A stretch of DNA of 64,000 nucleotides from Sphingomonas sp. 3P27F8 (GTDB taxonomy: Bacteria; Pseudomonadota; Alphaproteobacteria; Sphingomonadales; Sphingomonadaceae), in assembly GCF_005502745.1 (NCBI RefSeq), contig NZ_SCNL01000005.1:1-64000 (forward strand), written 5' to 3'. The position numbers and the translations under genes were made by a program. The notes under the pieces were generated by a model that saw nothing but the letters and a program-made list of their open reading frames with translations, ran no database searches and was not told where the DNA came from. Positions within the stretch are counted from its first letter, which is position 1. Each line of letters begins with the position of its first letter. This document shows, piece by piece, positions 1-64,000 of the stretch.

Positions 1-162
1 CCCAAGGCCAGACCCCAGATGACCACCCGTCTGGCCCACCGCCGAAATCACCTCCAGCCGCAGCTCATCCGCCACCTGACGAAGATCAGACGCCGAAAGC
101 AAACGCAAATCCGACGGCTCACCTATCCTGTCCAGCAACGGCGTCTCAAATATTCCAGTCAT
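1..162 (-). CDS. dxs: 1-deoxy-D-xylulose-5-phosphate synthase, N-terminal 54 residues (cut by window edge)
   Basis: Reading leftwards from an ATG at 162, the frame stays open to base 1 and gives a typical DXS start: residues 8-9 LL, then DLR, ELR, and the [10 protein letters not shown] motif close to the thiamine-diphosphate domain entrance. DXS condenses pyruvate and glyceraldehyde 3-phosphate in the first step of the MEP isoprenoid pathway. It lies 70 bp downstream of mlaA on the same strand and next to the hopanoid genes that consume isoprenoid units. Only the first 54 codons are visible, so completeness cannot be judged. Confidence 0.85.
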
Positions 163-232
163 CCGGCTCCTGTCCCCTCCGATCAAAGCTAGGGTCCAAA
201 TTCGATCTGGACAACGGCGGGCGGCATCGATG

Positions 233-1150
233 TTATTTCGGCGATGTGGCAGGAATGTGGGCCGCCGGTTCGCCCGACGGATCATGCAAACCCGCGCCGC
301 CGGGATCCTCCATCGGATCGTCCAGTTCGGTCGGGGCGCTTTTCCGGTGCCGTATCTCGGCAATTTCTGCGGCACGATTCTGGAGCCAGACGGATCGTAG
401 CGTCGCATACGGATCCACCGCGCCGCTGAACAGCGCGCGCAGATCGGCATCGGATTCGGCGCGCAGGTCAAGCCCGGTGATCGCGCCGCTGGCCACCTGA
501 TAGCGCCAGTCGGTGAACGGTTTGCCGATCGCGACCGGCAACACCGCGCCATCGACCGGCCCTCCCAGCACATCGCGCAAGGTGGTCGGCCCGACGAATG
601 GGAGGAACAGATACGGGCCGGGCCCGACGCCGTATCGCGCCAGCGTGTTACCGAAGCTGTTGTCGCGATGCGGAATGTTGATGCCCTCCGTTCTGGCGAG
701 ATCCAGGATACCGCCTACGCCAAGGGTGGAATTGACGGTGAACCGCACGAGCGTGCGCCCGGCCTTGCCGAATTTGAGCTGCAACAGGTAATTGAGGAAA
801 ACGACAGGCTCGGTCAGATTGCTGAAAAAATTGCGTAATCCCGCACGCGCCGGCTTTGGCACGGCATGCTTGTACCCCATCGCAAGCGGCCGGTAGACCG
901 CCTTGTCGAACGACTGGTTCGACCGGAACATTTTGCGATTGAAGCCTTCGAGCGGATCGCCCTTGATGCGGCCGGGCGGCGCCGTCGGCCTCCCGCCCGG
1001 GGTCGCTGGGTCGGACAGCGGATCCGCCAGTTCGGGAGACGCTGGTACGGCGGATACCTGCGCTTCGACGGGCGCAATCGTCTCGATCTGCGGGTCAGGC
1101 CCCGGAACGGCGAGAAGCGCCATCGCCGGGAAAAGCGCCGGAAGGATCAA
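233..1150 (-). CDS. mlaA: MlaA (VacJ) family outer-membrane lipid asymmetry protein
   Basis: 305 residues. After a short hydrophobic N-terminus and a Pro-rich linker comes the MlaA core, from [11 protein letters not shown] (about residue 64) through [37 protein letters not shown]-like [16 protein letters not shown] to [15 protein letters not shown]. MlaA removes mislocalised phospholipids from the outer leaflet and passes them to MlaC. The start is a TTG whose TTGA overlaps the hpnM stop, indicating translational coupling. No lipobox cysteine follows the N-terminal hydrophobic stretch, so this copy may not be lipidated as the E. coli protein is. The C-terminal 45 residues are low-complexity. 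Pairing with hpnM suggests a role in hopanoid or phospholipid trafficking. Confidence 0.88.
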
Positions 1151-1740
1151 AAACTGCCCTTTGCCGCGAGTGCGTCCAGATGCGTGACCAATGCCCTGGC
1201 GCCGCCCTTGGCGAGAACGCTCGCGAAATCCGCGCGGCGCGTTGCGATCTGGCTGATCGCGTTACGGTAAAACACGTCGATGATCTTCCAGTCACCTCCG
1301 CTCGCACGAAGGCGATAGCTGATCGCAATCCCGGCCTTGCCCGGTGACGTAAGTGTCGTGCGCACCAGCTTGTCGCCCCCCCGAGCCTCGATCTGCGGGG
1401 CGATGGTGAAGGCCTCGCCGGACCAGTCGTCGAAATTGGCGGCATATTGCGCGATCGTCAGGCGTCGGAACGCGGCGACGAGCGCCTGTTGATCCGCTGG
1501 CGCAATCGTCGTCCAGCTCGGGCCGACGGCGAGCCGGGTCATCAACGGCAGGTCAAAGGCGCGATCGATCACCGGCGCGATCGTCGCCGCGCGACTCTTC
1601 GCATTGCCCTTCGCTTTCATGATCGCGATGAGCCCGTCATCGAGCGACTGTACGGTTGTACGCGCCGGATCGGCCTGCGCCATCGCCGGTGCCGGGATAG
1701 CCAGCGCGAGCAGCAGCGCCGGCGAAAGGGACATACGCAT
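1147..1740 (-). CDS. hpnM: HpnM / MlaC-type periplasmic lipid-binding protein
   Basis: 197 residues from the ATG at 1740. This start gives a clean signal peptide ([21 protein letters not shown]) that a longer reading from 1845 would bury. The mature part has the MlaC/Ttg2D fold signature: [44 protein letters not shown]. It probably carries a lipid across the periplasm with its partner MlaA, whose TTG start overlaps this stop codon by 4 bp. The location in a hopanoid cluster identifies it as HpnM rather than a housekeeping MlaC. A 143-bp divergent promoter region separates it from ispH. Confidence 0.85.
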
Positions 1741-1883
1741 GTAAACACTCCCGATCGGTAAGACGCGATTACCCCGATCGGCAGCGACCCGTCCACCCCG
1801 CGTTTCCGCCTGCCACAATTGCGCCTTTTGTATTTGTGATCCCATGTCTATCTCAAGACACCTGCCCGGCGGGAGGGAATGGC

Positions 1884-2864
1884 ATGCACATCGAGATGAC
1901 CCCGACAGCCCGTCAACCGCTGAACATTCTGCTCGCGAATCCGCGTGGGTTTTGCGCCGGTGTCGTCCGCGCGATCGAGATCGTTGAGCGGGCGCTGCAG
2001 CTTTATGGGGCGCCGGTCTATGTTCGGCACGAGATCGTCCACAACCGGCACGTGGTGGATCGGCTGCGCGGCATGGGTGCCATCTTCGTCGAGGAACTCG
2101 ATGAGATTCCGGCTGGCGCGCCGACCATCTTCAGCGCACACGGTGTTCCGCGCTCGGTACAGGAGGCGGCGGTTGAGCAGGGACTGCCGGTGCTTGATGC
2201 CACGTGCCCGCTCGTCGCCAAGGTGCATGTGCAGGGCCGGCGGTATGCGAAGGCGGGGCGCACGCTGGTGCTGATCGGTCATGCCGGCCATGCGGAGGTG
2301 ATCGGCACGATGGGGCAGATCGATGCGCCGGTTCACCTCGTCTCGACCGTGGCGGACGTGGAATCGCTGCCGATCGCACCGGACGCGCCGATCGCCTATA
2401 TCACCCAGACCACGCTCAGCGTCGACGATACGCGCGGGGTTATTGTCGCGCTGAACGCGCGCTTCACCAATGTGCAGGGCCCGGACATCGCCGACATCTG
2501 CTATGCCACGCAAAACCGCCAGACCGCGGTTCGCGATCTCGCGCTCAACAGCGATCTGGTCATCGTGGTCGGCGCGCGGAACAGCTCGAATTCCAGCCGC
2601 CTGCGGGAGATCGGTGACGAGATGGGCGTGCCCAGCTATCTCATCGATGACGGTAGCGCCGTCGATCCGGCGTGGCTGGATGGCGTGGAGACGATCGGCG
2701 TCACAGCCGGAGCGTCGGCGCCTGACGAGTTGATCGAAAGCGTTATTGCCGCCATTGCTGCGATCCGCCCGGTATCGGTGCGGCAATTGGACGGCGCGGC
2801 CGAGAACGTCTCATTCGCGCTCCCGCCCCAATTGCGCCGCCGTGCCCGCGTGGCCGCTGAATAG
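1884..2864 (+). CDS. ispH: 4-hydroxy-3-methylbut-2-enyl diphosphate reductase
   Basis: 326 residues. The ATG at 1884 follows a GGGAGGGA ribosome-binding site at 1871-1878; an upstream in-frame start at 1836 lacks one. IspH makes IPP and DMAPP in the last step of the MEP pathway. The three [4Fe-4S] cysteines are present: C24 in PRGFCAGV, C108 in DATCPLV and C206 in [12 protein letters not shown]. The substrate-binding motifs [20 protein letters not shown] and NSSNSSRL are also present. It sits 9 bp upstream of hpnH in the same direction, so precursor supply and hopanoid tailoring are probably co-transcribed. Confidence 0.96.
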
Positions 2865-2873
2865 GATTACCCC

Positions 2874-4019
2874 ATGAGCCTGCCGCTTTCCCAGATCGCC
2901 CGCATCGGCGCCTACACGCTAAAGCAGCATATCAGGGGCGGCAAATATCCGCTCGTGCTGATGCTGGAGCCGTTGCTGCGTTGCAACCTGGCCTGTCCGG
3001 GATGCGGCAAGATCGATTATCCCGATCCGATCCTCAATCAGCGCATGAGCTATGAGCAGTGCATGGACGCGATCGATGAATGCGGGGCGCCCGCCGTCTC
3101 GATCGCCGGCGGCGAGCCGCTGCTGCACAAGGATATGGCGCGGATCGTGAAGGGCTATATCGCCCGGAAGAAGTTCGTGATCCTCTGCACGAACGCGCTG
3201 CTGCTGAAAAAGAGGATCGACGAATACGAACCGTCGCCCTTCTTCACCTGGTCGATCCATCTCGATGGCGACCGGCAGATGCACGACCACGCCGTCGACC
3301 AGACCGGAACCTACGACATCGCGATCGACGCGATCAAGCTCGCCAAGGCGAAGGGCTTCCGGGTCCAGGTCAATTGCACCGTATTCGACGGGGCCGATCC
3401 CGCGCGGCTGGCCGCCTATTTCGACGAGATGGAGGCGTTGGGCGTCGAGATCACCATCTCGCCGGGCTATGCCTATGAGCGCGCCGCCGATCAGGAGCAT
3501 TTCCTCAATCGCGAGCGGACGAAGCAATTCTTCCGCGATGTGTTCACGCGCGGCAATGGCGGCAAGGACTGGACCTTCACCAATTCGCCGCTGTTTCTCG
3601 ATTTCCTGGCCGGCAACCAGACCTACGAGTGCACGCCGTGGTCGATGCCGCTGCGCACGATCTTCGGCTGGCAGAAGCCATGCTACCTGCTTGGCGAAGG
3701 TTATGTCGCCACCTTCAGGGAATTGATGGAGGGCACCGACTGGGAGCAATATGGCGTCGGCAAGTACGAGAAATGCTCCAACTGCATGACGCATTGCGGG
3801 TTCGAGGGCACCGCCGCGACCGATGCGATCCGCCATCCGCTCAAGATGTTCGGCATCGGGCGAAAGGGGGTGCGGACGGAAGGGCCGATGGCGCCCGACG
3901 TGGACCTGTCACACGCCCGTCCTTCCGTTGATGTTCACTCCTCGCACGTCGAACGCGAACTCGCGCGGATCAAGGAGATGGACCCGGAGGGCTTCAGGCG
4001 GGTTCAAAAGGTCGCCTGA
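2874..4019 (+). CDS. hpnH: HpnH, radical SAM adenosylhopane synthase
   Basis: 381 residues. The radical SAM cluster motif LRCNLACPGCG gives C37, C41 and C44. It is followed by SIAGGEPLLH and a C-terminal SPASM-like cysteine region (ECTPW, KPCYLLGEGY, KCSNCMTHCGF). HpnH joins the 5'-deoxyadenosyl radical of SAM to diploptene and gives adenosylhopane, the first step to C35 hopanoids. It lies 9 bp after ispH and converges on hpnG, whose product acts on adenosylhopane. Confidence 0.95.
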   Translation: MSLPLSQIARIGAYTLKQHIRGGKYPLVLMLEPLLRCNLACPGCGKIDYPDPILNQRMSYEQCMDAIDECGAPAVSIAGGEPLLHKDMARIVKGYIARKKFVILCTNALLLKKRIDEYEPSPFFTWSIHLDGDRQMHDHAVDQTGTYDIAIDAIKLAKAKGFRVQVNCTVFDGADPARLAAYFDEMEALGVEITISPGYAYERAADQEHFLNRERTKQFFRDVFTRGNGGKDWTFTNSPLFLDFLAGNQTYECTPWSMPLRTIFGWQKPCYLLGEGYVATFRELMEGTDWEQYGVGKYEKCSNCMTHCGFEGTAATDAIRHPLKMFGIGRKGVRTEGPMAPDVDLSHARPSVDVHSSHVERELARIKEMDPEGFRRVQKVA

Positions 4020-4049
4020 CGCTCCCACGCCGGTTCATGCGAGGGAGCG
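4020..4049. terminator. Inverted repeat between convergent hpnH and hpnG
   Basis: CGCTCCC at 4020-4026 pairs with GGGAGCG at 4043-4049, a perfect 7-bp stem with a 16-nt loop, filling the 33-bp gap between the two convergent stop codons. There is no T-run on either side. A bidirectional terminator role is inferred from position only. Confidence 0.4.
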
Positions 4050-4052
4050 GCT

Positions 4053-4673
4053 TCATATCAGCGCCCGCGCCGCTTCCGAAAACGCCCGCCTGAGGCTGGC
4101 GAACGCTTCGGCCGCCTGCCTTCCCGTGCGGACCAGCGCTGGCAACTGTCGCGGATCGCGCGCCAGAGACGAGAGCACCGCGCCGAGCGCCATGCCGCCA
4201 TCTGGCCGCATCCCCACCAGCGCCGCTGGCGGAAGATCGTCCATCGCACGGTCCGAGATCACGCGAAGCACGGCGAAGGGTTGGCCGCGCCGTCGCGCAA
4301 CCCGCCCGGCAATGTGACTCTCCATATCCACCGCGATCGCCTGGCTGCGTCGATACAGGTCAGCCTTGTGTATCGCCGTTGCGGCAACCGCCTCCTGCCC
4401 CACCACCGCACCATGGTGAGCGGATGGCAGGACACGACGTAAACGCCCGACGATCGCCGGATCGCCATCGACCACCACATCGCCCGGCATCAGCACGGGC
4501 GACAGCGCGCCCGCGATGCCACATGACAGGACGATGCCCGGAAACCTCTCCGTGGCCGCCTCCAGCTCCGCCTCCAATCGCGTGGCATCGCCGCCGCCGA
4601 TTACTGCGACGACGCCCGCACGCTCGAAGATCCGCGCCTCGCGCTTCAGCCCGCAGGCGACGATCAGCGTCAC
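4053..4673 (-). CDS. hpnG: HpnG, adenosylhopane nucleosidase/phosphorylase
   Basis: 206 residues from a GTG at 4673 that overlaps the shc stop as GTGA; the longer open frame to 4820 lies inside shc and has no support. The fold is purine-nucleoside-phosphorylase-like: SCGIAGALSP, GDVVVDG, and the base/ribose-binding motif AVDMESHIAG, then VLRVISDRA. HpnG removes adenine from adenosylhopane to give ribosylhopane (or its phosphate). It is the last gene of the leftward hpnA-G operon. Confidence 0.92.
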   Translation of the reverse strand: MTLIVACGLKREARIFERAGVVAVIGGGDATRLEAELEAATERFPGIVLSCGIAGALSPVLMPGDVVVDGDPAIVGRLRRVLPSAHHGAVVGQEAVAATAIHKADLYRRSQAIAVDMESHIAGRVARRRGQPFAVLRVISDRAMDDLPPAALVGMRPDGGMALGAVLSSLARDPRQLPALVRTGRQAAEAFASLRRAFSEAARALI

Positions 4674-6604
4674 ATCCCGACCGAAACGCGTTTCGTGTTC
4701 GAGCGCTTGAGGTTGCGATAGCGCGCCAACGCCCACAGCGGGAAATATTTCGGATAACCGTGATAGCGCAGGTAAAAGACCCGCGGGAAGCCGCCGCCGG
4801 TATAGTGTTCCTGCCCCCACAAGCCGTCCGCTTCCTGATGCGCTGCCAGCCAGCCCACGCCGCGCTTCACCGCGTCGCTATCCACCTTGCCCGCCGCCAT
4901 CAGCCCCAGCAGTGCCCAGGCCGTCTGCGACGCGGTCGATGGCGCCGGGGTGTGGCCGGTTCGGTCGAGCGCGTAGCTGTCGCAATCCTCGCCCCAGCCA
5001 CCGTCCGGGTTCTGGATTGCCTCCAGCCAGGTGATCGCGCGCGCGACCATCGGCTCTTCCGGCCCCAGCCCGGCGGCGTTCAGCGCACACAGCACAGACC
5101 AGGTGCCGTAGATATAGTTCACGCCCCACCGGCCGAACCAGCTGCCATCCGGCTCCTGTTCGCGGCGCAGATAATCGATAGCCGCCGCCAGACGCGGGCT
5201 GTTCTCAGGGCCCTCGCCCAGTTGTGCCAGCATCGATACGCACCGCGCAGATACGTCTGCAGTGGGTGGATCGAGAAGCGCGCCATGATCGGCGAAGGGC
5301 AGATTGTTGAGATATTCATGGCTGTTATCGGCGTCGAACGCCCCCCAGCCACCGTTTCGTGATTGCAGCCCGACTGTCCATTCGACCCCGCGATCGACCG
5401 GGGTGCGGTCCGCAATCGCCGCCCGGTCCATTGCCATCACCACGACGGCCGTGTCGTCCAGATCGGGGTAATGATCGTTGTTATACTGAAACGCCCAGCC
5501 GCCCGGGCGGACCCCGGGTCGCTCCTCCGCCCAGTCTCCCTTCACATCGAGAACCTGGCGTGGTTTCAGCCAGTCCAGCGCGGCTTCCGCACGCGCCACA
5601 TTGGCCTCCCCGCCCGCTTCCAGCATCGCATGCGCGGCAAGCGCCGTATCCCACACCGGCGAGACGCAGGGCTGGCAATAGGCCTCGTCATCGCTGACCA
5701 CCAGCAGCCGCTCGACAGATTCCCGGGCGATCGCGCGGGCCGGATGATCCGGCGCATAGCCCATCAGATCGAACATCATCACGCTGTTCGCCATCGCCGG
5801 ATAGATCGCGCCCAGCCCGTCTTCGCCGTTCAGCCGCTCGGTCACCCAGCCCACGCAGGCGTCCAGCGCGCGCTGGCGGAGCTTCCTGGGCCACAGCCCG
5901 TCTCCCGCCTTCAGCACGCGATCGAGCATATTGAACCCGATGGTCCACAACCATTTGGGATCGGCCGCCTTTGTGCCCGCGCGGACAGGCTTGCCGGTGT
6001 AAAGCTCATCCACTTTCACCCCGGTCACATTGCGTGCCACGGGTTTGAGCGCGCAGAGCACGAGCAGCGGCACCACCACGGTGCGCGCCCAATAGCTCAT
6101 CTTCGACAGATGTATCGGAAACCAGCGCGGCAACAGGATCAGCTCCGGCGGCATGGTCGGCACGACAGACCACGGCCCGGCGTCGTAAAGCGCGAGCTGG
6201 ATGCGCGTGAAAACATTGCTCGCCGCCGCGCCGCCTGCCGCCAGTATCGCTTCACGCGCGCGCGCCATGTGCGGTTCGTCCACAGCGTCGCCGATCATCC
6301 TGAGCGCGTAATAAGCCTTTACGCTCGCGCTGATGTCGAACGATCCGGCATGGAACAGCCCCCAGCCGTGATGCTCGGCCGACTGGATGCGCCGGAGGTA
6401 GCGGCCGATCTTCGCCTCCAGCCCGGCATCGACCGGCTCGCCAAGATAGTGACGCAGCAGCACATATTCGGCCGGGATCGTTGCATCGGCCTCAAGTTCG
6501 AAAACCCAATGCCCGTCAGGCCGTTGCGCAGCCTGCAGCGCGGCGCTGGCGCGGTCGACCGATGCATCGATGGCGGCAAGCGGATCTTCGGTCACATCCG
6601 GCAT
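4670..6604 (-). CDS. shc: Squalene-hopene cyclase
   Basis: 644 residues, full length for the family (hpnF). The catalytic DxDD motif is D381-L-D383-D384, which protonates squalene to start the polycyclisation to hopene/hopanol. Several QW repeats are visible (QRPDGHWVFELE near residue 40, QSRNGGWGAFD, EPDGSWFGRWG, NPDGGWGED, EADGLWGQ). These aromatic residues line the cavity and stabilise this monotopic membrane enzyme. It starts 5 bp after the hpnE stop and overlaps hpnG by 4 bp. Confidence 0.97.
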   Translation of the reverse strand: MPDVTEDPLAAIDASVDRASAALQAAQRPDGHWVFELEADATIPAEYVLLRHYLGEPVDAGLEAKIGRYLRRIQSAEHHGWGLFHAGSFDISASVKAYYALRMIGDAVDEPHMARAREAILAAGGAAASNVFTRIQLALYDAGPWSVVPTMPPELILLPRWFPIHLSKMSYWARTVVVPLLVLCALKPVARNVTGVKVDELYTGKPVRAGTKAADPKWLWTIGFNMLDRVLKAGDGLWPRKLRQRALDACVGWVTERLNGEDGLGAIYPAMANSVMMFDLMGYAPDHPARAIARESVERLLVVSDDEAYCQPCVSPVWDTALAAHAMLEAGGEANVARAEAALDWLKPRQVLDVKGDWAEERPGVRPGGWAFQYNNDHYPDLDDTAVVVMAMDRAAIADRTPVDRGVEWTVGLQSRNGGWGAFDADNSHEYLNNLPFADHGALLDPPTADVSARCVSMLAQLGEGPENSPRLAAAIDYLRREQEPDGSWFGRWGVNYIYGTWSVLCALNAAGLGPEEPMVARAITWLEAIQNPDGGWGEDCDSYALDRTGHTPAPSTASQTAWALLGLMAAGKVDSDAVKRGVGWLAAHQEADGLWGQEHYTGGGFPRVFYLRYHGYPKYFPLWALARYRNLKRSNTKRVSVGM

Positions 6605-6609
6605 CGCTA

Positions 6610-7863
6610 TTACCTCTCCCCACCACTCACCAACGACGCGACCGTTTCACCCGATCGCAGCGCGCCCTCGATCGTTGCGGGCAGCCCGGTCTGCGTCCAG
6701 TCCCCCGCCAGGAAAAGATTGCGCCAGCGCGTTGTCGCGGGCGGGCGCTTCGCGTCCTGCGCGGGCGTGGCGGAGAAGGTAGCGCGCTTCTCCTTCACGA
6801 TCTGCCACGCGGGCAACGGCGCCCTGAACCCATAGCCCTGTTGAATATCGTTCCAGAACAGCCACGCCAGCTCCTCGCGATCGCGTTCAACAATCGTGTC
6901 GGCGTGACTGACCGTCACGGAAATGCGGTCGGGAAAGGCGAACAGCCATTCTGCTGTTCCACCCAGCATTCCAAGCATCGCTGGCGCGCCCGACGGAGGC
7001 CGAATCGCGAAATGCCCGTTGACGATGGCGTGAAAGACATCGGGCACCTCGATCTCCGGGAGTAGCGCGGCCGCTACCCATGGCGGCACTGCGAGGATCA
7101 CCACTTCATCTTCAGCCACCGCCTCCGGCCCCGCTCCCCAGTCCAGCGCGATCACGCGGTTGCCGTCCGTCACCGCCCCGCGCAAGCGTCTGCTCAGGGT
7201 TACCGGCGTATCGCGCGCAGCCAGCCATTCCAGGGCGGGATCGATAAAGGCGGCCCCCAATGTCGGCTTGGCGATACGCGGCAGCGTAGCCCTGCCCCCC
7301 CGAAGCATCGATTCGCGCAGAACCCGGGCGGTGAGCCGCGCGGAGCCTTCTGCTGGCGGGGTGTTGAGCACGGCAAGTAGCACGGGCGCAATCAGCTTGG
7401 CCCAGACAGGGCCGGCGGCCTCGATCCGCTCGTCTACGGTATCCGAAGCCCCACCGGTCAGGAGGCGAGCGAGCCGAAAATACTCACTCACCCGCGATCC
7501 CGGCACGCGCCGGTTCTTCGCGAACACCCACCACGGGATCCGCCCGTCGTTCATTCTAATGGTCCAGCGCTGGCCATCGCTCAGATTGACGAAGGCAAAA
7601 TCGGCACGATCCGGCCCGGCAAAGGGGGTAGTCGCGCCCACCGTCTCGCGAAAGCGCGCAACCGCATCGTTGCCGGCGAGGACGAGATGATTGCCGTTGT
7701 CGATCACCGTCCCCAGCTGCGGATCGTGATAAGATCGACAGCGGCCGCCAGCGTGGGGCGCCGCGTCGTGGACCCGCACGGCAAACCCTGCCTCGACGAG
7801 CCGGACCGCCGCCGACAGCCCGGCCAGCCCGGCACCGACAACCGTCGCTCGCGCGAACTTCAA
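6610..7863 (-). CDS. hpnE: HpnE, FAD-dependent hydroxysqualene reductase (squalene formation)
   Basis: 417 residues from a TTG at 7863, where TTGA overlaps the hpnD stop. The N-terminus has the FAD-binding ATVVGAGLAGLSAAVRL motif, then GGRCRSY. The C-terminus has LFLAGDWTQTGLPATIEGALRSG, typical of amine-oxidase/desaturase flavoproteins. In the HpnCDE route this enzyme reduces hydroxysqualene to squalene. An alternative ATG at 7893 would add 10 residues before the Rossmann strand and is less likely. Confidence 0.93.
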   Translation of the reverse strand: MKFARATVVGAGLAGLSAAVRLVEAGFAVRVHDAAPHAGGRCRSYHDPQLGTVIDNGNHLVLAGNDAVARFRETVGATTPFAGPDRADFAFVNLSDGQRWTIRMNDGRIPWWVFAKNRRVPGSRVSEYFRLARLLTGGASDTVDERIEAAGPVWAKLIAPVLLAVLNTPPAEGSARLTARVLRESMLRGGRATLPRIAKPTLGAAFIDPALEWLAARDTPVTLSRRLRGAVTDGNRVIALDWGAGPEAVAEDEVVILAVPPWVAAALLPEIEVPDVFHAIVNGHFAIRPPSGAPAMLGMLGGTAEWLFAFPDRISVTVSHADTIVERDREELAWLFWNDIQQGYGFRAPLPAWQIVKEKRATFSATPAQDAKRPPATTRWRNLFLAGDWTQTGLPATIEGALRSGETVASLVSGGER

Positions 7864-8684
7864 CGCATCACCAGAAGTCGGGCCAGCGACCACAGCAACG
7901 CGGGCTTGCTCACCCGCACCGGCACGCGCGGCGGCGCCCAGCCCCGCGCCTCCATCTGTGCAAGCAGTTTGGAATAGGCGGCTTCCATCAACCTTGGCGC
8001 AATCAGCAGACCAGCGGGACGGGCAGCCAAGATCGCATCGGCGGCGCGATAATGATCGTGAGCGCGCGCCGCGAGCGGCCGCGCCGCTTCGTCCAACCGC
8101 GGATCGCTCGTCACCTCGGCGGGCGTGGTAAGGGGAATGCCCGCGCCGGTCAGCGCTTCGGCCGGGAGATACACACGCCCGATCGCCGCATCCTCATCCA
8201 CGTCGCGCAGAATATTGGTGAACTGAAGCGCGCGCCCGAGATGATGTGCCAGCTCAAGCCCCTCGTTTTCCGGCATGCCGAACACGCGGACGGATAGCCG
8301 TCCAACCGCAGAGGCCACTCGATCGCAATAAAGCTCCAGCTCGGCCATGCCAGGCCATCGGATATCGCGGGCGACATCCATTGCCATACCGTCGATCACT
8401 GCTTCGAAATCGGCGCGATCCAGGCCGAAACGTTGCACTGCTTCCGCCACGATCGCAGCCCGCCCGGGGTCGCCATCCGCATAAAGCGCGTCGAGATCGA
8501 GGCGCCAGGCATCCAGCGCAGCCGCACGCTCTGCTCGCTCGCCGTGCTGGTCGTCAGCGATATCGTCAACCGCGCGGCAGAATGCGTAAATGGCATACAT
8601 CGCCTCACGCTCTGCCTTCGGCAGCACACGCATTCCCGCGTAAAAAGAGCTGCGCGATGCGCTGGTGAGTTGCACCTCGTTCAC
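7860..8684 (-). CDS. hpnD: HpnD, presqualene diphosphate synthase
   Basis: 274 residues from a GTG at 8684 that overlaps the hpnC stop (GTGA). It belongs to the trans-isoprenyl diphosphate synthase (squalene/phytoene synthase) family: first Asp-rich motif AVDDIADD, second LRDVDEDAAIGRVYLP. In the three-enzyme pathway HpnD couples two farnesyl diphosphates to presqualene diphosphate. It is a paralogue of the adjacent hpnC. Assignment of C versus D follows operon order and motif type. Confidence 0.92.
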   Translation of the reverse strand: MNEVQLTSASRSSFYAGMRVLPKAEREAMYAIYAFCRAVDDIADDQHGERAERAAALDAWRLDLDALYADGDPGRAAIVAEAVQRFGLDRADFEAVIDGMAMDVARDIRWPGMAELELYCDRVASAVGRLSVRVFGMPENEGLELAHHLGRALQFTNILRDVDEDAAIGRVYLPAEALTGAGIPLTTPAEVTSDPRLDEAARPLAARAHDHYRAADAILAARPAGLLIAPRLMEAAYSKLLAQMEARGWAPPRVPVRVSKPALLWSLARLLVMR

Positions 8685-9505
8685 GAAGCGCGCCTCAACA
8701 GACTCGGGATTGCGGCACCCAGCGCCAGCCACGCCGCCTCGAACTTGCCGTGGTGGACGCGCTCGCTCAACGGATCGCGGCTTTCGAGCCGATCGCAAAG
8801 GCTCTCCGCCAGCCGGTGGATCACGGATACCTCTGCCGCCAGCCGCCTGTCCCGGATCGCGGCCGAAAAGCCCTTCGAGCGCGCCAGCAATTCCCGGGTT
8901 CGCGCAACGAGCGCGGTGATGATCGCGCGCAACGCCGTGGTCGCCCTGTCACACAAAAGATCGTCCGGCTCCACCCCCGTATCAAGCGGGATGTAGACCC
9001 GGCCCAAACCGCGATAGTCCTTGGCACAATCCTGCAGGTGGTTGATTATCTGCAACGCCGCGCACAGCGCATCACTCGCGGGCCACAGATCGCGACTTTC
9101 GCCATGCACGTCGAGCACGTATCTCCCAACCGGCATCGCCGAAAGCCGGCAATAGCCGATGAGATCATCCCAGTCGCGGCAGCGCGTCTTGGTGACGTCG
9201 CTGAAGAAAGCATCGAGCAGTTCATGCGCGTGTATGGGATCGATCCGGCGCGCAGCCATCACCTCGCGCAGCGCCATCGCCTCGACCGCGCCCTCACCGG
9301 AGAGCCCATCGCGCAGGGCTGCGAGCAGCGCCAGCTTTGCCTGCGGGCCGAGCGCCGGATTATCGGCGATATCGTCGGCGGCGCGCGCGAACCGGTAAAA
9401 GGCCATTACCGGAACGCGAGCCTCGGGCCGGAGCAGAAAACTCGCTACCGGAAAGTTCTCGTCGTCATGCCCCTTGCCAGAGGCGAGATCGGCCACCTTG
9501 GTCAT
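8681..9505 (-). CDS. hpnC: HpnC, hydroxysqualene synthase
   Basis: 274 residues from ATG 9505, coupled by an ATGA overlap to the hpnB stop. The start reads MTKVADLASGKGHDDENFP, with HDDENFP typical of HpnC. Asp-rich motifs are ARAADDIADN and LQDCAKDYRGLGRVYIP. It converts presqualene diphosphate to hydroxysqualene. It is an unequal paralogue of hpnD, and the second Asp motif (DCAKD) differs from DVDED in hpnD, which fits the different reaction. Confidence 0.92.
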   Translation of the reverse strand: MTKVADLASGKGHDDENFPVASFLLRPEARVPVMAFYRFARAADDIADNPALGPQAKLALLAALRDGLSGEGAVEAMALREVMAARRIDPIHAHELLDAFFSDVTKTRCRDWDDLIGYCRLSAMPVGRYVLDVHGESRDLWPASDALCAALQIINHLQDCAKDYRGLGRVYIPLDTGVEPDDLLCDRATTALRAIITALVARTRELLARSKGFSAAIRDRRLAAEVSVIHRLAESLCDRLESRDPLSERVHHGKFEAAWLALGAAIPSLLRRAS

Positions 9506-10623
9506 CCGTCCGCGGCCGCCTGCGCCCTGCCCTTCCACATGCCTCCACGCCCCCGAATATGTTGCCACGCGGATAGCAAGGTGCAGCCCGCGTAGAAAGC
9601 GGCGATCAGCGGCAGTAACAGGCCCCAGAGTGGCGAACGGCGATAGAAAGCGAGCATTGGCTGTAGCGCGATCGCCATCATTAGCCAGGCCGCCAGCCCA
9701 GCGGCCCTCGCCGGCCCGTCAGCAAGCGTTCCCAGCAGCGGCGGCGTGAAATAGACCAGCGCCAGTCCCAAGATCGTTCCTGTCAGCACTGCCGGCGAGT
9801 AACGAAGCTGCGCGTAAGCCGATCGTGCAATCATAGCTGCGACCGATCCGAACGTGTCGTACCTTCGGATACTCCGCGAGCGATCCGTGAGGCCGATCCA
9901 AATGCGTCCTTGTCGCTTGAGCAACGCGCCCAATGCGCAATCGTCGATCAGCGCGCCGCGGATCGCTGCTATCCCACCCGCTGCCTCCAGTGATACGCGG
10001 CGTACCAGCATGCAGCCGCCGGCCGCGGCGCCTGGCCCTCCGCTCCGGTTCACAAGCCCGAACGGATAGAGCATCTGAAAGAAGAAGACGAACGCGGGGA
10101 TCAGCATCCGCTCTGCAATCGTCTCGCAGCGAAGCTTCGCCATCAGGCTGACCAGCGCGAGCTCGGCGGATTCCGCGCGGGCGACCAGCGTGCGCAACGT
10201 ATCGGGTGCATGCGCGATATCGGCGTCGGTCAGCCACAGATAGGCCGTCGTCGCGTTCGCGTATTCCACACCCTGGCGGACCGCCCATAACTTGCCTGTC
10301 CAGCCGGCGGGCAGTGGCAAGCCAGCGACCACGTCGAGCCGCTCGGCATCGAGCCTGCGGGCGATCCGGCCCGTGCCGTCACTCGAGGAATCGTCCACCA
10401 GAACGATGCGAAAGTCGCCCGGATAATCCTGCGCGATCAGGCTGCCGATCGATTCGGCGATCACCTCTGCTTCGTCGCGCGCCGGCACCACGGCGACCAC
10501 CTTGGGCCATTGCTCCGGCACCGGTGGCAGATCGCGGGTGTCGCGCTCACGCGCTAGCCAGAACCAGTGACGCGCAAACACCAGCACCAGCCAGATCGTC
10601 AGCGACAGCAAGCCGATCACCAT
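9502..10623 (-). CDS. hpnB: HpnB, membrane glycosyltransferase-family hopanoid protein
   Basis: 373 residues from ATG 10623, 5 bp after hpnA. The family-2 glycosyltransferase core (VVPARDEAEVIAESI, IVLVDDSSSDGTG, WLTDADI) lies between one N-terminal and about three C-terminal membrane segments (LTGTILGLALVYF, GLAAWLMMAIAL, LLLPLIAAFYAGC). HpnB is constant in hopanoid operons but its exact substrate is not settled. An upstream ATG at 10659 would overlap hpnA by 31 bp. Confidence 0.88.
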   Translation of the reverse strand: MVIGLLSLTIWLVLVFARHWFWLARERDTRDLPPVPEQWPKVVAVVPARDEAEVIAESIGSLIAQDYPGDFRIVLVDDSSSDGTGRIARRLDAERLDVVAGLPLPAGWTGKLWAVRQGVEYANATTAYLWLTDADIAHAPDTLRTLVARAESAELALVSLMAKLRCETIAERMLIPAFVFFFQMLYPFGLVNRSGGPGAAAGGCMLVRRVSLEAAGGIAAIRGALIDDCALGALLKRQGRIWIGLTDRSRSIRRYDTFGSVAAMIARSAYAQLRYSPAVLTGTILGLALVYFTPPLLGTLADGPARAAGLAAWLMMAIALQPMLAFYRRSPLWGLLLPLIAAFYAGCTLLSAWQHIRGRGGMWKGRAQAAADG

Positions 10624-10628
10624 CCCGG

Positions 10629-11633
10629 TCAACGGATCATCCCCGCGCGCCGAAACCAACTGATCGCATCGGTCAGTGCCTGCGCATAGGGCCTCGCATG
10701 ATAGCCGAGCTCCGCCTGCGCCCTGGCCGACGAGAAGAACATCCGATGCTTCGCCATTCGCAAGGAATCGATCGTCAGGAACGGATCACCGCCGGTGATC
10801 CGTGCAATTTGCTCGTTCATCCAGGCGAAGGGCAAGAGCGGTGTACGTGGAATGCGCACCGCCGCACCGCCGCGGCCGGCGATAGCAGCGATTTGCCGCA
10901 GCATTTCGCCGAGCATCACATCCTGACCGCCCAGAATATAGCGCGCGCCAATTCGTCCCTTGTCCATCGCAAGCAGATGCCCCGCTGCGACATCGTCGAC
11001 GTGAACAAGGTTCAACCCGGAATTGACATAGGCTGGCATGCGCCCGTTCGCTGCCTCCACCAATATCCGCCCGGTAGGAGTCGGGCGCACGTCACGCGGG
11101 CCGATCGGGGTTGATGGTTGGACGATCACCGCAGGCAAACCGCGCTCGGAGACCATCGCCTCGACCAGGCGCTCGGCGATGACCTTGCTGCGTTTATAGG
11201 CGCCGACCGCCTGATCCACGGTCGCGGCATCGGTTTCGTCCGCAGCCGCGCCCTCCCGTGGCACCAGGGTGGCGACGCTGGAGGTATAGACCAGGCGCTC
11301 GACCCCGGCGGCGAGCGCTGCCTCCATGACGATACGGGTCATGGCTTCATTGTTGCGGATGATCTCGTCCGGGGATGGCGCCCATAATCTATAGTCGGCC
11401 GCGACGTGGAACAGATGCTGAACGCCGTGCATCGCCCGAGCTACCGCAGCGGGATCGCGCAAGTCGCCCTCGACCAGCTCGCCGGGAAAATCGGCCAGAT
11501 TCGCCCGTGCACTAGACGTGCGGACCATCCCGCGCACGCGGCTTCCCCGCGCCGCGAGCGCGCGTGCCACCGCAGACCCGACGAACCCGGATACGCCGGT
11601 CACCAACGTCTGCGGGGGTTCAGGCGCGTTCAT
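10629..11633 (-). CDS. hpnA: HpnA, NAD-dependent epimerase/dehydratase-like hopanoid protein
   Basis: 334 residues from ATG 11633 (MNAPEPPQTLVTGVSGFVGSA); longer starts to 11708 run into the divergent promoter region. It is an extended SDR fold with Rossmann motif TGVSGFVGSAVARAL and catalytic YKRSK (YxxxK). It is the first gene of the leftward hpnA-G operon. Its biochemical role in hopanoid synthesis is not established; a sugar or side-chain oxidoreductase role is usually assumed. Confidence 0.9.
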   Translation of the reverse strand: MNAPEPPQTLVTGVSGFVGSAVARALAARGSRVRGMVRTSSARANLADFPGELVEGDLRDPAAVARAMHGVQHLFHVAADYRLWAPSPDEIIRNNEAMTRIVMEAALAAGVERLVYTSSVATLVPREGAAADETDAATVDQAVGAYKRSKVIAERLVEAMVSERGLPAVIVQPSTPIGPRDVRPTPTGRILVEAANGRMPAYVNSGLNLVHVDDVAAGHLLAMDKGRIGARYILGGQDVMLGEMLRQIAAIAGRGGAAVRIPRTPLLPFAWMNEQIARITGGDPFLTIDSLRMAKHRMFFSSARAQAELGYHARPYAQALTDAISWFRRAGMIR

Positions 11634-11679
11634 GCTGGCGGCTCTACACATGCGCGGGCGCGTCGGATAGGACGCAGCG
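11634..11679. promoter_or_regulatory. Divergent hpnA/hpnI promoter region
   Basis: Only 46 bp separate the divergent starts of hpnA (11633) and hpnI (11680). Promoters for both hopanoid operons must lie here or overlap the gene starts. I see no clear -35/-10 pair. The tight spacing suggests the two arms are expressed together. Confidence 0.5.
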
Positions 11680-12843
11680 ATGGAAGCCGCACTGATCGCG
11701 TTCGTCAACTATGCGGCCTTCACTTTGCTCGGGTTGAGCGCAGCGGGCGCACTTTATATGGTGGTCGCTGCGCTCACTTTGCGGCGTTTCTTCAGCCGCC
11801 CCATCGCCCACCGGCCGCGCAGAGACGGCGTGACCCTGCTCAAGCCACTCCACGGCGTCGAGCCGCGCCTGATCGATAACCTCGCAACTTTCCTGGTTCT
11901 GGATCACGGCGGGCCGGTGCAATTGCTGTGCGGCGTTCAGCGACGAGACGACCCTTCGATAGCCGCGATCGAAGAACTCAGGGCGCGTTTTCCGCAGGCG
12001 CGGATAGATTTGGTGATCGATCCGACCCCGCATGGCGCCAATCGCAAGGTTTCCAATCTCATCAACCTGGAGCGGCATATCGCGCATGACGCGATCGTGC
12101 TGAGCGACAGCGACATCGCCGTACCGCAGGATTATCTGAGCACTATCCTCACCACACTCGACCAGCCAAACGTGGGCGCCGTCACCCTCGCTTACGCCGG
12201 GCGCGGTGACGCCGGCTGCTGGTCCCGCCTCACCGCTGCCGGTCTTAGCTGGCAATTTCTGCCCGGCACGATCGTGGGGTTCGCCTTTGGTTTGGCCCGT
12301 CCATGCATGGGTTCGACCATCGCTTTGCGGCGCGAGACGCTAACGGCGATCGGGGGTTTCGGCGCGTTCGCGGATATCCTTGCCGACGATTACGCGATCG
12401 GCAATGCGATCGCGGCACGTGGGATGACCGTCGCGATGTCGCGAATATTGGTGACGCACGCTTCGGCCGAACGAAATTTTCGAGAATGGTGGCGGCATGA
12501 GGTCCGCTGGTCGGCCACCGTGCGCGATCTCGTTCCGCTTGCGCATGCGGCGAGCGTGGTCTCCATGCCACTGCCACTGGCCCTGCTTGCCGTTCCGCTC
12601 CACCCCGGACTGGGCACGATGGTGGCGATCTGCGCGCTGATCGCCCGTCTCTGGGTAGTCGCGGTTGCTGATCGTCTGTCGGGCGATCGCCCGGCACCGC
12701 TGTGGCTGTTGCCATTGCGCGATTGCCTGACACTGGCGGTATTTATCGCCGGCATGTGGGTACGGTCGGTTGATTGGCGCGGCTCAAGGCTTAGAATGGA
12801 GGAGCACGGCCAGATTTCGGCCGAACCGGAGACTCTCCGCTGA
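11680..12843 (+). CDS. hpnI: HpnI, hopanoid N-acetylglucosaminyltransferase (ceramide glucosyltransferase-like)
   Basis: 387 residues, GT21-like. It has an N-terminal membrane segment (FTLLGLSAAGALYMVVAAL), the cytosolic motifs LLKPLHGVEP, VLSDSDIAV (DxD-type metal/nucleotide site), ILADDYAIGNAI and the HEVRW box of the (Q/R)xxRW class, and C-terminal membrane helices. HpnI transfers GlcNAc to bacteriohopanetetrol; HpnK then deacetylates the product and HpnJ remodels it. It is coupled to hpnJ by a TGATG junction at 12841. Confidence 0.92.
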   Translation: MEAALIAFVNYAAFTLLGLSAAGALYMVVAALTLRRFFSRPIAHRPRRDGVTLLKPLHGVEPRLIDNLATFLVLDHGGPVQLLCGVQRRDDPSIAAIEELRARFPQARIDLVIDPTPHGANRKVSNLINLERHIAHDAIVLSDSDIAVPQDYLSTILTTLDQPNVGAVTLAYAGRGDAGCWSRLTAAGLSWQFLPGTIVGFAFGLARPCMGSTIALRRETLTAIGGFGAFADILADDYAIGNAIAARGMTVAMSRILVTHASAERNFREWWRHEVRWSATVRDLVPLAHAASVVSMPLPLALLAVPLHPGLGTMVAICALIARLWVVAVADRLSGDRPAPLWLLPLRDCLTLAVFIAGMWVRSVDWRGSRLRMEEHGQISAEPETLR

Positions 12844-14288
12844 TGAAGCGTTCGCTGTTGCTACAAGGCCCCTCGTTCGACGGTTATGACGGCGGCGCGG
12901 GTGCGCGCTACCAGATGAAGCGCGAGGTGCGCAGCTTCTGGTATCCGACATGGCTGGCACAACCCGCCGCGATGATCGAGGGCTCGCGCCTGATCGACGC
13001 GCCGGCGCACGATCAGGGCTGGGAGGATATCGCGCATGAGGTCGACGGGAAGGAATTGATCGTTCTCCACACCTCGACCCCCAGCTTCAATCAGGATGTG
13101 CGCACCGCCGAGTTGATCCGCGCGCGCAATTCACACGCCCTGATCGGGCTGGTCGGCGCGAAGGTTGCGGTGGAGCCAGACAAGAGCCTCGCCGCTTCCG
13201 CAGCGATCGATTTCGTCGCGCGGGAAGAATATGAATTCACGCTGCTGGAGATCGCGCAGGGCAAGCCGCTGGCGGAGGTGGACGGCATCACGTGGCGCGG
13301 GCCGGATGGCGCATTCATCCGCAACACGGATCGCGCGATGATCGAGGATATGGACGTCCTCCCGATGGTTTCTCCCGTGTACAAGCGCGATCTCACGATA
13401 GAAAAGTATTTCGGCGGCTATCTGCGCCATCCGTATGTCAGCTTCTACACCGGGCGCGGATGCAAGAGCCGCTGCACATTCTGCCTTTGGCCGCAGACCA
13501 TTTCCGGGCATCGCTATCGCTTCCGCTCGATCCCCAAAGTGATCGAGGAGGTCGAATATATCCTGAAGGAGATTCCCGAGACCAAGGAGATCTTCTTCGA
13601 CGACGACACGCTCACCGACAATCACGACCGCGTCGAGGAACTGGCGAGGGCGCTGGGCGGGCTTGGCTTCGGCAAGCCGGGCTTCCCCGTCTCCTGGAGT
13701 TGCAATGCCAAGGCCAACGTTCCGCGCAAGACTCTTGAGGTGCTGAAGGCCAACGGTCTGCGCCTGCTGCTTGTCGGCTACGAGAGCGGCAATCAGCAGA
13801 TTCTGCACAATATCAAGAAGGGTCTGCGCGTCGATGTCGCACGGCAGTTTACCAAGGATTGCCACGAACTCGGCATCGTCATTCACGGCACCTTCATCCT
13901 TGGTCTGCCCGGCGAGACGCTGGAGACGATAGAGGAGACGATCCGCTATTCTATCGAGATCAATCCGCACACGATCCAGGTTTCGCTCGCAGCCCCCTAT
14001 CCCGGCACCTTCCTTTACAATCAGGCGGTGGAGAACGGATGGTTCGACGGCGGCGACCATCTGCTCACCGATGGCGGCAACCAGATCGCGCAGCTCAGTT
14101 ACCCGCATCTCAATTCATCGGTGATCTTCGACAAGGTCGAGGAATTCTACAAACGCTTTTATTTCCGACCCCGCAAGATCGGCTCGATCGTGGGCGAGAT
14201 GGTGCGCGATTGGGATATGATGAAGCGCCGGCTGCGCGAGGGTGTGGAGTTCTTCGATTTCCTGCGTCGCCGGAAGGAGGCTGCCTGA
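12843..14288 (+). CDS. hpnJ: HpnJ, B12-binding-type radical SAM protein for cyclitol ether formation
   Basis: 481 residues. The N-terminal third resembles a cobalamin-binding-like domain (LIVLHTSTPSFNQDV). The radical SAM motif GRGCKSRCTFC gives C207, C211 and C214, with FFDDDTLTDN and LLVGYESGN downstream. HpnJ converts the glucosamine hopanoid made by HpnI and HpnK to the BHT cyclitol ether. It starts 1 bp inside the hpnI stop and is followed after 2 bp by a 66-codon ORF. Confidence 0.93.
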   Translation: MKRSLLLQGPSFDGYDGGAGARYQMKREVRSFWYPTWLAQPAAMIEGSRLIDAPAHDQGWEDIAHEVDGKELIVLHTSTPSFNQDVRTAELIRARNSHALIGLVGAKVAVEPDKSLAASAAIDFVAREEYEFTLLEIAQGKPLAEVDGITWRGPDGAFIRNTDRAMIEDMDVLPMVSPVYKRDLTIEKYFGGYLRHPYVSFYTGRGCKSRCTFCLWPQTISGHRYRFRSIPKVIEEVEYILKEIPETKEIFFDDDTLTDNHDRVEELARALGGLGFGKPGFPVSWSCNAKANVPRKTLEVLKANGLRLLLVGYESGNQQILHNIKKGLRVDVARQFTKDCHELGIVIHGTFILGLPGETLETIEETIRYSIEINPHTIQVSLAAPYPGTFLYNQAVENGWFDGGDHLLTDGGNQIAQLSYPHLNSSVIFDKVEEFYKRFYFRPRKIGSIVGEMVRDWDMMKRRLREGVEFFDFLRRRKEAA

Positions 14289-14290
14289 TC

Positions 14291-14491
14291 ATGTCGGAGG
14301 GCGGACGTGGCCTTGCCGGAATGTCCGTTAACGAGCGGCTGGTTGCGCGCGGTCTGCTCGCCGCATGGGAGGAAGCCGTCAGGGCGCGCGACGCTGACGC
14401 CATGACCCTGCTGCTCCGTCGTGCCGCCGTGCCGGATGCGCCCCGCGTCGCTGCCGTCGTCCTCGCCGATCCGGCCGCTTACGGCTTTTAG
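14291..14491 (+). CDS. Small 66-residue protein in the hopanoid operon, unknown function
   Basis: ATG at 14291, 2 bp after hpnJ and 5 bp before hpnK, so the operon would have an otherwise unneeded 208-bp gap without it. The product is a soluble, Ala/Arg-rich, probably helical peptide (MSVNERLVARGLLAAWEEAV, RARDADAMTLLLRRA) ending PAAYGF. The NERL...GLL...RARD pattern resembles small helical proteins common in alphaproteobacteria. No signal peptide or membrane segment is visible. A partner or regulatory subunit for HpnJ or HpnK is possible but unproven. Confidence 0.7.
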   Translation: MSEGGRGLAGMSVNERLVARGLLAAWEEAVRARDADAMTLLLRRAAVPDAPRVAAVVLADPAAYGF

Positions 14492-14496
14492 GCGCG

Positions 14497-15327
14497 GTGA
14501 AGCGGCTGATCGTCACTGCCGACGATTTCGGCGCCTCCGCTGCTGTAAACGAAGCTGTCGAACAGGCGCATCGTTATGGCGTGTTGACGGCGGCGAGCCT
14601 GATGGTCGGTGGTGATGCGGCCAGCGATGCCGTAGCCCGTGCGCGCCGCCTGCCCGGCCTCGGTGTCGGCCTCCACATCGTGCTGGTCGAAGGGCGACCG
14701 ATACTGGCGCCGGAAGCCGTGCCTGCGTTGACGGATGGCTCGGGCATGTTCCGCATCGACATGGCGCGAACCGCTATTTCGATCTTTGCGTCGCCGGCCG
14801 CGCGTCGGCAGCTTCGCGCCGAAGTCGAAGCGCAATTCGCCGCCTTCGCAGCAACCGGCCTGCCGCTCGATCATGTGAACGCGCACAAGCATTTCCACCT
14901 TCACCCAACGATCGCTGCCACGATCCTCGACGTGGGTCAGCGCTACGGGATGAACTCGATCCGTGCGCCAATCGAGCCCGCCGCCCCGTTGCGGGCGATC
15001 GACGGGACGCGGGGCGGCCCCCGCGTCGAAACCGTCTGGGCGAAGCTCCTCCGTCGCCGGATGCGGCGGGCCGGGCTGGCCGTGCCCGATCACGTTTTCG
15101 GCCTGGCATGGTCCGGCGCGATGAATGCCTGTCGTATGCGCGGCCTGCTGGATCAGCTCCCTCATGGCCTGACGGAAATCTACACCCATCCAGCGACGGC
15201 GCCCTATCCCGGTTCGGCACCCGACTATGATTACGCTGGCGAGCTCGCCGCCCTGACGGACGACCTTGCGAAAAGCGCGATTGAGCGCAACAGCATCCGG
15301 CTGGGTCGGTTCGCCGATTTTGTTTGA
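14497..15327 (+). CDS. hpnK: HpnK, ChbG/YdjC-type hopanoid GlcNAc deacetylase
   Basis: 276 residues from a GTG at 14497. The YdjC carbohydrate-deacetylase fold shows VTADDFGASAAVNEAV (metal-binding Asp pair), GVGLHIVLVEGRP, DHVNAHKHFHLHPTI (metal-binding His cluster) and TEIYTHPA. It deacetylates the GlcNAc that HpnI adds. hpnI, hpnJ and hpnK together predict glucosaminyl and cyclitol-ether hopanoids. Confidence 0.92.
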   Translation: MKRLIVTADDFGASAAVNEAVEQAHRYGVLTAASLMVGGDAASDAVARARRLPGLGVGLHIVLVEGRPILAPEAVPALTDGSGMFRIDMARTAISIFASPAARRQLRAEVEAQFAAFAATGLPLDHVNAHKHFHLHPTIAATILDVGQRYGMNSIRAPIEPAAPLRAIDGTRGGPRVETVWAKLLRRRMRRAGLAVPDHVFGLAWSGAMNACRMRGLLDQLPHGLTEIYTHPATAPYPGSAPDYDYAGELAALTDDLAKSAIERNSIRLGRFADFV

Positions 15328-15337
15328 GGACGCACGC

Positions 15338-16234
15338 ATGAATCTCGTGCCCGATTGGGATCAGTTCGACGCCTCCGCCCCCCTCCCTGCCGGAAATGTG
15401 CGTCTGGGGAGCGCCGAGCATCTTACCTTGTTCAGCCGAATGCTGCTCGATACGCACGATCCCTATCGCCCCGCATTGATCGACTGGCCGGAGCTTGAGC
15501 CGGAAACGCGCAACAAGATCGTCTCGCTGCCGATCTGGGACATGGCCGTGCAGACCGAAGGACGCACCGGCCTGTTCGTGAAGACGTTTGGCGAGACGGT
15601 GCAACACCCGCTGCTCCGCTCCGCTGTCCAGATGGACGCGTTCGAGGAACGTCGCCACAAGGTGGTCCTCGCCGATATGGTGCAATCCTACGGCATCGAG
15701 CTTCAGCCCGAGCCGGAATATGCGAAGCCGAAGGATGCCGAATGGGCGTTCATGCGTTCAGGATATTCTGAGTGTATCGACAGCTTCTTCGGCTTCGGCC
15801 TGTTCAAGCTGGCAAAGGATACCGGATTCTTCCCGCCCGAACTGATCGACACGTTCGAGCCGGTGATGCGCGAGGAGGGGCGGCACATCCTGTTCTTCGT
15901 CAACTGGGTCGCATGGTGGCGTCGCAACATGCCGTGGTGGCGACGCCCCTATTTCGAGGCCAAGGTGATCGTGGTGTGGCTGTTTCTGATCTGGGAGCGG
16001 ATCGATATGGCCAAGGGCATGGGCGACAACACCAAGGCGCAGGAGAGCAATTTCACACTCAACGGATCGAAGGAACTCGGCGTCGAGGTAACCTTCCCCG
16101 AGCTCGCCGCGATCTGCCTGTCGGAAAACGATCGCCGCCTGGCGCCTTATGACCAGCGGTTGATCCGTCCGCGCTTCGTGCCAGGCGCGATCCGCCTCGT
16201 GCTCAAGCTCATGCGCAAGCCGCAGCCGGCGTGA
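15338..16234 (+). CDS. Ferritin-like diiron protein of the hopanoid operon, function unknown
   Basis: 298 residues from ATG 15338, 10 bp after hpnK and 4 bp overlapping hpnL. It carries the six-ligand pattern of a four-helix diiron carboxylate site: E74, then E104-R-R-H107, E145 (in YSECIDSFF), then E180-G-R-H183. The spacing of 30 and 35 residues between helix pairs is typical of ferritin-like oxygenases, desaturases and hydroxylases. A hydrophobic stretch (VIVVWLFLIW) near residue 210 may contact the membrane. The operon position implies a hopanoid substrate or an oxidative tailoring step. No reaction is known to me for it. Confidence 0.85.
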   Translation: MNLVPDWDQFDASAPLPAGNVRLGSAEHLTLFSRMLLDTHDPYRPALIDWPELEPETRNKIVSLPIWDMAVQTEGRTGLFVKTFGETVQHPLLRSAVQMDAFEERRHKVVLADMVQSYGIELQPEPEYAKPKDAEWAFMRSGYSECIDSFFGFGLFKLAKDTGFFPPELIDTFEPVMREEGRHILFFVNWVAWWRRNMPWWRRPYFEAKVIVVWLFLIWERIDMAKGMGDNTKAQESNFTLNGSKELGVEVTFPELAAICLSENDRRLAPYDQRLIRPRFVPGAIRLVLKLMRKPQPA

Positions 16235-17220
16235 GGGTTTCGGCCCGCGTCGCCCTGCTGCTGGCGACGATTGCGGGGCTAGGCATTGCGATCTGGACGT
16301 TCGGCGCGACGGGGTTGACCGATATTTTCCGGATCGCCAGCCGGATCGGCTGGGGTGGAGGCCTGCTGTTCTGCGGATGGTCGCTATTCACTTTCGTGCT
16401 GCTTGGAGCGGCGTGGCTGGCGGCCGCGCCTGGGGAAGCGACGCGGCGCCTCCTGCAGTTCACGTGGGCGCGGATGGTGCGGGAGGCGGTGTCGGATCTG
16501 CTGCCCTTGTCGCAACTCGGGGGGATCGTGATCGGCGCGCGCACGCTCGGCGCATCCGGCATGGCTGGCCCGCGGGTCTATGGATCAATGGTGGTCGATA
16601 TGACGACGGAGATGGCCGCCCAGCTTGTATACACGCTGTTCGGCCTGGCGATGATCGCATCGCTGCTGATCGACGGGGGCTCCGCGGCTGCGCTTCGACC
16701 GATGATCCTTGGCGGCACCGGGGTCATGGCTGCAGTGATCCTGCTCTTCTTTGTTGCGCAGCATTCCGCGCTTGACCTTACTGCGCGCATCGCCGGCCGG
16801 ATGATCCCGCAGTCGCAAACGGCGCTTGTTGATATCCGCCGCGAGCTGGCGCGCATCTATGCGCAGCGTTGTCGACTTGCGCTATCCTTCGTGTTCAATC
16901 TCGGCGCCTGGCTGGCAAGTGGCGCAGGGGCGTGGCTCGCGTTGAAGCTGATGGGCGCGCGTATCTCGATCTGGGATGCGCTGGCGCTGGAAAGCCTGAT
17001 CTTTACGCTGCGCAGCATCGCCTTTTTCATACCGGGCGCGCTGGGGGTGCAGGAGGCAGCATATGCGGTTGCCGGGCCGTTGTTCGGATTACCGCCGGAA
17101 AGCGCGCTCGCGCTGTCACTCGCGAAACGCGCGCGCGATATCGCGATCGGATTGCCGACGCTGATCGCGTGGCAGGCAAGCGAGGTACGCGGCATAATGA
17201 TGCGAGGCGGCGGCGAATAA
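16231..17220 (+). CDS. hpnL: HpnL, polytopic membrane protein (LPG synthase/flippase-like)
   Basis: 329 residues from a GTG at 16231 that overlaps the previous stop (GTGA). It has about eight hydrophobic segments (VALLLATIAGLGIAIWTF, GGLLFCGWSLFTFVLLGAAWLAA, MAAVILLFFV and others), with SLIFTLRSIAFFIPGALGVQEAAY near residue 260, a signature of the UPF0104/lysylphosphatidylglycerol-synthase membrane domain. A role in hopanoid transfer across the inner membrane is commonly proposed. It closes the hopanoid cluster. Confidence 0.88.
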   Translation: MRVSARVALLLATIAGLGIAIWTFGATGLTDIFRIASRIGWGGGLLFCGWSLFTFVLLGAAWLAAAPGEATRRLLQFTWARMVREAVSDLLPLSQLGGIVIGARTLGASGMAGPRVYGSMVVDMTTEMAAQLVYTLFGLAMIASLLIDGGSAAALRPMILGGTGVMAAVILLFFVAQHSALDLTARIAGRMIPQSQTALVDIRRELARIYAQRCRLALSFVFNLGAWLASGAGAWLALKLMGARISIWDALALESLIFTLRSIAFFIPGALGVQEAAYAVAGPLFGLPPESALALSLAKRARDIAIGLPTLIAWQASEVRGIMMRGGGE

Positions 17221-17233
17221 TCCCGGTCCGGCT

Positions 17234-17362
17234 TTGAGGTATATCGCAGCCGGCACGTCCGCCATCGTTCTTGTCGGCATCTACCTGACCGCCGTGACCG
17301 TTCATTCCGCGCTCGCCGCGCCGATGGCGCAGGTGACAGCAGCCCTCTCCGATCATCAATGA
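17234..17362 (+). CDS. Possible 42-residue membrane or secreted peptide downstream of hpnL
   Basis: A TTG at 17234 opens a 42-codon frame 13 bp after hpnL. It encodes one hydrophobic stretch (SAIVLVGIYLTAVTVHSALA) followed by a short polar tail ending SDHQ. No convincing ribosome-binding site is visible. The hydrophobic pattern and position support a small membrane protein, but chance cannot be excluded. Confidence 0.3.
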   Translation: MRYIAAGTSAIVLVGIYLTAVTVHSALAAPMAQVTAALSDHQ

Positions 17363-17493
17363 CAGGCCGGTTCGTGGTGCGAAGGATGCGCGTCAACGCT
17401 CAGCAAGACTGCTGATCTATCGCATAAGGAATCGATTGCACGGAACGAGCACAGGCGTCGCGGATTTGATGAGTCTGCGCAAGGAGACGCCAA

Positions 17494-18393
17494 TTGGCTG
17501 CACGTCCATACTGGAAGGGCCAGATCCGCCTGGCGCTCGTGTCCATCCCGGTTGAAATCTACTCGGCGACCAGGAGCGGCGCGACGATCGCCTTCAACCA
17601 GATACACGAGCCATCTGGCCAGCGAATCAAATATGAGAAGGTCGTCCCGGGCATCGGCCCGGTCGATGTGGACGAGATCGTCAAGGGCTTCGAATATGCC
17701 AAGGGCGAATATGTCCTGCTCGACGAAAATGAGATCGAGGGCGTCAAACTGGAGAGCAAGAAGACGCTCGAACTGACCCAGTTTGTGGACGCGCACGATG
17801 TCGACATGATCTATTTCGAGAAGCCCTATTATGTCGTGCCGGCCGACGATCTCGCCGAAGAGGCATTCGTCGTGCTGCGTGAAGCGCTGCGCCGCACGCG
17901 CAAGATCGGGCTCGGGCAGCTTGCGATGCGCGGTCGCGAATATGTCGTCAGCATCAAGGCCTGCGGACGCGGCATGGTAATGGAAACGCTGCGCTACGCG
18001 GACGAGGTGAACAAGGCGTCGAGCTATTTCCGCGAGATCGATGATATCGAGCCCGACGAGGAACTGCTCGATCTCGCCACCTCGCTGATAGAAAAGAAGA
18101 CGGGCAAATTCGACGCCGCGGATTTCCACGATCGCTATGCGGACGCGCTCAAGGAGCTCATAGAGCGCAAGAAAAAAGGCAAGACGCTCAATATCGAGAG
18201 CGATGACAAGGGCACGGACCCACGCGGCTCCAATGTGGTCGACCTGATGGCGGCGCTGAAGAAATCGCTTGGCGGAACGGAAAAGGCGGTGACGAGCAAA
18301 TCCTCGAGAAAGCCCGCCACGAAGCCGGTTTCGACCAAGACCAAGGCCAAGGCCAAGCCGTCAACGACTGCGCCGGCGCGCAAGCGGGCATGA
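17494..18393 (+). CDS. ku: Ku DNA-end-binding protein
   Basis: 299 residues from a TTG at 17494 with AAGGAG at 17481-17486. It begins ARPYWKGQIRLALVSIPVEIY, typical of bacterial Ku, and contains KYEKVVPG, KGFEYAKGEYVLLDENEIE, KIGLGQLAMRGREY and DIEPDEELLDLATSLIE. The last about 50 residues are a Lys/Thr/Ala-rich tail, as in many bacterial Ku proteins. Ku forms a homodimeric ring on double-strand ends and recruits LigD, the next gene, with which it overlaps by 4 bp. Confidence 0.97.
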   Translation: MAARPYWKGQIRLALVSIPVEIYSATRSGATIAFNQIHEPSGQRIKYEKVVPGIGPVDVDEIVKGFEYAKGEYVLLDENEIEGVKLESKKTLELTQFVDAHDVDMIYFEKPYYVVPADDLAEEAFVVLREALRRTRKIGLGQLAMRGREYVVSIKACGRGMVMETLRYADEVNKASSYFREIDDIEPDEELLDLATSLIEKKTGKFDAADFHDRYADALKELIERKKKGKTLNIESDDKGTDPRGSNVVDLMAALKKSLGGTEKAVTSKSSRKPATKPVSTKTKAKAKPSTTAPARKRA

Positions 18394-20906
18394 GGCGAGG
18401 AACCGCAAAAGCCACGGTCAGCCCGGCGAAAGATCCGCTCGCCCGCTATCGCGAGAAGCGCGACTTCACGCGCACGTCCGAGCCTTCGGGCGCTACCGCG
18501 CCGACGAGCGGCAACGGTTTCGTCGTACAAAAGCATGCCGCATCCCGCCTCCACTACGACTTTCGCCTCGAACTCGATGGTGCGCTGGTCAGCTGGGCCG
18601 TAACGCGCGGCCCTAGCAGCAATCCCGACGACAAGCGCCTGGCGGTGCGAACCGAGGATCATCCGCTCGATTATGCCCGGTTTGAAGGGACGATCCCCAA
18701 GGGAGAATATGGCGGCGGCACCGTGATGCTTTGGGACAACGGCACCTGGGAACCGATCGCCGGCAAGGACCCGCGCAAGACCCTGTCCGACGGCCACCTG
18801 CATTTCATCCTTCACGGCCGCCGCATGCGTGGCGAATGGATTCTCTTTCGCCTGAAACCGCGGGGAAGGGAGAAGCGCGAAAACTGGATCCTGCGCAAGG
18901 TGCAGGATGAATTTGCCGGCGGCTCCGACGATCTGGTTGGAACGCATGTTACCAGCGTCGACAGCGGGCGGACCATGGACGAGATCGCAGCCGGCAAGGC
19001 CACGCCAAAACGCAGGAAAGACGAGCCCGGGCCAGCTACGGTTACCACAAGCCGCAAGGCGGCGCCGGCCGGTCGCAGGAGGATCGCGGGCACACCGCCA
19101 GCTTTCCAGCCCGTGCAGCTCGCCACCCTTGTCGATCACGTGCCTTCCGGCGATCGCTGGCTGCACGAGTTGAAATACGACGGCTACCGGACCCTTCTCG
19201 CGATCGGCGGCGGCGAGGGTCGCGCTTACACGCGATCCGGGCTCGACTGGTCAGATCGCTTCGCAGGGCTGATCGACAGCGCGGTGAAGCTGAACGCCGA
19301 CAGCGCGCTGATCGATGGCGAGGCCGTGGTGACGCTGCCTGACGGCCGCACCAGTTTTCAGGCGCTGCAGGCCGCGCTCAAGAGCGATCCTGCTCGCATC
19401 GACTATTTTGCCTTCGATTTGCTCGAACTCGACGGCAAGGATCTCACCCTCCTGCCCTTGCTGGAGCGCAAGCGACGGCTGGCCGCGCTGATCGGCGATG
19501 AGCCGGGCCGCATCCGCTATTCGGACCATATCGTTGGCAAGGGCGAGAAGCTGCTTGAACGATTTTGCGGTGCCGGCCTCGAAGGTGTCATATCGAAGCG
19601 CATTGACGCGGCATATAGCGGTTCCCGGAGCGGCACCTGGGTGAAAACCAAATGCACCCGGCGGCAGGAGTTCGTCATCGTCGGCTGGACGCCATCGGAC
19701 AAGCAGCGCAGGTTTCGCTCCTTGCTGCTTGGCGTCAACGACAATGGCGAGCTTCGCTATGCCGGCAAGGTAGGGACCGGCTTCACCGGCGACGAGATCG
19801 AGCGCCTGATGGGGATAATGGCGCCGCTCGCGCGGAAGACACCGACCGTCAATGCACCGGCCGCAGCGGTTCGCGGCGCGCACTGGATCAAGCCGACGCT
19901 GGTCGCCGAAGTTGCCTTCATCGAATTTACCGACGAGGGCGTGCTGCGCCATTCAAGCTATCTCGGGCTCCGTGAGGACAAAAAGCCCGAAGCGGTCGTG
20001 ATCGAAACGGAAACCCCTGTCGCGATCGCCGCCCCGACCGAGCGCAGCGGGATCACGATCAGCCATCGTGAACGCGTGATCTTTGCCGAGGGAAAACTCA
20101 CCAAAGGCCAGCTCGCCGATTATTACGAGATCGTCGCGCCGATCATGCTGCCGTGGGCCGGCAGCCGCCCGATCAGCCTCGTGCGCTGCCCGCAGGGACG
20201 ATCGAAGAAGTGCTTCTTTCAGAAACATGATGCCGGCAGCTTCGGCGATGAGGTGAAGAAAGTCGGTATTCGCGGGAAGGACGGCAGCGAAGAGCCCTAT
20301 TTGTTTGTCGATAACGCGGCGGGGCTGCTGGCCTGCGTACAAATGGGTACTATCGAGTTTCATGGCTGGGGCGCGCGGATCGAGGACGTCGAGAAGGCTG
20401 ACCGGCTGGTGTTCGATCTCGATCCCGACGAGGCACTCGACTTCAGCGAGGTCGTCTCGGCCGCATTCCACGTTCGCGATGCGCTGGCCCAGATGGGGCT
20501 GATTACTTTCCCGATGCTGACCGGCGGCAAGGGCATCCACGTCATCGCGCCGCTCACTCCCGCAGCCGAATGGCCACAGGTCAAGGATTTCGCGCACCGC
20601 TTCGCCGTGGCGCTCGCTCAGGCTGAGCCCACGCGTTTCACCGCAGCGCTGGTGAAAGCCAAGCGGTCAGGCCGCATCTTCGTCGATTATCTCCGCAACC
20701 AGCGCGGTGCCACCGCAGTCCTGCCCTATAGCGCGCGCGCGCGCGAGTTCGCACCGATCGCAGTGCCGCTGACATGGGAGGAACTGCGCGATATCGATGG
20801 CGCTTCGCACTGGCACATCGGTGACGGTGCCGAGATGATAAAGCGGGCGAACTCGAAGAACCTCGTTCATTGGGGCCGCGCGGACCAGATCCTGCCGGAT
20901 TTGTGA
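18390..20906 (+). CDS. ligD: LigD, multifunctional NHEJ DNA ligase (phosphoesterase-ligase-polymerase)
   Basis: 838 residues in the order 3'-phosphoesterase, ATP-dependent ligase, polymerase/primase. The phosphoesterase part (about 30-190) has KHAASRLHYDFRLELDG and GTIPKGEYGGGTVMLWDNG. The ligase adenylation lysine is K262 in LKYDGYRT, with IDGEAVV and SGTWVKTKC following. The polymerase part (about 555-838) has VFDLDPDEALDF, the catalytic Asp motif, and GGKGIHVIAPL. It overlaps ku (ATGA). The pair is a complete minimal NHEJ system. Confidence 0.96.
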   Translation: MRRGTAKATVSPAKDPLARYREKRDFTRTSEPSGATAPTSGNGFVVQKHAASRLHYDFRLELDGALVSWAVTRGPSSNPDDKRLAVRTEDHPLDYARFEGTIPKGEYGGGTVMLWDNGTWEPIAGKDPRKTLSDGHLHFILHGRRMRGEWILFRLKPRGREKRENWILRKVQDEFAGGSDDLVGTHVTSVDSGRTMDEIAAGKATPKRRKDEPGPATVTTSRKAAPAGRRRIAGTPPAFQPVQLATLVDHVPSGDRWLHELKYDGYRTLLAIGGGEGRAYTRSGLDWSDRFAGLIDSAVKLNADSALIDGEAVVTLPDGRTSFQALQAALKSDPARIDYFAFDLLELDGKDLTLLPLLERKRRLAALIGDEPGRIRYSDHIVGKGEKLLERFCGAGLEGVISKRIDAAYSGSRSGTWVKTKCTRRQEFVIVGWTPSDKQRRFRSLLLGVNDNGELRYAGKVGTGFTGDEIERLMGIMAPLARKTPTVNAPAAAVRGAHWIKPTLVAEVAFIEFTDEGVLRHSSYLGLREDKKPEAVVIETETPVAIAAPTERSGITISHRERVIFAEGKLTKGQLADYYEIVAPIMLPWAGSRPISLVRCPQGRSKKCFFQKHDAGSFGDEVKKVGIRGKDGSEEPYLFVDNAAGLLACVQMGTIEFHGWGARIEDVEKADRLVFDLDPDEALDFSEVVSAAFHVRDALAQMGLITFPMLTGGKGIHVIAPLTPAAEWPQVKDFAHRFAVALAQAEPTRFTAALVKAKRSGRIFVDYLRNQRGATAVLPYSARAREFAPIAVPLTWEELRDIDGASHWHIGDGAEMIKRANSKNLVHWGRADQILPDL

Positions 20907-21245
20907 TCGCCGCTAGGAGCGGCCACCACGCCAATCGACGGGCCTATCGCACGTCCACGCGGCGATTTCCGCCACGACTGTAGAATTCCTCCCGGCGCTT
21001 CGATCGCTGAGAATAACGGATCGCTGGACGGGCCTCGCTGCGGATGGTGCCATCGCCCCAAGCCCGGCTGCTCCGATCGGAGCGATCTCCAGACCGATGG
21101 CGCAGGCACCCGGCTGAACCACCGCGCACCTGGTGCGGACGCTCCGCGCGCAACGGCGCGGATTTGAGGCACGCATCAAAAATGTCTTGCGTCACCCACG
21201 TCGATATGGTCGAATTTCTTACCAGCGGTGACGTGACGATGTTTC
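20907..21245. other. 339-bp intergenic stretch between ligD and the permease
   Basis: No convincing gene on either strand: short frames here lack family features and start sites. A perfect small hairpin GCCGCT-AGG-AGCGGC at 20909-20923, directly after the ligD stop, could help end transcription but has no T-run. GCTCCGATCGGAGC is a 14-bp palindrome near 21072; GATCGG-type words are common in this GC-rich DNA. Confidence 0.4.
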
Positions 21246-22484
21246 GTGCGCCGGATAATCGTCATAATTTCGAGGGGATGCATCATCCAAGTTTCCGATC
21301 ACGGCGCGATCGCTGACGGCAAGTACGATGCCCCAAGCCATTCCATCGCGCTGCTCGCGGCTGCGATGGTGTTCGGCGCTTCGGCATTCGTCGTATTGTC
21401 GCTCGGTCCGGTCGTATTCAGCGCAATGGTTTCGGCGGGGCGCCTTACCAACGAGGCGATCGGTCGCGCGGCGACCTGCGAACTCGCGGCGCTGGCGCTG
21501 GGCGCCGCCATCGGACCGCGTTTTTTGCGCCACAGCCATTTGCGTGCGAAGGCGCTGGGCAGCGCCGTGCTGCTGATCGCGGCGAACATGCTATGCTATC
21601 GGGCCAACTCGCCTCCCCCCATCTATCTCCTGCGATCGCTGTGCGGCCTGGCCGAGGGCGGGCTGTTGAGCGCCTCGATGCTGGTGCTTACCTACGTTCC
21701 CAATCCGGAGCGCATGAACGCATATTTTCTGGGAATAAGCGCCGTGCCGCAGGCGATACTGGCGTATATCGTCCCCATTGCGATTGACAGATACGGCGCC
21801 AACTTCGGATTCGGCGCGATGGCGGCCCTGGCGGTCATATCCGGGCTCCTGACATTATATTTGCCGGCCTCTTTCGGACCGTTACCCGATTTCGTTCCGA
21901 AAACTTTGCGCACGAAATGGACACCTGCCATTATCATCGCGATTTCCTGCACCTTTCTGCAATTTTCCGCGGTCGGCGCCGCGTGGAGCTATGCGGCGCA
22001 GGTCGCCGAGCAATATGGCATGTCGAGCACGACAATCGGCACCGCGCTTGCGAGCAACCAGATATTCTGCGTCGCCGCCGGATTGATCGTGGGGGCAATC
22101 GGCTGGCGCGTTCACTACACGCCGGCGCTGATCGTCACCTGTGCCGCGATGGCGGCGCTTTCGGTGCTGTTCGCGCTGAATCGTACGCCGGTGTTCTTCG
22201 TGCTGGCCTGCTCGCTGTACGGGCTCGCATGGATCGGCGGCCAGCCATTCAACCTGAAGATGTTCGTGGCGCTCGATCCCGCCCGCAACGTGGCGCTCTA
22301 TGCCCAGCCGGTGATGCTCGCCGCGCTCGGGGCGGGACCATATGTCGCCTCCTACCTCGTCACGTCGCATGATGTGACGCCAGCTTTCTGGTGGTCGATG
22401 ATCGCGTTTATCGTGAGCGGGGTGATATATGCCGGCGCGCATTTTCTGAGACCTGCACCATGGGCCGGGGCTACCGACGGCTAG
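21246..22484 (+). CDS. Major facilitator-like permease, substrate unknown
   Basis: Up to 412 residues with 11-12 hydrophobic segments starting at SIALLAAAMVFGASAFVVLSLGP. LLRSLCGLAEGGLLSASMLVLTYVPNPERMNAYFLGISAVPQ resembles the first-half loop region of MFS carriers, and RCPD-type gating motifs are weak. The start is uncertain: the GTG at 21246 lacks a clear ribosome-binding site, and GAGGGG at 21272 sits before an out-of-frame ATG, so the true start may lie slightly downstream. No neighbour suggests a substrate. Confidence 0.7.
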   Translation: MRRIIVIISRGCIIQVSDHGAIADGKYDAPSHSIALLAAAMVFGASAFVVLSLGPVVFSAMVSAGRLTNEAIGRAATCELAALALGAAIGPRFLRHSHLRAKALGSAVLLIAANMLCYRANSPPPIYLLRSLCGLAEGGLLSASMLVLTYVPNPERMNAYFLGISAVPQAILAYIVPIAIDRYGANFGFGAMAALAVISGLLTLYLPASFGPLPDFVPKTLRTKWTPAIIIAISCTFLQFSAVGAAWSYAAQVAEQYGMSSTTIGTALASNQIFCVAAGLIVGAIGWRVHYTPALIVTCAAMAALSVLFALNRTPVFFVLACSLYGLAWIGGQPFNLKMFVALDPARNVALYAQPVMLAALGAGPYVASYLVTSHDVTPAFWWSMIAFIVSGVIYAGAHFLRPAPWAGATDG

Positions 22485-22532
22485 TGCAATGCCGCGCCAC
22501 ATTTGCGTGAAACGCAGGCCCGTTCAGAGCCC

Positions 22533-23963
22533 TCAACCGTTCGCATCGATATCGATCCCGGCCTTTTCAAGCGCGGCCGCCAACGGCGCGAGCTGGCGGC
22601 GATATGCGTGCCAGCGCTTAACCGCCGAACGATAGATCGGGCGGCGCACCTGGGCGGCGCTGGCCGTCGCGGTGGCGCTGGCGTTTTCCTCAACGCGGAC
22701 CATCCTTTCCTGCCAGCCGATCCCGGCATGGCGCGCGATGCCCTCCCCGACTTCGGCCGGGCGCTCCACCAGATCCTCGTATCCGACCTCCAGCAATTGA
22801 TCGCCCAAGACCGTGCGCCAATGCGACATCAGCTCCGAATAGGCCACATAATAGGTCGCCAGATCGGGAAGCGCGTAACTGAACGGATAGCCGCCGCCGA
22901 ACAACGTGGAGAACATCGCGAAGAGATTGTCGCCCGCGCAACGCTTGAGCAGAATCAGCCGCGCATCGGGCATGGTCAGCCGGATCGCGCCAGCATAAAG
23001 ATAGTTCAGCGGCAGCTTTTCGATGACGAGCGCCGCTTCCGCGCCGGCCCGCCGCGCGTAATCGGCGCGCACGACAGGACCGTCGGCCCGGGCGACGCGA
23101 TCGAAGATGTCGCCACCCTGCTGCGGGGTTCCCGCCATCAGGCTGGCAAGCAGCATATCCGTTTCACCGTTGGAGCGGACGCCTTTCGCCCCGGTCAGGA
23201 TCCGCTCCACCAGCGTCGTCCCCGATCGCGGCAGGCCGATCACGAATGCATGTCGCACCCCTGGCTCGAGCGGCGGCGCATCACCCAGACGCCCACGATC
23301 GAACGCCTGCGCGATCCGGGCGAGTTTACCAACATCCTCGGCGATGTCATAGCGCAGGCTCGCCCGGCGCGCCGCCGCGCCGAGCCGGAACTCTTCCCAG
23401 GCAGCGTCGTGATCGGCCAGATCGTCCAGCTCCTTGCCGAGCGCATAGTGCAGGAAAATCCGGGCCGCAGGCGCGGCCTGCGACGAAAGGCGGCGGCGGA
23501 GATCGTCGACATTGTTGCGGGCGGCGGACTGCGTGCGGACATGCGCGCGCAGCAGCGCGGCCTGGGCATTCGCGGGATCCTGCGCAAGTGCACGTTCGCA
23601 CGAATGCGCCGCCTGATCGAACTGGCCAAGATTGCGCTGGCTCGTCGCCAGATTGTACCAGCCCATGGAATCGCCGGGCGCAAGCAGCGTGAAGGCGGCG
23701 TAAAAGGCGTTCGACCGCTCATGTTCGCCCAGCCCGAACGCCGCGAAGCCCAGCGCCTCGAAATCCTCAGCCCGGCCGGGCGCGAGCTGCGCGGCCCGAT
23801 CCAATATGCTCACTGCCTCCGCACGGTGCCCCAGCGCGCCCAGGATCGTTGCCAAGCGTGCATGCAGGTGGGACGCGGCGCGCAGCGGCGCTGCGGCGGC
23901 GCGAGCGGGCGCGAGAAGATCGGCCAATCGCTGTGTCGTCGTCAGATCACTCACCCGTCGCAA
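22533..23963 (-). CDS. TPR-repeat protein with C-terminal sulfotransferase domain
   Basis: 476 residues. Residues about 35-200 form TPR-like helical repeats (ATILGALGHRAEAVSILDRA, AFGLGEHERSNAFYAAF, NLGQFDQAAHSCERAL). From about 235 comes a PAPS-type sulfotransferase domain: FVIGLPRSGTTLVERIL (5'-phosphosulfate loop), then LPLNYLYAGAIRLTMPDARLILLKR. It has no signal peptide. The start is TTG at 23963 or GTG at 23954 (MSDLTTT). It lies 101 bp after a TonB receptor on the same strand, separated by a terminator. This pairing recurs in sphingomonads, but the acceptor is unknown. Confidence 0.82.
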   Translation of the reverse strand: MRRVSDLTTTQRLADLLAPARAAAAPLRAASHLHARLATILGALGHRAEAVSILDRAAQLAPGRAEDFEALGFAAFGLGEHERSNAFYAAFTLLAPGDSMGWYNLATSQRNLGQFDQAAHSCERALAQDPANAQAALLRAHVRTQSAARNNVDDLRRRLSSQAAPAARIFLHYALGKELDDLADHDAAWEEFRLGAAARRASLRYDIAEDVGKLARIAQAFDRGRLGDAPPLEPGVRHAFVIGLPRSGTTLVERILTGAKGVRSNGETDMLLASLMAGTPQQGGDIFDRVARADGPVVRADYARRAGAEAALVIEKLPLNYLYAGAIRLTMPDARLILLKRCAGDNLFAMFSTLFGGGYPFSYALPDLATYYVAYSELMSHWRTVLGDQLLEVGYEDLVERPAEVGEGIARHAGIGWQERMVRVEENASATATASAAQVRRPIYRSAVKRWHAYRRQLAPLAAALEKAGIDIDANG

Positions 23964-24009
23964 TTACCAAATCGGCCAAAGCCCCATTGGTGCGCGGGCT
24001 GGCCGGAAA

Positions 24010-24056
24010 TGCAAAGAGAAACGCTCCCCGATGCCCGACCGGCACCAGGGAGCGTT
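24010..24056 (-). terminator. Rho-independent terminator of the TonB receptor gene
   Basis: AACGCTCCC at 24020-24028 pairs perfectly with GGGAGCGTT at 24048-24056. In the leftward transcript the stem is followed by the T-rich TTTCTCTTT (24012-24020). It begins 9 bp past the receptor stop codon, before the TPR-sulfotransferase gene. Confidence 0.7.
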
Positions 24057-24064
24057 GCCCGACA

Positions 24065-26587
24065 TCAGAATTTGCGCGTGACCTGCAAACTGAATTCACG
24101 CGGCCTTACAATCGCATAGGTGTTCGCCCAATCGCCGAGGATCTGATAGGACGAAAGCGTGCGTACGTTTGGCGAAATGACCGCCCGCTTGTCCGCCAGA
24201 TTGGTGCCGACGAGCTGCACCTGCCACTGTTGCCAGTCGAACCCGATGCTCGCGCGCAGCAGCGCATAGCCCGGCGCACTCCGCGTCGGCGAGACCGGGC
24301 TGAGGTTTGCCAGCTGGTTCACCGTCGAACTGCGATAATCGACGCCGCCCGAATAGGTCACACGCAGATCCGTGCCGTACCGGGCCTCGTAATTCAGCGT
24401 CGCCGATCCGCTATAATCAGGCGCGCCGGGCAGACGGTCGCCCTTTCGGCCATTGAGTGCATTCGGAACAATCCCGCCAGCACCATCACCCGAGGGCAGG
24501 ACGAAATCCTGCGACAGCCTGGCCTTCGCCCAGGCGGCGCCGAGACTGAAGGAAAGGCCATCCAGCGGCAGTTGCCCGCTCGCTTCGAATTCCAGCCCCT
24601 TCGACGTTGCCTTGCTTCCGTTGATGACCACGGCAGTCAGCACATAGGGCGTCAACAGGTCGATCTGCGGCTTGTCCCATTTGATGTAGAAGGCATCGAA
24701 CGAATAACGGATGCCAGCCACGCTACCCTTGATACCGACCTCGAAGTTGTTCGTTTTGTCGGGTGCATAGGTCAGCAGTTGCGCCGGCTCCTGCACGGGC
24801 CCCGCCGTCGGGAACGCATTGGCACCGCCACGGCGGAACCCTTGCGACCATGTGCCGTAGATCTGCGCGTTCGGCGCCACCTTGTAGGACGTGTTGACCT
24901 TGAAGATCTGACTTGTCTTCTTGAAATCGTTGGTCTGGCTGATGGGATAGAAGCTGTAGAACGAGCTTTGTGCAAGGAGCCTGCTGTCGAACGTCTGATG
25001 GAACACGCGCGCGCCGCCGGTGATCTGCCAGGCGTCGGTCGCGTGGAAGGTCAACTCGCCGTAAACGGAATAATCGCGGAATTTCTGCGTGGTATCCTGA
25101 TTGTACGCCAGCTGCGTGCCCGGCAACAGCGGGACATACGTCCCACCCTGACCGATCGGCACGGTCGAGCCGCCATTGGCCGCGGCGCTCTGCACATCGG
25201 CGCCCGGATCGTAGACCTGCAATATGATGCGCCGGGTCTGCTGCTGGAAGAACGCACCGATGATATAGTCGAAGCGACCGCCGGGGTTGGATACCAGCCG
25301 TACCTCCTCGGTATACGAGCGCTCGCGATCGATGTTTGCAGTCGGCAGGACGGTGCGCGGATTTGCCGGTACGCCCGTGTAGTAGAAGGCATATGGCGAT
25401 CCGAGCAGCGTGTTCGTCGAATCGTTGATGCCGGTGCCCTCTGTCTTGCCATAAGCCAGCGTGGACGAGAGTGTCGCGAACCCGACATCGTAAGACAGGT
25501 CAAGCGCGGCGAGTTGGCTGGTCCGCTCGAAAGGCTCCAGCATCGGGCTAGATCGCTGGTACGGCCCGGTCGGGGTCAATTGCACCCGCGGGTCCATGGG
25601 TGACGGGCCGCCGGCGTAGCCCGCATTGTCGAGCGGGCCACCCACGCCCTTGATCCGCGAATAGGTATAGGATGCGGTCGCGCTGAATTCCGGCGTCGGC
25701 TTCCACAGCAACGCCGCACGTGCCGAGGTGGTCCGCGAATAGTTCACATCGCGCTTGTTGAAGTAGACGGCTTTGCTGCCTGCAACGTCGGTAGGATCGG
25801 CGAGCACGGGGATGCCGGCCGCATAATCGTTGTTTGTGCGCTTCAGGATATCGAACTGGTCGATGAATCCGGGCGTGTAATCATATTTGCCGCTCACGCG
25901 CAGCGCCAGCGTCGATCCGAGCGGCAGGTTGAGCGCGCCGCCGATCGAATAGCCCACGTCCTTCGAATGGTTGACCGCCGTGCCCGATGCGGTGACGAAA
26001 CCGCTGACGCTGTCGAGCCGCGGCGCTGCCGGCACGAAGCGCACCGCGCCGCTGAGCGAGCCGGCACCGTATAGCGTGCCCTGCGGGCCGCGCAGCACTT
26101 CAACCCGCTCAAGATCGAACAGCGGCAGCGAGCCGGTGACGGGAGCGTTGCCGTAATAGAAGCCGACCGGGCTCTGGAAATACCGCGCGCTGTTCACTGC
26201 CGGCTGCGAGGCATTGAGGCCTCGGATAACCGGGATCGCCGAGGCGATCGAGCGGCTGCCGCGATCCTCAATCACGAAATTCGGCACCTGCTGAGTCAGC
26301 GCGGCGACGCTGTTGATATTCGCCTTTTCCAACTGCTGCGCGCCATAGGCGGAGATGTTGAAGGGAAGCTTGCTCACCGTCTCCTCGCGACGGCTTGCCG
26401 TGACGACGATGTCGCCTGACGCCGCACCTTCCTGCGGGCTTGCGGCCGCAGGTGCCGGGGCCGCGGGCGAGGTCTGAGGATCGGCAAAAGCCTGCCCTGC
26501 GGATACCAACGCCAGAACACTTGCCCCGCCGCGAAGGAGCATGCCACCTTTCTTAAAGGCTCCCAAAATGCTTCCCTTTTCCATCAT
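24065..26587 (-). CDS. TonB-dependent outer-membrane receptor
   Basis: 840 residues from ATG 26587 behind AGGGAGG. A signal peptide ends about AGQAFADP. The TonB-box/plug entry is SGDIVVTASRREETVSKLPFNISAYG, the plug has LRGPQGTLYGAGSLSGAVRFV, and the barrel ends with a terminal Phe (VTRKF). It belongs to the large sphingomonad receptor class that imports organic nutrients rather than classic siderophores; no substrate motif can be read. It lies directly downstream of the PQQ dehydrogenase and acyl-CoA synthetase genes on the same strand, so it probably takes up the compound they degrade. Confidence 0.93.
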   Translation of the reverse strand: MMEKGSILGAFKKGGMLLRGGASVLALVSAGQAFADPQTSPAAPAPAAASPQEGAASGDIVVTASRREETVSKLPFNISAYGAQQLEKANINSVAALTQQVPNFVIEDRGSRSIASAIPVIRGLNASQPAVNSARYFQSPVGFYYGNAPVTGSLPLFDLERVEVLRGPQGTLYGAGSLSGAVRFVPAAPRLDSVSGFVTASGTAVNHSKDVGYSIGGALNLPLGSTLALRVSGKYDYTPGFIDQFDILKRTNNDYAAGIPVLADPTDVAGSKAVYFNKRDVNYSRTTSARAALLWKPTPEFSATASYTYSRIKGVGGPLDNAGYAGGPSPMDPRVQLTPTGPYQRSSPMLEPFERTSQLAALDLSYDVGFATLSSTLAYGKTEGTGINDSTNTLLGSPYAFYYTGVPANPRTVLPTANIDRERSYTEEVRLVSNPGGRFDYIIGAFFQQQTRRIILQVYDPGADVQSAAANGGSTVPIGQGGTYVPLLPGTQLAYNQDTTQKFRDYSVYGELTFHATDAWQITGGARVFHQTFDSRLLAQSSFYSFYPISQTNDFKKTSQIFKVNTSYKVAPNAQIYGTWSQGFRRGGANAFPTAGPVQEPAQLLTYAPDKTNNFEVGIKGSVAGIRYSFDAFYIKWDKPQIDLLTPYVLTAVVINGSKATSKGLEFEASGQLPLDGLSFSLGAAWAKARLSQDFVLPSGDGAGGIVPNALNGRKGDRLPGAPDYSGSATLNYEARYGTDLRVTYSGGVDYRSSTVNQLANLSPVSPTRSAPGYALLRASIGFDWQQWQVQLVGTNLADKRAVISPNVRTLSSYQILGDWANTYAIVRPREFSLQVTRKF

Positions 26588-26693
26588 AAACCTCCCTTTG
26601 TATTTGCTTTAATCTTGTCGGTAATCTTACGACACTTCCCGGATCTAACTTCTCTATGAGTTTTGCCGGGAAGATGGTCTTGTTTAGAAATAA

Positions 26694-28751
26694 TTACTTA
26701 TCATTCTTTTTCGCGTTTCGCGCTTCGAAGCGGATATACTGCCAAAGGTTTTCCAGCTCATCATCGTCGATCTTGTCGAAACGCGGCATGGCGCGCGACG
26801 TCAGCGCCCCACCTTTCACGATGGCCCGGAAGCTCTCGCGCTGTAGCGCGGCGCTGGAACCGCGGAGATCGGGCGCGGTGCCGCCGGCGACGGCCGTGGC
26901 GCCATGACAGAAGGTGCACTGGAGATGATAAAGGATGCCACCCTTCTCGACCCGGGCCGGATCCAGCTTGATCGACGGATCATCCAGCGCCTCGGCCTTC
27001 ATCATACGCGGCGGCGTCGCGGGAAGCTGCGCTTTCGCGTCGAGCGCGAATGTCAGCAAACGGCGCGGTTGCAGCCCGTAGACCCAGCCGTTCGGCCGGC
27101 CGTTCTCGCCGTACATCCCGGCCGGGCTGATAAGCAATGACACATATTGCTTGCCCTTGAACGCATAGGTGATCGGCGGCGCGGTGATGCCGAGCTTGGC
27201 ATCGAACCGCCACAGTTCCTTGCCGCTCGTCGCATCCCAGGCGTGGAAGATACCATCCATATCGCCCTGAAATACAAGGCCGCCCGCTGTGGTCGCCGTG
27301 CCGCCGGCGCCTTGGAGCGGGTTCGTCCAGCGCACCTTGCCCGCCACCGGATCGTAGGCGATCAGCGCGCCCTTGCCGTCCAGCGGGTCCTTCGGATCAA
27401 ATACCGAGTCGATATCGATACCGTAGATGTAGCGATTCTTCTTCACATCGACATCGGGACGCGCGCGTGTTTGCGCGGTCTCGGTGAATTTCATGCCGAC
27501 CTGAAGATACGGAATATAATAGAGTCCGGTCTTCGGGTTATACGAACCGGGAATCCAGTTATGCCCGCCCGCGATCCCCGGATATATTGTTGCACTACCG
27601 CTTTCGTACCGGATGCCAGGCTTCTCCACCGGGCGCCCTGTGGCGAGATCGATACGATCCGCCCAGTTGGCCTTGCCGACCTTTTCCGCGGTAAGCAGTT
27701 TTCCGTTGCTGCGATCGATCATATAGGCGAACGCATTTGTCGGCGCCTGGATCAGCACCTTGCGATCCTGCCCCTTGAACTTAACGTCGGCCAGGATGAT
27801 TTCGGTCGTCGCTTTCCAATCCCACGCTTCGCGCGGGTTATACTGATAGTGCCATTTGTATTTTCCGGTATCCGCATCGACAGCGACGACCGAAGCAAGG
27901 AAGAGGTTATCCTTCCCCGGTGGCGCGCGGAAACGCCAGTTATACGGCGCGCCATTGCCGGTGCCGATAAGGATCTGATTGAATTCGGCGTCATAGGTGA
28001 TGCCGTTCCACGGCGTGCCGCCCCCGCCGTATTTCCACCATTCGCCCGCCCAGGTGCCGGCCGCCATTTTGGTGGTGTCATCCTTGTCCACCGCCGGGTT
28101 CCCCGGAACGGTGAAGAAGCGCCACAGGATCTTGCCCGTCCGCGCATCCATCGTGGTGACATAACCGCGTGCGCCGCTGTCCGCGCCGCTGTTGCCGATG
28201 ATGACCTTGCCTTTGAATACGCGCGGCGCCCCGGTGCTGGTGGCTCCGTCACCGGCGATCAGGAACGGCTCGACCCACACTTCCTTGCCGGTCTTCGCAT
28301 CGAGCGCGATCATCCGCCCGTCCCGGGAGGCATAATAGATCTTGCCATCCCAATAAGCCACGCCGCGATTGATATTATAGATGCGCAACGTTCGTTCAGA
28401 ACTGTGCTCTACAGGAGCGGCGTCATATTCCCATTTCTGCTTCCCCGAAACGACGTCGACAGCGTAGACCTTTCCCGTACCGCCACTGAAGTACAGTGTC
28501 CCGGCGACTTCGATCGGCGTCGCCTCGAGCGAATTTTCGTCGGGAAGATCCAGCGACCAAGCCAGGCCCAGCCGTCCGACCGTCGACGCGTTGATCTGGG
28601 TCAGCGGGCTGAACCGCTTTTCCGATGGATCACCGCCATGGTCCGACCATGCTGTATCGGCTGGGACGGCGCCACCCTGCGAACAGGAGGCAAGCACAAG
28701 CGCACTGGAAAGGGCCAGGGCGCCGATACCGAGATGACGAGAAGCTTTCAT
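26694..28751 (-). CDS. Lipoprotein PQQ-dependent dehydrogenase with C-terminal haem c domain (copy 1)
   Basis: 685 residues from ATG 28751. The start gives a lipoprotein signal (GIGALALSSALVLASC). Residues about 30-590 form the eight-bladed quinoprotein propeller, with W-repeats such as AVDVVSGKQKWEYD, ALDAKTGKEVWVEP and GGTATTAGGLVFQGD. The AWDWKATTE segment holds the expected catalytic Asp of PQQ alcohol dehydrogenases. A cytochrome c domain near the C-terminus has CTFCHG. The vicinal Cys-Cys pair found before NRGVA in most PQQ alcohol dehydrogenases is absent (RIYNINRGVAYW). It should oxidise an alcohol or similar group in the periplasm. It is a paralogue of 33457-35553. Confidence 0.9.
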   Translation of the reverse strand: MKASRHLGIGALALSSALVLASCSQGGAVPADTAWSDHGGDPSEKRFSPLTQINASTVGRLGLAWSLDLPDENSLEATPIEVAGTLYFSGGTGKVYAVDVVSGKQKWEYDAAPVEHSSERTLRIYNINRGVAYWDGKIYYASRDGRMIALDAKTGKEVWVEPFLIAGDGATSTGAPRVFKGKVIIGNSGADSGARGYVTTMDARTGKILWRFFTVPGNPAVDKDDTTKMAAGTWAGEWWKYGGGGTPWNGITYDAEFNQILIGTGNGAPYNWRFRAPPGKDNLFLASVVAVDADTGKYKWHYQYNPREAWDWKATTEIILADVKFKGQDRKVLIQAPTNAFAYMIDRSNGKLLTAEKVGKANWADRIDLATGRPVEKPGIRYESGSATIYPGIAGGHNWIPGSYNPKTGLYYIPYLQVGMKFTETAQTRARPDVDVKKNRYIYGIDIDSVFDPKDPLDGKGALIAYDPVAGKVRWTNPLQGAGGTATTAGGLVFQGDMDGIFHAWDATSGKELWRFDAKLGITAPPITYAFKGKQYVSLLISPAGMYGENGRPNGWVYGLQPRRLLTFALDAKAQLPATPPRMMKAEALDDPSIKLDPARVEKGGILYHLQCTFCHGATAVAGGTAPDLRGSSAALQRESFRAIVKGGALTSRAMPRFDKIDDDELENLWQYIRFEARNAKKNDK

Positions 28752-28827
28752 CAGATCGTTTTCCATTAGATGGCAATGGGCAGGGACAAGATAGGCACCG
28801 CCGATGAATGATAGCGAGGCGGTGAGG

Positions 28828-29449
28828 TCGTCAGTTTTCCTGTCGGGCTTCATTCTTGAGGGCATTTTTGTCGATCTTGCCGATGGGGAGTAGCGGCATG
28901 TCGGGGCGCAGGACGATGCGTTTGGGCACCTTGTAGTTGGCGAGGCGCTCGCGACAGAAGGCGATGAGTTCTTCGGGCGAAACCTCTGCCTGCGGGAGGA
29001 TGTAGGCGACGCCGACTTCCTGCCACAGCGGATCGGGGATGGAGACGACGGCGGCGGCGGCGACGGCTGGGTGCGCCTCGAGCGCGACCTCGATTTCGCG
29101 CGGATAGACGTTGTACCCGCCGGATTTGTACATTTCCTTGAGGCGGCCGACGATGCGGTAGCGGCCGTCGGGGCGCTGCAGGGCCTGGTCGCCGGTGCGG
29201 AACCATCCGTCGGCGGTGAAGGCATCGGCGGTGGCATCGGGCCTGCGCCAATAGCCGAGGAAGGTGTGGGATGAGCGGGTCTGCACCTCGCCCGGCTCGC
29301 CCTGCGGCACGATCGCGCCATCGGGGCCGACCAGCCGCACCTCGACGCCGGGCAGCGGCAGCCCGACCGAGTTCGACAGGATCTCCACATCGTCCGTCGG
29401 CGAAACATTCGTGATGACGGTGGTCGATTCCGTGAGGCCGTAATTGGTC
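28828..29449 (-). repeat. 622-bp inverted repeat, copy 1 (3' half of acyl-CoA synthetase 1)
   Basis: The reverse complement of 28828-29449 aligns without gaps to 32787-33408; I count about 10 mismatches. Identity stops sharply about 7-8 bp past the stop codons of both synthetases and falls off gradually upstream of 29449. Confidence 0.9.
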
Positions 29450-30423
29450 GTCATGCGCGGGCGGATGCTGCGCAACCGCTCGATCGCCTCGCGCGGCATC
29501 GCCGCGCCGCCCCAGGCGATCAGCTCGACCGACGAGAGATCGAACCGCGCGAAATCGGGCAGCGCCAGTTGCAGGTGGAACGTGCTCGGCACCGAGGTCC
29601 AGACAGTAACCCCCTCCTCCCCGATCAGCTCGAGCGCGCGTACCGCATCGAAATGCTCCAGGAACACCAGCTTGCCGCCCGATACGAACACCGGAATGCT
29701 GACGTCCACGACGCAACCGATGTGGTTGATCGGGTAATAGTTCAGTTGCACCCGCCGGGAGACCGGCCGCTCGGCATTGTGCCGGTGCGCGGCCTGGATG
29801 ACGCCGTGATGGTGCAGCAGAGCGCCTTTCGGCGCGCCGGTCGATCCCGACGTATAGACCAGCAAGCACGGATCCCGATCGCCGCAGCCAGCGCGTGCGG
29901 CGGCCAACGCCTCGCCCGATATCGCGGCGCCGGCGGCCAGGAATGATGCCATGCTCACCACGCCATGGCCAAGGCTCTCTGCGCCATCGCCAAGACCTTG
30001 CTCGAATGCGACGACATGGCGCACCGCTGGGCAGGCCTCGCGCAGAGCCGCGATATCTTCACCGTAATAACGATCGCCGACCGTGGCGCGGACCAGCATG
30101 ACGCTCGGCTCGGAGTCCGTAACGACGTGCAGCAGTTCCGGCAGCCGGCATTTCGGGTTCAGCCCGACCCAGATAGCACCAATCGACGCAGTTGCCAGAA
30201 AAGCGATGAAATAATCCGGGCACGGCGTTTGCAGCGTCGCCACGCGATCACCCTTGCCGACGCCTGCCGCGAGCAACGCCCGCGCCAGCGCTTCGACCCG
30301 ATCATGCACCTCGCCGAAGGTTACCCGCTGATCTTCCAGGACCAGCGCCACCTCGTCCGCGGAACGCGCGGCATGCCAGGCAGTGTAGTCGCTAATGCGG
30401 TGCAGAACGGGCGGCTGGACCAT
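28831..30423 (-). CDS. AMP-forming acyl-CoA synthetase (copy 1)
   Basis: 530 residues. ANL-superfamily motifs are all present: LVYTSGSTGAPKGALLHH (phosphate loop), NYGLTESTTV, GWFRTGDQALQRPDGRYRIVGRLKEMYKSGGYNVYP (hinge) and a C-terminal lysine region PIGKIDKNALK. It activates a carboxylate with CoA. It is the first gene of a leftward unit with PQQ dehydrogenase 1 (79 bp downstream) and the TonB receptor. Its C-terminal 200 residues are almost identical to synthetase 2 while the N-terminal halves differ substantially. Confidence 0.93.
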   Translation of the reverse strand: MVQPPVLHRISDYTAWHAARSADEVALVLEDQRVTFGEVHDRVEALARALLAAGVGKGDRVATLQTPCPDYFIAFLATASIGAIWVGLNPKCRLPELLHVVTDSEPSVMLVRATVGDRYYGEDIAALREACPAVRHVVAFEQGLGDGAESLGHGVVSMASFLAAGAAISGEALAAARAGCGDRDPCLLVYTSGSTGAPKGALLHHHGVIQAAHRHNAERPVSRRVQLNYYPINHIGCVVDVSIPVFVSGGKLVFLEHFDAVRALELIGEEGVTVWTSVPSTFHLQLALPDFARFDLSSVELIAWGGAAMPREAIERLRSIRPRMTTNYGLTESTTVITNVSPTDDVEILSNSVGLPLPGVEVRLVGPDGAIVPQGEPGEVQTRSSHTFLGYWRRPDATADAFTADGWFRTGDQALQRPDGRYRIVGRLKEMYKSGGYNVYPREIEVALEAHPAVAAAAVVSIPDPLWQEVGVAYILPQAEVSPEELIAFCRERLANYKVPKRIVLRPDMPLLPIGKIDKNALKNEARQEN

Positions 30424-30769
30424 AAAATCTCTCCTGAGCCCCGAAAAACGTCGGGTATCGATGGCGCGCCCGCGATCGTCGCCGCGTTTTGCATGACATC
30501 CCGTGCGCTTGATCGTCCCGCACGACCGAACAACCGCTCAGCTATTTTCTGAGTTACCAATCAAAGACTGAGCCTGTCAACGCTTAAAATCCGGTCGATT
30601 TTCCAGCGAAAAACGCCCTGCAGACGATCGGCGGCCCTTTGAGATATGCAGTATAATGCTGTTATATATAGGTTTTCCGAAATGACACGATTTCACGCCG
30701 CGTCCAAGTCGCCAGATTGACAAGGCCCTCGTTTTCGATGCATCATTCGAAAAAATAGGAGCAGTGGTG
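30424..30769. promoter_or_regulatory. 346-bp divergent control region of the PQQ/acyl-CoA locus
   Basis: Lies between synthetase 1 (leftward) and the MaoC gene (rightward) and is clearly more AT-rich than the flanking genes from about 30580. A rightward promoter candidate is TTGAGA (30639-30644), 17-bp spacer, TTATAT (30662-30667). The palindrome TATAA-TGCTG-TTATA (30652-30666) overlaps it and could bind a dimeric repressor such as the TetR protein encoded at 37769-38518. No gene is visible here. Confidence 0.5.
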
Positions 30770-31264
30770 ATGGATCTTGTAAATAATGCACCAGAAACGG
30801 TGCCTGGCCTTGCGGTTGGATCGGAACTTACCTCGGATTGGGTAAAGATCGATCAGGAGTTGATCGATCTTTTCAGCCGCGCGACCCTCGACAACGATCC
30901 GATGCACGTCGATCCTGAATTCGCCGCGAAGGGTCCGTACAAGGGCACGGTGGCCTTCGGCTTCATGACGATGTCGCTGATGACCCATTTCATGCACACC
31001 GCCACGGACAACGAAGGCACCGAGGATTTCGACAAGGGATATTTCCTCAATTACGGCTTCGATCGCATGCGCCTTGTTAGCCCGGTGCGCGTCAATTCTC
31101 GCGTCCGCGGCAAGTTCACCCTCACCAGCCGCGAGCCGGACGAAAAGGGTCGCTTCACGCAAAAGTACGATTGCCTCGTCGAGATCGAGGGCGAGGATCG
31201 CCCTGCGCTCGCGGGTACCTGGCTCTCGGTTTACGTTCCCCCGTCAACCTACTCGACGCTTTAG
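30770..31264 (+). CDS. MaoC-like (R)-hydratase
   Basis: 164 residues from ATG 30770, placed 7 bp after AGGAG; two GTGs just upstream are also in frame. The hydratase-2 motif is LDNDPMHVDPEFA with catalytic D41 and H46, followed by GFMTMSLMTHF. Hotdog-fold enzymes of this group hydrate enoyl-CoA thioesters. As first gene of the rightward unit, it probably acts on the CoA thioester made by the two synthetases. Confidence 0.85.
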   Translation: MDLVNNAPETVPGLAVGSELTSDWVKIDQELIDLFSRATLDNDPMHVDPEFAAKGPYKGTVAFGFMTMSLMTHFMHTATDNEGTEDFDKGYFLNYGFDRMRLVSPVRVNSRVRGKFTLTSREPDEKGRFTQKYDCLVEIEGEDRPALAGTWLSVYVPPSTYSTL

Positions 31265-31333
31265 GTTCGATCATATCCGCCGGAGACGGTGGTGCGCGGT
31301 AACGACAAAACAGACAGTGAGCAGAGGTGTTTG

Positions 31334-31669
31334 ATGGCTGACGATCTTTGGGATATCGCTCATTTTCAGGAATCCCCGACAGCTCGTGACGCACGGGGCA
31401 ACGGCAAGTCGATGTTCCGCGTGCTGATGCGCGATGAAGAGCGCCGGGTAGCATTTGCCATCAGCCGCCAGCAGCCCGGCGATTATTTCTGGGCCGAAGT
31501 GCCCTATGAGGAAATCTTCTTCGTGCACGCCGGCAAAGGTCGCGCCAGTATCGGCGGGGGCGCCTCGGTCATACTTAATCCCGGCGACTATATTGAGATC
31601 GCCAAGGGTCAAAGTTTGCGGCTCGAGGTAGATGAAGAGATCTTGAGCACGCAGACTGTACGCAGTTAG
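31334..31669 (+). CDS. Small cupin-domain protein
   Basis: 111 residues from ATG 31334. A single cupin barrel is visible: YFWAEVPYEEIFFVHAGKGRASIGGG, then NPGDYIEIAKGQSLRLEV. The canonical metal-binding His residues of motif 1 are largely missing (EEIFFVHAG keeps one His and a Glu), so metal binding is uncertain. It lies 69 bp after the MaoC gene and 161 bp before synthetase 2. Possible roles are an isomerase, a dioxygenase relative or a ligand sensor. Confidence 0.75.
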   Translation: MADDLWDIAHFQESPTARDARGNGKSMFRVLMRDEERRVAFAISRQQPGDYFWAEVPYEEIFFVHAGKGRASIGGGASVILNPGDYIEIAKGQSLRLEVDEEILSTQTVRS

Positions 31670-31830
31670 GCCGCGTGGCGGGCTGTCCATGGCAAGATCG
31701 CATGCGGGGCGTCATCGCCTTAGAAATTGAGATCGAACTGCACGCCTGACAGCTTCCTTCGCGCTTGTCCGATCGGATCAACATCGTTCCGATCGGTTTC
31801 CCTGATAGAGCAAATACAAGGTCTTTTCCG

Positions 31831-33405
31831 ATGCCGATCCCGCCTGCGCTGCCGCGTATCAGTGATTATGCAGCACTCCATGCCAAGGAGCGGCCACAAG
31901 AGACCGCGCTGGTTTCCGGCGATCGCCGGATCAGCTTCGAGGAACTGCATGATGCGGTGGAAAGCCTTGCCAAGGCCCTGATCGCGGCGGGTGTGCAGAC
32001 AGGTGACCGTGTCGCAACCCTGCAAGCCCCACGACCAGACTATTTCATCGCCTTCCTGGCAACGGTTTCGGTCGGTGCTATCTGGGTAGGCCTCAATCCG
32101 AAATATCGGTTGCAGGAACTGCTCCATGTCGTGACGGATTCGGAGCCGTGCATAATGCTCACCCGCACGGAGATCGAAGGGCGGTCGTTCGCGGCGGAGA
32201 TCGACGAACTGCGCAAATCATGTCCTGCCATCCGACATGTCGTGGCATTTGCCGGCGAACCGCCGGTGGATGGCATAGAGCCGATGGCCGCGTTTCTCGA
32301 AAAGGGCGCTGCCGTATCGCAAGAAGCGCGCATCGCAGCGCGCGACTCTGCGAAGGATCGCGACCCCTGCCTGATCGTTTACACGAGCGGATCGACCGGC
32401 GCGCCGAAGGGTGCCCTGCTCCATCACCACGGCCTCGTGCGAGCGGCAGTGGTGCACAATCAAGTGTGGCCGGTCACGCCACATAATTCGCTGAATTTCT
32501 TTCCGATCAATCACGTCGGCTGCGTCGTGGACGTCAGCATTCCCGTATTTGCCTCGGGCGGCAAGCTGGTGTTCCTGGAGCATTTTGATCCGGCCACCGC
32601 ACTTGAACTGATCGAGCGGGAAAACATCACCGTCTGGGGTTCGGTGCCGAGCACGTTCCACCTGCAACTGGCGCTGCCCGATTTCGCGCGGTTCGACCTG
32701 TCTGGTGTACAGATGATCGCCTGGGGCGGCGCCGCGATGCCGCGCGAGGCGATCGAACGGTTGCGAACGATTCAGCCGAACATGTCGACCAATTACGGCC
32801 TCACGGAATCGACCACCGTCATCACCTATGTATCGCCGACGGACGATGTGGAGATCCTGTCGGACTCGGTCGGGCTGCCGCTGCCCGGCGTCGAGGTGCG
32901 GCTGGTCGATCCCGATGGCGCGATCGTGCCGCAGGGCGAGCCGGGCGAGGTGCAGACCCGCTCATCCCACACCTTCCTCGGCTATTGGCGCAGGCCCGAT
33001 GCCACCGCCGATGCCTTCACCGCCGACGGATGGTTCCGCACCGGCGACCAGGCCCTGCAGCGCCCCGACGGCCGCTACCGCATCGTCGGCCGCCTCAAGG
33101 AAATGTACAAATCCGGCGGGTACAACGTCTATCCGCGCGAAATCGAGGTCGCGCTCGAGGCGCACCCAGCCGTCGCCGCCGCCGCCGTCGTCTCCATCCC
33201 CGATCCACTGTGGCAGGAAGTCGGCGTCGCCTACATCCTCCCGCAGGCAGAGGTTTCGCCCGAAGAACTCATCGCCTTCTGTCGCGAGCGCCTCGCCAAC
33301 TACAAGGTGCCCAAACGCATCGTCCTGCGCCCCGATATGCCGCTCCTCCCCATCGGCAAGATCGACAAAAATACCCTCAAGAATGAAGCCCGACAGGAAA
33401 ACTGA
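31831..33405 (+). CDS. AMP-forming acyl-CoA synthetase (copy 2)
   Basis: 524 residues from ATG 31831 (MPIPPALPRISDYAALHAK), aligned with the start of copy 1. A TTG start at 31765 would add a non-homologous leader. Motifs match copy 1 (VYTSGSTGAPKGALLHH, NYGLTESTTV, KSGGYNVYP). The last about 200 residues differ from copy 1 at only a few positions, while the first 300 carry many substitutions. A different N-terminal acyl pocket with a shared C-terminal lid suggests related but distinct substrates. Confidence 0.93.
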   Translation: MPIPPALPRISDYAALHAKERPQETALVSGDRRISFEELHDAVESLAKALIAAGVQTGDRVATLQAPRPDYFIAFLATVSVGAIWVGLNPKYRLQELLHVVTDSEPCIMLTRTEIEGRSFAAEIDELRKSCPAIRHVVAFAGEPPVDGIEPMAAFLEKGAAVSQEARIAARDSAKDRDPCLIVYTSGSTGAPKGALLHHHGLVRAAVVHNQVWPVTPHNSLNFFPINHVGCVVDVSIPVFASGGKLVFLEHFDPATALELIERENITVWGSVPSTFHLQLALPDFARFDLSGVQMIAWGGAAMPREAIERLRTIQPNMSTNYGLTESTTVITYVSPTDDVEILSDSVGLPLPGVEVRLVDPDGAIVPQGEPGEVQTRSSHTFLGYWRRPDATADAFTADGWFRTGDQALQRPDGRYRIVGRLKEMYKSGGYNVYPREIEVALEAHPAVAAAAVVSIPDPLWQEVGVAYILPQAEVSPEELIAFCRERLANYKVPKRIVLRPDMPLLPIGKIDKNTLKNEARQEN

Positions 33406-33408
33406 CGA
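32787..33408 (+). repeat. 622-bp inverted repeat, copy 2 (3' half of acyl-CoA synthetase 2)
   Basis: Inverted partner of 28828-29449: equal length, no gaps, about 10 mismatches by direct comparison, ending 3 bp after the stop codon TGA at 33403-33405. Codon choice in both copies within the tract is the same even at silent sites. Confidence 0.9.
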
Positions 33409-33456
33409 ACGAGGCGACAATCGCGGGCCTGAAATGTACCCGCGCAGGAGGGGGTG

Positions 33457-35553
33457 ATGCCGATGCGGACGAGGTTAATGTGGCTGACGTTGACACCGGT
33501 CGCGGTTGCGCTTGCCGCCTGCGCGGACCCGGTGGGCCAGGTGCCGGCGCCCGCGGCAGGATCTTCCCTTGATACGCCGTCTGACTGGCTGGGCCACGGG
33601 CGTGACTATCAGGAAACCAGCTTCAGCCCGTTGCAGCAGATCGACAACCGGAATGTCGCCGGCCTGAAGCTTGCCTTCTCGGTCGATCTTCCGGACGAAT
33701 CGCTGCTGGAGGCCACGCCGCTGGCAGTGAACGGGACGCTGTATTTTTCCGGCGGCCAAGGCAATGTATATGCCGTCGACGGCGCTACCGGCGAGATGCG
33801 GTGGACCTTCGACGCGCAGGCTGCCGATCATATGGGCCCGGACAGCCCGCGCTTCTACGGCGCCAATCGCGGCGTCGCCTATCTCGATGGAAAGGTGTTC
33901 GTCGCGACCAAGGACGCGCGGATGATCGCCATCGACGCCAAGACCGGGCAGCAATTGTGGTCCACCAGCTTCCGCGCACCCGGCACGGTGGCGACGAGCT
34001 CCGGCGCGCCGCGCGCGTTCAACAATCTCGTCATCATTGGCAACAGCGGCGCCGAATTCGGCGCGCGCGGCTATGTCACCGCGATGGATACGACGACCGG
34101 CAAGATCGTCTGGCGCTTTTTCACCGTTCCCGGCAACCCGGCAGTCGACAAGGACGAAACGACCCAGATCGCGTCGAAGACATGGTCGGGCGAATGGTGG
34201 AAATATGGCGGCGGCGGTACGCCATGGAATGGCCTGACCTACGATCGGGAGCTCGATACCGTCTACATCGGCGCGGGCAATGTCGGCCCGTATGATTACC
34301 CTCACCGGCAGGATGGCCGGAAGGATAACCTGTTCGTCAATTCGATCGTGGCGGTCGATGCCAAGACCGGGAAATACAAATGGCATTTCCAGTATAACCC
34401 ATTGGAAGCATGGGACTGGAAGGCGACGTCGGAGATGATCCTGACCGATCTCACCATCGATGGCGTGCGGCGCAAGGTTGTGATGCAGACGCCCTCGAAC
34501 GGCTTCCTCTACGTGATCGATCGAACCAACGGGCAATTGATCTCGGCCGGAGCGATCGGAAAGCAGAATTGGGCCGACGGGTTCGATCGCAGGACAAAGC
34601 GACCGATCGAGCGCGAAGACATCCGTTACGAAAAGGCGCCGCGGATCATGTATCCGGGGGTGTTGGGCGCGCACGACTGGCAGACCATATCGTATAACCC
34701 GCAAACCGGCCTTCTCTATATCCCCACCCATCAGATCGGCGCGAAATTCTCGCGCCCGCCCGAGGCGCTCGCGCTGGTCAAGGAGACCAAGGGCTCGTTC
34801 GCGTCGACCGGGCAAGGCGTATTGTGGGAGTTCAGCATCGATCCGAAGGATCCGCGCGACGGCAAAGGGGCGCTGGTGGCGTGGGATCCGGTTCAGCAGA
34901 AACCGCGCTGGACGGTCAATTACCCGTTCGCCTGGGCCGGTGGCACCGCCACAACCGCGGGCAATCTGGTATTCCAGGGCACGCAGGATGGATATCTGAT
35001 CGCATATGATGCCTCCACCGGCCAGCAGCTCTGGCGGTATAACGTCGGTCTTGGCGTTGTAGCGGCGCCGATCGCCTATGCGGTCGGCAAGCGACAGTTC
35101 GTCGCGCTGCTCGTCGGCTGGGGCGGCGCTGCCGGCGAGGGCGGAGACTTCTTCCAGGCGGGATGGAAGTTCGGCGCCCAGCCGCGAAGGCTCGTCGTTT
35201 TCGCGCTCGATGGCAAGGCGACGTTGCCGCCGACCGCGCCACCTGACTTCAGCATGAAGCCGGTGGACGTCGCAGGACTGAAGCTCGATCCCGCGACGGT
35301 GCAACAGGGAGCACTGAATTTCGCGCTCAACTGCGGCTATTGCCACGGTGCCAACGCCAAATCGCTGGGCGGCGCCCCCGAATTGCGCGAATCCGCCGCC
35401 GCCGCTGACATGGCGACGCTCAAGATGATCGTGCAGGGTGGTGCCCTGGCATCCCGTGGTATGCCCAAATTCCACAACATGAGCGACGAGAAGCTGCAAA
35501 CCATCTATCAGTATATCCGCTTCCGGGCTCGGGAAACGGTCCCGAAAGATTAG
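33457..35553 (+). CDS. Lipoprotein PQQ-dependent dehydrogenase with C-terminal haem c domain (copy 2)
   Basis: 698 residues from ATG 33457 after AGGAGG. The lipobox is VALAAC. The quinoprotein propeller carries YAVDGATGEMRW, AIDAKTGQQLWS and GGTATTAGNLVFQGTQDG, the AWDWKATSE catalytic region and GAHDWQTISYNP. The C-terminal haem c motif is CGYCHG, with a distal RGMPKF Met region. As in copy 1, the usual adjacent Cys pair before NRGVA is missing (RFYGANRGVAYL). It starts 51 bp after synthetase 2, mirroring copy 1. Electrons probably pass from PQQ through haem c to a periplasmic acceptor. Confidence 0.92.
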   Translation: MPMRTRLMWLTLTPVAVALAACADPVGQVPAPAAGSSLDTPSDWLGHGRDYQETSFSPLQQIDNRNVAGLKLAFSVDLPDESLLEATPLAVNGTLYFSGGQGNVYAVDGATGEMRWTFDAQAADHMGPDSPRFYGANRGVAYLDGKVFVATKDARMIAIDAKTGQQLWSTSFRAPGTVATSSGAPRAFNNLVIIGNSGAEFGARGYVTAMDTTTGKIVWRFFTVPGNPAVDKDETTQIASKTWSGEWWKYGGGGTPWNGLTYDRELDTVYIGAGNVGPYDYPHRQDGRKDNLFVNSIVAVDAKTGKYKWHFQYNPLEAWDWKATSEMILTDLTIDGVRRKVVMQTPSNGFLYVIDRTNGQLISAGAIGKQNWADGFDRRTKRPIEREDIRYEKAPRIMYPGVLGAHDWQTISYNPQTGLLYIPTHQIGAKFSRPPEALALVKETKGSFASTGQGVLWEFSIDPKDPRDGKGALVAWDPVQQKPRWTVNYPFAWAGGTATTAGNLVFQGTQDGYLIAYDASTGQQLWRYNVGLGVVAAPIAYAVGKRQFVALLVGWGGAAGEGGDFFQAGWKFGAQPRRLVVFALDGKATLPPTAPPDFSMKPVDVAGLKLDPATVQQGALNFALNCGYCHGANAKSLGGAPELRESAAAADMATLKMIVQGGALASRGMPKFHNMSDEKLQTIYQYIRFRARETVPKD

Positions 35554-35619
35554 TTGGCCAAGGGCTGCCGCGGGCCTCGACCATCTGCCCACGCTTTCCA
35601 GTGTCTTAAGGAGAATTGC

Positions 35620-36174
35620 ATGAAGATCGTGGGTGTCGGCGGCACGTTGCGTGACGGATCGTCAACCGAGCGGATCGTGGCGGCGGTGCTGGCGGCGTGC
35701 GCCGCCGCCGGGGCGGACACCGAGATGTTCGGCGGCGCACAACTGCGCGAACTGCCTCATTTCAACCCCGAGGCGCCCGAGCGCAATGCGGCAGAGCAAC
35801 GCCTCACCGAGGCAGTACGCAGCGCCGATGCCATCGTGATCGGATCGCCGGGCTATCACGGCGGCGTGTCTGGCCTGGTCAAGAACGCGATCGATCTGCT
35901 GGAAGATCTGCGGACCGATTCCCGTCCCTATTTTGAAGGTCGCCCGGTGGGTCTGGTGGTGAGTGCGGCGGGATGGCAGGCCACCGGAGTGACGCTGACG
36001 GCGCTGCGCGGCATCGTCCACGCCATGCGGGGTTGGCCGACACCGCTGGGCATCGCGATAAACTCGATCGTGCAAAAGCCGTTCGCCAGCGACGGCTCGA
36101 TCGCCGACCGCGAACTCGCTGCCGCGATCACGGCGCAGGCAAACCAGCTGATCGGCTTCATCACCCGCTCGTGA
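35620..36174 (+). CDS. NAD(P)H-dependent FMN reductase
   Basis: 184 residues from ATG 35620 with AAGGAGA upstream. Flavodoxin-like fold: VGVGGTLRDGSSTERI (phosphate-binding loop), then IGSPGYHGGVSGLVKNAIDLLED and LVVSAAGWQATG. These match the SsuE/MsuE-type reductases. It lies 66 bp after PQQ dehydrogenase 2 and before a luciferase-like monooxygenase, so it probably supplies reduced FMN to that enzyme as a two-component system. Confidence 0.88.
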   Translation: MKIVGVGGTLRDGSSTERIVAAVLAACAAAGADTEMFGGAQLRELPHFNPEAPERNAAEQRLTEAVRSADAIVIGSPGYHGGVSGLVKNAIDLLEDLRTDSRPYFEGRPVGLVVSAAGWQATGVTLTALRGIVHAMRGWPTPLGIAINSIVQKPFASDGSIADRELAAAITAQANQLIGFITRS

Positions 36175-36475
36175 CACATCCGGCACCATAAGCGGGGTCG
36201 TGATGTGTGCCCAAAATCCCTCTTGTGGGGCCATAATGAGACACCACGCCGTCATGGTGCGCCGATTGACCATCAGCGAGGGTCCCGTCGCTTGACAGCG
36301 CCCCGATTTAGCCGAAAGTGCTTTTTGATGCTGCACTCGAAACCGCCAGTTGGGATCGAAGCCCTGTCTCGATCACCGCCTCGCGATGAAGTACCGACAG
36401 CGTCGGCGACAGGGCGAAGCGCACACACGCGACGAATGGCAGTACCCGCTGATATCTACCGCACAGGAGAGAATT
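36175..36475. other. 301-bp stretch between FMN reductase and monooxygenase genes
   Basis: No gene supported. TTGACA at 36292-36297 with a weak downstream partner (AAAGTG after 17 bp) could be a promoter for the monooxygenase gene, which would then not depend wholly on readthrough from the FMN reductase. Confidence 0.35.
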
Positions 36476-37675
36476 ATGTCTGACAATCTCAAATTCGGTT
36501 CGTTCATTGCCCCGTATCATTCGCTAAACGAGGACGCAGGTCAGGCGATCGAACGCGACCTCGAACTTGTGGTCTATCTCGAAAAGCTCGGTTTTGACGA
36601 GGCGTGGATCGGTGAACATCATTCCGGCGGGATGGAGCTGGTTGGCAGCCCCGAACTGTTCATCGCGATCGCGGCGGAGCGCACCAAGAGCATCACGCTC
36701 GCTACCGGCGTGATCTCGCTGCCTTACCACAATCCGCTGATGACGGCGGAACGGATCAACTTCCTCGATCACGTCACCAAGGGCCGTGTCGTACTGGGCA
36801 TGGGCCCAGGCTCGCTGCCTACCGACGCGCAGATGCTCAGCATTCCGGTTACCGAAAGCCGCAAGCGGATGGATGAGGCGGTCGAAGTGGTCGCGGCGTT
36901 GCTCCGCGGAGAATGGGTGACGAAGAAGACCGACTGGTTCGAGCTCAATAATGCCCATCTGCAGCTACGCCCGTATTCGCGCCCGTCGATCGAAATGGTC
37001 GTGTCAAGCGTCGCATCCCCCGGCGGATCGGTTGCGGCAGGCAAGATCGGTGGCTCGATCCTGTCGGTCGCCGCTACACAGGTCGGCGGCTTCAACACCC
37101 TTGCGTCCAACTGGGCGATCGCGGAACAGTCGGCTGCCGAGCACGGTCATACCATGGATCGCTCCAAATGGCGGCTCGCCGGCCCGATGCATATCGCCGA
37201 AACGCGCGAGCAGGCGCGCAAAGACGTTGAATTCGGCATCCAGGAGTGGGCGCGCTATTTCAGCGACGTAGCCGCACTCTCGCTCATTCCGCCGGGGGCT
37301 GATCCGGTTGAGGCGCTGATCGAATCCGGGTTCGCGGTGATCGGCACCCCGGACGATGCCATCGCGCAGATCGAGCGTCTCGAAAATCAGTCGGGCGGCT
37401 TCGGCACGTTTCTGAACTTCGATACCAACTGGGCGGATTGGGAGCAGAAGAAGCGCAGCTACGAGCTGATCGCACGTCACGTCCGCCCCCATTTCAAGAA
37501 GTCGCAGACCAATCGGTCTGCGTCATGGAACTGGGCTGCTGATCGACGCGAAGAGCTTGTGCAGCAGGTTCAGGCGTCGGTCGGTGTGCGCATCGCGCAA
37601 CACGTCGCGGAAAAGGGAACGAACAATATCAATCCGGAATATCTCGCGGCGATGGGCGTCAAGACCGATAGCTGA
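36476..37675 (+). CDS. Luciferase-like (LLM) flavin-dependent monooxygenase
   Basis: 399 residues from ATG 36476 preceded by AGGAGAG. The bacterial-luciferase TIM barrel is evident: KFGSFIAPYH, GFDEAWIGEHHSGGME, TGVISLPYHNPLMTAERINFLDHVTKGRVVLGMGPG, and IGTPDDAIAQIERL near residue 300. The length and start resemble limonene 1,2-monooxygenase-type and alkanal monooxygenase-alpha-like enzymes, so a terpene, ketone or long-chain substrate is possible. It ends the rightward unit and is followed by a strong terminator. Confidence 0.88.
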   Translation: MSDNLKFGSFIAPYHSLNEDAGQAIERDLELVVYLEKLGFDEAWIGEHHSGGMELVGSPELFIAIAAERTKSITLATGVISLPYHNPLMTAERINFLDHVTKGRVVLGMGPGSLPTDAQMLSIPVTESRKRMDEAVEVVAALLRGEWVTKKTDWFELNNAHLQLRPYSRPSIEMVVSSVASPGGSVAAGKIGGSILSVAATQVGGFNTLASNWAIAEQSAAEHGHTMDRSKWRLAGPMHIAETREQARKDVEFGIQEWARYFSDVAALSLIPPGADPVEALIESGFAVIGTPDDAIAQIERLENQSGGFGTFLNFDTNWADWEQKKRSYELIARHVRPHFKKSQTNRSASWNWAADRREELVQQVQASVGVRIAQHVAEKGTNNINPEYLAAMGVKTDS

Positions 37676-37694
37676 TCTCTCCTGAAGGCCGGAA

Positions 37695-37728
37695 TGCGGG
37701 CGCCGCGAAACTGGGCGCCCGCAGTTTT
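37695..37728 (+). terminator. Rho-independent terminator after the LLM monooxygenase
   Basis: TGCGGGCGCC at 37695-37704 and GGCGCCCGCA at 37714-37723 form a perfect 10-bp GC stem with a 9-nt loop, followed by GTTTT. It lies 20 bp after the monooxygenase stop, before the convergent TetR gene. Confidence 0.75.
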
Positions 37729-37768
37729 CCAGTGTCGGCGGCCGCATCTGGTCAGTTAAAGTACGGCC

Positions 37769-38518
37769 TCAGCCGGTGATGGCAGAGGGAGTGGTCCAGT
37801 TCAGGATCGCGCCGATAACTTCATCGGTGCCTTGCGGTAACAGCGCCTCGGGATAAAGAACCTTCATCCAGATTGTCGCGACGACGTCTGCGATTACCTC
37901 TTCCGCCGGGCCGACGCGATCGACGATCGACCGAAGCTCGGCGTCAGGATGTATGTAATATCGCCGAATGAGGTCATCCAGCATCGCACTGACGGAAAAG
38001 GTGTAAAGTACCGCGATATCCTTGTCCTCGCGCGCACGATAACGCAGCACGCGCTCGCTCACCCGCACGACAAGCCGCATGTTGAAGCGCTGTACGTCGG
38101 GCCGGAAATTGAGGTCATCATCGCCCATCTGTACGACGCAGCGCATCATGCCCGGATTTGCGCGGACAAGTTCGGTCCAGATCAATATTGATTGGCGCAG
38201 CCGCTCGAACGGAGTTTCGCCGCGCGCACGGGGAAACTGCCGGACGCGCAGATCGATATGCGTCTGCATGAAATCCTCGAGAAATTCGAGCATGATTTCC
38301 CGAATGGCTTGGGTACGATCCTTGAAATAGAAGTAGATCGTGGATTCAGCTACGCCGGCTGCCTCGGTTGCATCAGAAAGACGCAGGGCATGATATCCGA
38401 ACTCCTCTAAGCTCTTCGCCAGTCCCACCTTAAGCCGCAGCCGCGTACGATCGCTCTTCTTTTTGCCACGTGCAGCACGAACTTCCCCCTCGAGATATTT
38501 TATATAGTTAACTTCCAT
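37769..38518 (-). CDS. TetR-family transcriptional regulator
   Basis: 249 residues. The N-terminal HTH is LAKSLEEFGYHALRLSDATEAAGVAESTIYFYFKDRTQAIREIM (about residues 33-77). It is preceded by an unusual basic leader (RAARGKKKSDRTRLRL). The C-terminal ligand domain is helical and not recognisable. The gene converges on the LLM monooxygenase and marks the right border of the PQQ/acyl-CoA locus. Control of the divergent promoter at 30424-30769 is likely but inferred. Confidence 0.88.
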   Translation of the reverse strand: MEVNYIKYLEGEVRAARGKKKSDRTRLRLKVGLAKSLEEFGYHALRLSDATEAAGVAESTIYFYFKDRTQAIREIMLEFLEDFMQTHIDLRVRQFPRARGETPFERLRQSILIWTELVRANPGMMRCVVQMGDDDLNFRPDVQRFNMRLVVRVSERVLRYRAREDKDIAVLYTFSVSAMLDDLIRRYYIHPDAELRSIVDRVGPAEEVIADVVATIWMKVLYPEALLPQGTDEVIGAILNWTTPSAITG

Positions 38519-38809
38519 CTGCGCTGCCCAGAAAGGTTGGTATTAGATGGCTTTCGATGCGCAACCATTCCGTTCAAGTCAAGTTAACGCGCTGGATCGA
38601 AGGGGGCGCACCGTCTTACGGGAAGGCCGCACTACCGGGCAGTCGGCGCGGCCCCATGTCTGCGCGCCGAACGACCGCATCGAAAGGGTCGCAAAACGCA
38701 GCAGGGGAGATTATTTTCGGTGTTGGCCGCATATTCATGATGGGCTGCTCGCGGGCACGGCCGCTTGAAGCGCACTGACCGATAGACCGTCTGGAACAAG
38801 CAGGATGAC

Positions 38810-39451
38810 GTGGAACGCATATTGATCGTTGACGATCACCCCATGGTCAGGGACGGGCTGTGCTTCATGGTCAGCTCGGGCCTGAGAGGCTATGTTCCGG
38901 TCGAGGCGTCATCGCTCAACGAGGCGATGAATGCGATCCAGCAAGATATCGAGATCGAACTCGTTCTGCTCGATCTCGATATCCCCGGATCGCGCGGCCT
39001 GTCCGGCCTGATCGAGCTTCGCCGGCGCTTTCCGTGGGTTCCGGTGGTGATCGTGTCCGCATCCCAGGAAACCGGGCTGGCGCGAAAGGCGCTATCGGCA
39101 GGCGCGGCGGGCTTCGTTTCGAAGTCGTCCCCGCGCGAGGAGATCGTAAGGGCGCTAACCGACGTGCTCGCCGGCGGCATTTACGCACCTGAAGGCGCCG
39201 ATGACGGGTCGCATCCCGATGAAGAGACGGGGCAGATCGCTCGCAGGATTGCGACGCTCACCCCGCAGCAACATGTCGTGCTCCAGCTGATCGTGGCAGG
39301 CAAACTGAACAAGCAGATAGCCTATGACCTCGGCGTGTCGATCACGACCGTGAAGGCGCACGTATCCGCGATTCTGAGCAAGCTGCATGTGGTAAGCCGG
39401 ACGCAGGCGGCCATGCTGGCCAGCAAATTCCACCATGGCGGCGAACCCTAG
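38810..39451 (+). CDS. NarL/LuxR-type response regulator
   Basis: 213 residues from GTG 38810 after AGCAGGA. Receiver domain: acidic pair D8-D9 (LIVDDHPMV), phospho-acceptor D55 (LVLLDLDIPG) and K105 (GFVSKSSP). The C-terminal LuxR HTH is LTPQQHVVLQLIVAGKLNKQIAYDLGVSITTVKAHV. It converges on the hybrid kinase gene 40 bp away, a probable partner. Regulators of this type (AgmR/ErbR group) control PQQ alcohol oxidation in pseudomonads; that function here is inference from context. Confidence 0.9.
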   Translation: MERILIVDDHPMVRDGLCFMVSSGLRGYVPVEASSLNEAMNAIQQDIEIELVLLDLDIPGSRGLSGLIELRRRFPWVPVVIVSASQETGLARKALSAGAAGFVSKSSPREEIVRALTDVLAGGIYAPEGADDGSHPDEETGQIARRIATLTPQQHVVLQLIVAGKLNKQIAYDLGVSITTVKAHVSAILSKLHVVSRTQAAMLASKFHHGGEP

Positions 39452-39491
39452 CGCATCACGGCATGGATGAGCCGCAAATCAGCGATCCCGC

Positions 39492-41738
39492 TCAGCTGGT
39501 CAGCGCGGTAAGCAGCGCCCGCAACTGGGCCAGTTTCAGTGGTTTGCGCAGGACGTGCAAGCCGATACCGTTCAGCTGGACATGCAGTTCGGGTGTTCGA
39601 TCCGCCGTCACGATGATAGCAGGGATCGTGACGGGATAGAGCCGCCGAACCGCTTCCACCGCGGCGTCGCCGGTAGCGCCGTTGTCCAGGTGATAATCCG
39701 CGATGATCACATCAGGCCGACATAGCGCCGCCGCCGCGATCGCCGGCTCGGTGCCGATGGCGCCGGCAACCGAGCACCCCCAGCCGCGCAGCAACGCGCC
39801 CATCCCCTCCAGAATGGCAGTGTCATTGTCGATGACGAGCACGCTCATGCCCTCGAGCTGACCGCGCCGGCGTGGGTCGACAATCGGCCCGCTCTCGGTC
39901 CGCCGGGCACCGATCGCCACATGAACGGCGAAGCGCGCACCCTTCCCTCGCGCCGATTCGAGGGTCATGCGATGGCCCAGCATTCGAGTAGCGCGCTGCA
40001 CGATGGCGAGCCCGAGCCCCATGCCGCGTGCGCCCCCTTCATCCCCGACGCGATGAAATTCCTCAAATATCTTGGCGTGATGTTCCGCCGCGATCCCGCG
40101 TCCGGTGTCGACCACCGCGATTTCCAGCATGTCACCCATCGCCGCCGTCGACACCTCGACCGAGCCGTCATCGGTGTAGCGCAAAGCGTTCGATATCAGA
40201 TTTTGCAGGATACGCCGCAACAGGCGCGGATCGGATCGCACCCACATTCCACTATGTTCGATCCGCAGCGTCAATCCGCGCTGCCGTGCCATCGGCGCGA
40301 ACTCTGCCTTCATGCTGCGCAGCAGACCATCCAGCGCGAAATCGACCGGCTCCGCGTTGATGGCGCCCGCATCGAGCCGGGATATCTCGAGCAGAGCCTC
40401 CAGCAGTTCCTCGACGGAATCGAGCGCGGAACCGGCCTGTCGCACCAGCGCACGGGTTGGCGCCGCGAGGCGACGATCGGCGAGGGCAGCCACGAACAAC
40501 CGCGCAGCGTTCAGCGGCTGAAGCAGATCATGGCTTGCCGCGGCCAGGAAGCGCGTCTTGGATAGGTTGGCCTGCTCAGCGGCCGTCTTCGCATCTCGCA
40601 GCGCGGCCTCGGCCGCGAGCCGCTCGGCATTTTCCTGGCTGAGCGCACGGTTCGCTTCGTGAATGTCAGCCGTGCGTTCGCGGACACGGCGCTCGAGCGT
40701 TTCGTTGGCTTCTTCCAGCACGCGCGCGGCACGGATCTGCGCCGTGATGTCGTCGAAGCTCATCACCATGCCGCCGCCGGCCATCGGCGATCGCCGTACC
40801 TCCACCACCTTGCCATCGGCATAGTGGCGCCGCCGCACCATTTCCGGCGCGCCAGGTTCCAGCCATCCGAGCGGTTCATCCCGCTCCATCGGCCCGTTCA
40901 GCGCGGTGCAGGCCGCGACCAGCCCTGCGTGTGTCATGATAAGCCGGATGCCATCCTGCGGCAGGCCGACCACCGCCAGCAGAGGATCGTTCCAGGCGAT
41001 CAGGCGGCGAGCGGCATCATATACGCAGACGCCCTGCACAATCGTGTCCAGCGTGGCCTGGAGGATCGCGCTCTTTTCCGCCAGTTCGCGGGCACGCTCC
41101 CGCGCATCCTCGGCCTTTACCTCGGTGATATCGGTATAGATGCCGACGATTCCGCCATCGCTCGTCCGCCGCTCGTTGATCTGGACCCAGCGGCCGTCGG
41201 CAAGGGCGTGGACATGCCCTCCTCCCGTTGCCATCCGCTGTGCCATGCGTTCCGAAACCCAGCGTTCGGGCGCGACGATGGCCCCCAGCGTGCCGCCGTC
41301 CTTGCCGACCAGCGCGGCGATTTCCGCAAAGGTGATGCCCGGCACGATGTGCGGCGCGATCTTCGGCCAGATCCCGAGATAGGCCTGATTGCAGAGCACC
41401 AGACGATCGCTGGCGTCGAAGATCGCGAATCCTTCCCGGACACTTTCGATCGCATCGCGCAGCCGCAGCTGCGCGCCATCGGCCGCATCCTTCGCGGTCG
41501 CCAGCGCGGCGTTGGTCCGCGCCAGTTCATCCAGCGCCCGTTCGAGCTCGCTGGTCCGCTCCCGCACCTTTGTTTCGAGGCTGATTGCGGTCTCGAAAAG
41601 TGAGAAGGCGTTGCCCTGCAGATCGGTCGAGCGCTCCACCCGATCCATCAGCACCGCGTTGATGCGCCTCAGCTTTACGATTTCCGCCTCGAGCTGCGCG
41701 ACATCCGCCGCGCCCTCATTGATCGCGCGCGCCGCCAT
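39492..41738 (-). CDS. Hybrid sensor histidine kinase (PAS-type sensors, receiver at C-terminus)
   Basis: 748 residues from ATG 41738 overlapping the FIST stop (ATGA). Order: N-terminal coiled coil (about 10-100, ISLETKVRERTSELERALDEL), two PAS-like domains (IESVREGFAIFDASDRLVLCN, LDTIVQGVCVYDAARRLIAWN), second coiled coil, HisKA with H403 (AAASHDLLQPLNAARLF), HATPase (NLISNALRYTD, DTGRGIA, GMGLGLAIV), then a receiver with D681 (VIIADYHLD). There are no membrane segments, so it is a cytosolic kinase. The PAS pair and FIST partner resemble the ErcS'/NahK group linked to alcohol metabolism. Confidence 0.92.
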   Translation of the reverse strand: MAARAINEGAADVAQLEAEIVKLRRINAVLMDRVERSTDLQGNAFSLFETAISLETKVRERTSELERALDELARTNAALATAKDAADGAQLRLRDAIESVREGFAIFDASDRLVLCNQAYLGIWPKIAPHIVPGITFAEIAALVGKDGGTLGAIVAPERWVSERMAQRMATGGGHVHALADGRWVQINERRTSDGGIVGIYTDITEVKAEDARERARELAEKSAILQATLDTIVQGVCVYDAARRLIAWNDPLLAVVGLPQDGIRLIMTHAGLVAACTALNGPMERDEPLGWLEPGAPEMVRRRHYADGKVVEVRRSPMAGGGMVMSFDDITAQIRAARVLEEANETLERRVRERTADIHEANRALSQENAERLAAEAALRDAKTAAEQANLSKTRFLAAASHDLLQPLNAARLFVAALADRRLAAPTRALVRQAGSALDSVEELLEALLEISRLDAGAINAEPVDFALDGLLRSMKAEFAPMARQRGLTLRIEHSGMWVRSDPRLLRRILQNLISNALRYTDDGSVEVSTAAMGDMLEIAVVDTGRGIAAEHHAKIFEEFHRVGDEGGARGMGLGLAIVQRATRMLGHRMTLESARGKGARFAVHVAIGARRTESGPIVDPRRRGQLEGMSVLVIDNDTAILEGMGALLRGWGCSVAGAIGTEPAIAAAALCRPDVIIADYHLDNGATGDAAVEAVRRLYPVTIPAIIVTADRTPELHVQLNGIGLHVLRKPLKLAQLRALLTALTS

Positions 41739-42889
41739 CACCGGCCGATCGCCAGCCCGCTGAACGTCTGGTTGACGTGAAGCGCTCGGAATTGCTCGCC
41801 ATAGGTATTGAAGCCGACGACGCGGCGCTCGACGTATCTGGCGGAAACCGTGCGCGTAAGCTGATGCTGCTCCATTTCCAGCCTGTTCAACACGCAATCG
41901 AACGCGACGATGCGATCCACGCCGCCGACCGCCTCGTCGAGCTCGTTGAAAACGCGATCGAGCCCGCCGACGATGTCACGCCCTTCGCCGAGCGTCAGCA
42001 CCACCCCCTCGTCGATCGCGCAATAGAAGGTGAGGCTCCCGTCGTTATTCGCGGACTGGATCGAGCGGACATAATATTCGCCGCCCGCGCGTACCATCGG
42101 CGGCCGCGCGGCGAACACGCCGGGGCCAAGCTGATCGACCGTGACGCCGGTCAACCGCGCATACTCGCTCGCGGCGGGCTCAGCATTGATCTCGTGCACG
42201 ATGCGCGCCACGGGATCCGCGCTGGTGATCACCATCTTGATCGCGCCGGGCTGATAATGCTGCGATCGGAACAGCCGCATCGGCCGGGTGCTGGAAAGAA
42301 TGGCGACAAGCGCGGCATCGCGCCGAAACTGCCCCTCGTGGAAGACGAATGTCTCCCGGAAAGCCAGACCATCCCCTGAGGAGCCGCCGATCAGCGGAAT
42401 ATCGCCGAGCGCATCCTGAACCGTGACCGTCAGCATTTCCTCGCGATGGGAAAGGCCATCGACGAGGAAGATCGCCGCGCGGTGCTGGTGATCGCCAAGC
42501 CCGCGCGAGCTCTCCGCCGCATTTGCGACAAGCGCGCGGACCGCGCGCCGGGCCTCCGCCGTGTCGAAATCGTCGAGTTGCTCAAATCTTGTCGCGTTCA
42601 GCGCGAAGTGGCTGGCGGGAAATCCGATCGCGGTGATCGTCCCCTCCTCCATGCCGTGCGGCGTGATCTCGCCCGAGGAAGTGCAGCCGATCACGATGAC
42701 GTCTCCGGCAATCGTCGCGATCGCTTCAGCCAGCGTATCGAGCGGGTAGCGGCTGGAGCAGAAGAGCAACGCGCCGGCCAGCGTGCCCGGATCGAGCGAG
42801 GCGAAGAGATCCTCTGCGGCGCGGCGCGGATCATCGATGCGGGTGGATGCGATGCGGATCGCTGCATCGCGCACATGATCGTGGGTCAT
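41738..42889 (-). CDS. FIST N/C-domain sensory protein
   Basis: 383 residues. FIST_N: LFCSSRYPLDTLAEAI, VIGCTSSGEITPHGMEEGTITAIGF, and IPLIGGSSGDGLAFRETFVFHEG. FIST_C: ARIVHEINAEPAASEYARLTG, then RVVGFNTYGEQFRALHVNQTFSGLAIGR. FIST domains are proposed to bind small ligands such as amino acids and to feed signals to kinases. The stop overlaps the kinase start, so the two are translated together and probably interact. It lies 31 bp downstream of the DUF779 gene in the same direction. Confidence 0.9.
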   Translation of the reverse strand: MTHDHVRDAAIRIASTRIDDPRRAAEDLFASLDPGTLAGALLFCSSRYPLDTLAEAIATIAGDVIVIGCTSSGEITPHGMEEGTITAIGFPASHFALNATRFEQLDDFDTAEARRAVRALVANAAESSRGLGDHQHRAAIFLVDGLSHREEMLTVTVQDALGDIPLIGGSSGDGLAFRETFVFHEGQFRRDAALVAILSSTRPMRLFRSQHYQPGAIKMVITSADPVARIVHEINAEPAASEYARLTGVTVDQLGPGVFAARPPMVRAGGEYYVRSIQSANNDGSLTFYCAIDEGVVLTLGEGRDIVGGLDRVFNELDEAVGGVDRIVAFDCVLNRLEMEQHQLTRTVSARYVERRVVGFNTYGEQFRALHVNQTFSGLAIGR

Positions 42890-42920
42890 GACCTCATAAT
42901 GTCACGCCGCTGTTGCGAGG

Positions 42921-43307
42921 TCACGCACCACGCGCCGGCTCGCCTGCCGCAAGCAAAGCGTCCACCTCGGCATCGCTGAACACGCGGCTCCGCACGATGA
43001 AACGAACGCCCTCCGGCCCTTCCAGCGAGAAGCCTGCGCCCCGGCCCGGAACCACGTCGATCGTCACCTGCGTATGGCGCCAGTACTCGAATTGCGCCGC
43101 TCCGATCCAGACGGGTACGCTGTCGGCGATGTGCCCGAGCAGCACATCCTGCCCCCCTACCCTGAACTCACCAGCCGGGTAGCACATCGGGGCGGACCCA
43201 TCGCAACAGCCGCCAGACTGATGAAACATCAGCGGGCCATGCGTCGCGGCCAGCCGTGCGATCAGCGCATCCGCTGCTGGCGTCGAAAGGATTCGTGCTG
43301 GCGTCAT
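42921..43307 (-). CDS. DUF779 protein linked to aldehyde dehydrogenase
   Basis: 128 residues. Its hallmark is FHQSGGCCDGSAPMCYPAGEF near residue 30, with three cysteines that could bind metal or form a redox site, then WRHTQVTIDVVPGRGAGFSLEGPEGVRFIVRSR. DUF779 genes commonly follow acetaldehyde/aldehyde dehydrogenase genes, as here, but the function is unknown. A hairpin separates it from the dehydrogenase, so expression may be lower or independent. Confidence 0.88.
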   Translation of the reverse strand: MTPARILSTPAADALIARLAATHGPLMFHQSGGCCDGSAPMCYPAGEFRVGGQDVLLGHIADSVPVWIGAAQFEYWRHTQVTIDVVPGRGAGFSLEGPEGVRFIVRSRVFSDAEVDALLAAGEPARGA

Positions 43308-43322
43308 GGCTCGATCTCCGAT

Positions 43323-43357
43323 GGAAAAGGCGGCGGGCCCAAAGAGGGGCCCGCCGC
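43323..43357 (-). terminator. Strong hairpin between aldehyde dehydrogenase and DUF779 genes
   Basis: GCGGCGGGCCC (43330-43340) and GGGCCCGCCGC (43347-43357) form a perfect 11-bp stem with loop AAAGAG. In the leftward transcript it is followed by CTTTTCC. It probably ends or attenuates the aldehyde dehydrogenase transcript. Confidence 0.72.
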
Positions 43358-43412
43358 AGGCAGACAGTTCGGAGAGGATTGAGGAACTGCCCGATCCCGC
43401 AGGTTCGAAAGA

Positions 43413-44933
43413 TCAGAAGAAGCCGAGCGCCTTCGGGCTGTAGCTGACCAGCAAATTCTTGGTCTGCTGATAATGATCGAGCATCATCCGGTGGTTTTCG
43501 CGCCCGATGCCGGACTGCTTGTAGCCGCCGAATGCAGCATGCGCGGGATAATGATGATAGCAGTTGGTCCACACGCGGCCGGCCTGGATACCCCGCCCGG
43601 TGCGATAGGCGCGCGTTCCGTCGCGCGTCCATACGCCGGCGCCGAGGCCGTAGAGCGTGTCGTTCGCGATCTCCAGCGCATGCGCCTCGTCACGGAAGGT
43701 CGTGACGGCGAGAACGGGTCCGAAAATCTCCTCCTGGAACACCCGCATCTTGTTGTGGCCTTCGAGAACGGTGGGCTCGACGTAATAGCCCTCGGCGAAT
43801 TCGCCCTCGTGCCGTTTCCGCTGGCCGCCGGTCAGCACCTTTGCGCCCTCCGCGCGGCCGATATCGATGTACGAAAGGATCTTCTCGAGCTGATCGTTCG
43901 ACGCCTGCGCGCCCACCATCGTGGCCGGATCGAGCGGCGATCCCAGCTTGATCGCCTCGACCCGCTTGATCGCGCGTTCCATGAACCGGTCGTAGATCGA
44001 TTCCTGGATCAGCGCGCGGCTGGGGCAGGTGCAAACCTCGCCCTGATTAAGCGCGAACATCGCAAAACCTTCGAGCGCCTTGTCGAAGAAATCGTCATCC
44101 GCGTCCATGATATCGGCAAAGAAGATATTCGGGGACTTGCCCCCAAGTTCGAGCGTCACGGGGATGAGATTTTCGGTCGCATATTGCATGATGAGGCGGC
44201 CGGTGGTCGTTTCGCCGGTGAAGGCGATCTTGGCGATGCGCTTGTTCTGCGCGAGCGGCTTGCCCGCCTCCACACCGAAGCCGTTGACGACGTTGAGCAC
44301 GCCAGGCGGCAGCAGATCGCCGATGATGTCGACAAGCACCATGATCGACATTGGCGTCTGCTCGGCGGGCTTCAGCACGACGCAATTGCCCGCCGCCAGC
44401 GCCGGCGCCAGCTTCCACACTGCCATCAGGATCGGAAAGTTCCAGGGGATGATCTGCCCGACGACACCCAGCGGCTCATGAAAATGATAAGCCACAGTAT
44501 CGTGGTCGAGCTCGGAAAGGCTGCCTTCCTGCGCCCGGATGCAACCGGCAAAATAGCGGAAATGATCGATCGCGAGCGGCAGATCGGCGTTGGTGGTTTC
44601 CCGGATCGGCTTACCGTTGTCGATCGTCTCGACCATCGCGAGCAGGCTCAGCCGCTCTTCCATGCGATCCGCTATCCGGTTCAGGACAAGGGCACGCTCG
44701 GCGGCAGATGTGCGGCCCCAGGCGTCCTTCGCGGCGTGCGCGGCATCAAGCGCCAGTTCGATATCTTCGGCGGTGCCGCGCGCTACCTCGCAGATGTTCT
44801 GTCCAGTAACGGGCGAGGGATTATCGAAATACTGCCCGCGAACCGGGGCTACCCATGCTCCGCCGATGTAATTGTCATATCGCGGCCTGATCACGACATC
44901 GCTCTTCAACGCTTCCAGTGCGCGGCGCAGCAT
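43413..44933 (-). CDS. NAD(P)-dependent aldehyde dehydrogenase (ExaC/acetaldehyde type)
   Basis: 506 residues from ATG 44933 behind an AGGAGAG site; the longer upstream frame is not coding. ALDH motifs: [46 protein letters not shown], catalytic Glu in [12 protein letters not shown], catalytic Cys in [22 protein letters not shown] and [11 protein letters not shown]. It oxidises aldehydes such as acetaldehyde to acids in the cytoplasm. With DUF779, FIST and kinase genes downstream it forms an aldehyde/alcohol response unit. Confidence 0.93.
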
Positions 44934-45107
44934 CTCTCTCTCCTCATGGCGACACGGTTCAGGGATCACCCTACCGGCGTCGATACAGGACGCACCCTGC
45001 GGCGGACTGCCGAGGGGCGCCATTGTACCAAAGGCCAATTGCAAACCGCCGCGTCGGGGAGATGGTCGCAGCAGGTGAACGGAATATCCGTCACCCTGGA
45101 GATTGTA

Positions 45108-45551
45108 ATGCAGCGTACCGTGCTCACCGCCACCGGCCTGGCGCTCGCCGCGATTGTCGCGACGCCCGCAGCCGCAAAAGACGTTATCGTCCACATGAAG
45201 AATACCGGCGCCGCCGGCGCCATGGTGTTCGAGCCAGCCTTCGTCATTGCCGCGCCGGGCGACACGGTACGATTCCTGCCCTCCGACCCGAGCCACAACG
45301 CGGAAACCATTCCCACGATGCTCCCCGCCGGGGTCGCCCCCACGAAAGGCGAGATCAACAAGGAGTTCGTGCTGAAGGTAACGACGCCGGGGATCTATGG
45401 AATCAAATGCCAGCCGCACTTCCCCATGGGCATGGTGGCGCTGGTGCAGGTGGGCAACGGGCCATCGGCCAATCTTGCCGCGGCCAAGGCTGTAAAGCTG
45501 CCGCCTTTTGCAGCGAAACGCATGACGCCGCTGCTGGAGAAGGCCAAATAA
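45108..45551 (+). CDS. Pseudoazurin, periplasmic blue copper protein
   Basis: 147 residues from ATG 45108. A signal peptide ends at ATPAAA. The type-1 copper ligands are H63 (PSHNAE), C101, H104 and M109 ([10 protein letters not shown]). Their spacing of 38, 3 and 5 residues equals that of classical pseudoazurin. It carries single electrons in the periplasm. Placed divergently from the aldehyde dehydrogenase gene, it could accept electrons from the haem-c PQQ dehydrogenases of this window. Confidence 0.93.
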
Positions 45552-45667
45552 CAGAACGCTTCAGCCGGTTGGCGCGCGGGATCATGCCGGCCGCCCCTGC
45601 CCTCACCGGCGCATGGGTTTCGCCAAAAGCGTGGCGATCGAGGGCAGGCCCGCCTCCGTCGACGACA

Positions 45668-45708
45668 TTGACTCAGTCGAAATCGAACGATACTTCAGAT
45701 ATTGAAGT
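45668..45708 (+). promoter_or_regulatory. Promoter and palindromic operator of the molybdoenzyme gene
   Basis: TTGACT (45668-45673), 17-bp spacer, TACTTC (45691-45696). The perfect palindrome ACTTCA-GATAT-TGAAGT (45692-45708) covers the -10 element. The same half-sites and spacing recur before the HxlR gene at 48399-48415, so HxlR is the likely binder. Confidence 0.65.
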
Positions 45709-45812
45709 CAGTTGAGTTGATTGCCACTGTTTATCGTGGCTTCGGCGATGATTGACCAAGTCAAACGACGATCCCGGGTTATCGGGCAGCATGATGATCT
45801 TAGGAGCGGGAA

Positions 45813-48140
45813 ATGCCTGAGCTGAAGAAATCGGCGTGCATCCTGTGCTACATAAACTGCGGCATCGAAGCCGAGGTGGCCGATGGAAAGATCGTCAAAG
45901 TGCGTGGCGATGCGGACAATCCGAAATCCAAGGGCTATATTTGCCAGAAGGCGGCGCGCCTGCCCTTCTACAACAACACCCGAGGCCTGAGGCTTACCAA
46001 GCCGCTGCGCAAGAACAAGGCCGGCGGCTTCGACGAGATAGAATGGGACGTGGCGATCGAGGAGATCGCAGCGCGCCTGAACGCCCATCGCGCGGCGCAT
46101 CCCGGGCATGGCTTCGGCTATGTCGGCGGCGGCGGTCAGGGCAACGTGCTGGGTGGACCGTTCGGGCAGGCGCTGTGTGCCGTCATGGGCAAAGGGCCAT
46201 ATTTCAACGCGCTGTCGCAGGAAAAGACCGGTGACTTCTGGGTGAACGGCCGGCTCTTCGGTTCGCAGGCCTGCCACACCGCCGAAGACGTCCACCATGC
46301 CGAGCTTACCGTGGTGCTGGGCTGCAATCCGTGGATGGCGCACGGCTTCCCCCGCGCGAGGGATGCCATGTCCGCCATCAAGCGCGACGATTCCCGCAAG
46401 TTGATCGTGATCGATCCACGCCGGACCGAGGTGGCCGATATCGCGGATCTGCATCTCGCGCTGCGCCCCGGCACCGACGCATTTCTGCTCGCCGCGCTAT
46501 TGGCGATGATCGTGCGCCGGGGCGGCGCCGATGAGCATTTCCTGCAGGAGCATGCAACCGGCTGGGACGAAGTCCGGGCGATGCTGCTCGACGTGCCGGT
46601 CGATGCGTGGCTGGAAGCGGCCCAGATCGATCGCGCCCAGGCCGAAGCGGCGGCCGACATGATTGTTGCGGCGGAATCGATGTCGGTTCGTGTCGACGTT
46701 GGCATGCAGCAGGCGCGCAATTCCACCCTCAATTCCTATTTCGAGAAGCTGCTGTTTCTCGTGACGGGGAATTTCGCGCGGCGCGGGTGCAACGGGCTGC
46801 ACTCCTGGCTGGCACCGATGTGGCGCAATTCGCCGCCCGCCGAAATCGACGAAGCCACCGGTCAGGTGCGGATCGGCGGCATATCCCCGCTGAACGATCT
46901 GCCGACACTGATCGAGGCCGATCACGATCATCGCATCCGCACGATGGTGGTGGATTCGAGCAATCCCGCGAACACCGCGTCGAACACCGCGTTTGTCGAG
47001 AAAGCCCTGTCCAGCCTGGACATGCTTGTGGTGATCGAAGTCGCGATGACCGAAACGGCACGACTGGCGGATTACGTGCTGCCTGCCGCCAACCAGTTCG
47101 AGAAATGCGAAACGACGCTCTTCTCGTTCGATTACCCGGAAAACACCTTTCACCTGCGGAGACCGCTCTTCGCGCCCCTGCCGGGAACGCTGCCGGAGCC
47201 GGAAATCTACGTCCGCCTGCTGCGCGCGATGGGGGTCATGCCGCCACAGGACAAGATCGACGCCCTGCGCGCGGTGGCGACGAACGACCGTCCGGCATTC
47301 GGCGCTGCGCTTGCCGGGCTGATGCGGGAGAACCCCGCCTATCGAAAGATCGGCGCGGCAATCTTGTATGAAACGCTGGGCCAGACGCTTCCGGCCGGTC
47401 TTGAGGCTGGCGCTGTGTTCTGGTCAGCGGCGCACCAGTGCGCTGCGGAGCACGCGGTCGCCGTGAAGCGGGCCGGAATCGACGGCGAAGGTGCGGCGCT
47501 GGGCGAGGCAATTTTCACCAAGATCATGGAAAGCCCTTCGGGCTTCGTCTTTTCCGAGCACGAATATGATGAAGTGCTTGGCTTGATCCGCCATGCCGAT
47601 GGCAAGATCCACCTCGCCATCCCCGAAATGCTGGAATGGGTGGACCGGCTGGATCCCGCCCAGGTGGCGCCCGATCCCGCCTTTCCATTCATGCTGATCG
47701 GCGGCCAGCGTCGCCACTACAACGCCAATCAGGTGATCCGCGATCCGCGCTGGCGGAAGAACGATCCGAACGGCGCGCTTCAGATGCATCCCCACGACCT
47801 TGCACGTGTCGGTGGAAATCCCGGCGACTGGATGGCGGTATCGACGATTACGGGACGGGTAGTCGTGCGCGTGGAAACCGACGAGCGCCTGCGGATCGGC
47901 CAGGTCGCGCTACCGCACGGCTACGGCCAGATCTACGATACCGTCCGCGGCGCGGTGACGATCGGACCGCGGCTCAACATGCTGACCACCACCGACGATT
48001 GTGATCCGATTGCCCGAACGCCGTATCACAAGAACGTGGCCGTCCAAGTAGAGCTGCCGACCGCCCAGGAACTGCGCGATCAGGAAGAGCAGGACGTTCG
48101 ACGCTCCCTGCTTGCTGAAGCGCTGGTTGCGAGCGGCTGA
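45813..48140 (+). CDS. Formate-dehydrogenase-like molybdopterin oxidoreductase
   Basis: 775 residues from ATG 45813 after AGGAG. The N-terminal [4Fe-4S] motif is C9, C12, C16 and C44 (CILCYINC, GYICQK). The probable Mo-ligand Cys154 is followed by His155 (SQACHTAEDVHH), as in Cys-type formate dehydrogenases. VLGCNPWMAHGF, VIDPRRTEVADIAD, VDSSNPANTASNT and the C-terminal ML(I)GGQRRHYN region bind the molybdopterin guanine dinucleotides. There is no Tat signal, so it is cytoplasmic. No partner subunit is adjacent. Formate is the simplest guess, but other substrates are possible. Confidence 0.88.
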   Translation: MPELKKSACILCYINCGIEAEVADGKIVKVRGDADNPKSKGYICQKAARLPFYNNTRGLRLTKPLRKNKAGGFDEIEWDVAIEEIAARLNAHRAAHPGHGFGYVGGGGQGNVLGGPFGQALCAVMGKGPYFNALSQEKTGDFWVNGRLFGSQACHTAEDVHHAELTVVLGCNPWMAHGFPRARDAMSAIKRDDSRKLIVIDPRRTEVADIADLHLALRPGTDAFLLAALLAMIVRRGGADEHFLQEHATGWDEVRAMLLDVPVDAWLEAAQIDRAQAEAAADMIVAAESMSVRVDVGMQQARNSTLNSYFEKLLFLVTGNFARRGCNGLHSWLAPMWRNSPPAEIDEATGQVRIGGISPLNDLPTLIEADHDHRIRTMVVDSSNPANTASNTAFVEKALSSLDMLVVIEVAMTETARLADYVLPAANQFEKCETTLFSFDYPENTFHLRRPLFAPLPGTLPEPEIYVRLLRAMGVMPPQDKIDALRAVATNDRPAFGAALAGLMRENPAYRKIGAAILYETLGQTLPAGLEAGAVFWSAAHQCAAEHAVAVKRAGIDGEGAALGEAIFTKIMESPSGFVFSEHEYDEVLGLIRHADGKIHLAIPEMLEWVDRLDPAQVAPDPAFPFMLIGGQRRHYNANQVIRDPRWRKNDPNGALQMHPHDLARVGGNPGDWMAVSTITGRVVVRVETDERLRIGQVALPHGYGQIYDTVRGAVTIGPRLNMLTTTDDCDPIARTPYHKNVAVQVELPTAQELRDQEEQDVRRSLLAEALVASG

Positions 48141-48395
48141 CCGACGGCGCCTGGATCAGGACAGGCTGCGCGCGGACGGCTTCGTCCAGTCACGTCTGCG
48201 CTTTGCCGGCCTCGGGGAACTGAACGGCCAGCTCCAGGCCGGGTGTCGGCGGTGGGCCAGGAGGGTTCCTTTTGCACGCCGGCAGAGCCGCCCTTATTGG
48301 ACGCCGAGCGACACCTCAATGCGTCGACCGGTCGTGCAGCGCCTTGTAATCACGCGGGCGACAATAAAATGAACTTGCGTCCGCTCTTCACCGAC
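48141..48395. other. Non-coding stretch before the HxlR promoter
   Basis: I find no supported gene. Open frames on both strands are short, without ribosome-binding sites or family motifs. The downstream edge holds the HxlR promoter and operator. Confidence 0.4.
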
Positions 48396-48415
48396 TATAC
48401 TTCAATCATTGAAGT
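48396..48415 (+). promoter_or_regulatory. Promoter -10 and palindromic operator of the HxlR operon
   Basis: TATACT (48396-48401) is a good -10 element with a weak -35 (CTTGCG, 48374-48379). The perfect palindrome ACTTCA-ATCAT-TGAAGT (48399-48415) overlaps it and ends 5 bp before the hxlR start codon at 48421. Position over the -10 implies repression and autoregulation. The transcript leader would be very short, about 13 nt, with no ribosome-binding site. Confidence 0.68.
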
Positions 48416-48420
48416 AACAA

Positions 48421-48933
48421 ATGAGCACGCTGATGAGGTCCAAATCCTTTGCCGGGATGCGCTGCTCGATCGCGGGCGCGCTCGAACTGATCGGGGATCG
48501 CTGGGGGCTGCTGGTGATCCGCGACCTGTCGCTTGGCCTGAGCCGCTACGAAGATCTTCGGGCCAGCACAGGCATTCCCGCCGCGACGCTGGCGGCGCGG
48601 CTTAGGCATCTCGAAGCCGGAGGGATCGTCGAACGCGCCCGCTATCAAGATCGGCCACCGCGCGACGACTATCACCTGACACCCAAGGGCCGCGACCTGT
48701 GGAAGGTCAGCGTCGCCTTGCGTGAATGGGGCGATCGCTGGGATGCCACCGGGTACGGCCAGCCGACTGTCGAAACCGTCGATCGCGACACCGGGCGACC
48801 GCTCAGGCTGGCGCTGGTCGATGCCGATACCGGCGTCGCGGTGCCCCCGGGACGCGCCCGGCTTCGTCCTGGCCCTGGTGCCGACGACACCGTCCGTCGC
48901 CTTCTAGACCCCGCGAATGGAGCCACGTCATGA
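48421..48933 (+). CDS. HxlR-family winged-helix regulator
   Basis: 170 residues. The HxlR signature is CSIAGALELIGDRWGLLVIRDLSLGLSRYEDL, then IPAATLAARLRHLEAGGIVERARYQDRPPRDDYHLTPKGRDL. It lacks the common early activating Cys except C15 in MRCSIAGAL, which may sense electrophiles as in HypR-type members. The C-terminal 60 residues form an extra domain. It overlaps the next gene by 4 bp and heads a four-gene operon. It probably binds the twin palindromes at 45692 and 48399. Confidence 0.9.
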   Translation: MSTLMRSKSFAGMRCSIAGALELIGDRWGLLVIRDLSLGLSRYEDLRASTGIPAATLAARLRHLEAGGIVERARYQDRPPRDDYHLTPKGRDLWKVSVALREWGDRWDATGYGQPTVETVDRDTGRPLRLALVDADTGVAVPPGRARLRPGPGADDTVRRLLDPANGATS

Positions 48934-49520
48934 CGAAGCACGTCGACTTCTTCTACGATTTTCGCAGCCCTTACAGCTACCTCGCCTTCACCCAATTGTC
49001 GGCAATGGGCGTGGGGATCGACTTCTACCCGATGAAGATCCTGGCGGTCATGGAGCGGGTCGGCAACGTGCCGACCACGATCACCTGCGCCGCCAAGGGC
49101 CGCTACGCGAGAATGGATCTGGCGCGCTGGGCGCAGCGCTACGGCCTGACGTTCGACCCGTCGGACATGCGCGCGAACGATGGCGATGCCTGTTCGCGCG
49201 CCGTCCTCGCCGCTGCGCCGCAGGATCGCGCCGCGGTGACGCTGGCGCTGTATCGCGCAATCTGGAGCGAAGGCAAAACGCTGGCCAGTTCCGACGACGT
49301 CGTCGCCGCGATTGCCGCCGCCGGGATCGACACCGCCACGATCGCGGCAAGCATCGACGCGCCGGACGTGGTGGCGCGGCTCGACGCGAATACCGACGAG
49401 GCGGTGGCGCGCGGGGTGTTCGGATCGCCCAGCATCTTCGTCGGCGACACGATGTTCTTCGGCAACGATCGGCTCGATTTCGTGCGCGAGGCGCTCGCTC
49501 GGCAAAAGGAAGCAGCATGA
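48930..49520 (+). CDS. DsbA-fold 2-hydroxychromene-2-carboxylate isomerase-like protein
   Basis: 196 residues, ATGA-coupled to hxlR. The start VDFFYDFRSPYSYLAF carries the kappa-class GST/HCCA-isomerase Ser (no CxxC), and GVFGSPSIFVGDTMFFGNDRLDFV supplies the cis-Pro loop and C-terminal motif. These enzymes use glutathione to isomerise or detoxify aromatic intermediates. Its place under an HxlR regulator suggests a response to an electrophile or aromatic compound. Confidence 0.85.
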   Translation: MTKHVDFFYDFRSPYSYLAFTQLSAMGVGIDFYPMKILAVMERVGNVPTTITCAAKGRYARMDLARWAQRYGLTFDPSDMRANDGDACSRAVLAAAPQDRAAVTLALYRAIWSEGKTLASSDDVVAAIAAAGIDTATIAASIDAPDVVARLDANTDEAVARGVFGSPSIFVGDTMFFGNDRLDFVREALARQKEAA

Positions 49521-50215
49521 CCGACACCGCAAAGCCGCTCGCGCTCGTCACCGGGGTCGGCCCCGGCACCGGCGCCTCGATCGCGCGTCGCTTCAGCGCG
49601 GGCGGCTATCGGGTCGCGATGCTCGCCCGCGACACCGACCGGCTCGCCGCGCTGGAGGCGGAGATCGCGGATTCGATCGGCATCGCCTGCGACGTCGGCG
49701 ATCCCGCCGCGCTGGCACGTGTCATCGATCAGGTCGGCAATCCGAAGATCGTGGTCCACAACGCGGTCGGCGGCGCCTTCGGCACGTTCGAGAAGGTGGC
49801 GGCCGAGACGCTTCAGCGCAATTTCGAGATCAACACGATGGCGCTGTTCCACCTCGCCCGGCTGACCGCCCCGGCCATGGTCGCGGCGGGCGAAGGCGCG
49901 ATCATCGTCACCGGCAACACCTCGGCGCAGCGTGGCAAGGCGGCGTTCGCGGGCTTCGCGCCGACCAAGGCGGCGCAGCGCATCCTGGCCGAATCGCTGG
50001 CGCGCGACCTGGGGCCGAAGGGCGTTCACGTCGCCTACCTCATCATCGACGCCGCGATCGACGTGCCGTGGCAGCGCGAGATGCAGCCAGACCGGCCTGA
50101 CGACTTCTTTATCTCGCCCGCATCGATCGCGGACGAGGTCCACCATCTGGCGCACCAGCCGCGCGACGCCTGGTCGTTCCTCGCCGAGGTGCGCCCCTTC
50201 CACGAGCCATGGTGA
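49517..50215 (+). CDS. Short-chain dehydrogenase/reductase-like protein lacking catalytic Tyr
   Basis: 232 residues, ATGA-coupled to the previous gene. Rossmann motif LVTGVGPGTGASIARRF and NTSAQRG are present. The YxxxK site reads F147-A-P-T-K151, so the catalytic tyrosine is replaced by Phe. A substituted subclass of SDRs with a similar FAPxK and HVxxxIID pattern is known, but the reaction is unclear. It could be a non-classical oxidoreductase or a binding protein. Confidence 0.85.
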   Translation: MTDTAKPLALVTGVGPGTGASIARRFSAGGYRVAMLARDTDRLAALEAEIADSIGIACDVGDPAALARVIDQVGNPKIVVHNAVGGAFGTFEKVAAETLQRNFEINTMALFHLARLTAPAMVAAGEGAIIVTGNTSAQRGKAAFAGFAPTKAAQRILAESLARDLGPKGVHVAYLIIDAAIDVPWQREMQPDRPDDFFISPASIADEVHHLAHQPRDAWSFLAEVRPFHEPW

Positions 50216-50220
50216 GTGCG

Positions 50221-50691
50221 ATGACTGATCATGACGAAGGGCCGGACGGGCTCGCGCAATTGCAGGCGATGCTGGCCGGCGGACTCAAGGCGCCGATCGG
50301 CGATACGCTCGGCTTCGAGCTTGCCGAGGTCGAGCGCGGGCGCGTGGTGTTCGAGGGCAAGCCCGATCGCAGCGTCTACAACCCGCTGGGATCGGTCCAC
50401 GGCGGCTATGCCGCGACCCTGCTCGACAGCGCCTGCGGGATCGCGACACACAGCGCGCTCGGCGCGAACCGCGGACATACGACGCTGGAACTGAAAGTGT
50501 CGTATCTGCGCGCGCTCAGCGAGGACAGCGGCACGGTCCGCGCGACGGGGCGCACCATCTCGGTCGGCCGCCGCGTCGCCTTCGCCGAGGCCGAACTGCA
50601 CGACGGCGAGGGCCGGCTGTGTGCGACCGCGACGTCGACGCTGCTCGTCTTCGATGTCGCGCCGTCTGCGCGTGGCGCGCTGCAATCCTGA
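50221..50691 (+). CDS. PaaI-type hotdog thioesterase
   Basis: 156 residues from ATG 50221; in-frame starts at 50209 and 50212 (GTGA overlap with the SDR stop) are possible. Motifs: NPLGSVHGGYAATLLDSACGIATHSAL (thioesterase active-site helix) and HTTLELKVSYLRAL. It hydrolyses acyl- or aryl-CoA thioesters. It is the last gene of the HxlR operon. Confidence 0.87.
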   Translation: MTDHDEGPDGLAQLQAMLAGGLKAPIGDTLGFELAEVERGRVVFEGKPDRSVYNPLGSVHGGYAATLLDSACGIATHSALGANRGHTTLELKVSYLRALSEDSGTVRATGRTISVGRRVAFAEAELHDGEGRLCATATSTLLVFDVAPSARGALQS

Positions 50692-51004
50692 TACGGGAGA
50701 TACCGGCAGGCGCCGGCGTCCGGGTCTTCCAATCGACCGCGACAGGAATGGATCGCGCGCCGGCGGCTCTCCCCGCGATCGTTGGGCGCAGTGACGCCGC
50801 CCGTGCGGCTATGCTCAAGGTTGACGAGGTACGGCAGCGGCTCACCTGACGCCGAGTTCCACGGGCGCATGACGCCTGTGAACGCCGAGCCGAAGCTCTG
50901 CTACGAGCGCCTCCTCGCCTCCGGGCGGAGGAAGGACGGAAAGACGGCGTTGCGGGACAGAATGCCCCGGTGACATAACGGGCCGATGCGGATAAGCGCT
51001 CCTC
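50692..51004. other. 313-bp stretch between the HxlR operon and the DUF2946 gene
   Basis: No supported gene on either strand. A short hairpin CCGGC-AGGC-GCCGG lies about 15 bp after the thioesterase stop with no T-run. CCTCCGGGCGGAGG near 50930 is another small inverted repeat. Confidence 0.35.
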
Positions 51005-51418
51005 GTGCACGCCGTTCGGCATCTCCTCGCGCAACGCCATCTCGCTGTCCTGATCTGCGCGGCGGCGCTGTTGCTGAAGCTGCTGGTGCCCACCGGCTAC
51101 ATGATCGACAATGCGTCCGGGCATGTCGCCATCACCATCTGTTCGGGCTTCGGTCCCGCGACGACGATGATGATGGACATGCCGGGAATGCACGGCGACA
51201 TGCCCGATCACGGCAAGTCGAACGATCACGGCAAAGCCGAGCTCCCCTGCGCCTTCGCGGGCCTGTCTGCCGCCATGACGGACGCGATCGATCCGATCCA
51301 GCTTGCCGCCCTGATCGTCTTCATCCTGGCGCTGGGCCTGGTCTCGCGCATCCTGCCCGCGCCGTCGCAATCGCCCTATCTGCGCCCCCCGTTACGAGGA
51401 CCACCGGCCTACCTCTAA
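51005..51418 (+). CDS. DUF2946 membrane protein with Met/His-rich metal-binding loop
   Basis: 137 residues from GTG 51005. An N-terminal membrane segment (AVLICAAALLLKLLVPTGYMI) leads to a periplasmic loop with Cys46 in ITICSGFGP, the Met/His run TMMMDMPGMHGDMPDHGKSNDHG and Cys in LPCAFAGL. A second membrane segment (LAALIVFILALGLVSRIL) follows. DUF2946 proteins often sit next to TonB receptors and copper genes, as here. Metal binding (Cu likely) is inferred from the residues. Confidence 0.82.
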   Translation: MHAVRHLLAQRHLAVLICAAALLLKLLVPTGYMIDNASGHVAITICSGFGPATTMMMDMPGMHGDMPDHGKSNDHGKAELPCAFAGLSAAMTDAIDPIQLAALIVFILALGLVSRILPAPSQSPYLRPPLRGPPAYL

Positions 51419-51502
51419 TCCGTCATCCAGCGCTGCTTCATTCAGCGTGACCATCATTTGCGGCCCATGCCTTCGGCGTCGGGCCGGTCAGGGGTAATAC
51501 CG

Positions 51503-53632
51503 ATGATCCGAATACACCTTCTGGCGGGTGCCGCTGCGCCCTGCCTGTTGCTGGCGATGCCGGCTGCCGCACAGATGCAGAACTCTTCTTCCACAACTTC
51601 AGATGTCGCGACGGCGCAGAGCTGGACCGGCGACGTCATCGTCACGGGCGCACGTGACGGCTATTCCGCTCCGGAGACGAGCGCCGCGACGCGCACCGAC
51701 ACGCCGCTGATCCAGGTGCCGCAGTCGGTACAGGTGCTGACCCGCACGTTGATCCAGGAACAGGATCGCCGCACGCTGGGCGACGCCTTGGTCAACGTCT
51801 CGGGCGTCACGCCGACGCGATCCGACGAGGTGCTGTTCATCCCGCCGATCGTCCGCGGCTTCCCGGCCGAGGTGTACCTCGACGGGCTGTCGGTCTTTGG
51901 CGGCAACCAGCAGGCCTATGATCCCAACAGCCTCGTCGGCATCGAGCGGGTCGACGTTCTGAAAGGTCCGACCGCGACGCTCTATGGAGGCGGCATCGGC
52001 ACACCGCTGGGCGGGGTCATCAACCTCGAAAGCGTCCGGCCGAACGACAGGCCGGGTGGCTATCTGGCGCTGCGCGCCGGCAGCTTCTCGACCTGGAACC
52101 CCTATGGCGACATCAATGTGCCGCTGGCCGAGGGGATCGCGGCACGGGTCACGGGCGAATATCAGCGCAATGATAGCTGGATCGACAAGGTGCATGGCAA
52201 CCGCTGGTCGGTGCAGCCCAGCCTGTCGTTTCAGATCGACCCGGCGACCGATCTGCTGCTCCAGGGGCAGTTCAGCCGGCGCAGCAATCTCGAATATTCC
52301 GGTCTGCCCGCCGATGCGGCGCTGGCCGGCACGATCCGGCGCGACGCCTTCCCCGGCTCGCCGATCGATCAGCCGCTGACGACGAACGACATCCGCATGG
52401 GGCAGGCGACGCTGCGCCACGCCTTCTCGGATCGCCTGAAGCTGACGGTGAGCGGCCGCTACTATTCGAGCAAGATCAATGAACAGGGGAGCTTCGTCTA
52501 TCCGGGCCTGTTACCGACCGGAACGGTCGCGCCGCTCTACGACGTTTTCCCGATCACGATGCGAAACCGCACGAAAGAGGCGACCGTCGATGCCAACCTG
52601 ACTTACGACGCTGATCTACTTGGCGGCACGCACAAGCTGCTCCTCGGGGCCAATTATGACTGGACCAGCTTCTACAGCGCGATGGGTCTGTTCGTCAGCG
52701 ACAGCCCGTCGGGCACGATCGACCTGTCGAATCCCAGCTATGATCTGAGCTACACCCCGCAGCTTCCGGTCAACTCCTACACGGACGATCGCTTCACGAC
52801 TTTCGCCGGTTACATCCAGGACCAGGCCACCTACGGCCCGCTCCACCTGACCGGGGGCTTGCGCCTGACGTCGCTCAAATTTGTCGAGAACAGCAACATT
52901 GGCGTCGCCAACGACAAGACCTACACACACCTCTCGCCCCGGATCGGCGCCACGCTAGACGTGGTGAAGGGTGTCGCGCTGTTCGCGGGTTATGCGACGG
53001 CGTTCCGCGCGCCGTTCGGCTTCATCGGTACGAAGGCGCCCGTGCCGGAGACGTCGAGCAACATCGAGGGCGGCGTGAAACTGGCACTGGCCGGCACCGG
53101 CCTGTCCGGCACGGTCGCCGTGTTCCGGCAGACCCACGACAACGTCGTCACCGGCGATCCGGCCAATGTCGGCTTCTACGTTCAGAGCGGGCGGCAACGC
53201 GCGCGCGGCGTCGAGGTGGACATGGTGTGGGAGCCGACGCCCGCCTTCTCGCTCCTTGCCAACTACGCCTACACCGAAACCCGCGACGATGGTGTTGCTC
53301 CAGGCGATAGGCTCTACCGTGTGCCCAAGAGCAGCGGGCGTATCGCGGCGCGCTACCGAGTACTGCGCGGCCCGGCCAAGGGCTTCGCGGTCGGCGCAGG
53401 CATCAGCGCCTTCACCTCGCGCGAGCTGACGCTGCCCAATACGATCGCAGTGCCCGGCTATGCCGCGATCGACGCTCAGGCGTCCTACGACATCGGCCGG
53501 TTCACGCTGGGCGCGTCCGTGGTCAACCTCGGCAACCGGCGAGCTTTCGATCCCTATTCCTACCTCGGCTATCCGGTCGTCGCGCCCAACCAGCCCCGTT
53601 CGGCCTATGTGACGCTCAAGGTGCGGATATGA
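51503..53632 (+). CDS. TonB-dependent receptor (siderophore/metal type)
   Basis: 709 residues from ATG 51503 after AGGGG. A signal peptide ends at AMPAAAQ. The plug motifs are IVTGARDGYSAPETSAATRTDTPLIQVPQSVQVLTRTLIQEQ (TonB box and FhuA/FhuE-type plug), RGFPAEVYLDGL, and VDVLKGPTATLYGGGIGTPLGGVINL. The barrel ends VTLKVRI. It is more like the siderophore receptor class than the receptor at 24065. It is followed with a 4-bp overlap by a secreted esterase-like gene, a layout typical of uptake plus hydrolysis of an imported complex. Confidence 0.92.
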   Translation: MIRIHLLAGAAAPCLLLAMPAAAQMQNSSSTTSDVATAQSWTGDVIVTGARDGYSAPETSAATRTDTPLIQVPQSVQVLTRTLIQEQDRRTLGDALVNVSGVTPTRSDEVLFIPPIVRGFPAEVYLDGLSVFGGNQQAYDPNSLVGIERVDVLKGPTATLYGGGIGTPLGGVINLESVRPNDRPGGYLALRAGSFSTWNPYGDINVPLAEGIAARVTGEYQRNDSWIDKVHGNRWSVQPSLSFQIDPATDLLLQGQFSRRSNLEYSGLPADAALAGTIRRDAFPGSPIDQPLTTNDIRMGQATLRHAFSDRLKLTVSGRYYSSKINEQGSFVYPGLLPTGTVAPLYDVFPITMRNRTKEATVDANLTYDADLLGGTHKLLLGANYDWTSFYSAMGLFVSDSPSGTIDLSNPSYDLSYTPQLPVNSYTDDRFTTFAGYIQDQATYGPLHLTGGLRLTSLKFVENSNIGVANDKTYTHLSPRIGATLDVVKGVALFAGYATAFRAPFGFIGTKAPVPETSSNIEGGVKLALAGTGLSGTVAVFRQTHDNVVTGDPANVGFYVQSGRQRARGVEVDMVWEPTPAFSLLANYAYTETRDDGVAPGDRLYRVPKSSGRIAARYRVLRGPAKGFAVGAGISAFTSRELTLPNTIAVPGYAAIDAQASYDIGRFTLGASVVNLGNRRAFDPYSYLGYPVVAPNQPRSAYVTLKVRI

Positions 53633-54573
53633 GCGTGGCGCGCCTCGTATGGTGCTCGATCGCCCTCGCAAGCCTGACCATGACGGCCGTATCTTCGGCG
53701 ACGACCGCCAGCGCACAGTCGCTGGTGGCCCGCGGGGCGGTCATCCCGCTGTACCCGAAAGGCAACGTGTCCTCGCTCGGCGTACCCGAGAAGCGGGATC
53801 GGCTGCCGAACGGCGAGACGATGATCTACGACGTAAGCGAGCCGACGCTGGAGCTGTATCAACCCGCACCCGGTCGCGCGAACGGCACCGCCGTGATCGT
53901 CGCGCCGGGAGGCGGCTTCGTGGCGCTGGGCTACACGTTCGGCGGGACTGAGGTCGCGCGGGCGCTGGCGGCACGCGGCATCACCGCATTCGTGCTGAAA
54001 TACCGCACGATCCGCAGCGGCGACGGGCCGATGCGGATGCCCGACGTCCACATGAAGGAGATGGGCGTCGTCATGTCGCGGGCGAGGACCGGCGAGCCGG
54101 TCGAAATGCCGCGCTTTGCCGGTGAGCCGCACGCGGTCGAGGACGGCGTGCGGGCGATGACGATCGTCCGGCAACGGGCTTCCGAATGGGGCATCGACCC
54201 CCATCGCATCGGCATCATCGGCTTCTCGGCCGGGGCCTATCTCGCGGCTGATCTGGCGATCGGCGATGCAGCCTCGCGCCCGGACTTCGTCGGCCTGATC
54301 TATGGTGGCCTGCGCACGCCGGTGCCTGCTGAAGCGCCCCCTGCATTCATCGCCGGAGCGGCCGACGACGAGTATCAGCCTAACGATCCGGTGCTGCTCT
54401 ACCAGGCATGGCGGAAGGCGGGGGCAGCGGCGGAGCTGCACCTGTATGAGCGCGGCGGGCATGGGTTCGACCTGCGCCGCCAGGGCATCACAAGCGACCA
54501 CTGGTTCGACCAGCTCATCTCGTGGATGCAGTCTCGCCGGCTTGCGTCATCACCGCGCCCGCAGGCGAAATAG
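53629..54573 (+). CDS. Secreted alpha/beta hydrolase (esterase-like)
   Basis: 314 residues with a signal peptide (IALASLTMTAVSSATTASAQ). The oxyanion region is VIVAPGGGFVALGYTFGG, the nucleophile elbow GFSAGAY gives S200, and GGHGFDLR holds the probable catalytic His. It resembles the BD-FAE/acetylesterase group and siderophore-type esterases. Its start overlaps the receptor stop. A role in breaking an imported ester, such as a siderophore or sugar ester, is likely but unproven. Confidence 0.87.
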   Translation: MSVARLVWCSIALASLTMTAVSSATTASAQSLVARGAVIPLYPKGNVSSLGVPEKRDRLPNGETMIYDVSEPTLELYQPAPGRANGTAVIVAPGGGFVALGYTFGGTEVARALAARGITAFVLKYRTIRSGDGPMRMPDVHMKEMGVVMSRARTGEPVEMPRFAGEPHAVEDGVRAMTIVRQRASEWGIDPHRIGIIGFSAGAYLAADLAIGDAASRPDFVGLIYGGLRTPVPAEAPPAFIAGAADDEYQPNDPVLLYQAWRKAGAAAELHLYERGGHGFDLRRQGITSDHWFDQLISWMQSRRLASSPRPQAK

Positions 54574-54583
54574 GCCTGCCGTC

Positions 54584-55510
54584 TCATCGAAACGGCCCGG
54601 CCTCCGGCGATCGATCTTGGCACGCGCCTCCCGCAGCTTCGACCTGCACCGTGCTATGCTCAATATCGAATCGCGTCGCGAGGAGATCGCCGACCGACCG
54701 CCGAACGGCGTCGGAGTCCGCCCCTGCCGCAAGAGTAACGTGGAGCGTGGCGTTCACGTCGTCGTTGCTCATCGACCAAACGTGCAGGTCGTGGAGCCCG
54801 GCGACGCCTGGCAGGCCGGCGACCGCCGCGCGCACCTCGCCGAGCTTCAGTCCGCCCGGCACGCCCTCGAGCAGGATGTTAGTCGTGTCGCGCAGCAAGA
54901 TCCACGTGCGCGGGAGCACCCATAGTCCGATCGCGACCGCCACAATCGGATCGAGATAGGTCCAGCCCGTGAACCTGATCGTCAGCGCGCCGATGATCAC
55001 GCCCACCGAGCCGATCATGTCGGCCCATACCTCCAGATAGGCGCCCTTGACATTAAGGCTGCCCTCCTTCGCCGCCGTCAGCAGCCGCATCGAGATGAGG
55101 TTCACGACGAGGCCGATCGCGGCGACGATCAGCATCCCCCACGACTGGACCTCCTGCGGCTCGCTGAACCGCTTGACCGCTTCCACGAACACGTAGATGG
55201 CGATGAAGAACAGCAGCACGGCATTGAGGGCAGCCGCCAGTATCTCATAGCGGCGGTAGCCGAAGGTCCGCTTGTCGTCAGCGGCCTTCTGACCGAGCTT
55301 TATCGCGAGAAGCCCGATCACCAGCGCCGCGACGTCGGTCAGCATATGTGCCGCGTCCGAGAGCAGCGCCAGACTGTTGAAGACGATCCCGCCCACGACT
55401 TCCGCGACCAGATAGATCGACGTCAGGGCGAGCGCCCACCCGAGCATCTTCGCATTGGCGCCTGCCGTATGATCGTGACTATCCCCCGCCGCCCCGCGGT
55501 CATGCGCCAT
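54584..55510 (-). CDS. czcD: CzcD-type cation diffusion facilitator (Zn/Co/Cd exporter)
   Basis: 308 residues from ATG 55510, overlapping the czcA stop by 11 bp. Six membrane segments; the Zn site of transmembrane helices 2 and 5 is present: SDAAHMLTDV (HxxxD) and LEVWADMIGS. A cytosolic C-terminal ferredoxin-like domain follows (LHDLHVWSMSNDDVNATLHV). The N-terminus has His residues (MAHDRGAAGDSHDHTAG). It exports divalent metals from cytoplasm to periplasm, where the CzcCBA pump passes them outside. Confidence 0.92.
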   Translation of the reverse strand: MAHDRGAAGDSHDHTAGANAKMLGWALALTSIYLVAEVVGGIVFNSLALLSDAAHMLTDVAALVIGLLAIKLGQKAADDKRTFGYRRYEILAAALNAVLLFFIAIYVFVEAVKRFSEPQEVQSWGMLIVAAIGLVVNLISMRLLTAAKEGSLNVKGAYLEVWADMIGSVGVIIGALTIRFTGWTYLDPIVAVAIGLWVLPRTWILLRDTTNILLEGVPGGLKLGEVRAAVAGLPGVAGLHDLHVWSMSNDDVNATLHVTLAAGADSDAVRRSVGDLLATRFDIEHSTVQVEAAGGACQDRSPEAGPFR

Positions 55511-58500
55511 GCTGCACCTCCAGTTCTTCGTCTTGATGATCGGCCACCTCGATCCGCCTCTCCCCGAACCGGGCATAGAGCGTCGGCAATACGAACAAGG
55601 TCAACAGCGTCGCCGAGATGAGGCCGCCGATGACGACGGTTGCCAACGGCTTCTGGACTTCCGCACCCGCGCCGCTGGCGAACGCCATCGGCACGAAGCC
55701 CAGGCTCGCGACCAGCGCCGTCATCACGACGGGGCGCAGTCGCTGCATCGCGCCGACATGCGCGGCTTCCTCGCGCGACATGCCCGATCGGATCAGGTCC
55801 TGGATCGAGCTGACCATGACGAGGCCGTTGAGGACCGCGATCCCCGACAGCGCTATGAAGCCCACCGCCGCCGAGATCGAGAAGTCCATGCCTCGCACGA
55901 ACAGCAGCAGCACGCCGCCGACCAGCGCGAACGGCACGCCGGTGAACACAATCGCAGCATCGCGCACCGATCCGAGCGCGCCGTAGAGCAGCAACAGGAT
56001 CAGGATGAAGCAGGCCGGGATGACCAGCCGCAGCCGCTCGCTTGCCGATCGCAGGTTCTCGAACTGGCCGCCCCATTCGAGGTAGGTGCCGGCAGGCAAG
56101 CGCACCTGGCTGCTGATCGCGCCTTGCGCAGCGGCCACCACCGACCCGACGTCCCGACCGCGAACATTGGCCTGAACGACGACGCGCCGCTTGCCGTTCT
56201 CGCGGCTGATCTGGTTCGGACCGTCCGTCACGCCGACGTCGGCGACGCTGGCGAGCGGCACATAGCCACCTCCCGCCACCGGCACCTGGACCTGTTGCAG
56301 CTGGCCCAGATCGGCGCGCTCCGCTTCCGACAGGCGGATTACGACGGGGAACCGCCGATCGCCCTCGAAGATCATGCCCGACGTTCTGCCGCCGAGCGTG
56401 GCGGTAATGGTATCCTGCACGTCCTGCGCGGTGACGCCCAATCGCGCCATCGCGTCGCGATTGACCCGGATGTCGAGCATCGGAAGGCCCGTCGTCTGTT
56501 CGACCTTCACGTCCGCTGCGCCCTCGGTCTTGCGGAGGATCGCGACGATTTGCTCCGCCGTCCGGTTCATCGCCGTGAAGTCGTCGCCGAATACCTTGAC
56601 CGCGATGTCGCCGCGCACGCCGGCGATCAGCTCGTTGAAGCGCATCTGTATCGGCTGCGTGATTTCGTAGGCGTTGCCCGGGATCTTCGCGAGGTCCGTT
56701 TCGATCCGGCTTACCAGCTCCTCCTTTGCCAGTTTCGGGTCTGGCCATGCGTGGCGCGGCTTCAGAATGACGAACATGTCGGTGGCATTCGGCGGCATCG
56801 GGTCCGAGGCCAGCTCGGCCGTGCCGGTCTTGGAGAAAACGAACTGCACCTCCGGCTGTTTCGACATCATCCGCTCGATCGGCACCTGCATCGCTTGGCT
56901 CTGCTGGACCGAGGTGGCGGGGATGCGCAGCGCCTGGATGAGCAAGTCGCCCTCATCGAGCTGCGGCAGGAACACCGAACCGAGCGTCGTGAAGGCAAGC
57001 GCCGCCACTCCGAGGCTCGCAACACCCGCACCGATCGTGATCGTCGGGCGTGCCATCGCCTTGTCGAGGCTGGGTTCGTAGCGGTTCTTCAGCCAGGTGA
57101 TGATGCGGCCGTCCTTCTCCTCAACCTTCTTCGAGAGCCAGATGGCGATCATCGCCGGCACGAAGGTGAGCGACAGCACGAACGCAAAGGCGAGCGCGAT
57201 GATGACGGTGAGCGCCATCGGCACGAACGTCTTGCCTTCCACGCCCGTTAGCGTGAGCAGCGGCACATAGACGAGGATGATGATCGCCTGCCCATAGACC
57301 GAAGGACGAATCATCTCGCGTGCGGCCGATGCAACCGTTTGCAGCCGTTCCTTTACCGTCAGCAGCCGACCTTCTTTATGCTGGAACTCGGCAATGCGCC
57401 GGAGCGCATTTTCGACGATGATGACTGCACCGTCCACGATCAGGCCGAAGTCGAGCGCGCCGAGGCTCATCAGGTTCGCCGACACCCCGGCCCGCAGCAT
57501 CCCGAACCCGGTCAGCATCATGGTAATGGGGATGACCAGCGCGGCGATCAGTGCTGCGCGAAAGTTGCCGAGCAGCAGGAACAGCACGACGATGACGAGC
57601 AGCGCGCCCTCACTGAGGTTCTTCGCCACCGTCTTGATCGTCGAGTTGACCAGCTCGGTGCGGTTCAGCACCGGTTGGATGGTCACGTCGGGCGGCAGCG
57701 AGGCGTTGATCTCATTCAGCCGTTCCGCGACCGCGGTCGCGACGGTGCGGCTGTTCTCCCCGATGCGCATGATCGCGGTGCCGACCACGACTTCGGTGCC
57801 GTTCTCCGAGGCCGAGCCCATCCGGATCGCCTGACCCGTCTGGACCCTCGCGACCTGATCGAGCGTGATCGGCACGCCCTCACGGGTTGCGACCACAGTG
57901 CGCCCAAGCTCGGCCGCATTGCGGATCAGCGCGTCCGAACGAACCGCCAGGCCCTCGCCATTGCGGTTGACGAACCCACCGCCGACACTGGTGTTGTTAC
58001 GTTCCAGCGCCGTACCGAGATCCGTCAGCGTGATGCCGAGCGAGGCGAGCTTCTGGACATCGGGAACGACCAGGAACTGTTTCACATAGCCGCCGATCGA
58101 GTCGATGCCGGCAAGCCCAGGCGTGTTCTTGAGCAGCGGTGCGACGATCCAATCCTGCGCAGTGCGCAGATAAGTCGCCTTGTCCTCCTCGCTTGTCAGC
58201 CGTTCGCCCTCCGGCGTGATGTAGCTGCCATCGGGCTGCTGGCCCGGCTCGCCGGGCTTGTGCTTGTCGTCAGCGCGATGCGTGAGATGGACGGTGTACA
58301 TATACACTTCGCCCAGCCCGGTTGCGATCGGCCCCATTTCGGGGTTCACGCCATCGGGCAGGTTCTCCTGCACGCCCTGGAGCCGCTCGCCGACCTGCTG
58401 GCGGGCGAAGAAGATGTCCGTCGAGTCCGAGAAGACCGCCGTCACCTGCGCGAAGCCGTTGCGGCTGAGCGACCGGGTATATTCGAGCCCCGGAACGCCG

Positions 58501-58721
58501 GCGAGCGCGGTCTCGATCGGGAAGCTGACCTGCTTCTCGACCAGCTCCGGCGAGAGCGCAGGAGCGCGGACGTTGATCTGGACCTGATTGTTGGTGATGT
58601 CCGGCACCGCGTCGATCGGGAGCCGGTAGAGCGAATAGGCGCCGAGGACGGCGGCGATGGCGGTGAGGAGCAGGACGAGCCAGCGCTTCTCGACCGCCCA
58701 TGTTACGATGCGGGCGATCAT
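55500..58721 (-). CDS. czcA: CzcA-type heavy-metal RND efflux pump
   Basis: 1073 residues, full length. It has the 12-helix RND layout with two large periplasmic loops. The fourth transmembrane helix reads LDFGLIVDGAVIIVEN, the HME1 (Zn/Co/Cd) signature, rather than the Cu/Ag form. The N-terminus (RIVTWAVEKRWLVLLL, RLPIDAVPDITNNQVQI) is typical of CzcA/NccA. Proton-driven export goes through CzcB and CzcC to the outside. It starts 3 bp after czcB. Confidence 0.95.
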   Translation of the reverse strand: MIARIVTWAVEKRWLVLLLTAIAAVLGAYSLYRLPIDAVPDITNNQVQINVRAPALSPELVEKQVSFPIETALAGVPGLEYTRSLSRNGFAQVTAVFSDSTDIFFARQQVGERLQGVQENLPDGVNPEMGPIATGLGEVYMYTVHLTHRADDKHKPGEPGQQPDGSYITPEGERLTSEEDKATYLRTAQDWIVAPLLKNTPGLAGIDSIGGYVKQFLVVPDVQKLASLGITLTDLGTALERNNTSVGGGFVNRNGEGLAVRSDALIRNAAELGRTVVATREGVPITLDQVARVQTGQAIRMGSASENGTEVVVGTAIMRIGENSRTVATAVAERLNEINASLPPDVTIQPVLNRTELVNSTIKTVAKNLSEGALLVIVVLFLLLGNFRAALIAALVIPITMMLTGFGMLRAGVSANLMSLGALDFGLIVDGAVIIVENALRRIAEFQHKEGRLLTVKERLQTVASAAREMIRPSVYGQAIIILVYVPLLTLTGVEGKTFVPMALTVIIALAFAFVLSLTFVPAMIAIWLSKKVEEKDGRIITWLKNRYEPSLDKAMARPTITIGAGVASLGVAALAFTTLGSVFLPQLDEGDLLIQALRIPATSVQQSQAMQVPIERMMSKQPEVQFVFSKTGTAELASDPMPPNATDMFVILKPRHAWPDPKLAKEELVSRIETDLAKIPGNAYEITQPIQMRFNELIAGVRGDIAVKVFGDDFTAMNRTAEQIVAILRKTEGAADVKVEQTTGLPMLDIRVNRDAMARLGVTAQDVQDTITATLGGRTSGMIFEGDRRFPVVIRLSEAERADLGQLQQVQVPVAGGGYVPLASVADVGVTDGPNQISRENGKRRVVVQANVRGRDVGSVVAAAQGAISSQVRLPAGTYLEWGGQFENLRSASERLRLVIPACFILILLLLYGALGSVRDAAIVFTGVPFALVGGVLLLFVRGMDFSISAAVGFIALSGIAVLNGLVMVSSIQDLIRSGMSREEAAHVGAMQRLRPVVMTALVASLGFVPMAFASGAGAEVQKPLATVVIGGLISATLLTLFVLPTLYARFGERRIEVADHQDEELEVQHGA

Positions 58722-58724
58722 GGC

Positions 58725-59879
58725 TTAGTCCTCGTGCGTCGCTTCGCCCTTGCCGAGTTCGGCCTTGAGCGTGAAGCTGCCAGTGGTTGCGATCTGTTCG
58801 TTGCCGGTGAGGCCCGAACGCACGATCACGGTATCGCCGGAGGCGTCGCCGGGGACGATCGGGGTCGCCTGGAAACCCTTGGGCGTCCGCACGAACACGA
58901 CCGACTTGCCCTCGTTGGTCTGGATCGCCGTGGAGGGGACGCGGATCGAGGAGGATCCGCCGCTGCCGGTCAACTGCACCGCAGCCGTGACGGGCTCGCC
59001 GACACGCCACGTTCCCCCGCGATTGTCGAGCGTCGCGATGACCGGCACGAGCCGCGTCTGAGAGTTGAGCGCGGGAGACACGAAGGTGATGCGCGCCGAC
59101 GCCTGCCGACCCGCCGCCGAAACCATCACGACATTGCCGGGTCGGACCCGGCTTGCATCGGCAGGCTGGAGATTCAGCGACAACGAGACCTGATCGAGAT
59201 TTGCGATGCGGTAGAGTTCGGCATCGGCTGTCACGGTCTGCCCCAGCGTCACCGGTCGCGCGATCACCTGTCCGCGGATCGGCGCGACGATGCCAAGGCG
59301 GTTTAGGCCGCCCCCGCTCACACCCGCCGCCGACACCTGGCTCCGTGCCTGCGTCAGCGCGATGCGCGCTTCCGTCGCGGCCGTCCGCGCGGCGATCAGA
59401 TCCTGCTCGGGCGAGACGCGCTGCGAAAACAGCCGCTGCTCGCGTGCGAAATTGGAATTGGCGAGCTGGAGGCGCACACGCGCGGCCTCGACATCGCCCT
59501 TGAGTTGCGCTGCTTCGCGGCTCTCGATGATCGCGATCGTCTGCCCCCGCCCGACCGATTGGCCGAGGTTGTGGGTGAGCGCGACCACGCGGCCCCCGAT
59601 GGCGGCGGAGACGACCTGCGTCGCCTGAGGATCGCCCTCGATCGTCGCCGGCAGCGCGATCGTGCCCGCGCCGCCAACGATCGGACGGCCGAGCTGGATG
59701 CCAGCCGCGGCAATCTGTTCGGCGGTGAGCGTCACCGCACCGTCATCGGCATGTGTCTCGCCTTGAGCACCGGCAGCTTCGTTCGTAGGCGCGGCTTCGT
59801 TACCGGCATCGGCGCCGCCACCACAAGCGGCCAGCAGGAGCGCGAGCGACGCCGCGCGCGCGACATGGATCTTCTTCAT
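58725..59879 (-). CDS. czcB: CzcB-type periplasmic adaptor (membrane fusion) lipoprotein
   Basis: 384 residues with lipobox LLLAAC. The barrel-sandwich hybrid domain shows GGRVVALTHNLGQSVGRGQTIAIIES, followed by a helical hairpin (about 115-190) and IVAPIRGQVIARPVTLGQTV. The C-terminal part (VPSTAIQTNEGKSVVFVRT) is the membrane-proximal domain. It links CzcA to CzcC. The start shares 1 bp with the czcC stop (TGATG). Confidence 0.93.
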   Translation of the reverse strand: MKKIHVARAASLALLLAACGGGADAGNEAAPTNEAAGAQGETHADDGAVTLTAEQIAAAGIQLGRPIVGGAGTIALPATIEGDPQATQVVSAAIGGRVVALTHNLGQSVGRGQTIAIIESREAAQLKGDVEAARVRLQLANSNFAREQRLFSQRVSPEQDLIAARTAATEARIALTQARSQVSAAGVSGGGLNRLGIVAPIRGQVIARPVTLGQTVTADAELYRIANLDQVSLSLNLQPADASRVRPGNVVMVSAAGRQASARITFVSPALNSQTRLVPVIATLDNRGGTWRVGEPVTAAVQLTGSGGSSSIRVPSTAIQTNEGKSVVFVRTPKGFQATPIVPGDASGDTVIVRSGLTGNEQIATTGSFTLKAELGKGEATHED

Positions 59880-61162
59880 CAGCGATTTCCCCCCGTCGTG
59901 GGTGTCGGCACCGGGGCAGTCAGCCGTCCGAGCCGTGCTTGTGCATTCTGGTAGTTGGCGAGCGCGTCGATCGCCGCGAGCCGGGTCTCTGCGAGCGTGC
60001 GCTCGGCGTCGAGCAAATCTAGCTGCCCGAACTTGCCTTCGCGGTAGCCGATCCGCGCGATGCGTGCGGCTTCCTGTGCCGCCGCCAGCGCAGGACCGGC
60101 AGCGGTCCGCGCGGTGATCGCCGCGTTCGCGGCTTCCGTCTCGGCCTCGCTGATCGCCTGCTCGACATCGAGCGCGGTCACGCGACGCAGCGCCTCGGCC
60201 TGCGTCCGCTGCGCGCGCGCCTGTGCGACCGCCGCACGCCCGTTGTTGAAGATCGGGATGGGGATCGACACGGCGAACACCGCCGCGACGTCGTTGGTCG
60301 CTTCCAATCGGCGCAGCGCCGGCCCGACGTTGAGGTCCGGCACGCGATTGGCGCGCGCAAGCCGGACGCCTGCATCGGCAATCGCCAGATCCGCATCGGC
60401 CGCCGCCAGCGCCAGCGTGCCGATCGCGCGCACCGGCGCTACGGGGCCGATCGCCACCTGACGCATGCGATCCAGCAGCCCCAAATCGAGACGGCCGTCG
60501 ATCGGACGCCCGATCCGGCGCGACAGGTTCGCGCGTGCCGTTGTCGCGAGCCGCGACGATCGCTCGGCATTGGCATCCGCGTTGACTTTGGCGACATTGG
60601 CGCGCTGCTCTTCGAGCGGCGACGCCCGACCAGCCTGGACCCGCACCGATGCGGCTCGCAGGGCTTCGCTCGCGATCCGCACCTGATCGCGTGCGGTGAT
60701 GAGGCGTCGTTCGGCCGCGATCGCCTCGACATAGAGTTGCGTCACCTGCAACCGCACATCGGCCGCGACGATCGCCGCCTGAAGTTCGGCGCGGCTAAGC
60801 TGTGCGTTGGCTACCGCGACGCGCGCGCTGCGCTTGCCGCCCAGCTCGATCGGGATCGCGACCCCGATCGTCGTCTCCGCGCTTCTGAGGCCGCTATACG
60901 GCCCCGTGCCGGCGATATTCTCGATCTGCCCCTGCACCTGTGGGTTGGGGCGAAGCCCCGCAATCGTGCGGCCCTGGCGTGCCGCGTCGATCGCCGCCGT
61001 CGCGGCCTCGGACGCCGGTGCCGAGCCGCCCGACGCAACCACGGCATCTTCGAGCGTGTAGATTGGACCTACCGACGCACCCGGCACCGGCATCACCGTT
61101 TGCGCGTGCGCGACCGTGGCGCACGACGCCGCGGCCAGCAGGGCCGCAAGCAACATTTTCAT
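59879..61162 (-). CDS. czcC: CzcC-type outer-membrane efflux channel (TolC family)
   Basis: 427 residues with a signal peptide (LLAALLAAASCATVAHAQ). It has two OEP repeats rich in Ala/Arg/Glu helices, with GLRPNPQVQGQIENIAG in the first half and IARIGYREGKFGQLDLLDAERTLAETRLA near the C-terminus. It forms the outer-membrane exit duct of the CzcCBA pump. Confidence 0.92.
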   Translation of the reverse strand: MKMLLAALLAAASCATVAHAQTVMPVPGASVGPIYTLEDAVVASGGSAPASEAATAAIDAARQGRTIAGLRPNPQVQGQIENIAGTGPYSGLRSAETTIGVAIPIELGGKRSARVAVANAQLSRAELQAAIVAADVRLQVTQLYVEAIAAERRLITARDQVRIASEALRAASVRVQAGRASPLEEQRANVAKVNADANAERSSRLATTARANLSRRIGRPIDGRLDLGLLDRMRQVAIGPVAPVRAIGTLALAAADADLAIADAGVRLARANRVPDLNVGPALRRLEATNDVAAVFAVSIPIPIFNNGRAAVAQARAQRTQAEALRRVTALDVEQAISEAETEAANAAITARTAAGPALAAAQEAARIARIGYREGKFGQLDLLDAERTLAETRLAAIDALANYQNAQARLGRLTAPVPTPTTGGNR

Positions 61163-61215
61163 GATGAATCATCCTGACAAACAGCATCAGGCCGGAATCC
61201 GGCCAGCGGTGTTCG

Positions 61216-61545
61216 TCAGGCGTTCGGCGGCCTCAGTCCTGGCGAAACCGTGCTGGAGGCAAGTACCGTATCAGCACCCGCCAGCGGACCCATACGGGCA
61301 CCGTCAAGTGAGGGCCGCACCTCGTCGTTCGAGGGTATCTGCATCGCCGAGCTGTGGCAGGTGCCGTGATGATGAGGCATCGCCTTATCACTGTCGCCCT
61401 GCGACTGATCAGCGTCGCCATCTGTGTGCACCGCACCGCTGCATTCGATCGTGGCCACACCCGGCAGCTCGCGCGCGTGCACGGTCGCCGACATCAACAG
61501 CGATGAAGCGATCAGCATGAGAAACAGGCGCAGAATGCGAGACAC
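61216..61545 (-). CDS. Small periplasmic His/Cys-containing protein at the head of the czc operon
   Basis: 109 residues. A signal peptide (LFLMLIASSLLMSATVHA) is followed by an acidic linker, two cysteines and a His run (ECSGAVHTDGD, MPHHHGTCHSSAM). It lies 53 bp upstream of czcC on the same strand. The position and residues recall CzcI/CnrY-type periplasmic accessory proteins or a metal buffer, but no family match is certain. Confidence 0.7.
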   Translation of the reverse strand: MSRILRLFLMLIASSLLMSATVHARELPGVATIECSGAVHTDGDADQSQGDSDKAMPHHHGTCHSSAMQIPSNDEVRPSLDGARMGPLAGADTVLASSTVSPGLRPPNA

Positions 61546-61809
61546 GGTGCGTGCGCATAGACCAGTACAGCTGTCCTGTCATCAAGGGGCTGGCGTCGTG
61601 TTGCTGAGGAGCAATGCGATATCGCGCAATGACGCTTGATGATCGAGAAATGCCCCAGCACAAACTGGCAGAGTTTCAGGGGAGCACGACAACCTGACTG
61701 CCCGACGCGTGATCGCGCCGGTGTTCGAGCGGGCGGCGCAGGCAAGCTGGCGCACGGAAAAAGTCATCCCTTGCCAGTCAACCTGGAGATTTTCCCGAAG
61801 CACCGACGC
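61546..61809. other. Intergenic region between the czc operon and the GlxA-type regulator
   Basis: 264 bp containing the likely leftward czc promoter. No gene is supported and I could not identify a clear metal-regulator box. Confidence 0.35.
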
Positions 61810-62796
61810 CTAGTCGCGCTCGGAAGCGCGGCGCTGCGCCCGACGCGCCGAGGGCGATAACCCGAAGTGGGCCCTGAAGCTGCGCGAGAACTGGCTTGCG
61901 CTCGAGAAGCCGCACGCGATCGCGACCTCTAATATCGTCATCCCGGTCGTGCGCAGGAGTTGATCGGCCTGCTCGAGCCTAATGCGCCGATACGCCTGCT
62001 CGATGGTCTCGTGTAGATGGTTCGAGAAGATCCGCTCAAGTTGCCGCACTGACACGCCCGCCGCCTCCGCCAGCTCGCGCCGGGAAATCGGATCCTCGAC
62101 CGACGCTTCCATGCGCGCCAGCGTCCGGAGGAGACGGTCGTTGCTCAGCTGATACCGCTCGCGGAGGCTGACGCGCTGAGATCCGGTCGGCGCCCGCGCC
62201 TCGGTGCGGATGAACCAATCGCTTACGCGTACCGATAGATCGTGGCCATGATCCCGTTCGATCAGCTCTATGGCAAGATCGAGCCCCGCCGTTCCGCCTG
62301 CGCACGTGACCCTGCGTCGATCGACAACGTAGAGGCCGGGCTCGACAGAGACCATCGGGAATGCTTCCTGGAGAGCGGAGCGGTGCTCCCAGTGTATTGT
62401 CGCCCGGTATCCGTCCAGGAGACCAGCTCGCGCGAGCAGGAACGGCCCACCGGAGACGCCGACCAGGACCGCCTTCGTGCGCGCGATCTGACGTAGCCAA
62501 GCCATCGTTCGCTTGTCGTCGAACAGCGTGGGATCGCCACCGGCGAATACGAATAGGACGTCGCACTCGAGAAGTTCACCAACGGTCGTCTCCGCGAGAA
62601 TGCTGGCGCCATTAGACGCGGTAGCGGTCGGCCCGCCCGTCGAGACGTGTGTCCAGCGATACAGCTCGCGTCCAGCCAGCACGTTCGCTGCCCGGTAGGG
62701 TTCGATCACCGACGCATACGACATCAGCGCGAAACCATCGACCATCAGCAGTCCCAAAGACCGCGTCGTTTGCGAGTGAGAGTCGTCCTGCGACAT
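61810..62796 (-). CDS. GlxA/GbdR-family AraC-type regulator (DJ-1/PfpI domain plus HTH)
   Basis: 328 residues from ATG 62796; an upstream frame to 62916 would cross the divergent promoter. The N-terminal DJ-1/PfpI-like ligand domain (LLMVDGFALMSYASVIEPYRAANVL, VLVGVSGGPFLLARAGLLDGY) includes IHWEHRSAL. The C-terminal AraC domain has two HTHs (ISRRELAEAAGVSVRQLERIF, TILEVAIACGFSSASQFSRSFRAHFG). Such regulators sense glycine betaine, dimethylglycine, sarcosine or carnitine. It is divergent from soxB with an 80-bp gap. Confidence 0.9.
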   Translation of the reverse strand: MSQDDSHSQTTRSLGLLMVDGFALMSYASVIEPYRAANVLAGRELYRWTHVSTGGPTATASNGASILAETTVGELLECDVLFVFAGGDPTLFDDKRTMAWLRQIARTKAVLVGVSGGPFLLARAGLLDGYRATIHWEHRSALQEAFPMVSVEPGLYVVDRRRVTCAGGTAGLDLAIELIERDHGHDLSVRVSDWFIRTEARAPTGSQRVSLRERYQLSNDRLLRTLARMEASVEDPISRRELAEAAGVSVRQLERIFSNHLHETIEQAYRRIRLEQADQLLRTTGMTILEVAIACGFSSASQFSRSFRAHFGLSPSARRAQRRASERD

Positions 62797-62876
62797 GGAA
62801 GCGTCGCTCCTGCTCAAGTGCGGTCCCCGATTATCGGCTAGAGGACGAGAGGTAAATGCCAATCGAGGTTCGCAGG

Positions 62877-64000
62877 ATGTCGCGCTTTTCGATCTTCGGC
62901 CTGGCCGCGAAGTCACTTAACGGACATCGCGGATGGAAGCCCACTTGGCGGAATGCCTCGCCTCGGTCGGGCTATGACGTCGTCATCGTAGGCGGCGGCG
63001 GGCACGGGCTGGCCACCGCCTACTACCTCGCCAAAACGCACGGCATCACCCGCATTGCAGTGATCGAGAAGGGATGGATTGGCGGCGGGAACGCCGGGCG
63101 CAATACCACAATCATCCGCTCAAACTACGGCCTGCCGGGCAACGAGCCCTTCTACGAATGGTCGATGAAGCTCTGGGAGGGCCTGGAGCAGGAGCTGAAT
63201 TACAACGCGATGGTCAGCCAGCGCGGTGTTCTGAATCTCTACCACTCGGATGGCCAGCGCGACGCGTTCGCCCGGCGCGGCAACGCGATGCGTCTGCACG
63301 GAGTCGACGCGGAGCTGCTTGGACAGGACGGAGTAAGGCGTCTCGCGCCATTCCTCGCCTTCGACAGCGCCCGCTTCCCTATTCAGGGCGGCCTGTATCA
63401 GGCCCGCGGCGGAACCGCGCGGCACGATGCGGTCGTATGGGGCTATGCGCGCGCCGCCTCTGAACTCGGCGTCGACATCATCCAGAACTGCGAGGTAACG
63501 GGGTTCATCCGTGACGCCTCCGGCGCCGTTACCGGGGTCGAGACAACACGCGGCGCGATCGGCGCCGGAAAGGTGGGCGTAGCCGTCGCCGGCAGCACCT
63601 CGCGCGTCGCCGCGATGGCGGGCCTTCGACTCCCCATCGAAAGCCATGTTCTTCAAGCGTTTGTCAGCGAGGCGCTCAAGCCGGTGATACCCGGCGTTAT
63701 CACCTTCGGCGCGGGCCATTTCTACATCAGCCAGTCGGACAAGGGCGGCCTGGTCTTCGGCGGCGATCTCGACGGCTACAACAGCTACGCGCAGCGCGGA
63801 AACATGCCGGTGGTCGAGGACGTGTGCGAGGGCGGCATGGCGATCATGCCGATGATCGGCCGCGCGCGCCTGCTGCGCAGCTGGGGCGGCATCATGGACA
63901 TGTCGATGGACGGCTCCCCGATCATCGACGCGACGCCCGTCCCCGGCTTCTATCTCAACGCCGGCTGGTGCTATGGCGGGTTCAAGGCGACGCCGGCCTC
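62877..64000 (+). CDS. soxB: Sarcosine oxidase beta subunit, N-terminal part (cut by window edge)
   Basis: 374 residues visible, with the frame open to base 64000. The start at ATG 62877 (MSRFSIFGL, then NGHRGWKPTW) matches the usual SoxB opening; ATG 62856 with a GAGAGG site is the alternative. The FAD-binding motif is YDVVIVGGGGHGLATAYYLA, followed by EKGWIGGGNAGRNTTIIRSNY and GGIMDMSMDGSPIID. The heterotetrameric enzyme oxidatively demethylates sarcosine, passing one-carbon units to tetrahydrofolate. soxD, A and G would be expected downstream. Confidence 0.92.
   Translation, partial: MSRFSIFGLAAKSLNGHRGWKPTWRNASPRSGYDVVIVGGGGHGLATAYYLAKTHGITRIAVIEKGWIGGGNAGRNTTIIRSNYGLPGNEPFYEWSMKLWEGLEQELNYNAMVSQRGVLNLYHSDGQRDAFARRGNAMRLHGVDAELLGQDGVRRLAPFLAFDSARFPIQGGLYQARGGTARHDAVVWGYARAASELGVDIIQNCEVTGFIRDASGAVTGVETTRGAIGAGKVGVAVAGSTSRVAAMAGLRLPIESHVLQAFVSEALKPVIPGVITFGAGHFYISQSDKGGLVFGGDLDGYNSYAQRGNMPVVEDVCEGGMAIMPMIGRARLLRSWGGIMDMSMDGSPIIDATPVPGFYLNAGWCYGGFKATPA

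Follow-up and report, generated by a model that had tools for sequence, protein, structure and literature searches.

Evidence for gene conversion at the 3' ends of an inverted acyl-CoA ligase gene pair in Sphingomonas sp. 3P27F8

Introduction

The homogenisation of inverted paralogues on one chromosome, within the bounds of the genes, has been described for tufA and tufB of Salmonella in excerpts of two reports (PMC5485169, PMC8262849), according to which a sizeable share of the conversion events also inverts the interval between the copies. In human red/green opsins, an excerpt of PMC3924837 places a low-divergence converted region beside a divergence peak where function may differ, and in NRPS adenylation domains the substrate core is exchanged by recombination, as described in an excerpt of PMC8097286.

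Gene conversion is a known process in bacteria, and the locus analyzed here is a new case. It lies in a 64,000-nucleotide stretch of DNA from Sphingomonas sp. 3P27F8 (the window; positions 1 to 64,000 of contig NZ_SCNL01000005.1), in which two divergently oriented acyl-CoA ligase genes are near-identical in their 3' part and strongly diverged in their 5' part.

Results

The ligase gene ACS1 (28831..30423, minus strand, 530 aa) and its paralogue ACS2 (31831..33405, plus strand, 524 aa) are divergent, and a PQQ-dehydrogenase gene lies downstream of each. The start of ACS2 is the ATG picked by alignment with ACS1, the listed reading frame beginning at a TTG at 31765. Both proteins match AMP-binding and AMP-binding_C above the Pfam cut-offs (residues 16-392 and 443-516 in ACS1). 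No named acyl-CoA ligase model that would assign a substrate is matched: among the best 25 of 106 NCBIfam models for each protein, none reaches its own cut-off, the top scores being 362.6 and 370 bits where 476 is required. A gramicidin synthase chain appears among the ACS1 matches; acyl-CoA ligases and NRPS adenylation domains form one superfamily. Profile matches assign PQQ1 (26694..28766, minus strand, 690 aa) to the PQQ-dependent alcohol dehydrogenase family with a C-terminal cytochrome c domain, the length reflecting a start chosen in this analysis, as the listed 904-aa frame starts within ACS1 in a different frame. PQQ2 (33460..35553, plus strand, 697 aa) is its paralogue. Between the ligase genes, Pfam matches identify a MaoC-like protein (30764..31264, plus strand) and a small cupin-like protein (31334..31669, plus strand), the latter with Cupin_3 just above and Cupin_2 just below the cut-off. 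The gene layout suggests that the divergent intergenic region between ACS1 and the MaoC gene (30424..30763) bears promoters; the sole promoter-like site in 28700-33500, at 30717-30746, does not exceed the chance expectation of 1.2 sites.

The 3' ends of ACS1 and ACS2 form the arms of an inverted repeat. The first-pass annotation had described a gap-free repeat with about ten mismatches, and the reverse complement of 28828-29449 indeed aligns without gaps to 32787-33408; 10 of the 622 positions mismatch, split six and four between the first and second halves of the tract. The identical silent codons reported there are also observed (124 of 125 codons in five windows of 25 columns starting at column 375), as is a difference at roughly a third of the N-terminal residues (102 of 319 aligned residues in codons 1-325). 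Identity was likewise said to be lost soon after the stop codons: the good alignment ends 3 bases beyond both of them, with mismatches at 33409 and at 25 of the next 30 positions (33410-33439). In a repeat search of the window (seed 14, minimum length 60), the arms extend to 28828-29745 and 32491-33408 (918 nt, 93%). Of the three inverted pairs returned, this one ranks first in both length and similarity; its companions, of 264 nt (78%) and 120 nt (72%), also fall within these two gene pairs, and no family of direct repeats is found at these settings. The longest identical run between ACS1 and ACS2 is 296 bases, a length that 20,000 shuffles of the differences never reach (maximum 76). A search of the organism's own genome, with scoring of 40 out of 183 first-look candidates, returns three short matches (24-48 bases) besides the two copies.

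Silent-site divergence (pS), which the first-pass annotation had proposed to follow along the aligned pair, is not uniform. It falls from 0.656 in codons 1-230 through 0.442 (231-276), 0.278 (277-321) and 0.076 (322-366) to 0.024 in codons 367-530, with block borders that come from the segmentation of third positions and are hence not independent of it. Bootstrapping separates the first block (0.585-0.745) from the last (0-0.048), whereas among the middle blocks (0.271-0.636, 0.131-0.438 and 0-0.171, in order) the ranges of neighbours overlap. For third positions, three segments give the best BIC (499.8, against 506.6 for four, 509.9 for two and 659.1 for one); in the amino-acid segmentation, three segments (454.5) and five (454.4) are practically tied. 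The single sharp switch from divergent to near-identical sequence that had been claimed is therefore not supported, and divergence instead drops stepwise from about codon 231.

On this basis, the youngest converted tract would comprise codons 322-530, the stop codon and 3 bases beyond, at 28828..29460 (minus strand) in ACS1, where 6 of 209 third positions differ, and at 32776..33408 (plus strand) in ACS2, as placed by alignment, segmentation and pS. The most alike section of the ACS1 arm, from codon 367, is 28828-29325 (minus strand). Conversion had been assigned to the lid domain; however, the tract begins near codon 322-341 and the Pfam lid match only at residue 443, so that the tract includes the end of the large domain besides the lid. 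An intermediate zone in codons 231-321 (29461..29733, minus strand, in ACS1; 32503..32775, plus strand, in ACS2, by segmentation and pS) differs at 27 of 91 third positions, with a pS of 0.44 and then 0.28, and may reflect older or rarer conversion. The graded divergence suggests repeated or nested conversion, though the shortness of the middle blocks and the overlap between adjacent pS ranges make the number of events uncertain.

These observations strongly support gene conversion between ACS1 and ACS2, as the first-pass annotation had proposed: silent sites pass from near saturation to 2.4% divergence, relatives lack such a contrast, and the dehydrogenases are uniformly old. Among 703 pairs formed by 38 relatives, the 313 with an N-part identity of 0.50-0.72 have a mean C-part identity of 0.62, whereas ACS1 and ACS2 are 0.62 identical in the N part and 0.99 in the C part (residues 367-530), where none of the 313 exceeds 0.78. 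The excess of silent-site identity is thus local, lies between otherwise divergent paralogues, as expected for interlocus (ectopic) conversion, and goes beyond the regional constraint of the family. Five other within-genome ligase pairs have N-part (1-230) and C-part (367-530) identities of 0.60/0.62, 0.58/0.62, 0.56/0.64, 0.54/0.62 and 0.37/0.45. In residues 322-366, two control pairs reach somewhat higher identities (0.76 and 0.69), and part of the protein similarity there may therefore be constraint. For PQQ1 and PQQ2, pS is 0.48-0.61 across seven blocks, and PQQ2 bears no sign of conversion.

GC at third positions (GC3) is nearly equal in the two copies of the tract (0.852 and 0.842). Its rise in the C part is 0.115 in ACS1 and 0.178 in ACS2. 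In 48 relatives the mean rise is 0.008 (sd 0.040), with one of them at 0.108 and none at 0.17. GC-biased conversion is only hinted at by these values, because a GC3 of 0.85 falls inside the range of 15 other genes in the window (0.725-0.857).

Codons 208-230 of ACS1 (29734..29802, minus strand) and the equivalent block of ACS2 (32434..32502, plus strand; from segmentation and family comparison) differ at 15 of 23 residues, and the pair is less alike here than the average of relatives (0.35 against a family mean of 0.50). Judging from the AMP-binding motifs, the block presumably lies near the acyl pocket. Family-normalised divergence peaks at residues about 205-240 (1.04-1.29), with windows 13-36 (0.99) and 109-132 (0.96) only a little lower. 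This modest peak suggests that the core may be kept different by selection; the peak alone leaves the one-sidedness of the conversion unexplained, because codons 1-200 are silent-saturated too.

An adjacent ligase pair was found neither in 294 other genomes of the genus (E 1e-180, five candidates scored in each) nor in 396 other genomes of the family (E 1e-140, three scored in each). Two genus genomes, G619 and G631, hold two ligase matches each (56-60% identity), and genome G157 also holds two, in each case either about 446 kb apart or on separate contigs. Plasmid records yield three distant ligases, the best at 45.8%, and otherwise match only short stretches of the region. Among 107 loci, ligase and dehydrogenase occur together (bit score over 70, identity at least 30%) only in the window's own, an absence that weighs little because the loci from the genome searches hold only about 1.5 kb of flank. 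Loci L119 and L120 contain distant ligases (28-29%), separated from a dehydrogenase by about 2.6 and 6.2 kb. Within the family sample, the nearest match to the window's dehydrogenases (56% to PQQ2) adjoins a second dehydrogenase near a luciferase-like monooxygenase relative in genome G573, with no ligase match in the 19.5-kb locus. In literature searches, none of the titles listed addressed conversion in acyl-CoA ligases, and no paper on this gene set was returned.

Discussion

The locus is very probably an old inverted pair of acyl-CoA ligase genes, both followed by a PQQ-dehydrogenase gene, in which intrachromosomal gene conversion has homogenised part of the sequence. RecA-type homologous recombination would be the agent, acting in more than one episode, with conversion stopping at the 3' side where homology ends, just after the stop codon, and fading toward the 5' side. 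Selection may hold the two substrate-binding cores apart, so that conversions survive only where they affect the catalytic end and lid.

Crossover between the arms, which differ at 10 of 622 positions, would by geometry and by precedent invert the 3.3 kb between them (29450..32786) as a by-product, and the MaoC and cupin genes, absent from the first-pass annotation, would travel with the segment; such flipping is plausible. A further reading, which we regard as unlikely, makes the locus an invertible switch: the arms would flip the segment appreciably often, exchanging promoter and ligase core between the dehydrogenase operons, and the population would hold both pairings with each operon, conversion keeping the arms recombinable and selection keeping the states different. 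If so, it would be a metabolic switch without a recombinase of its own. Inverted arms that contain the 296-base run do flank the divergent intergenic region, and almost half of one class of inverted tuf conversions carried the inversion in an excerpt of PMC5485169; an excerpt of PMC8262849 puts the share for tuf, from cited work, at up to a quarter, and at 8% (5/59) for that paper's own cassettes. Against a switch, no recombinase was recognised among 29 Pfam-scanned proteins, which are part of the window's reading frames (homologous recombination itself requires no dedicated one), the arms are coding sequence that can be explained without a switch, and no alternative arrangement is seen in any genome searched.

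A near-identical 3' part beside a divergent 5' part is also predicted if the whole ligase gene was recently duplicated in inverted orientation and one N part was then replaced from a divergent homologue, a history that appears highly unlikely. Near-identity stops 3 bases past the stop codons with no common 3' flank, the downstream dehydrogenases are an old pair (pS 0.56), and silent divergence falls stepwise rather than at a single border. In addition, the trees of the three parts, built from the pair and 46 relatives, each place ACS1 and ACS2 as sisters (support at least 100/98), at distances of 0.87 (N), 0.215 (middle) and 0.014 (C), and the sister position of the N parts leaves no sign of an outside donor among these sequences. 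These trees, together with the lack of 3' flank homology, are the grounds for rejecting import of the N part as the main explanation. An artefact of assembly or polishing that placed one tract at both sites is very improbable: the assembly is a draft in 43 contigs, but the mismatches are retained in both halves of the tract, both reading frames are intact and the graded divergence reaches past the tract. Purifying selection on the C-terminal part in the absence of recombination has a negligible probability and is rejected on silent sites and relatives, since residues 421-444 are well conserved (mean identity 0.81) but residues 367-530 average only 0.60 identity across the 38 relatives and silent sites are near-identical as well.

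Gene conversion thus offers here a clean natural example of a catalytic end that is homogenised while the substrate core escapes. The C-terminal parts of such ligases would be unsafe for dating or classifying them, and the orientation that a draft assembly gives for so small an inverted interval should not be assumed to be permanent.

A close parallel is tuf, which, in the excerpts of both reports, shares the two inverted paralogues in one chromosome and the conversion bounded by the gene. Unlike the tuf genes, which are alike throughout (12 nucleotide differences in a legend, PMC5485169), the ACS pair is alike only in the 3' 40%, its first 230 codons being silent-saturated, and its copies are 3.3 kb apart. 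The low-divergence region beside a divergence peak resembles the opsins as excerpted in PMC3924837, but conversion of the ACS pair is seen only 3' of the peak. NRPS adenylation domains, as excerpted in PMC8097286, are likewise adenylate-forming, with a variable substrate core and a C-terminal sub/lid domain that is kept, a core/lid division that the ACS split matches. In contrast to their exchanged cores, the ACS enzymes are free-standing ligases whose genes are homogenised at the end, with cores that seem to have diverged in situ.

Organization of the locus

Two paralogous genes assigned by Pfam as AMP-binding acyl-CoA ligases, ACS1 (28831-30423, minus strand) and ACS2 (31831-33405, plus strand), are transcribed divergently and carry the arms of an inverted repeat in their 3' parts. 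Downstream of ACS1 and ACS2, PQQ1 (26694-28766) and PQQ2 (33460-35553), respectively, encode PQQ-dependent alcohol dehydrogenase family proteins that include a cytochrome c domain, and a MaoC-like and a small cupin-like gene (Pfam, both plus strand) lie between the ligases. No adjacent ligase pair was found in 294 other genomes of the genus, in 396 other genomes of a family sample, or in the 80 loci retained from searching the named collection, in which the best ligase is 61% identical.

The listed 904-residue PQQ1 frame (26694-29408, minus strand) begins within ACS1 in another frame; the true start of PQQ1 probably lies at 28766 or close to it, which yields a protein of 690 residues. A MaoC-like gene immediately 5' of the ligase in many relatives (for example, L028, L030, L040 and L043 of the 80 named-collection loci) suggests a conserved two-gene unit, and the window keeps this order with the cupin-like gene interposed (MaoC, cupin-like, ACS2). 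In locus L117 (genome G573, contig 12), two PQQ-dehydrogenase relatives adjoin each other and a luciferase-like monooxygenase relative is close by, an arrangement that recalls the PQQ2, FMN reductase and luciferase-like set at 33460-37675. Additionally, a Ku gene adjoins a LigD gene with phosphoesterase, ligase and polymerase domains (17494-20906), and the two are a bacterial end-joining pair.

Gene conversion between ACS1 and ACS2

The reverse complement of 28828-29449 aligns with 32787-33408 without gaps and with 10 mismatches in 622 positions, as the first-pass annotation had described, and gapless extension lengthens the arms to 918 nt at 93% identity. Searched against its own genome, an assembly of 4.06 Mb in 43 contigs, the tract returns these two copies and three short matches. 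The genes differ at 309 of 1572 aligned nucleotides, and their longest identical run is 296, compared with a maximum of 76 in 20,000 shuffles. When segments are scored with a penalty of 10 per mismatch, the search delimits codons 325-530 (10 mismatches), and none of 2000 shuffles attains the score of this segment.

Gene conversion between ACS1 and ACS2 is strongly supported, as synonymous differences per site (pS, Nei-Gojobori) fall from 0.656 in codons 1-230 to 0.024 in codons 367-530 and no such contrast is found among the 38 relatives compared. Among 703 pairs of 38 relatives, the 313 with an N-part (codons 1-230) identity of 0.50-0.72 have a mean C-part (codons 367-530) identity of 0.62 and a maximum of 0.78, versus 0.99 for ACS1/ACS2. 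Five further ligase pairs, each from within a single genome elsewhere, are not close inverted neighbours and thus control for constraint and not for layout; the identities of their N and C parts differ by at most 0.08, with residues 322-366 somewhat higher in two of the five (0.76 and 0.69). ACS1 and ACS2 are 0.69 identical in residues 1-100 and 0.56 in residues 101-230, barely above the best values against the 38 relatives listed (0.67 and 0.52), which indicates that the duplication is old. ACS1 and ACS2 are sisters in the trees of all three segments (46 relatives plus the pair), at distances of 0.87, 0.215 and 0.014. PQQ1 and PQQ2 are 52% identical with a pS of 0.48-0.61 in all seven blocks, and therefore no conversion is seen in the dehydrogenase pair.

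The GC3 of the two genes (28828-30423 and 31831-33408) is approximately 0.85 in the converted part versus 0.74 and 0.67 in the N parts, a contrast matched by at most one of 48 relatives, which hints at GC-biased conversion or donor composition.

Extent and gradation of the converted region

The conversion had been proposed to show a sharp switch and to concern the C-terminal lid domain; the data do not support one abrupt event limited to that domain. Pfam places the large domain of ACS1 at residues 16-392 and the lid at 443-516, so the near-identical tract takes in the lid and also the final part of the large domain. The divergence is also graded: pS is 0.442 in codons 231-276, 0.278 in codons 277-321 and 0.076 in codons 322-366. 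The block borders come from segmentation of the same pair, so that these steps are a post hoc description. Adjacent blocks within 231-366 have overlapping bootstrap ranges; the first and last blocks do not. By BIC, three segments of third-position differences (132/224 in codons 1-230, 27/91 in 231-321 and 6/209 in 322-530) are preferred over one, two, four, five or six; amino-acid segmentation places borders at 230 and 366, with three and five segments not separated. The simplest reading is repeated conversion that fades towards the 5' side.

When divergence in 24-residue windows is normalised to the mean of the relatives, the highest values are at residues 217-240 (1.29) and 205-228 (1.04), followed by 13-36 (0.99) and 109-132 (0.96). 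The 205-240 block presumably borders the acyl pocket of these AMP-binding enzymes. Among 66 relative pairs that are at least 0.55 identical over residues 1-188, none is as low as ACS1/ACS2 in residues 208-230. According to PMC3924837, a peak of divergence next to a converted stretch is the expected mark of selection for different function. Codons 1-200 are silent-saturated too, so that the escape from conversion extends beyond the 205-240 peak, which counts against selection.

Possible inversion and comparison with known systems

A flip of 29450-32786 would move the intergenic region with the presumed promoters, both ligase cores and the MaoC-like and cupin-like genes as one unit, and would swap the downstream dehydrogenase genes between the ligases. 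By analogy with the tuf genes of Salmonella, such flips should occur at some rate; a functional inversion switch is possible but unlikely. In the part of PMC5485169 that treats these inversely oriented genes, mutual conversion stays inside the gene bounds, the average unrestricted walk is approximately 1000 nt, and the interval is inverted in almost half of one event class. A passage of PMC8262849 cites inversion shares as high as a quarter for tuf; the share for its own cassettes is 8% (5/59). Conversion is a known phenomenon, of which ACS1/ACS2 is a new and well-marked case.
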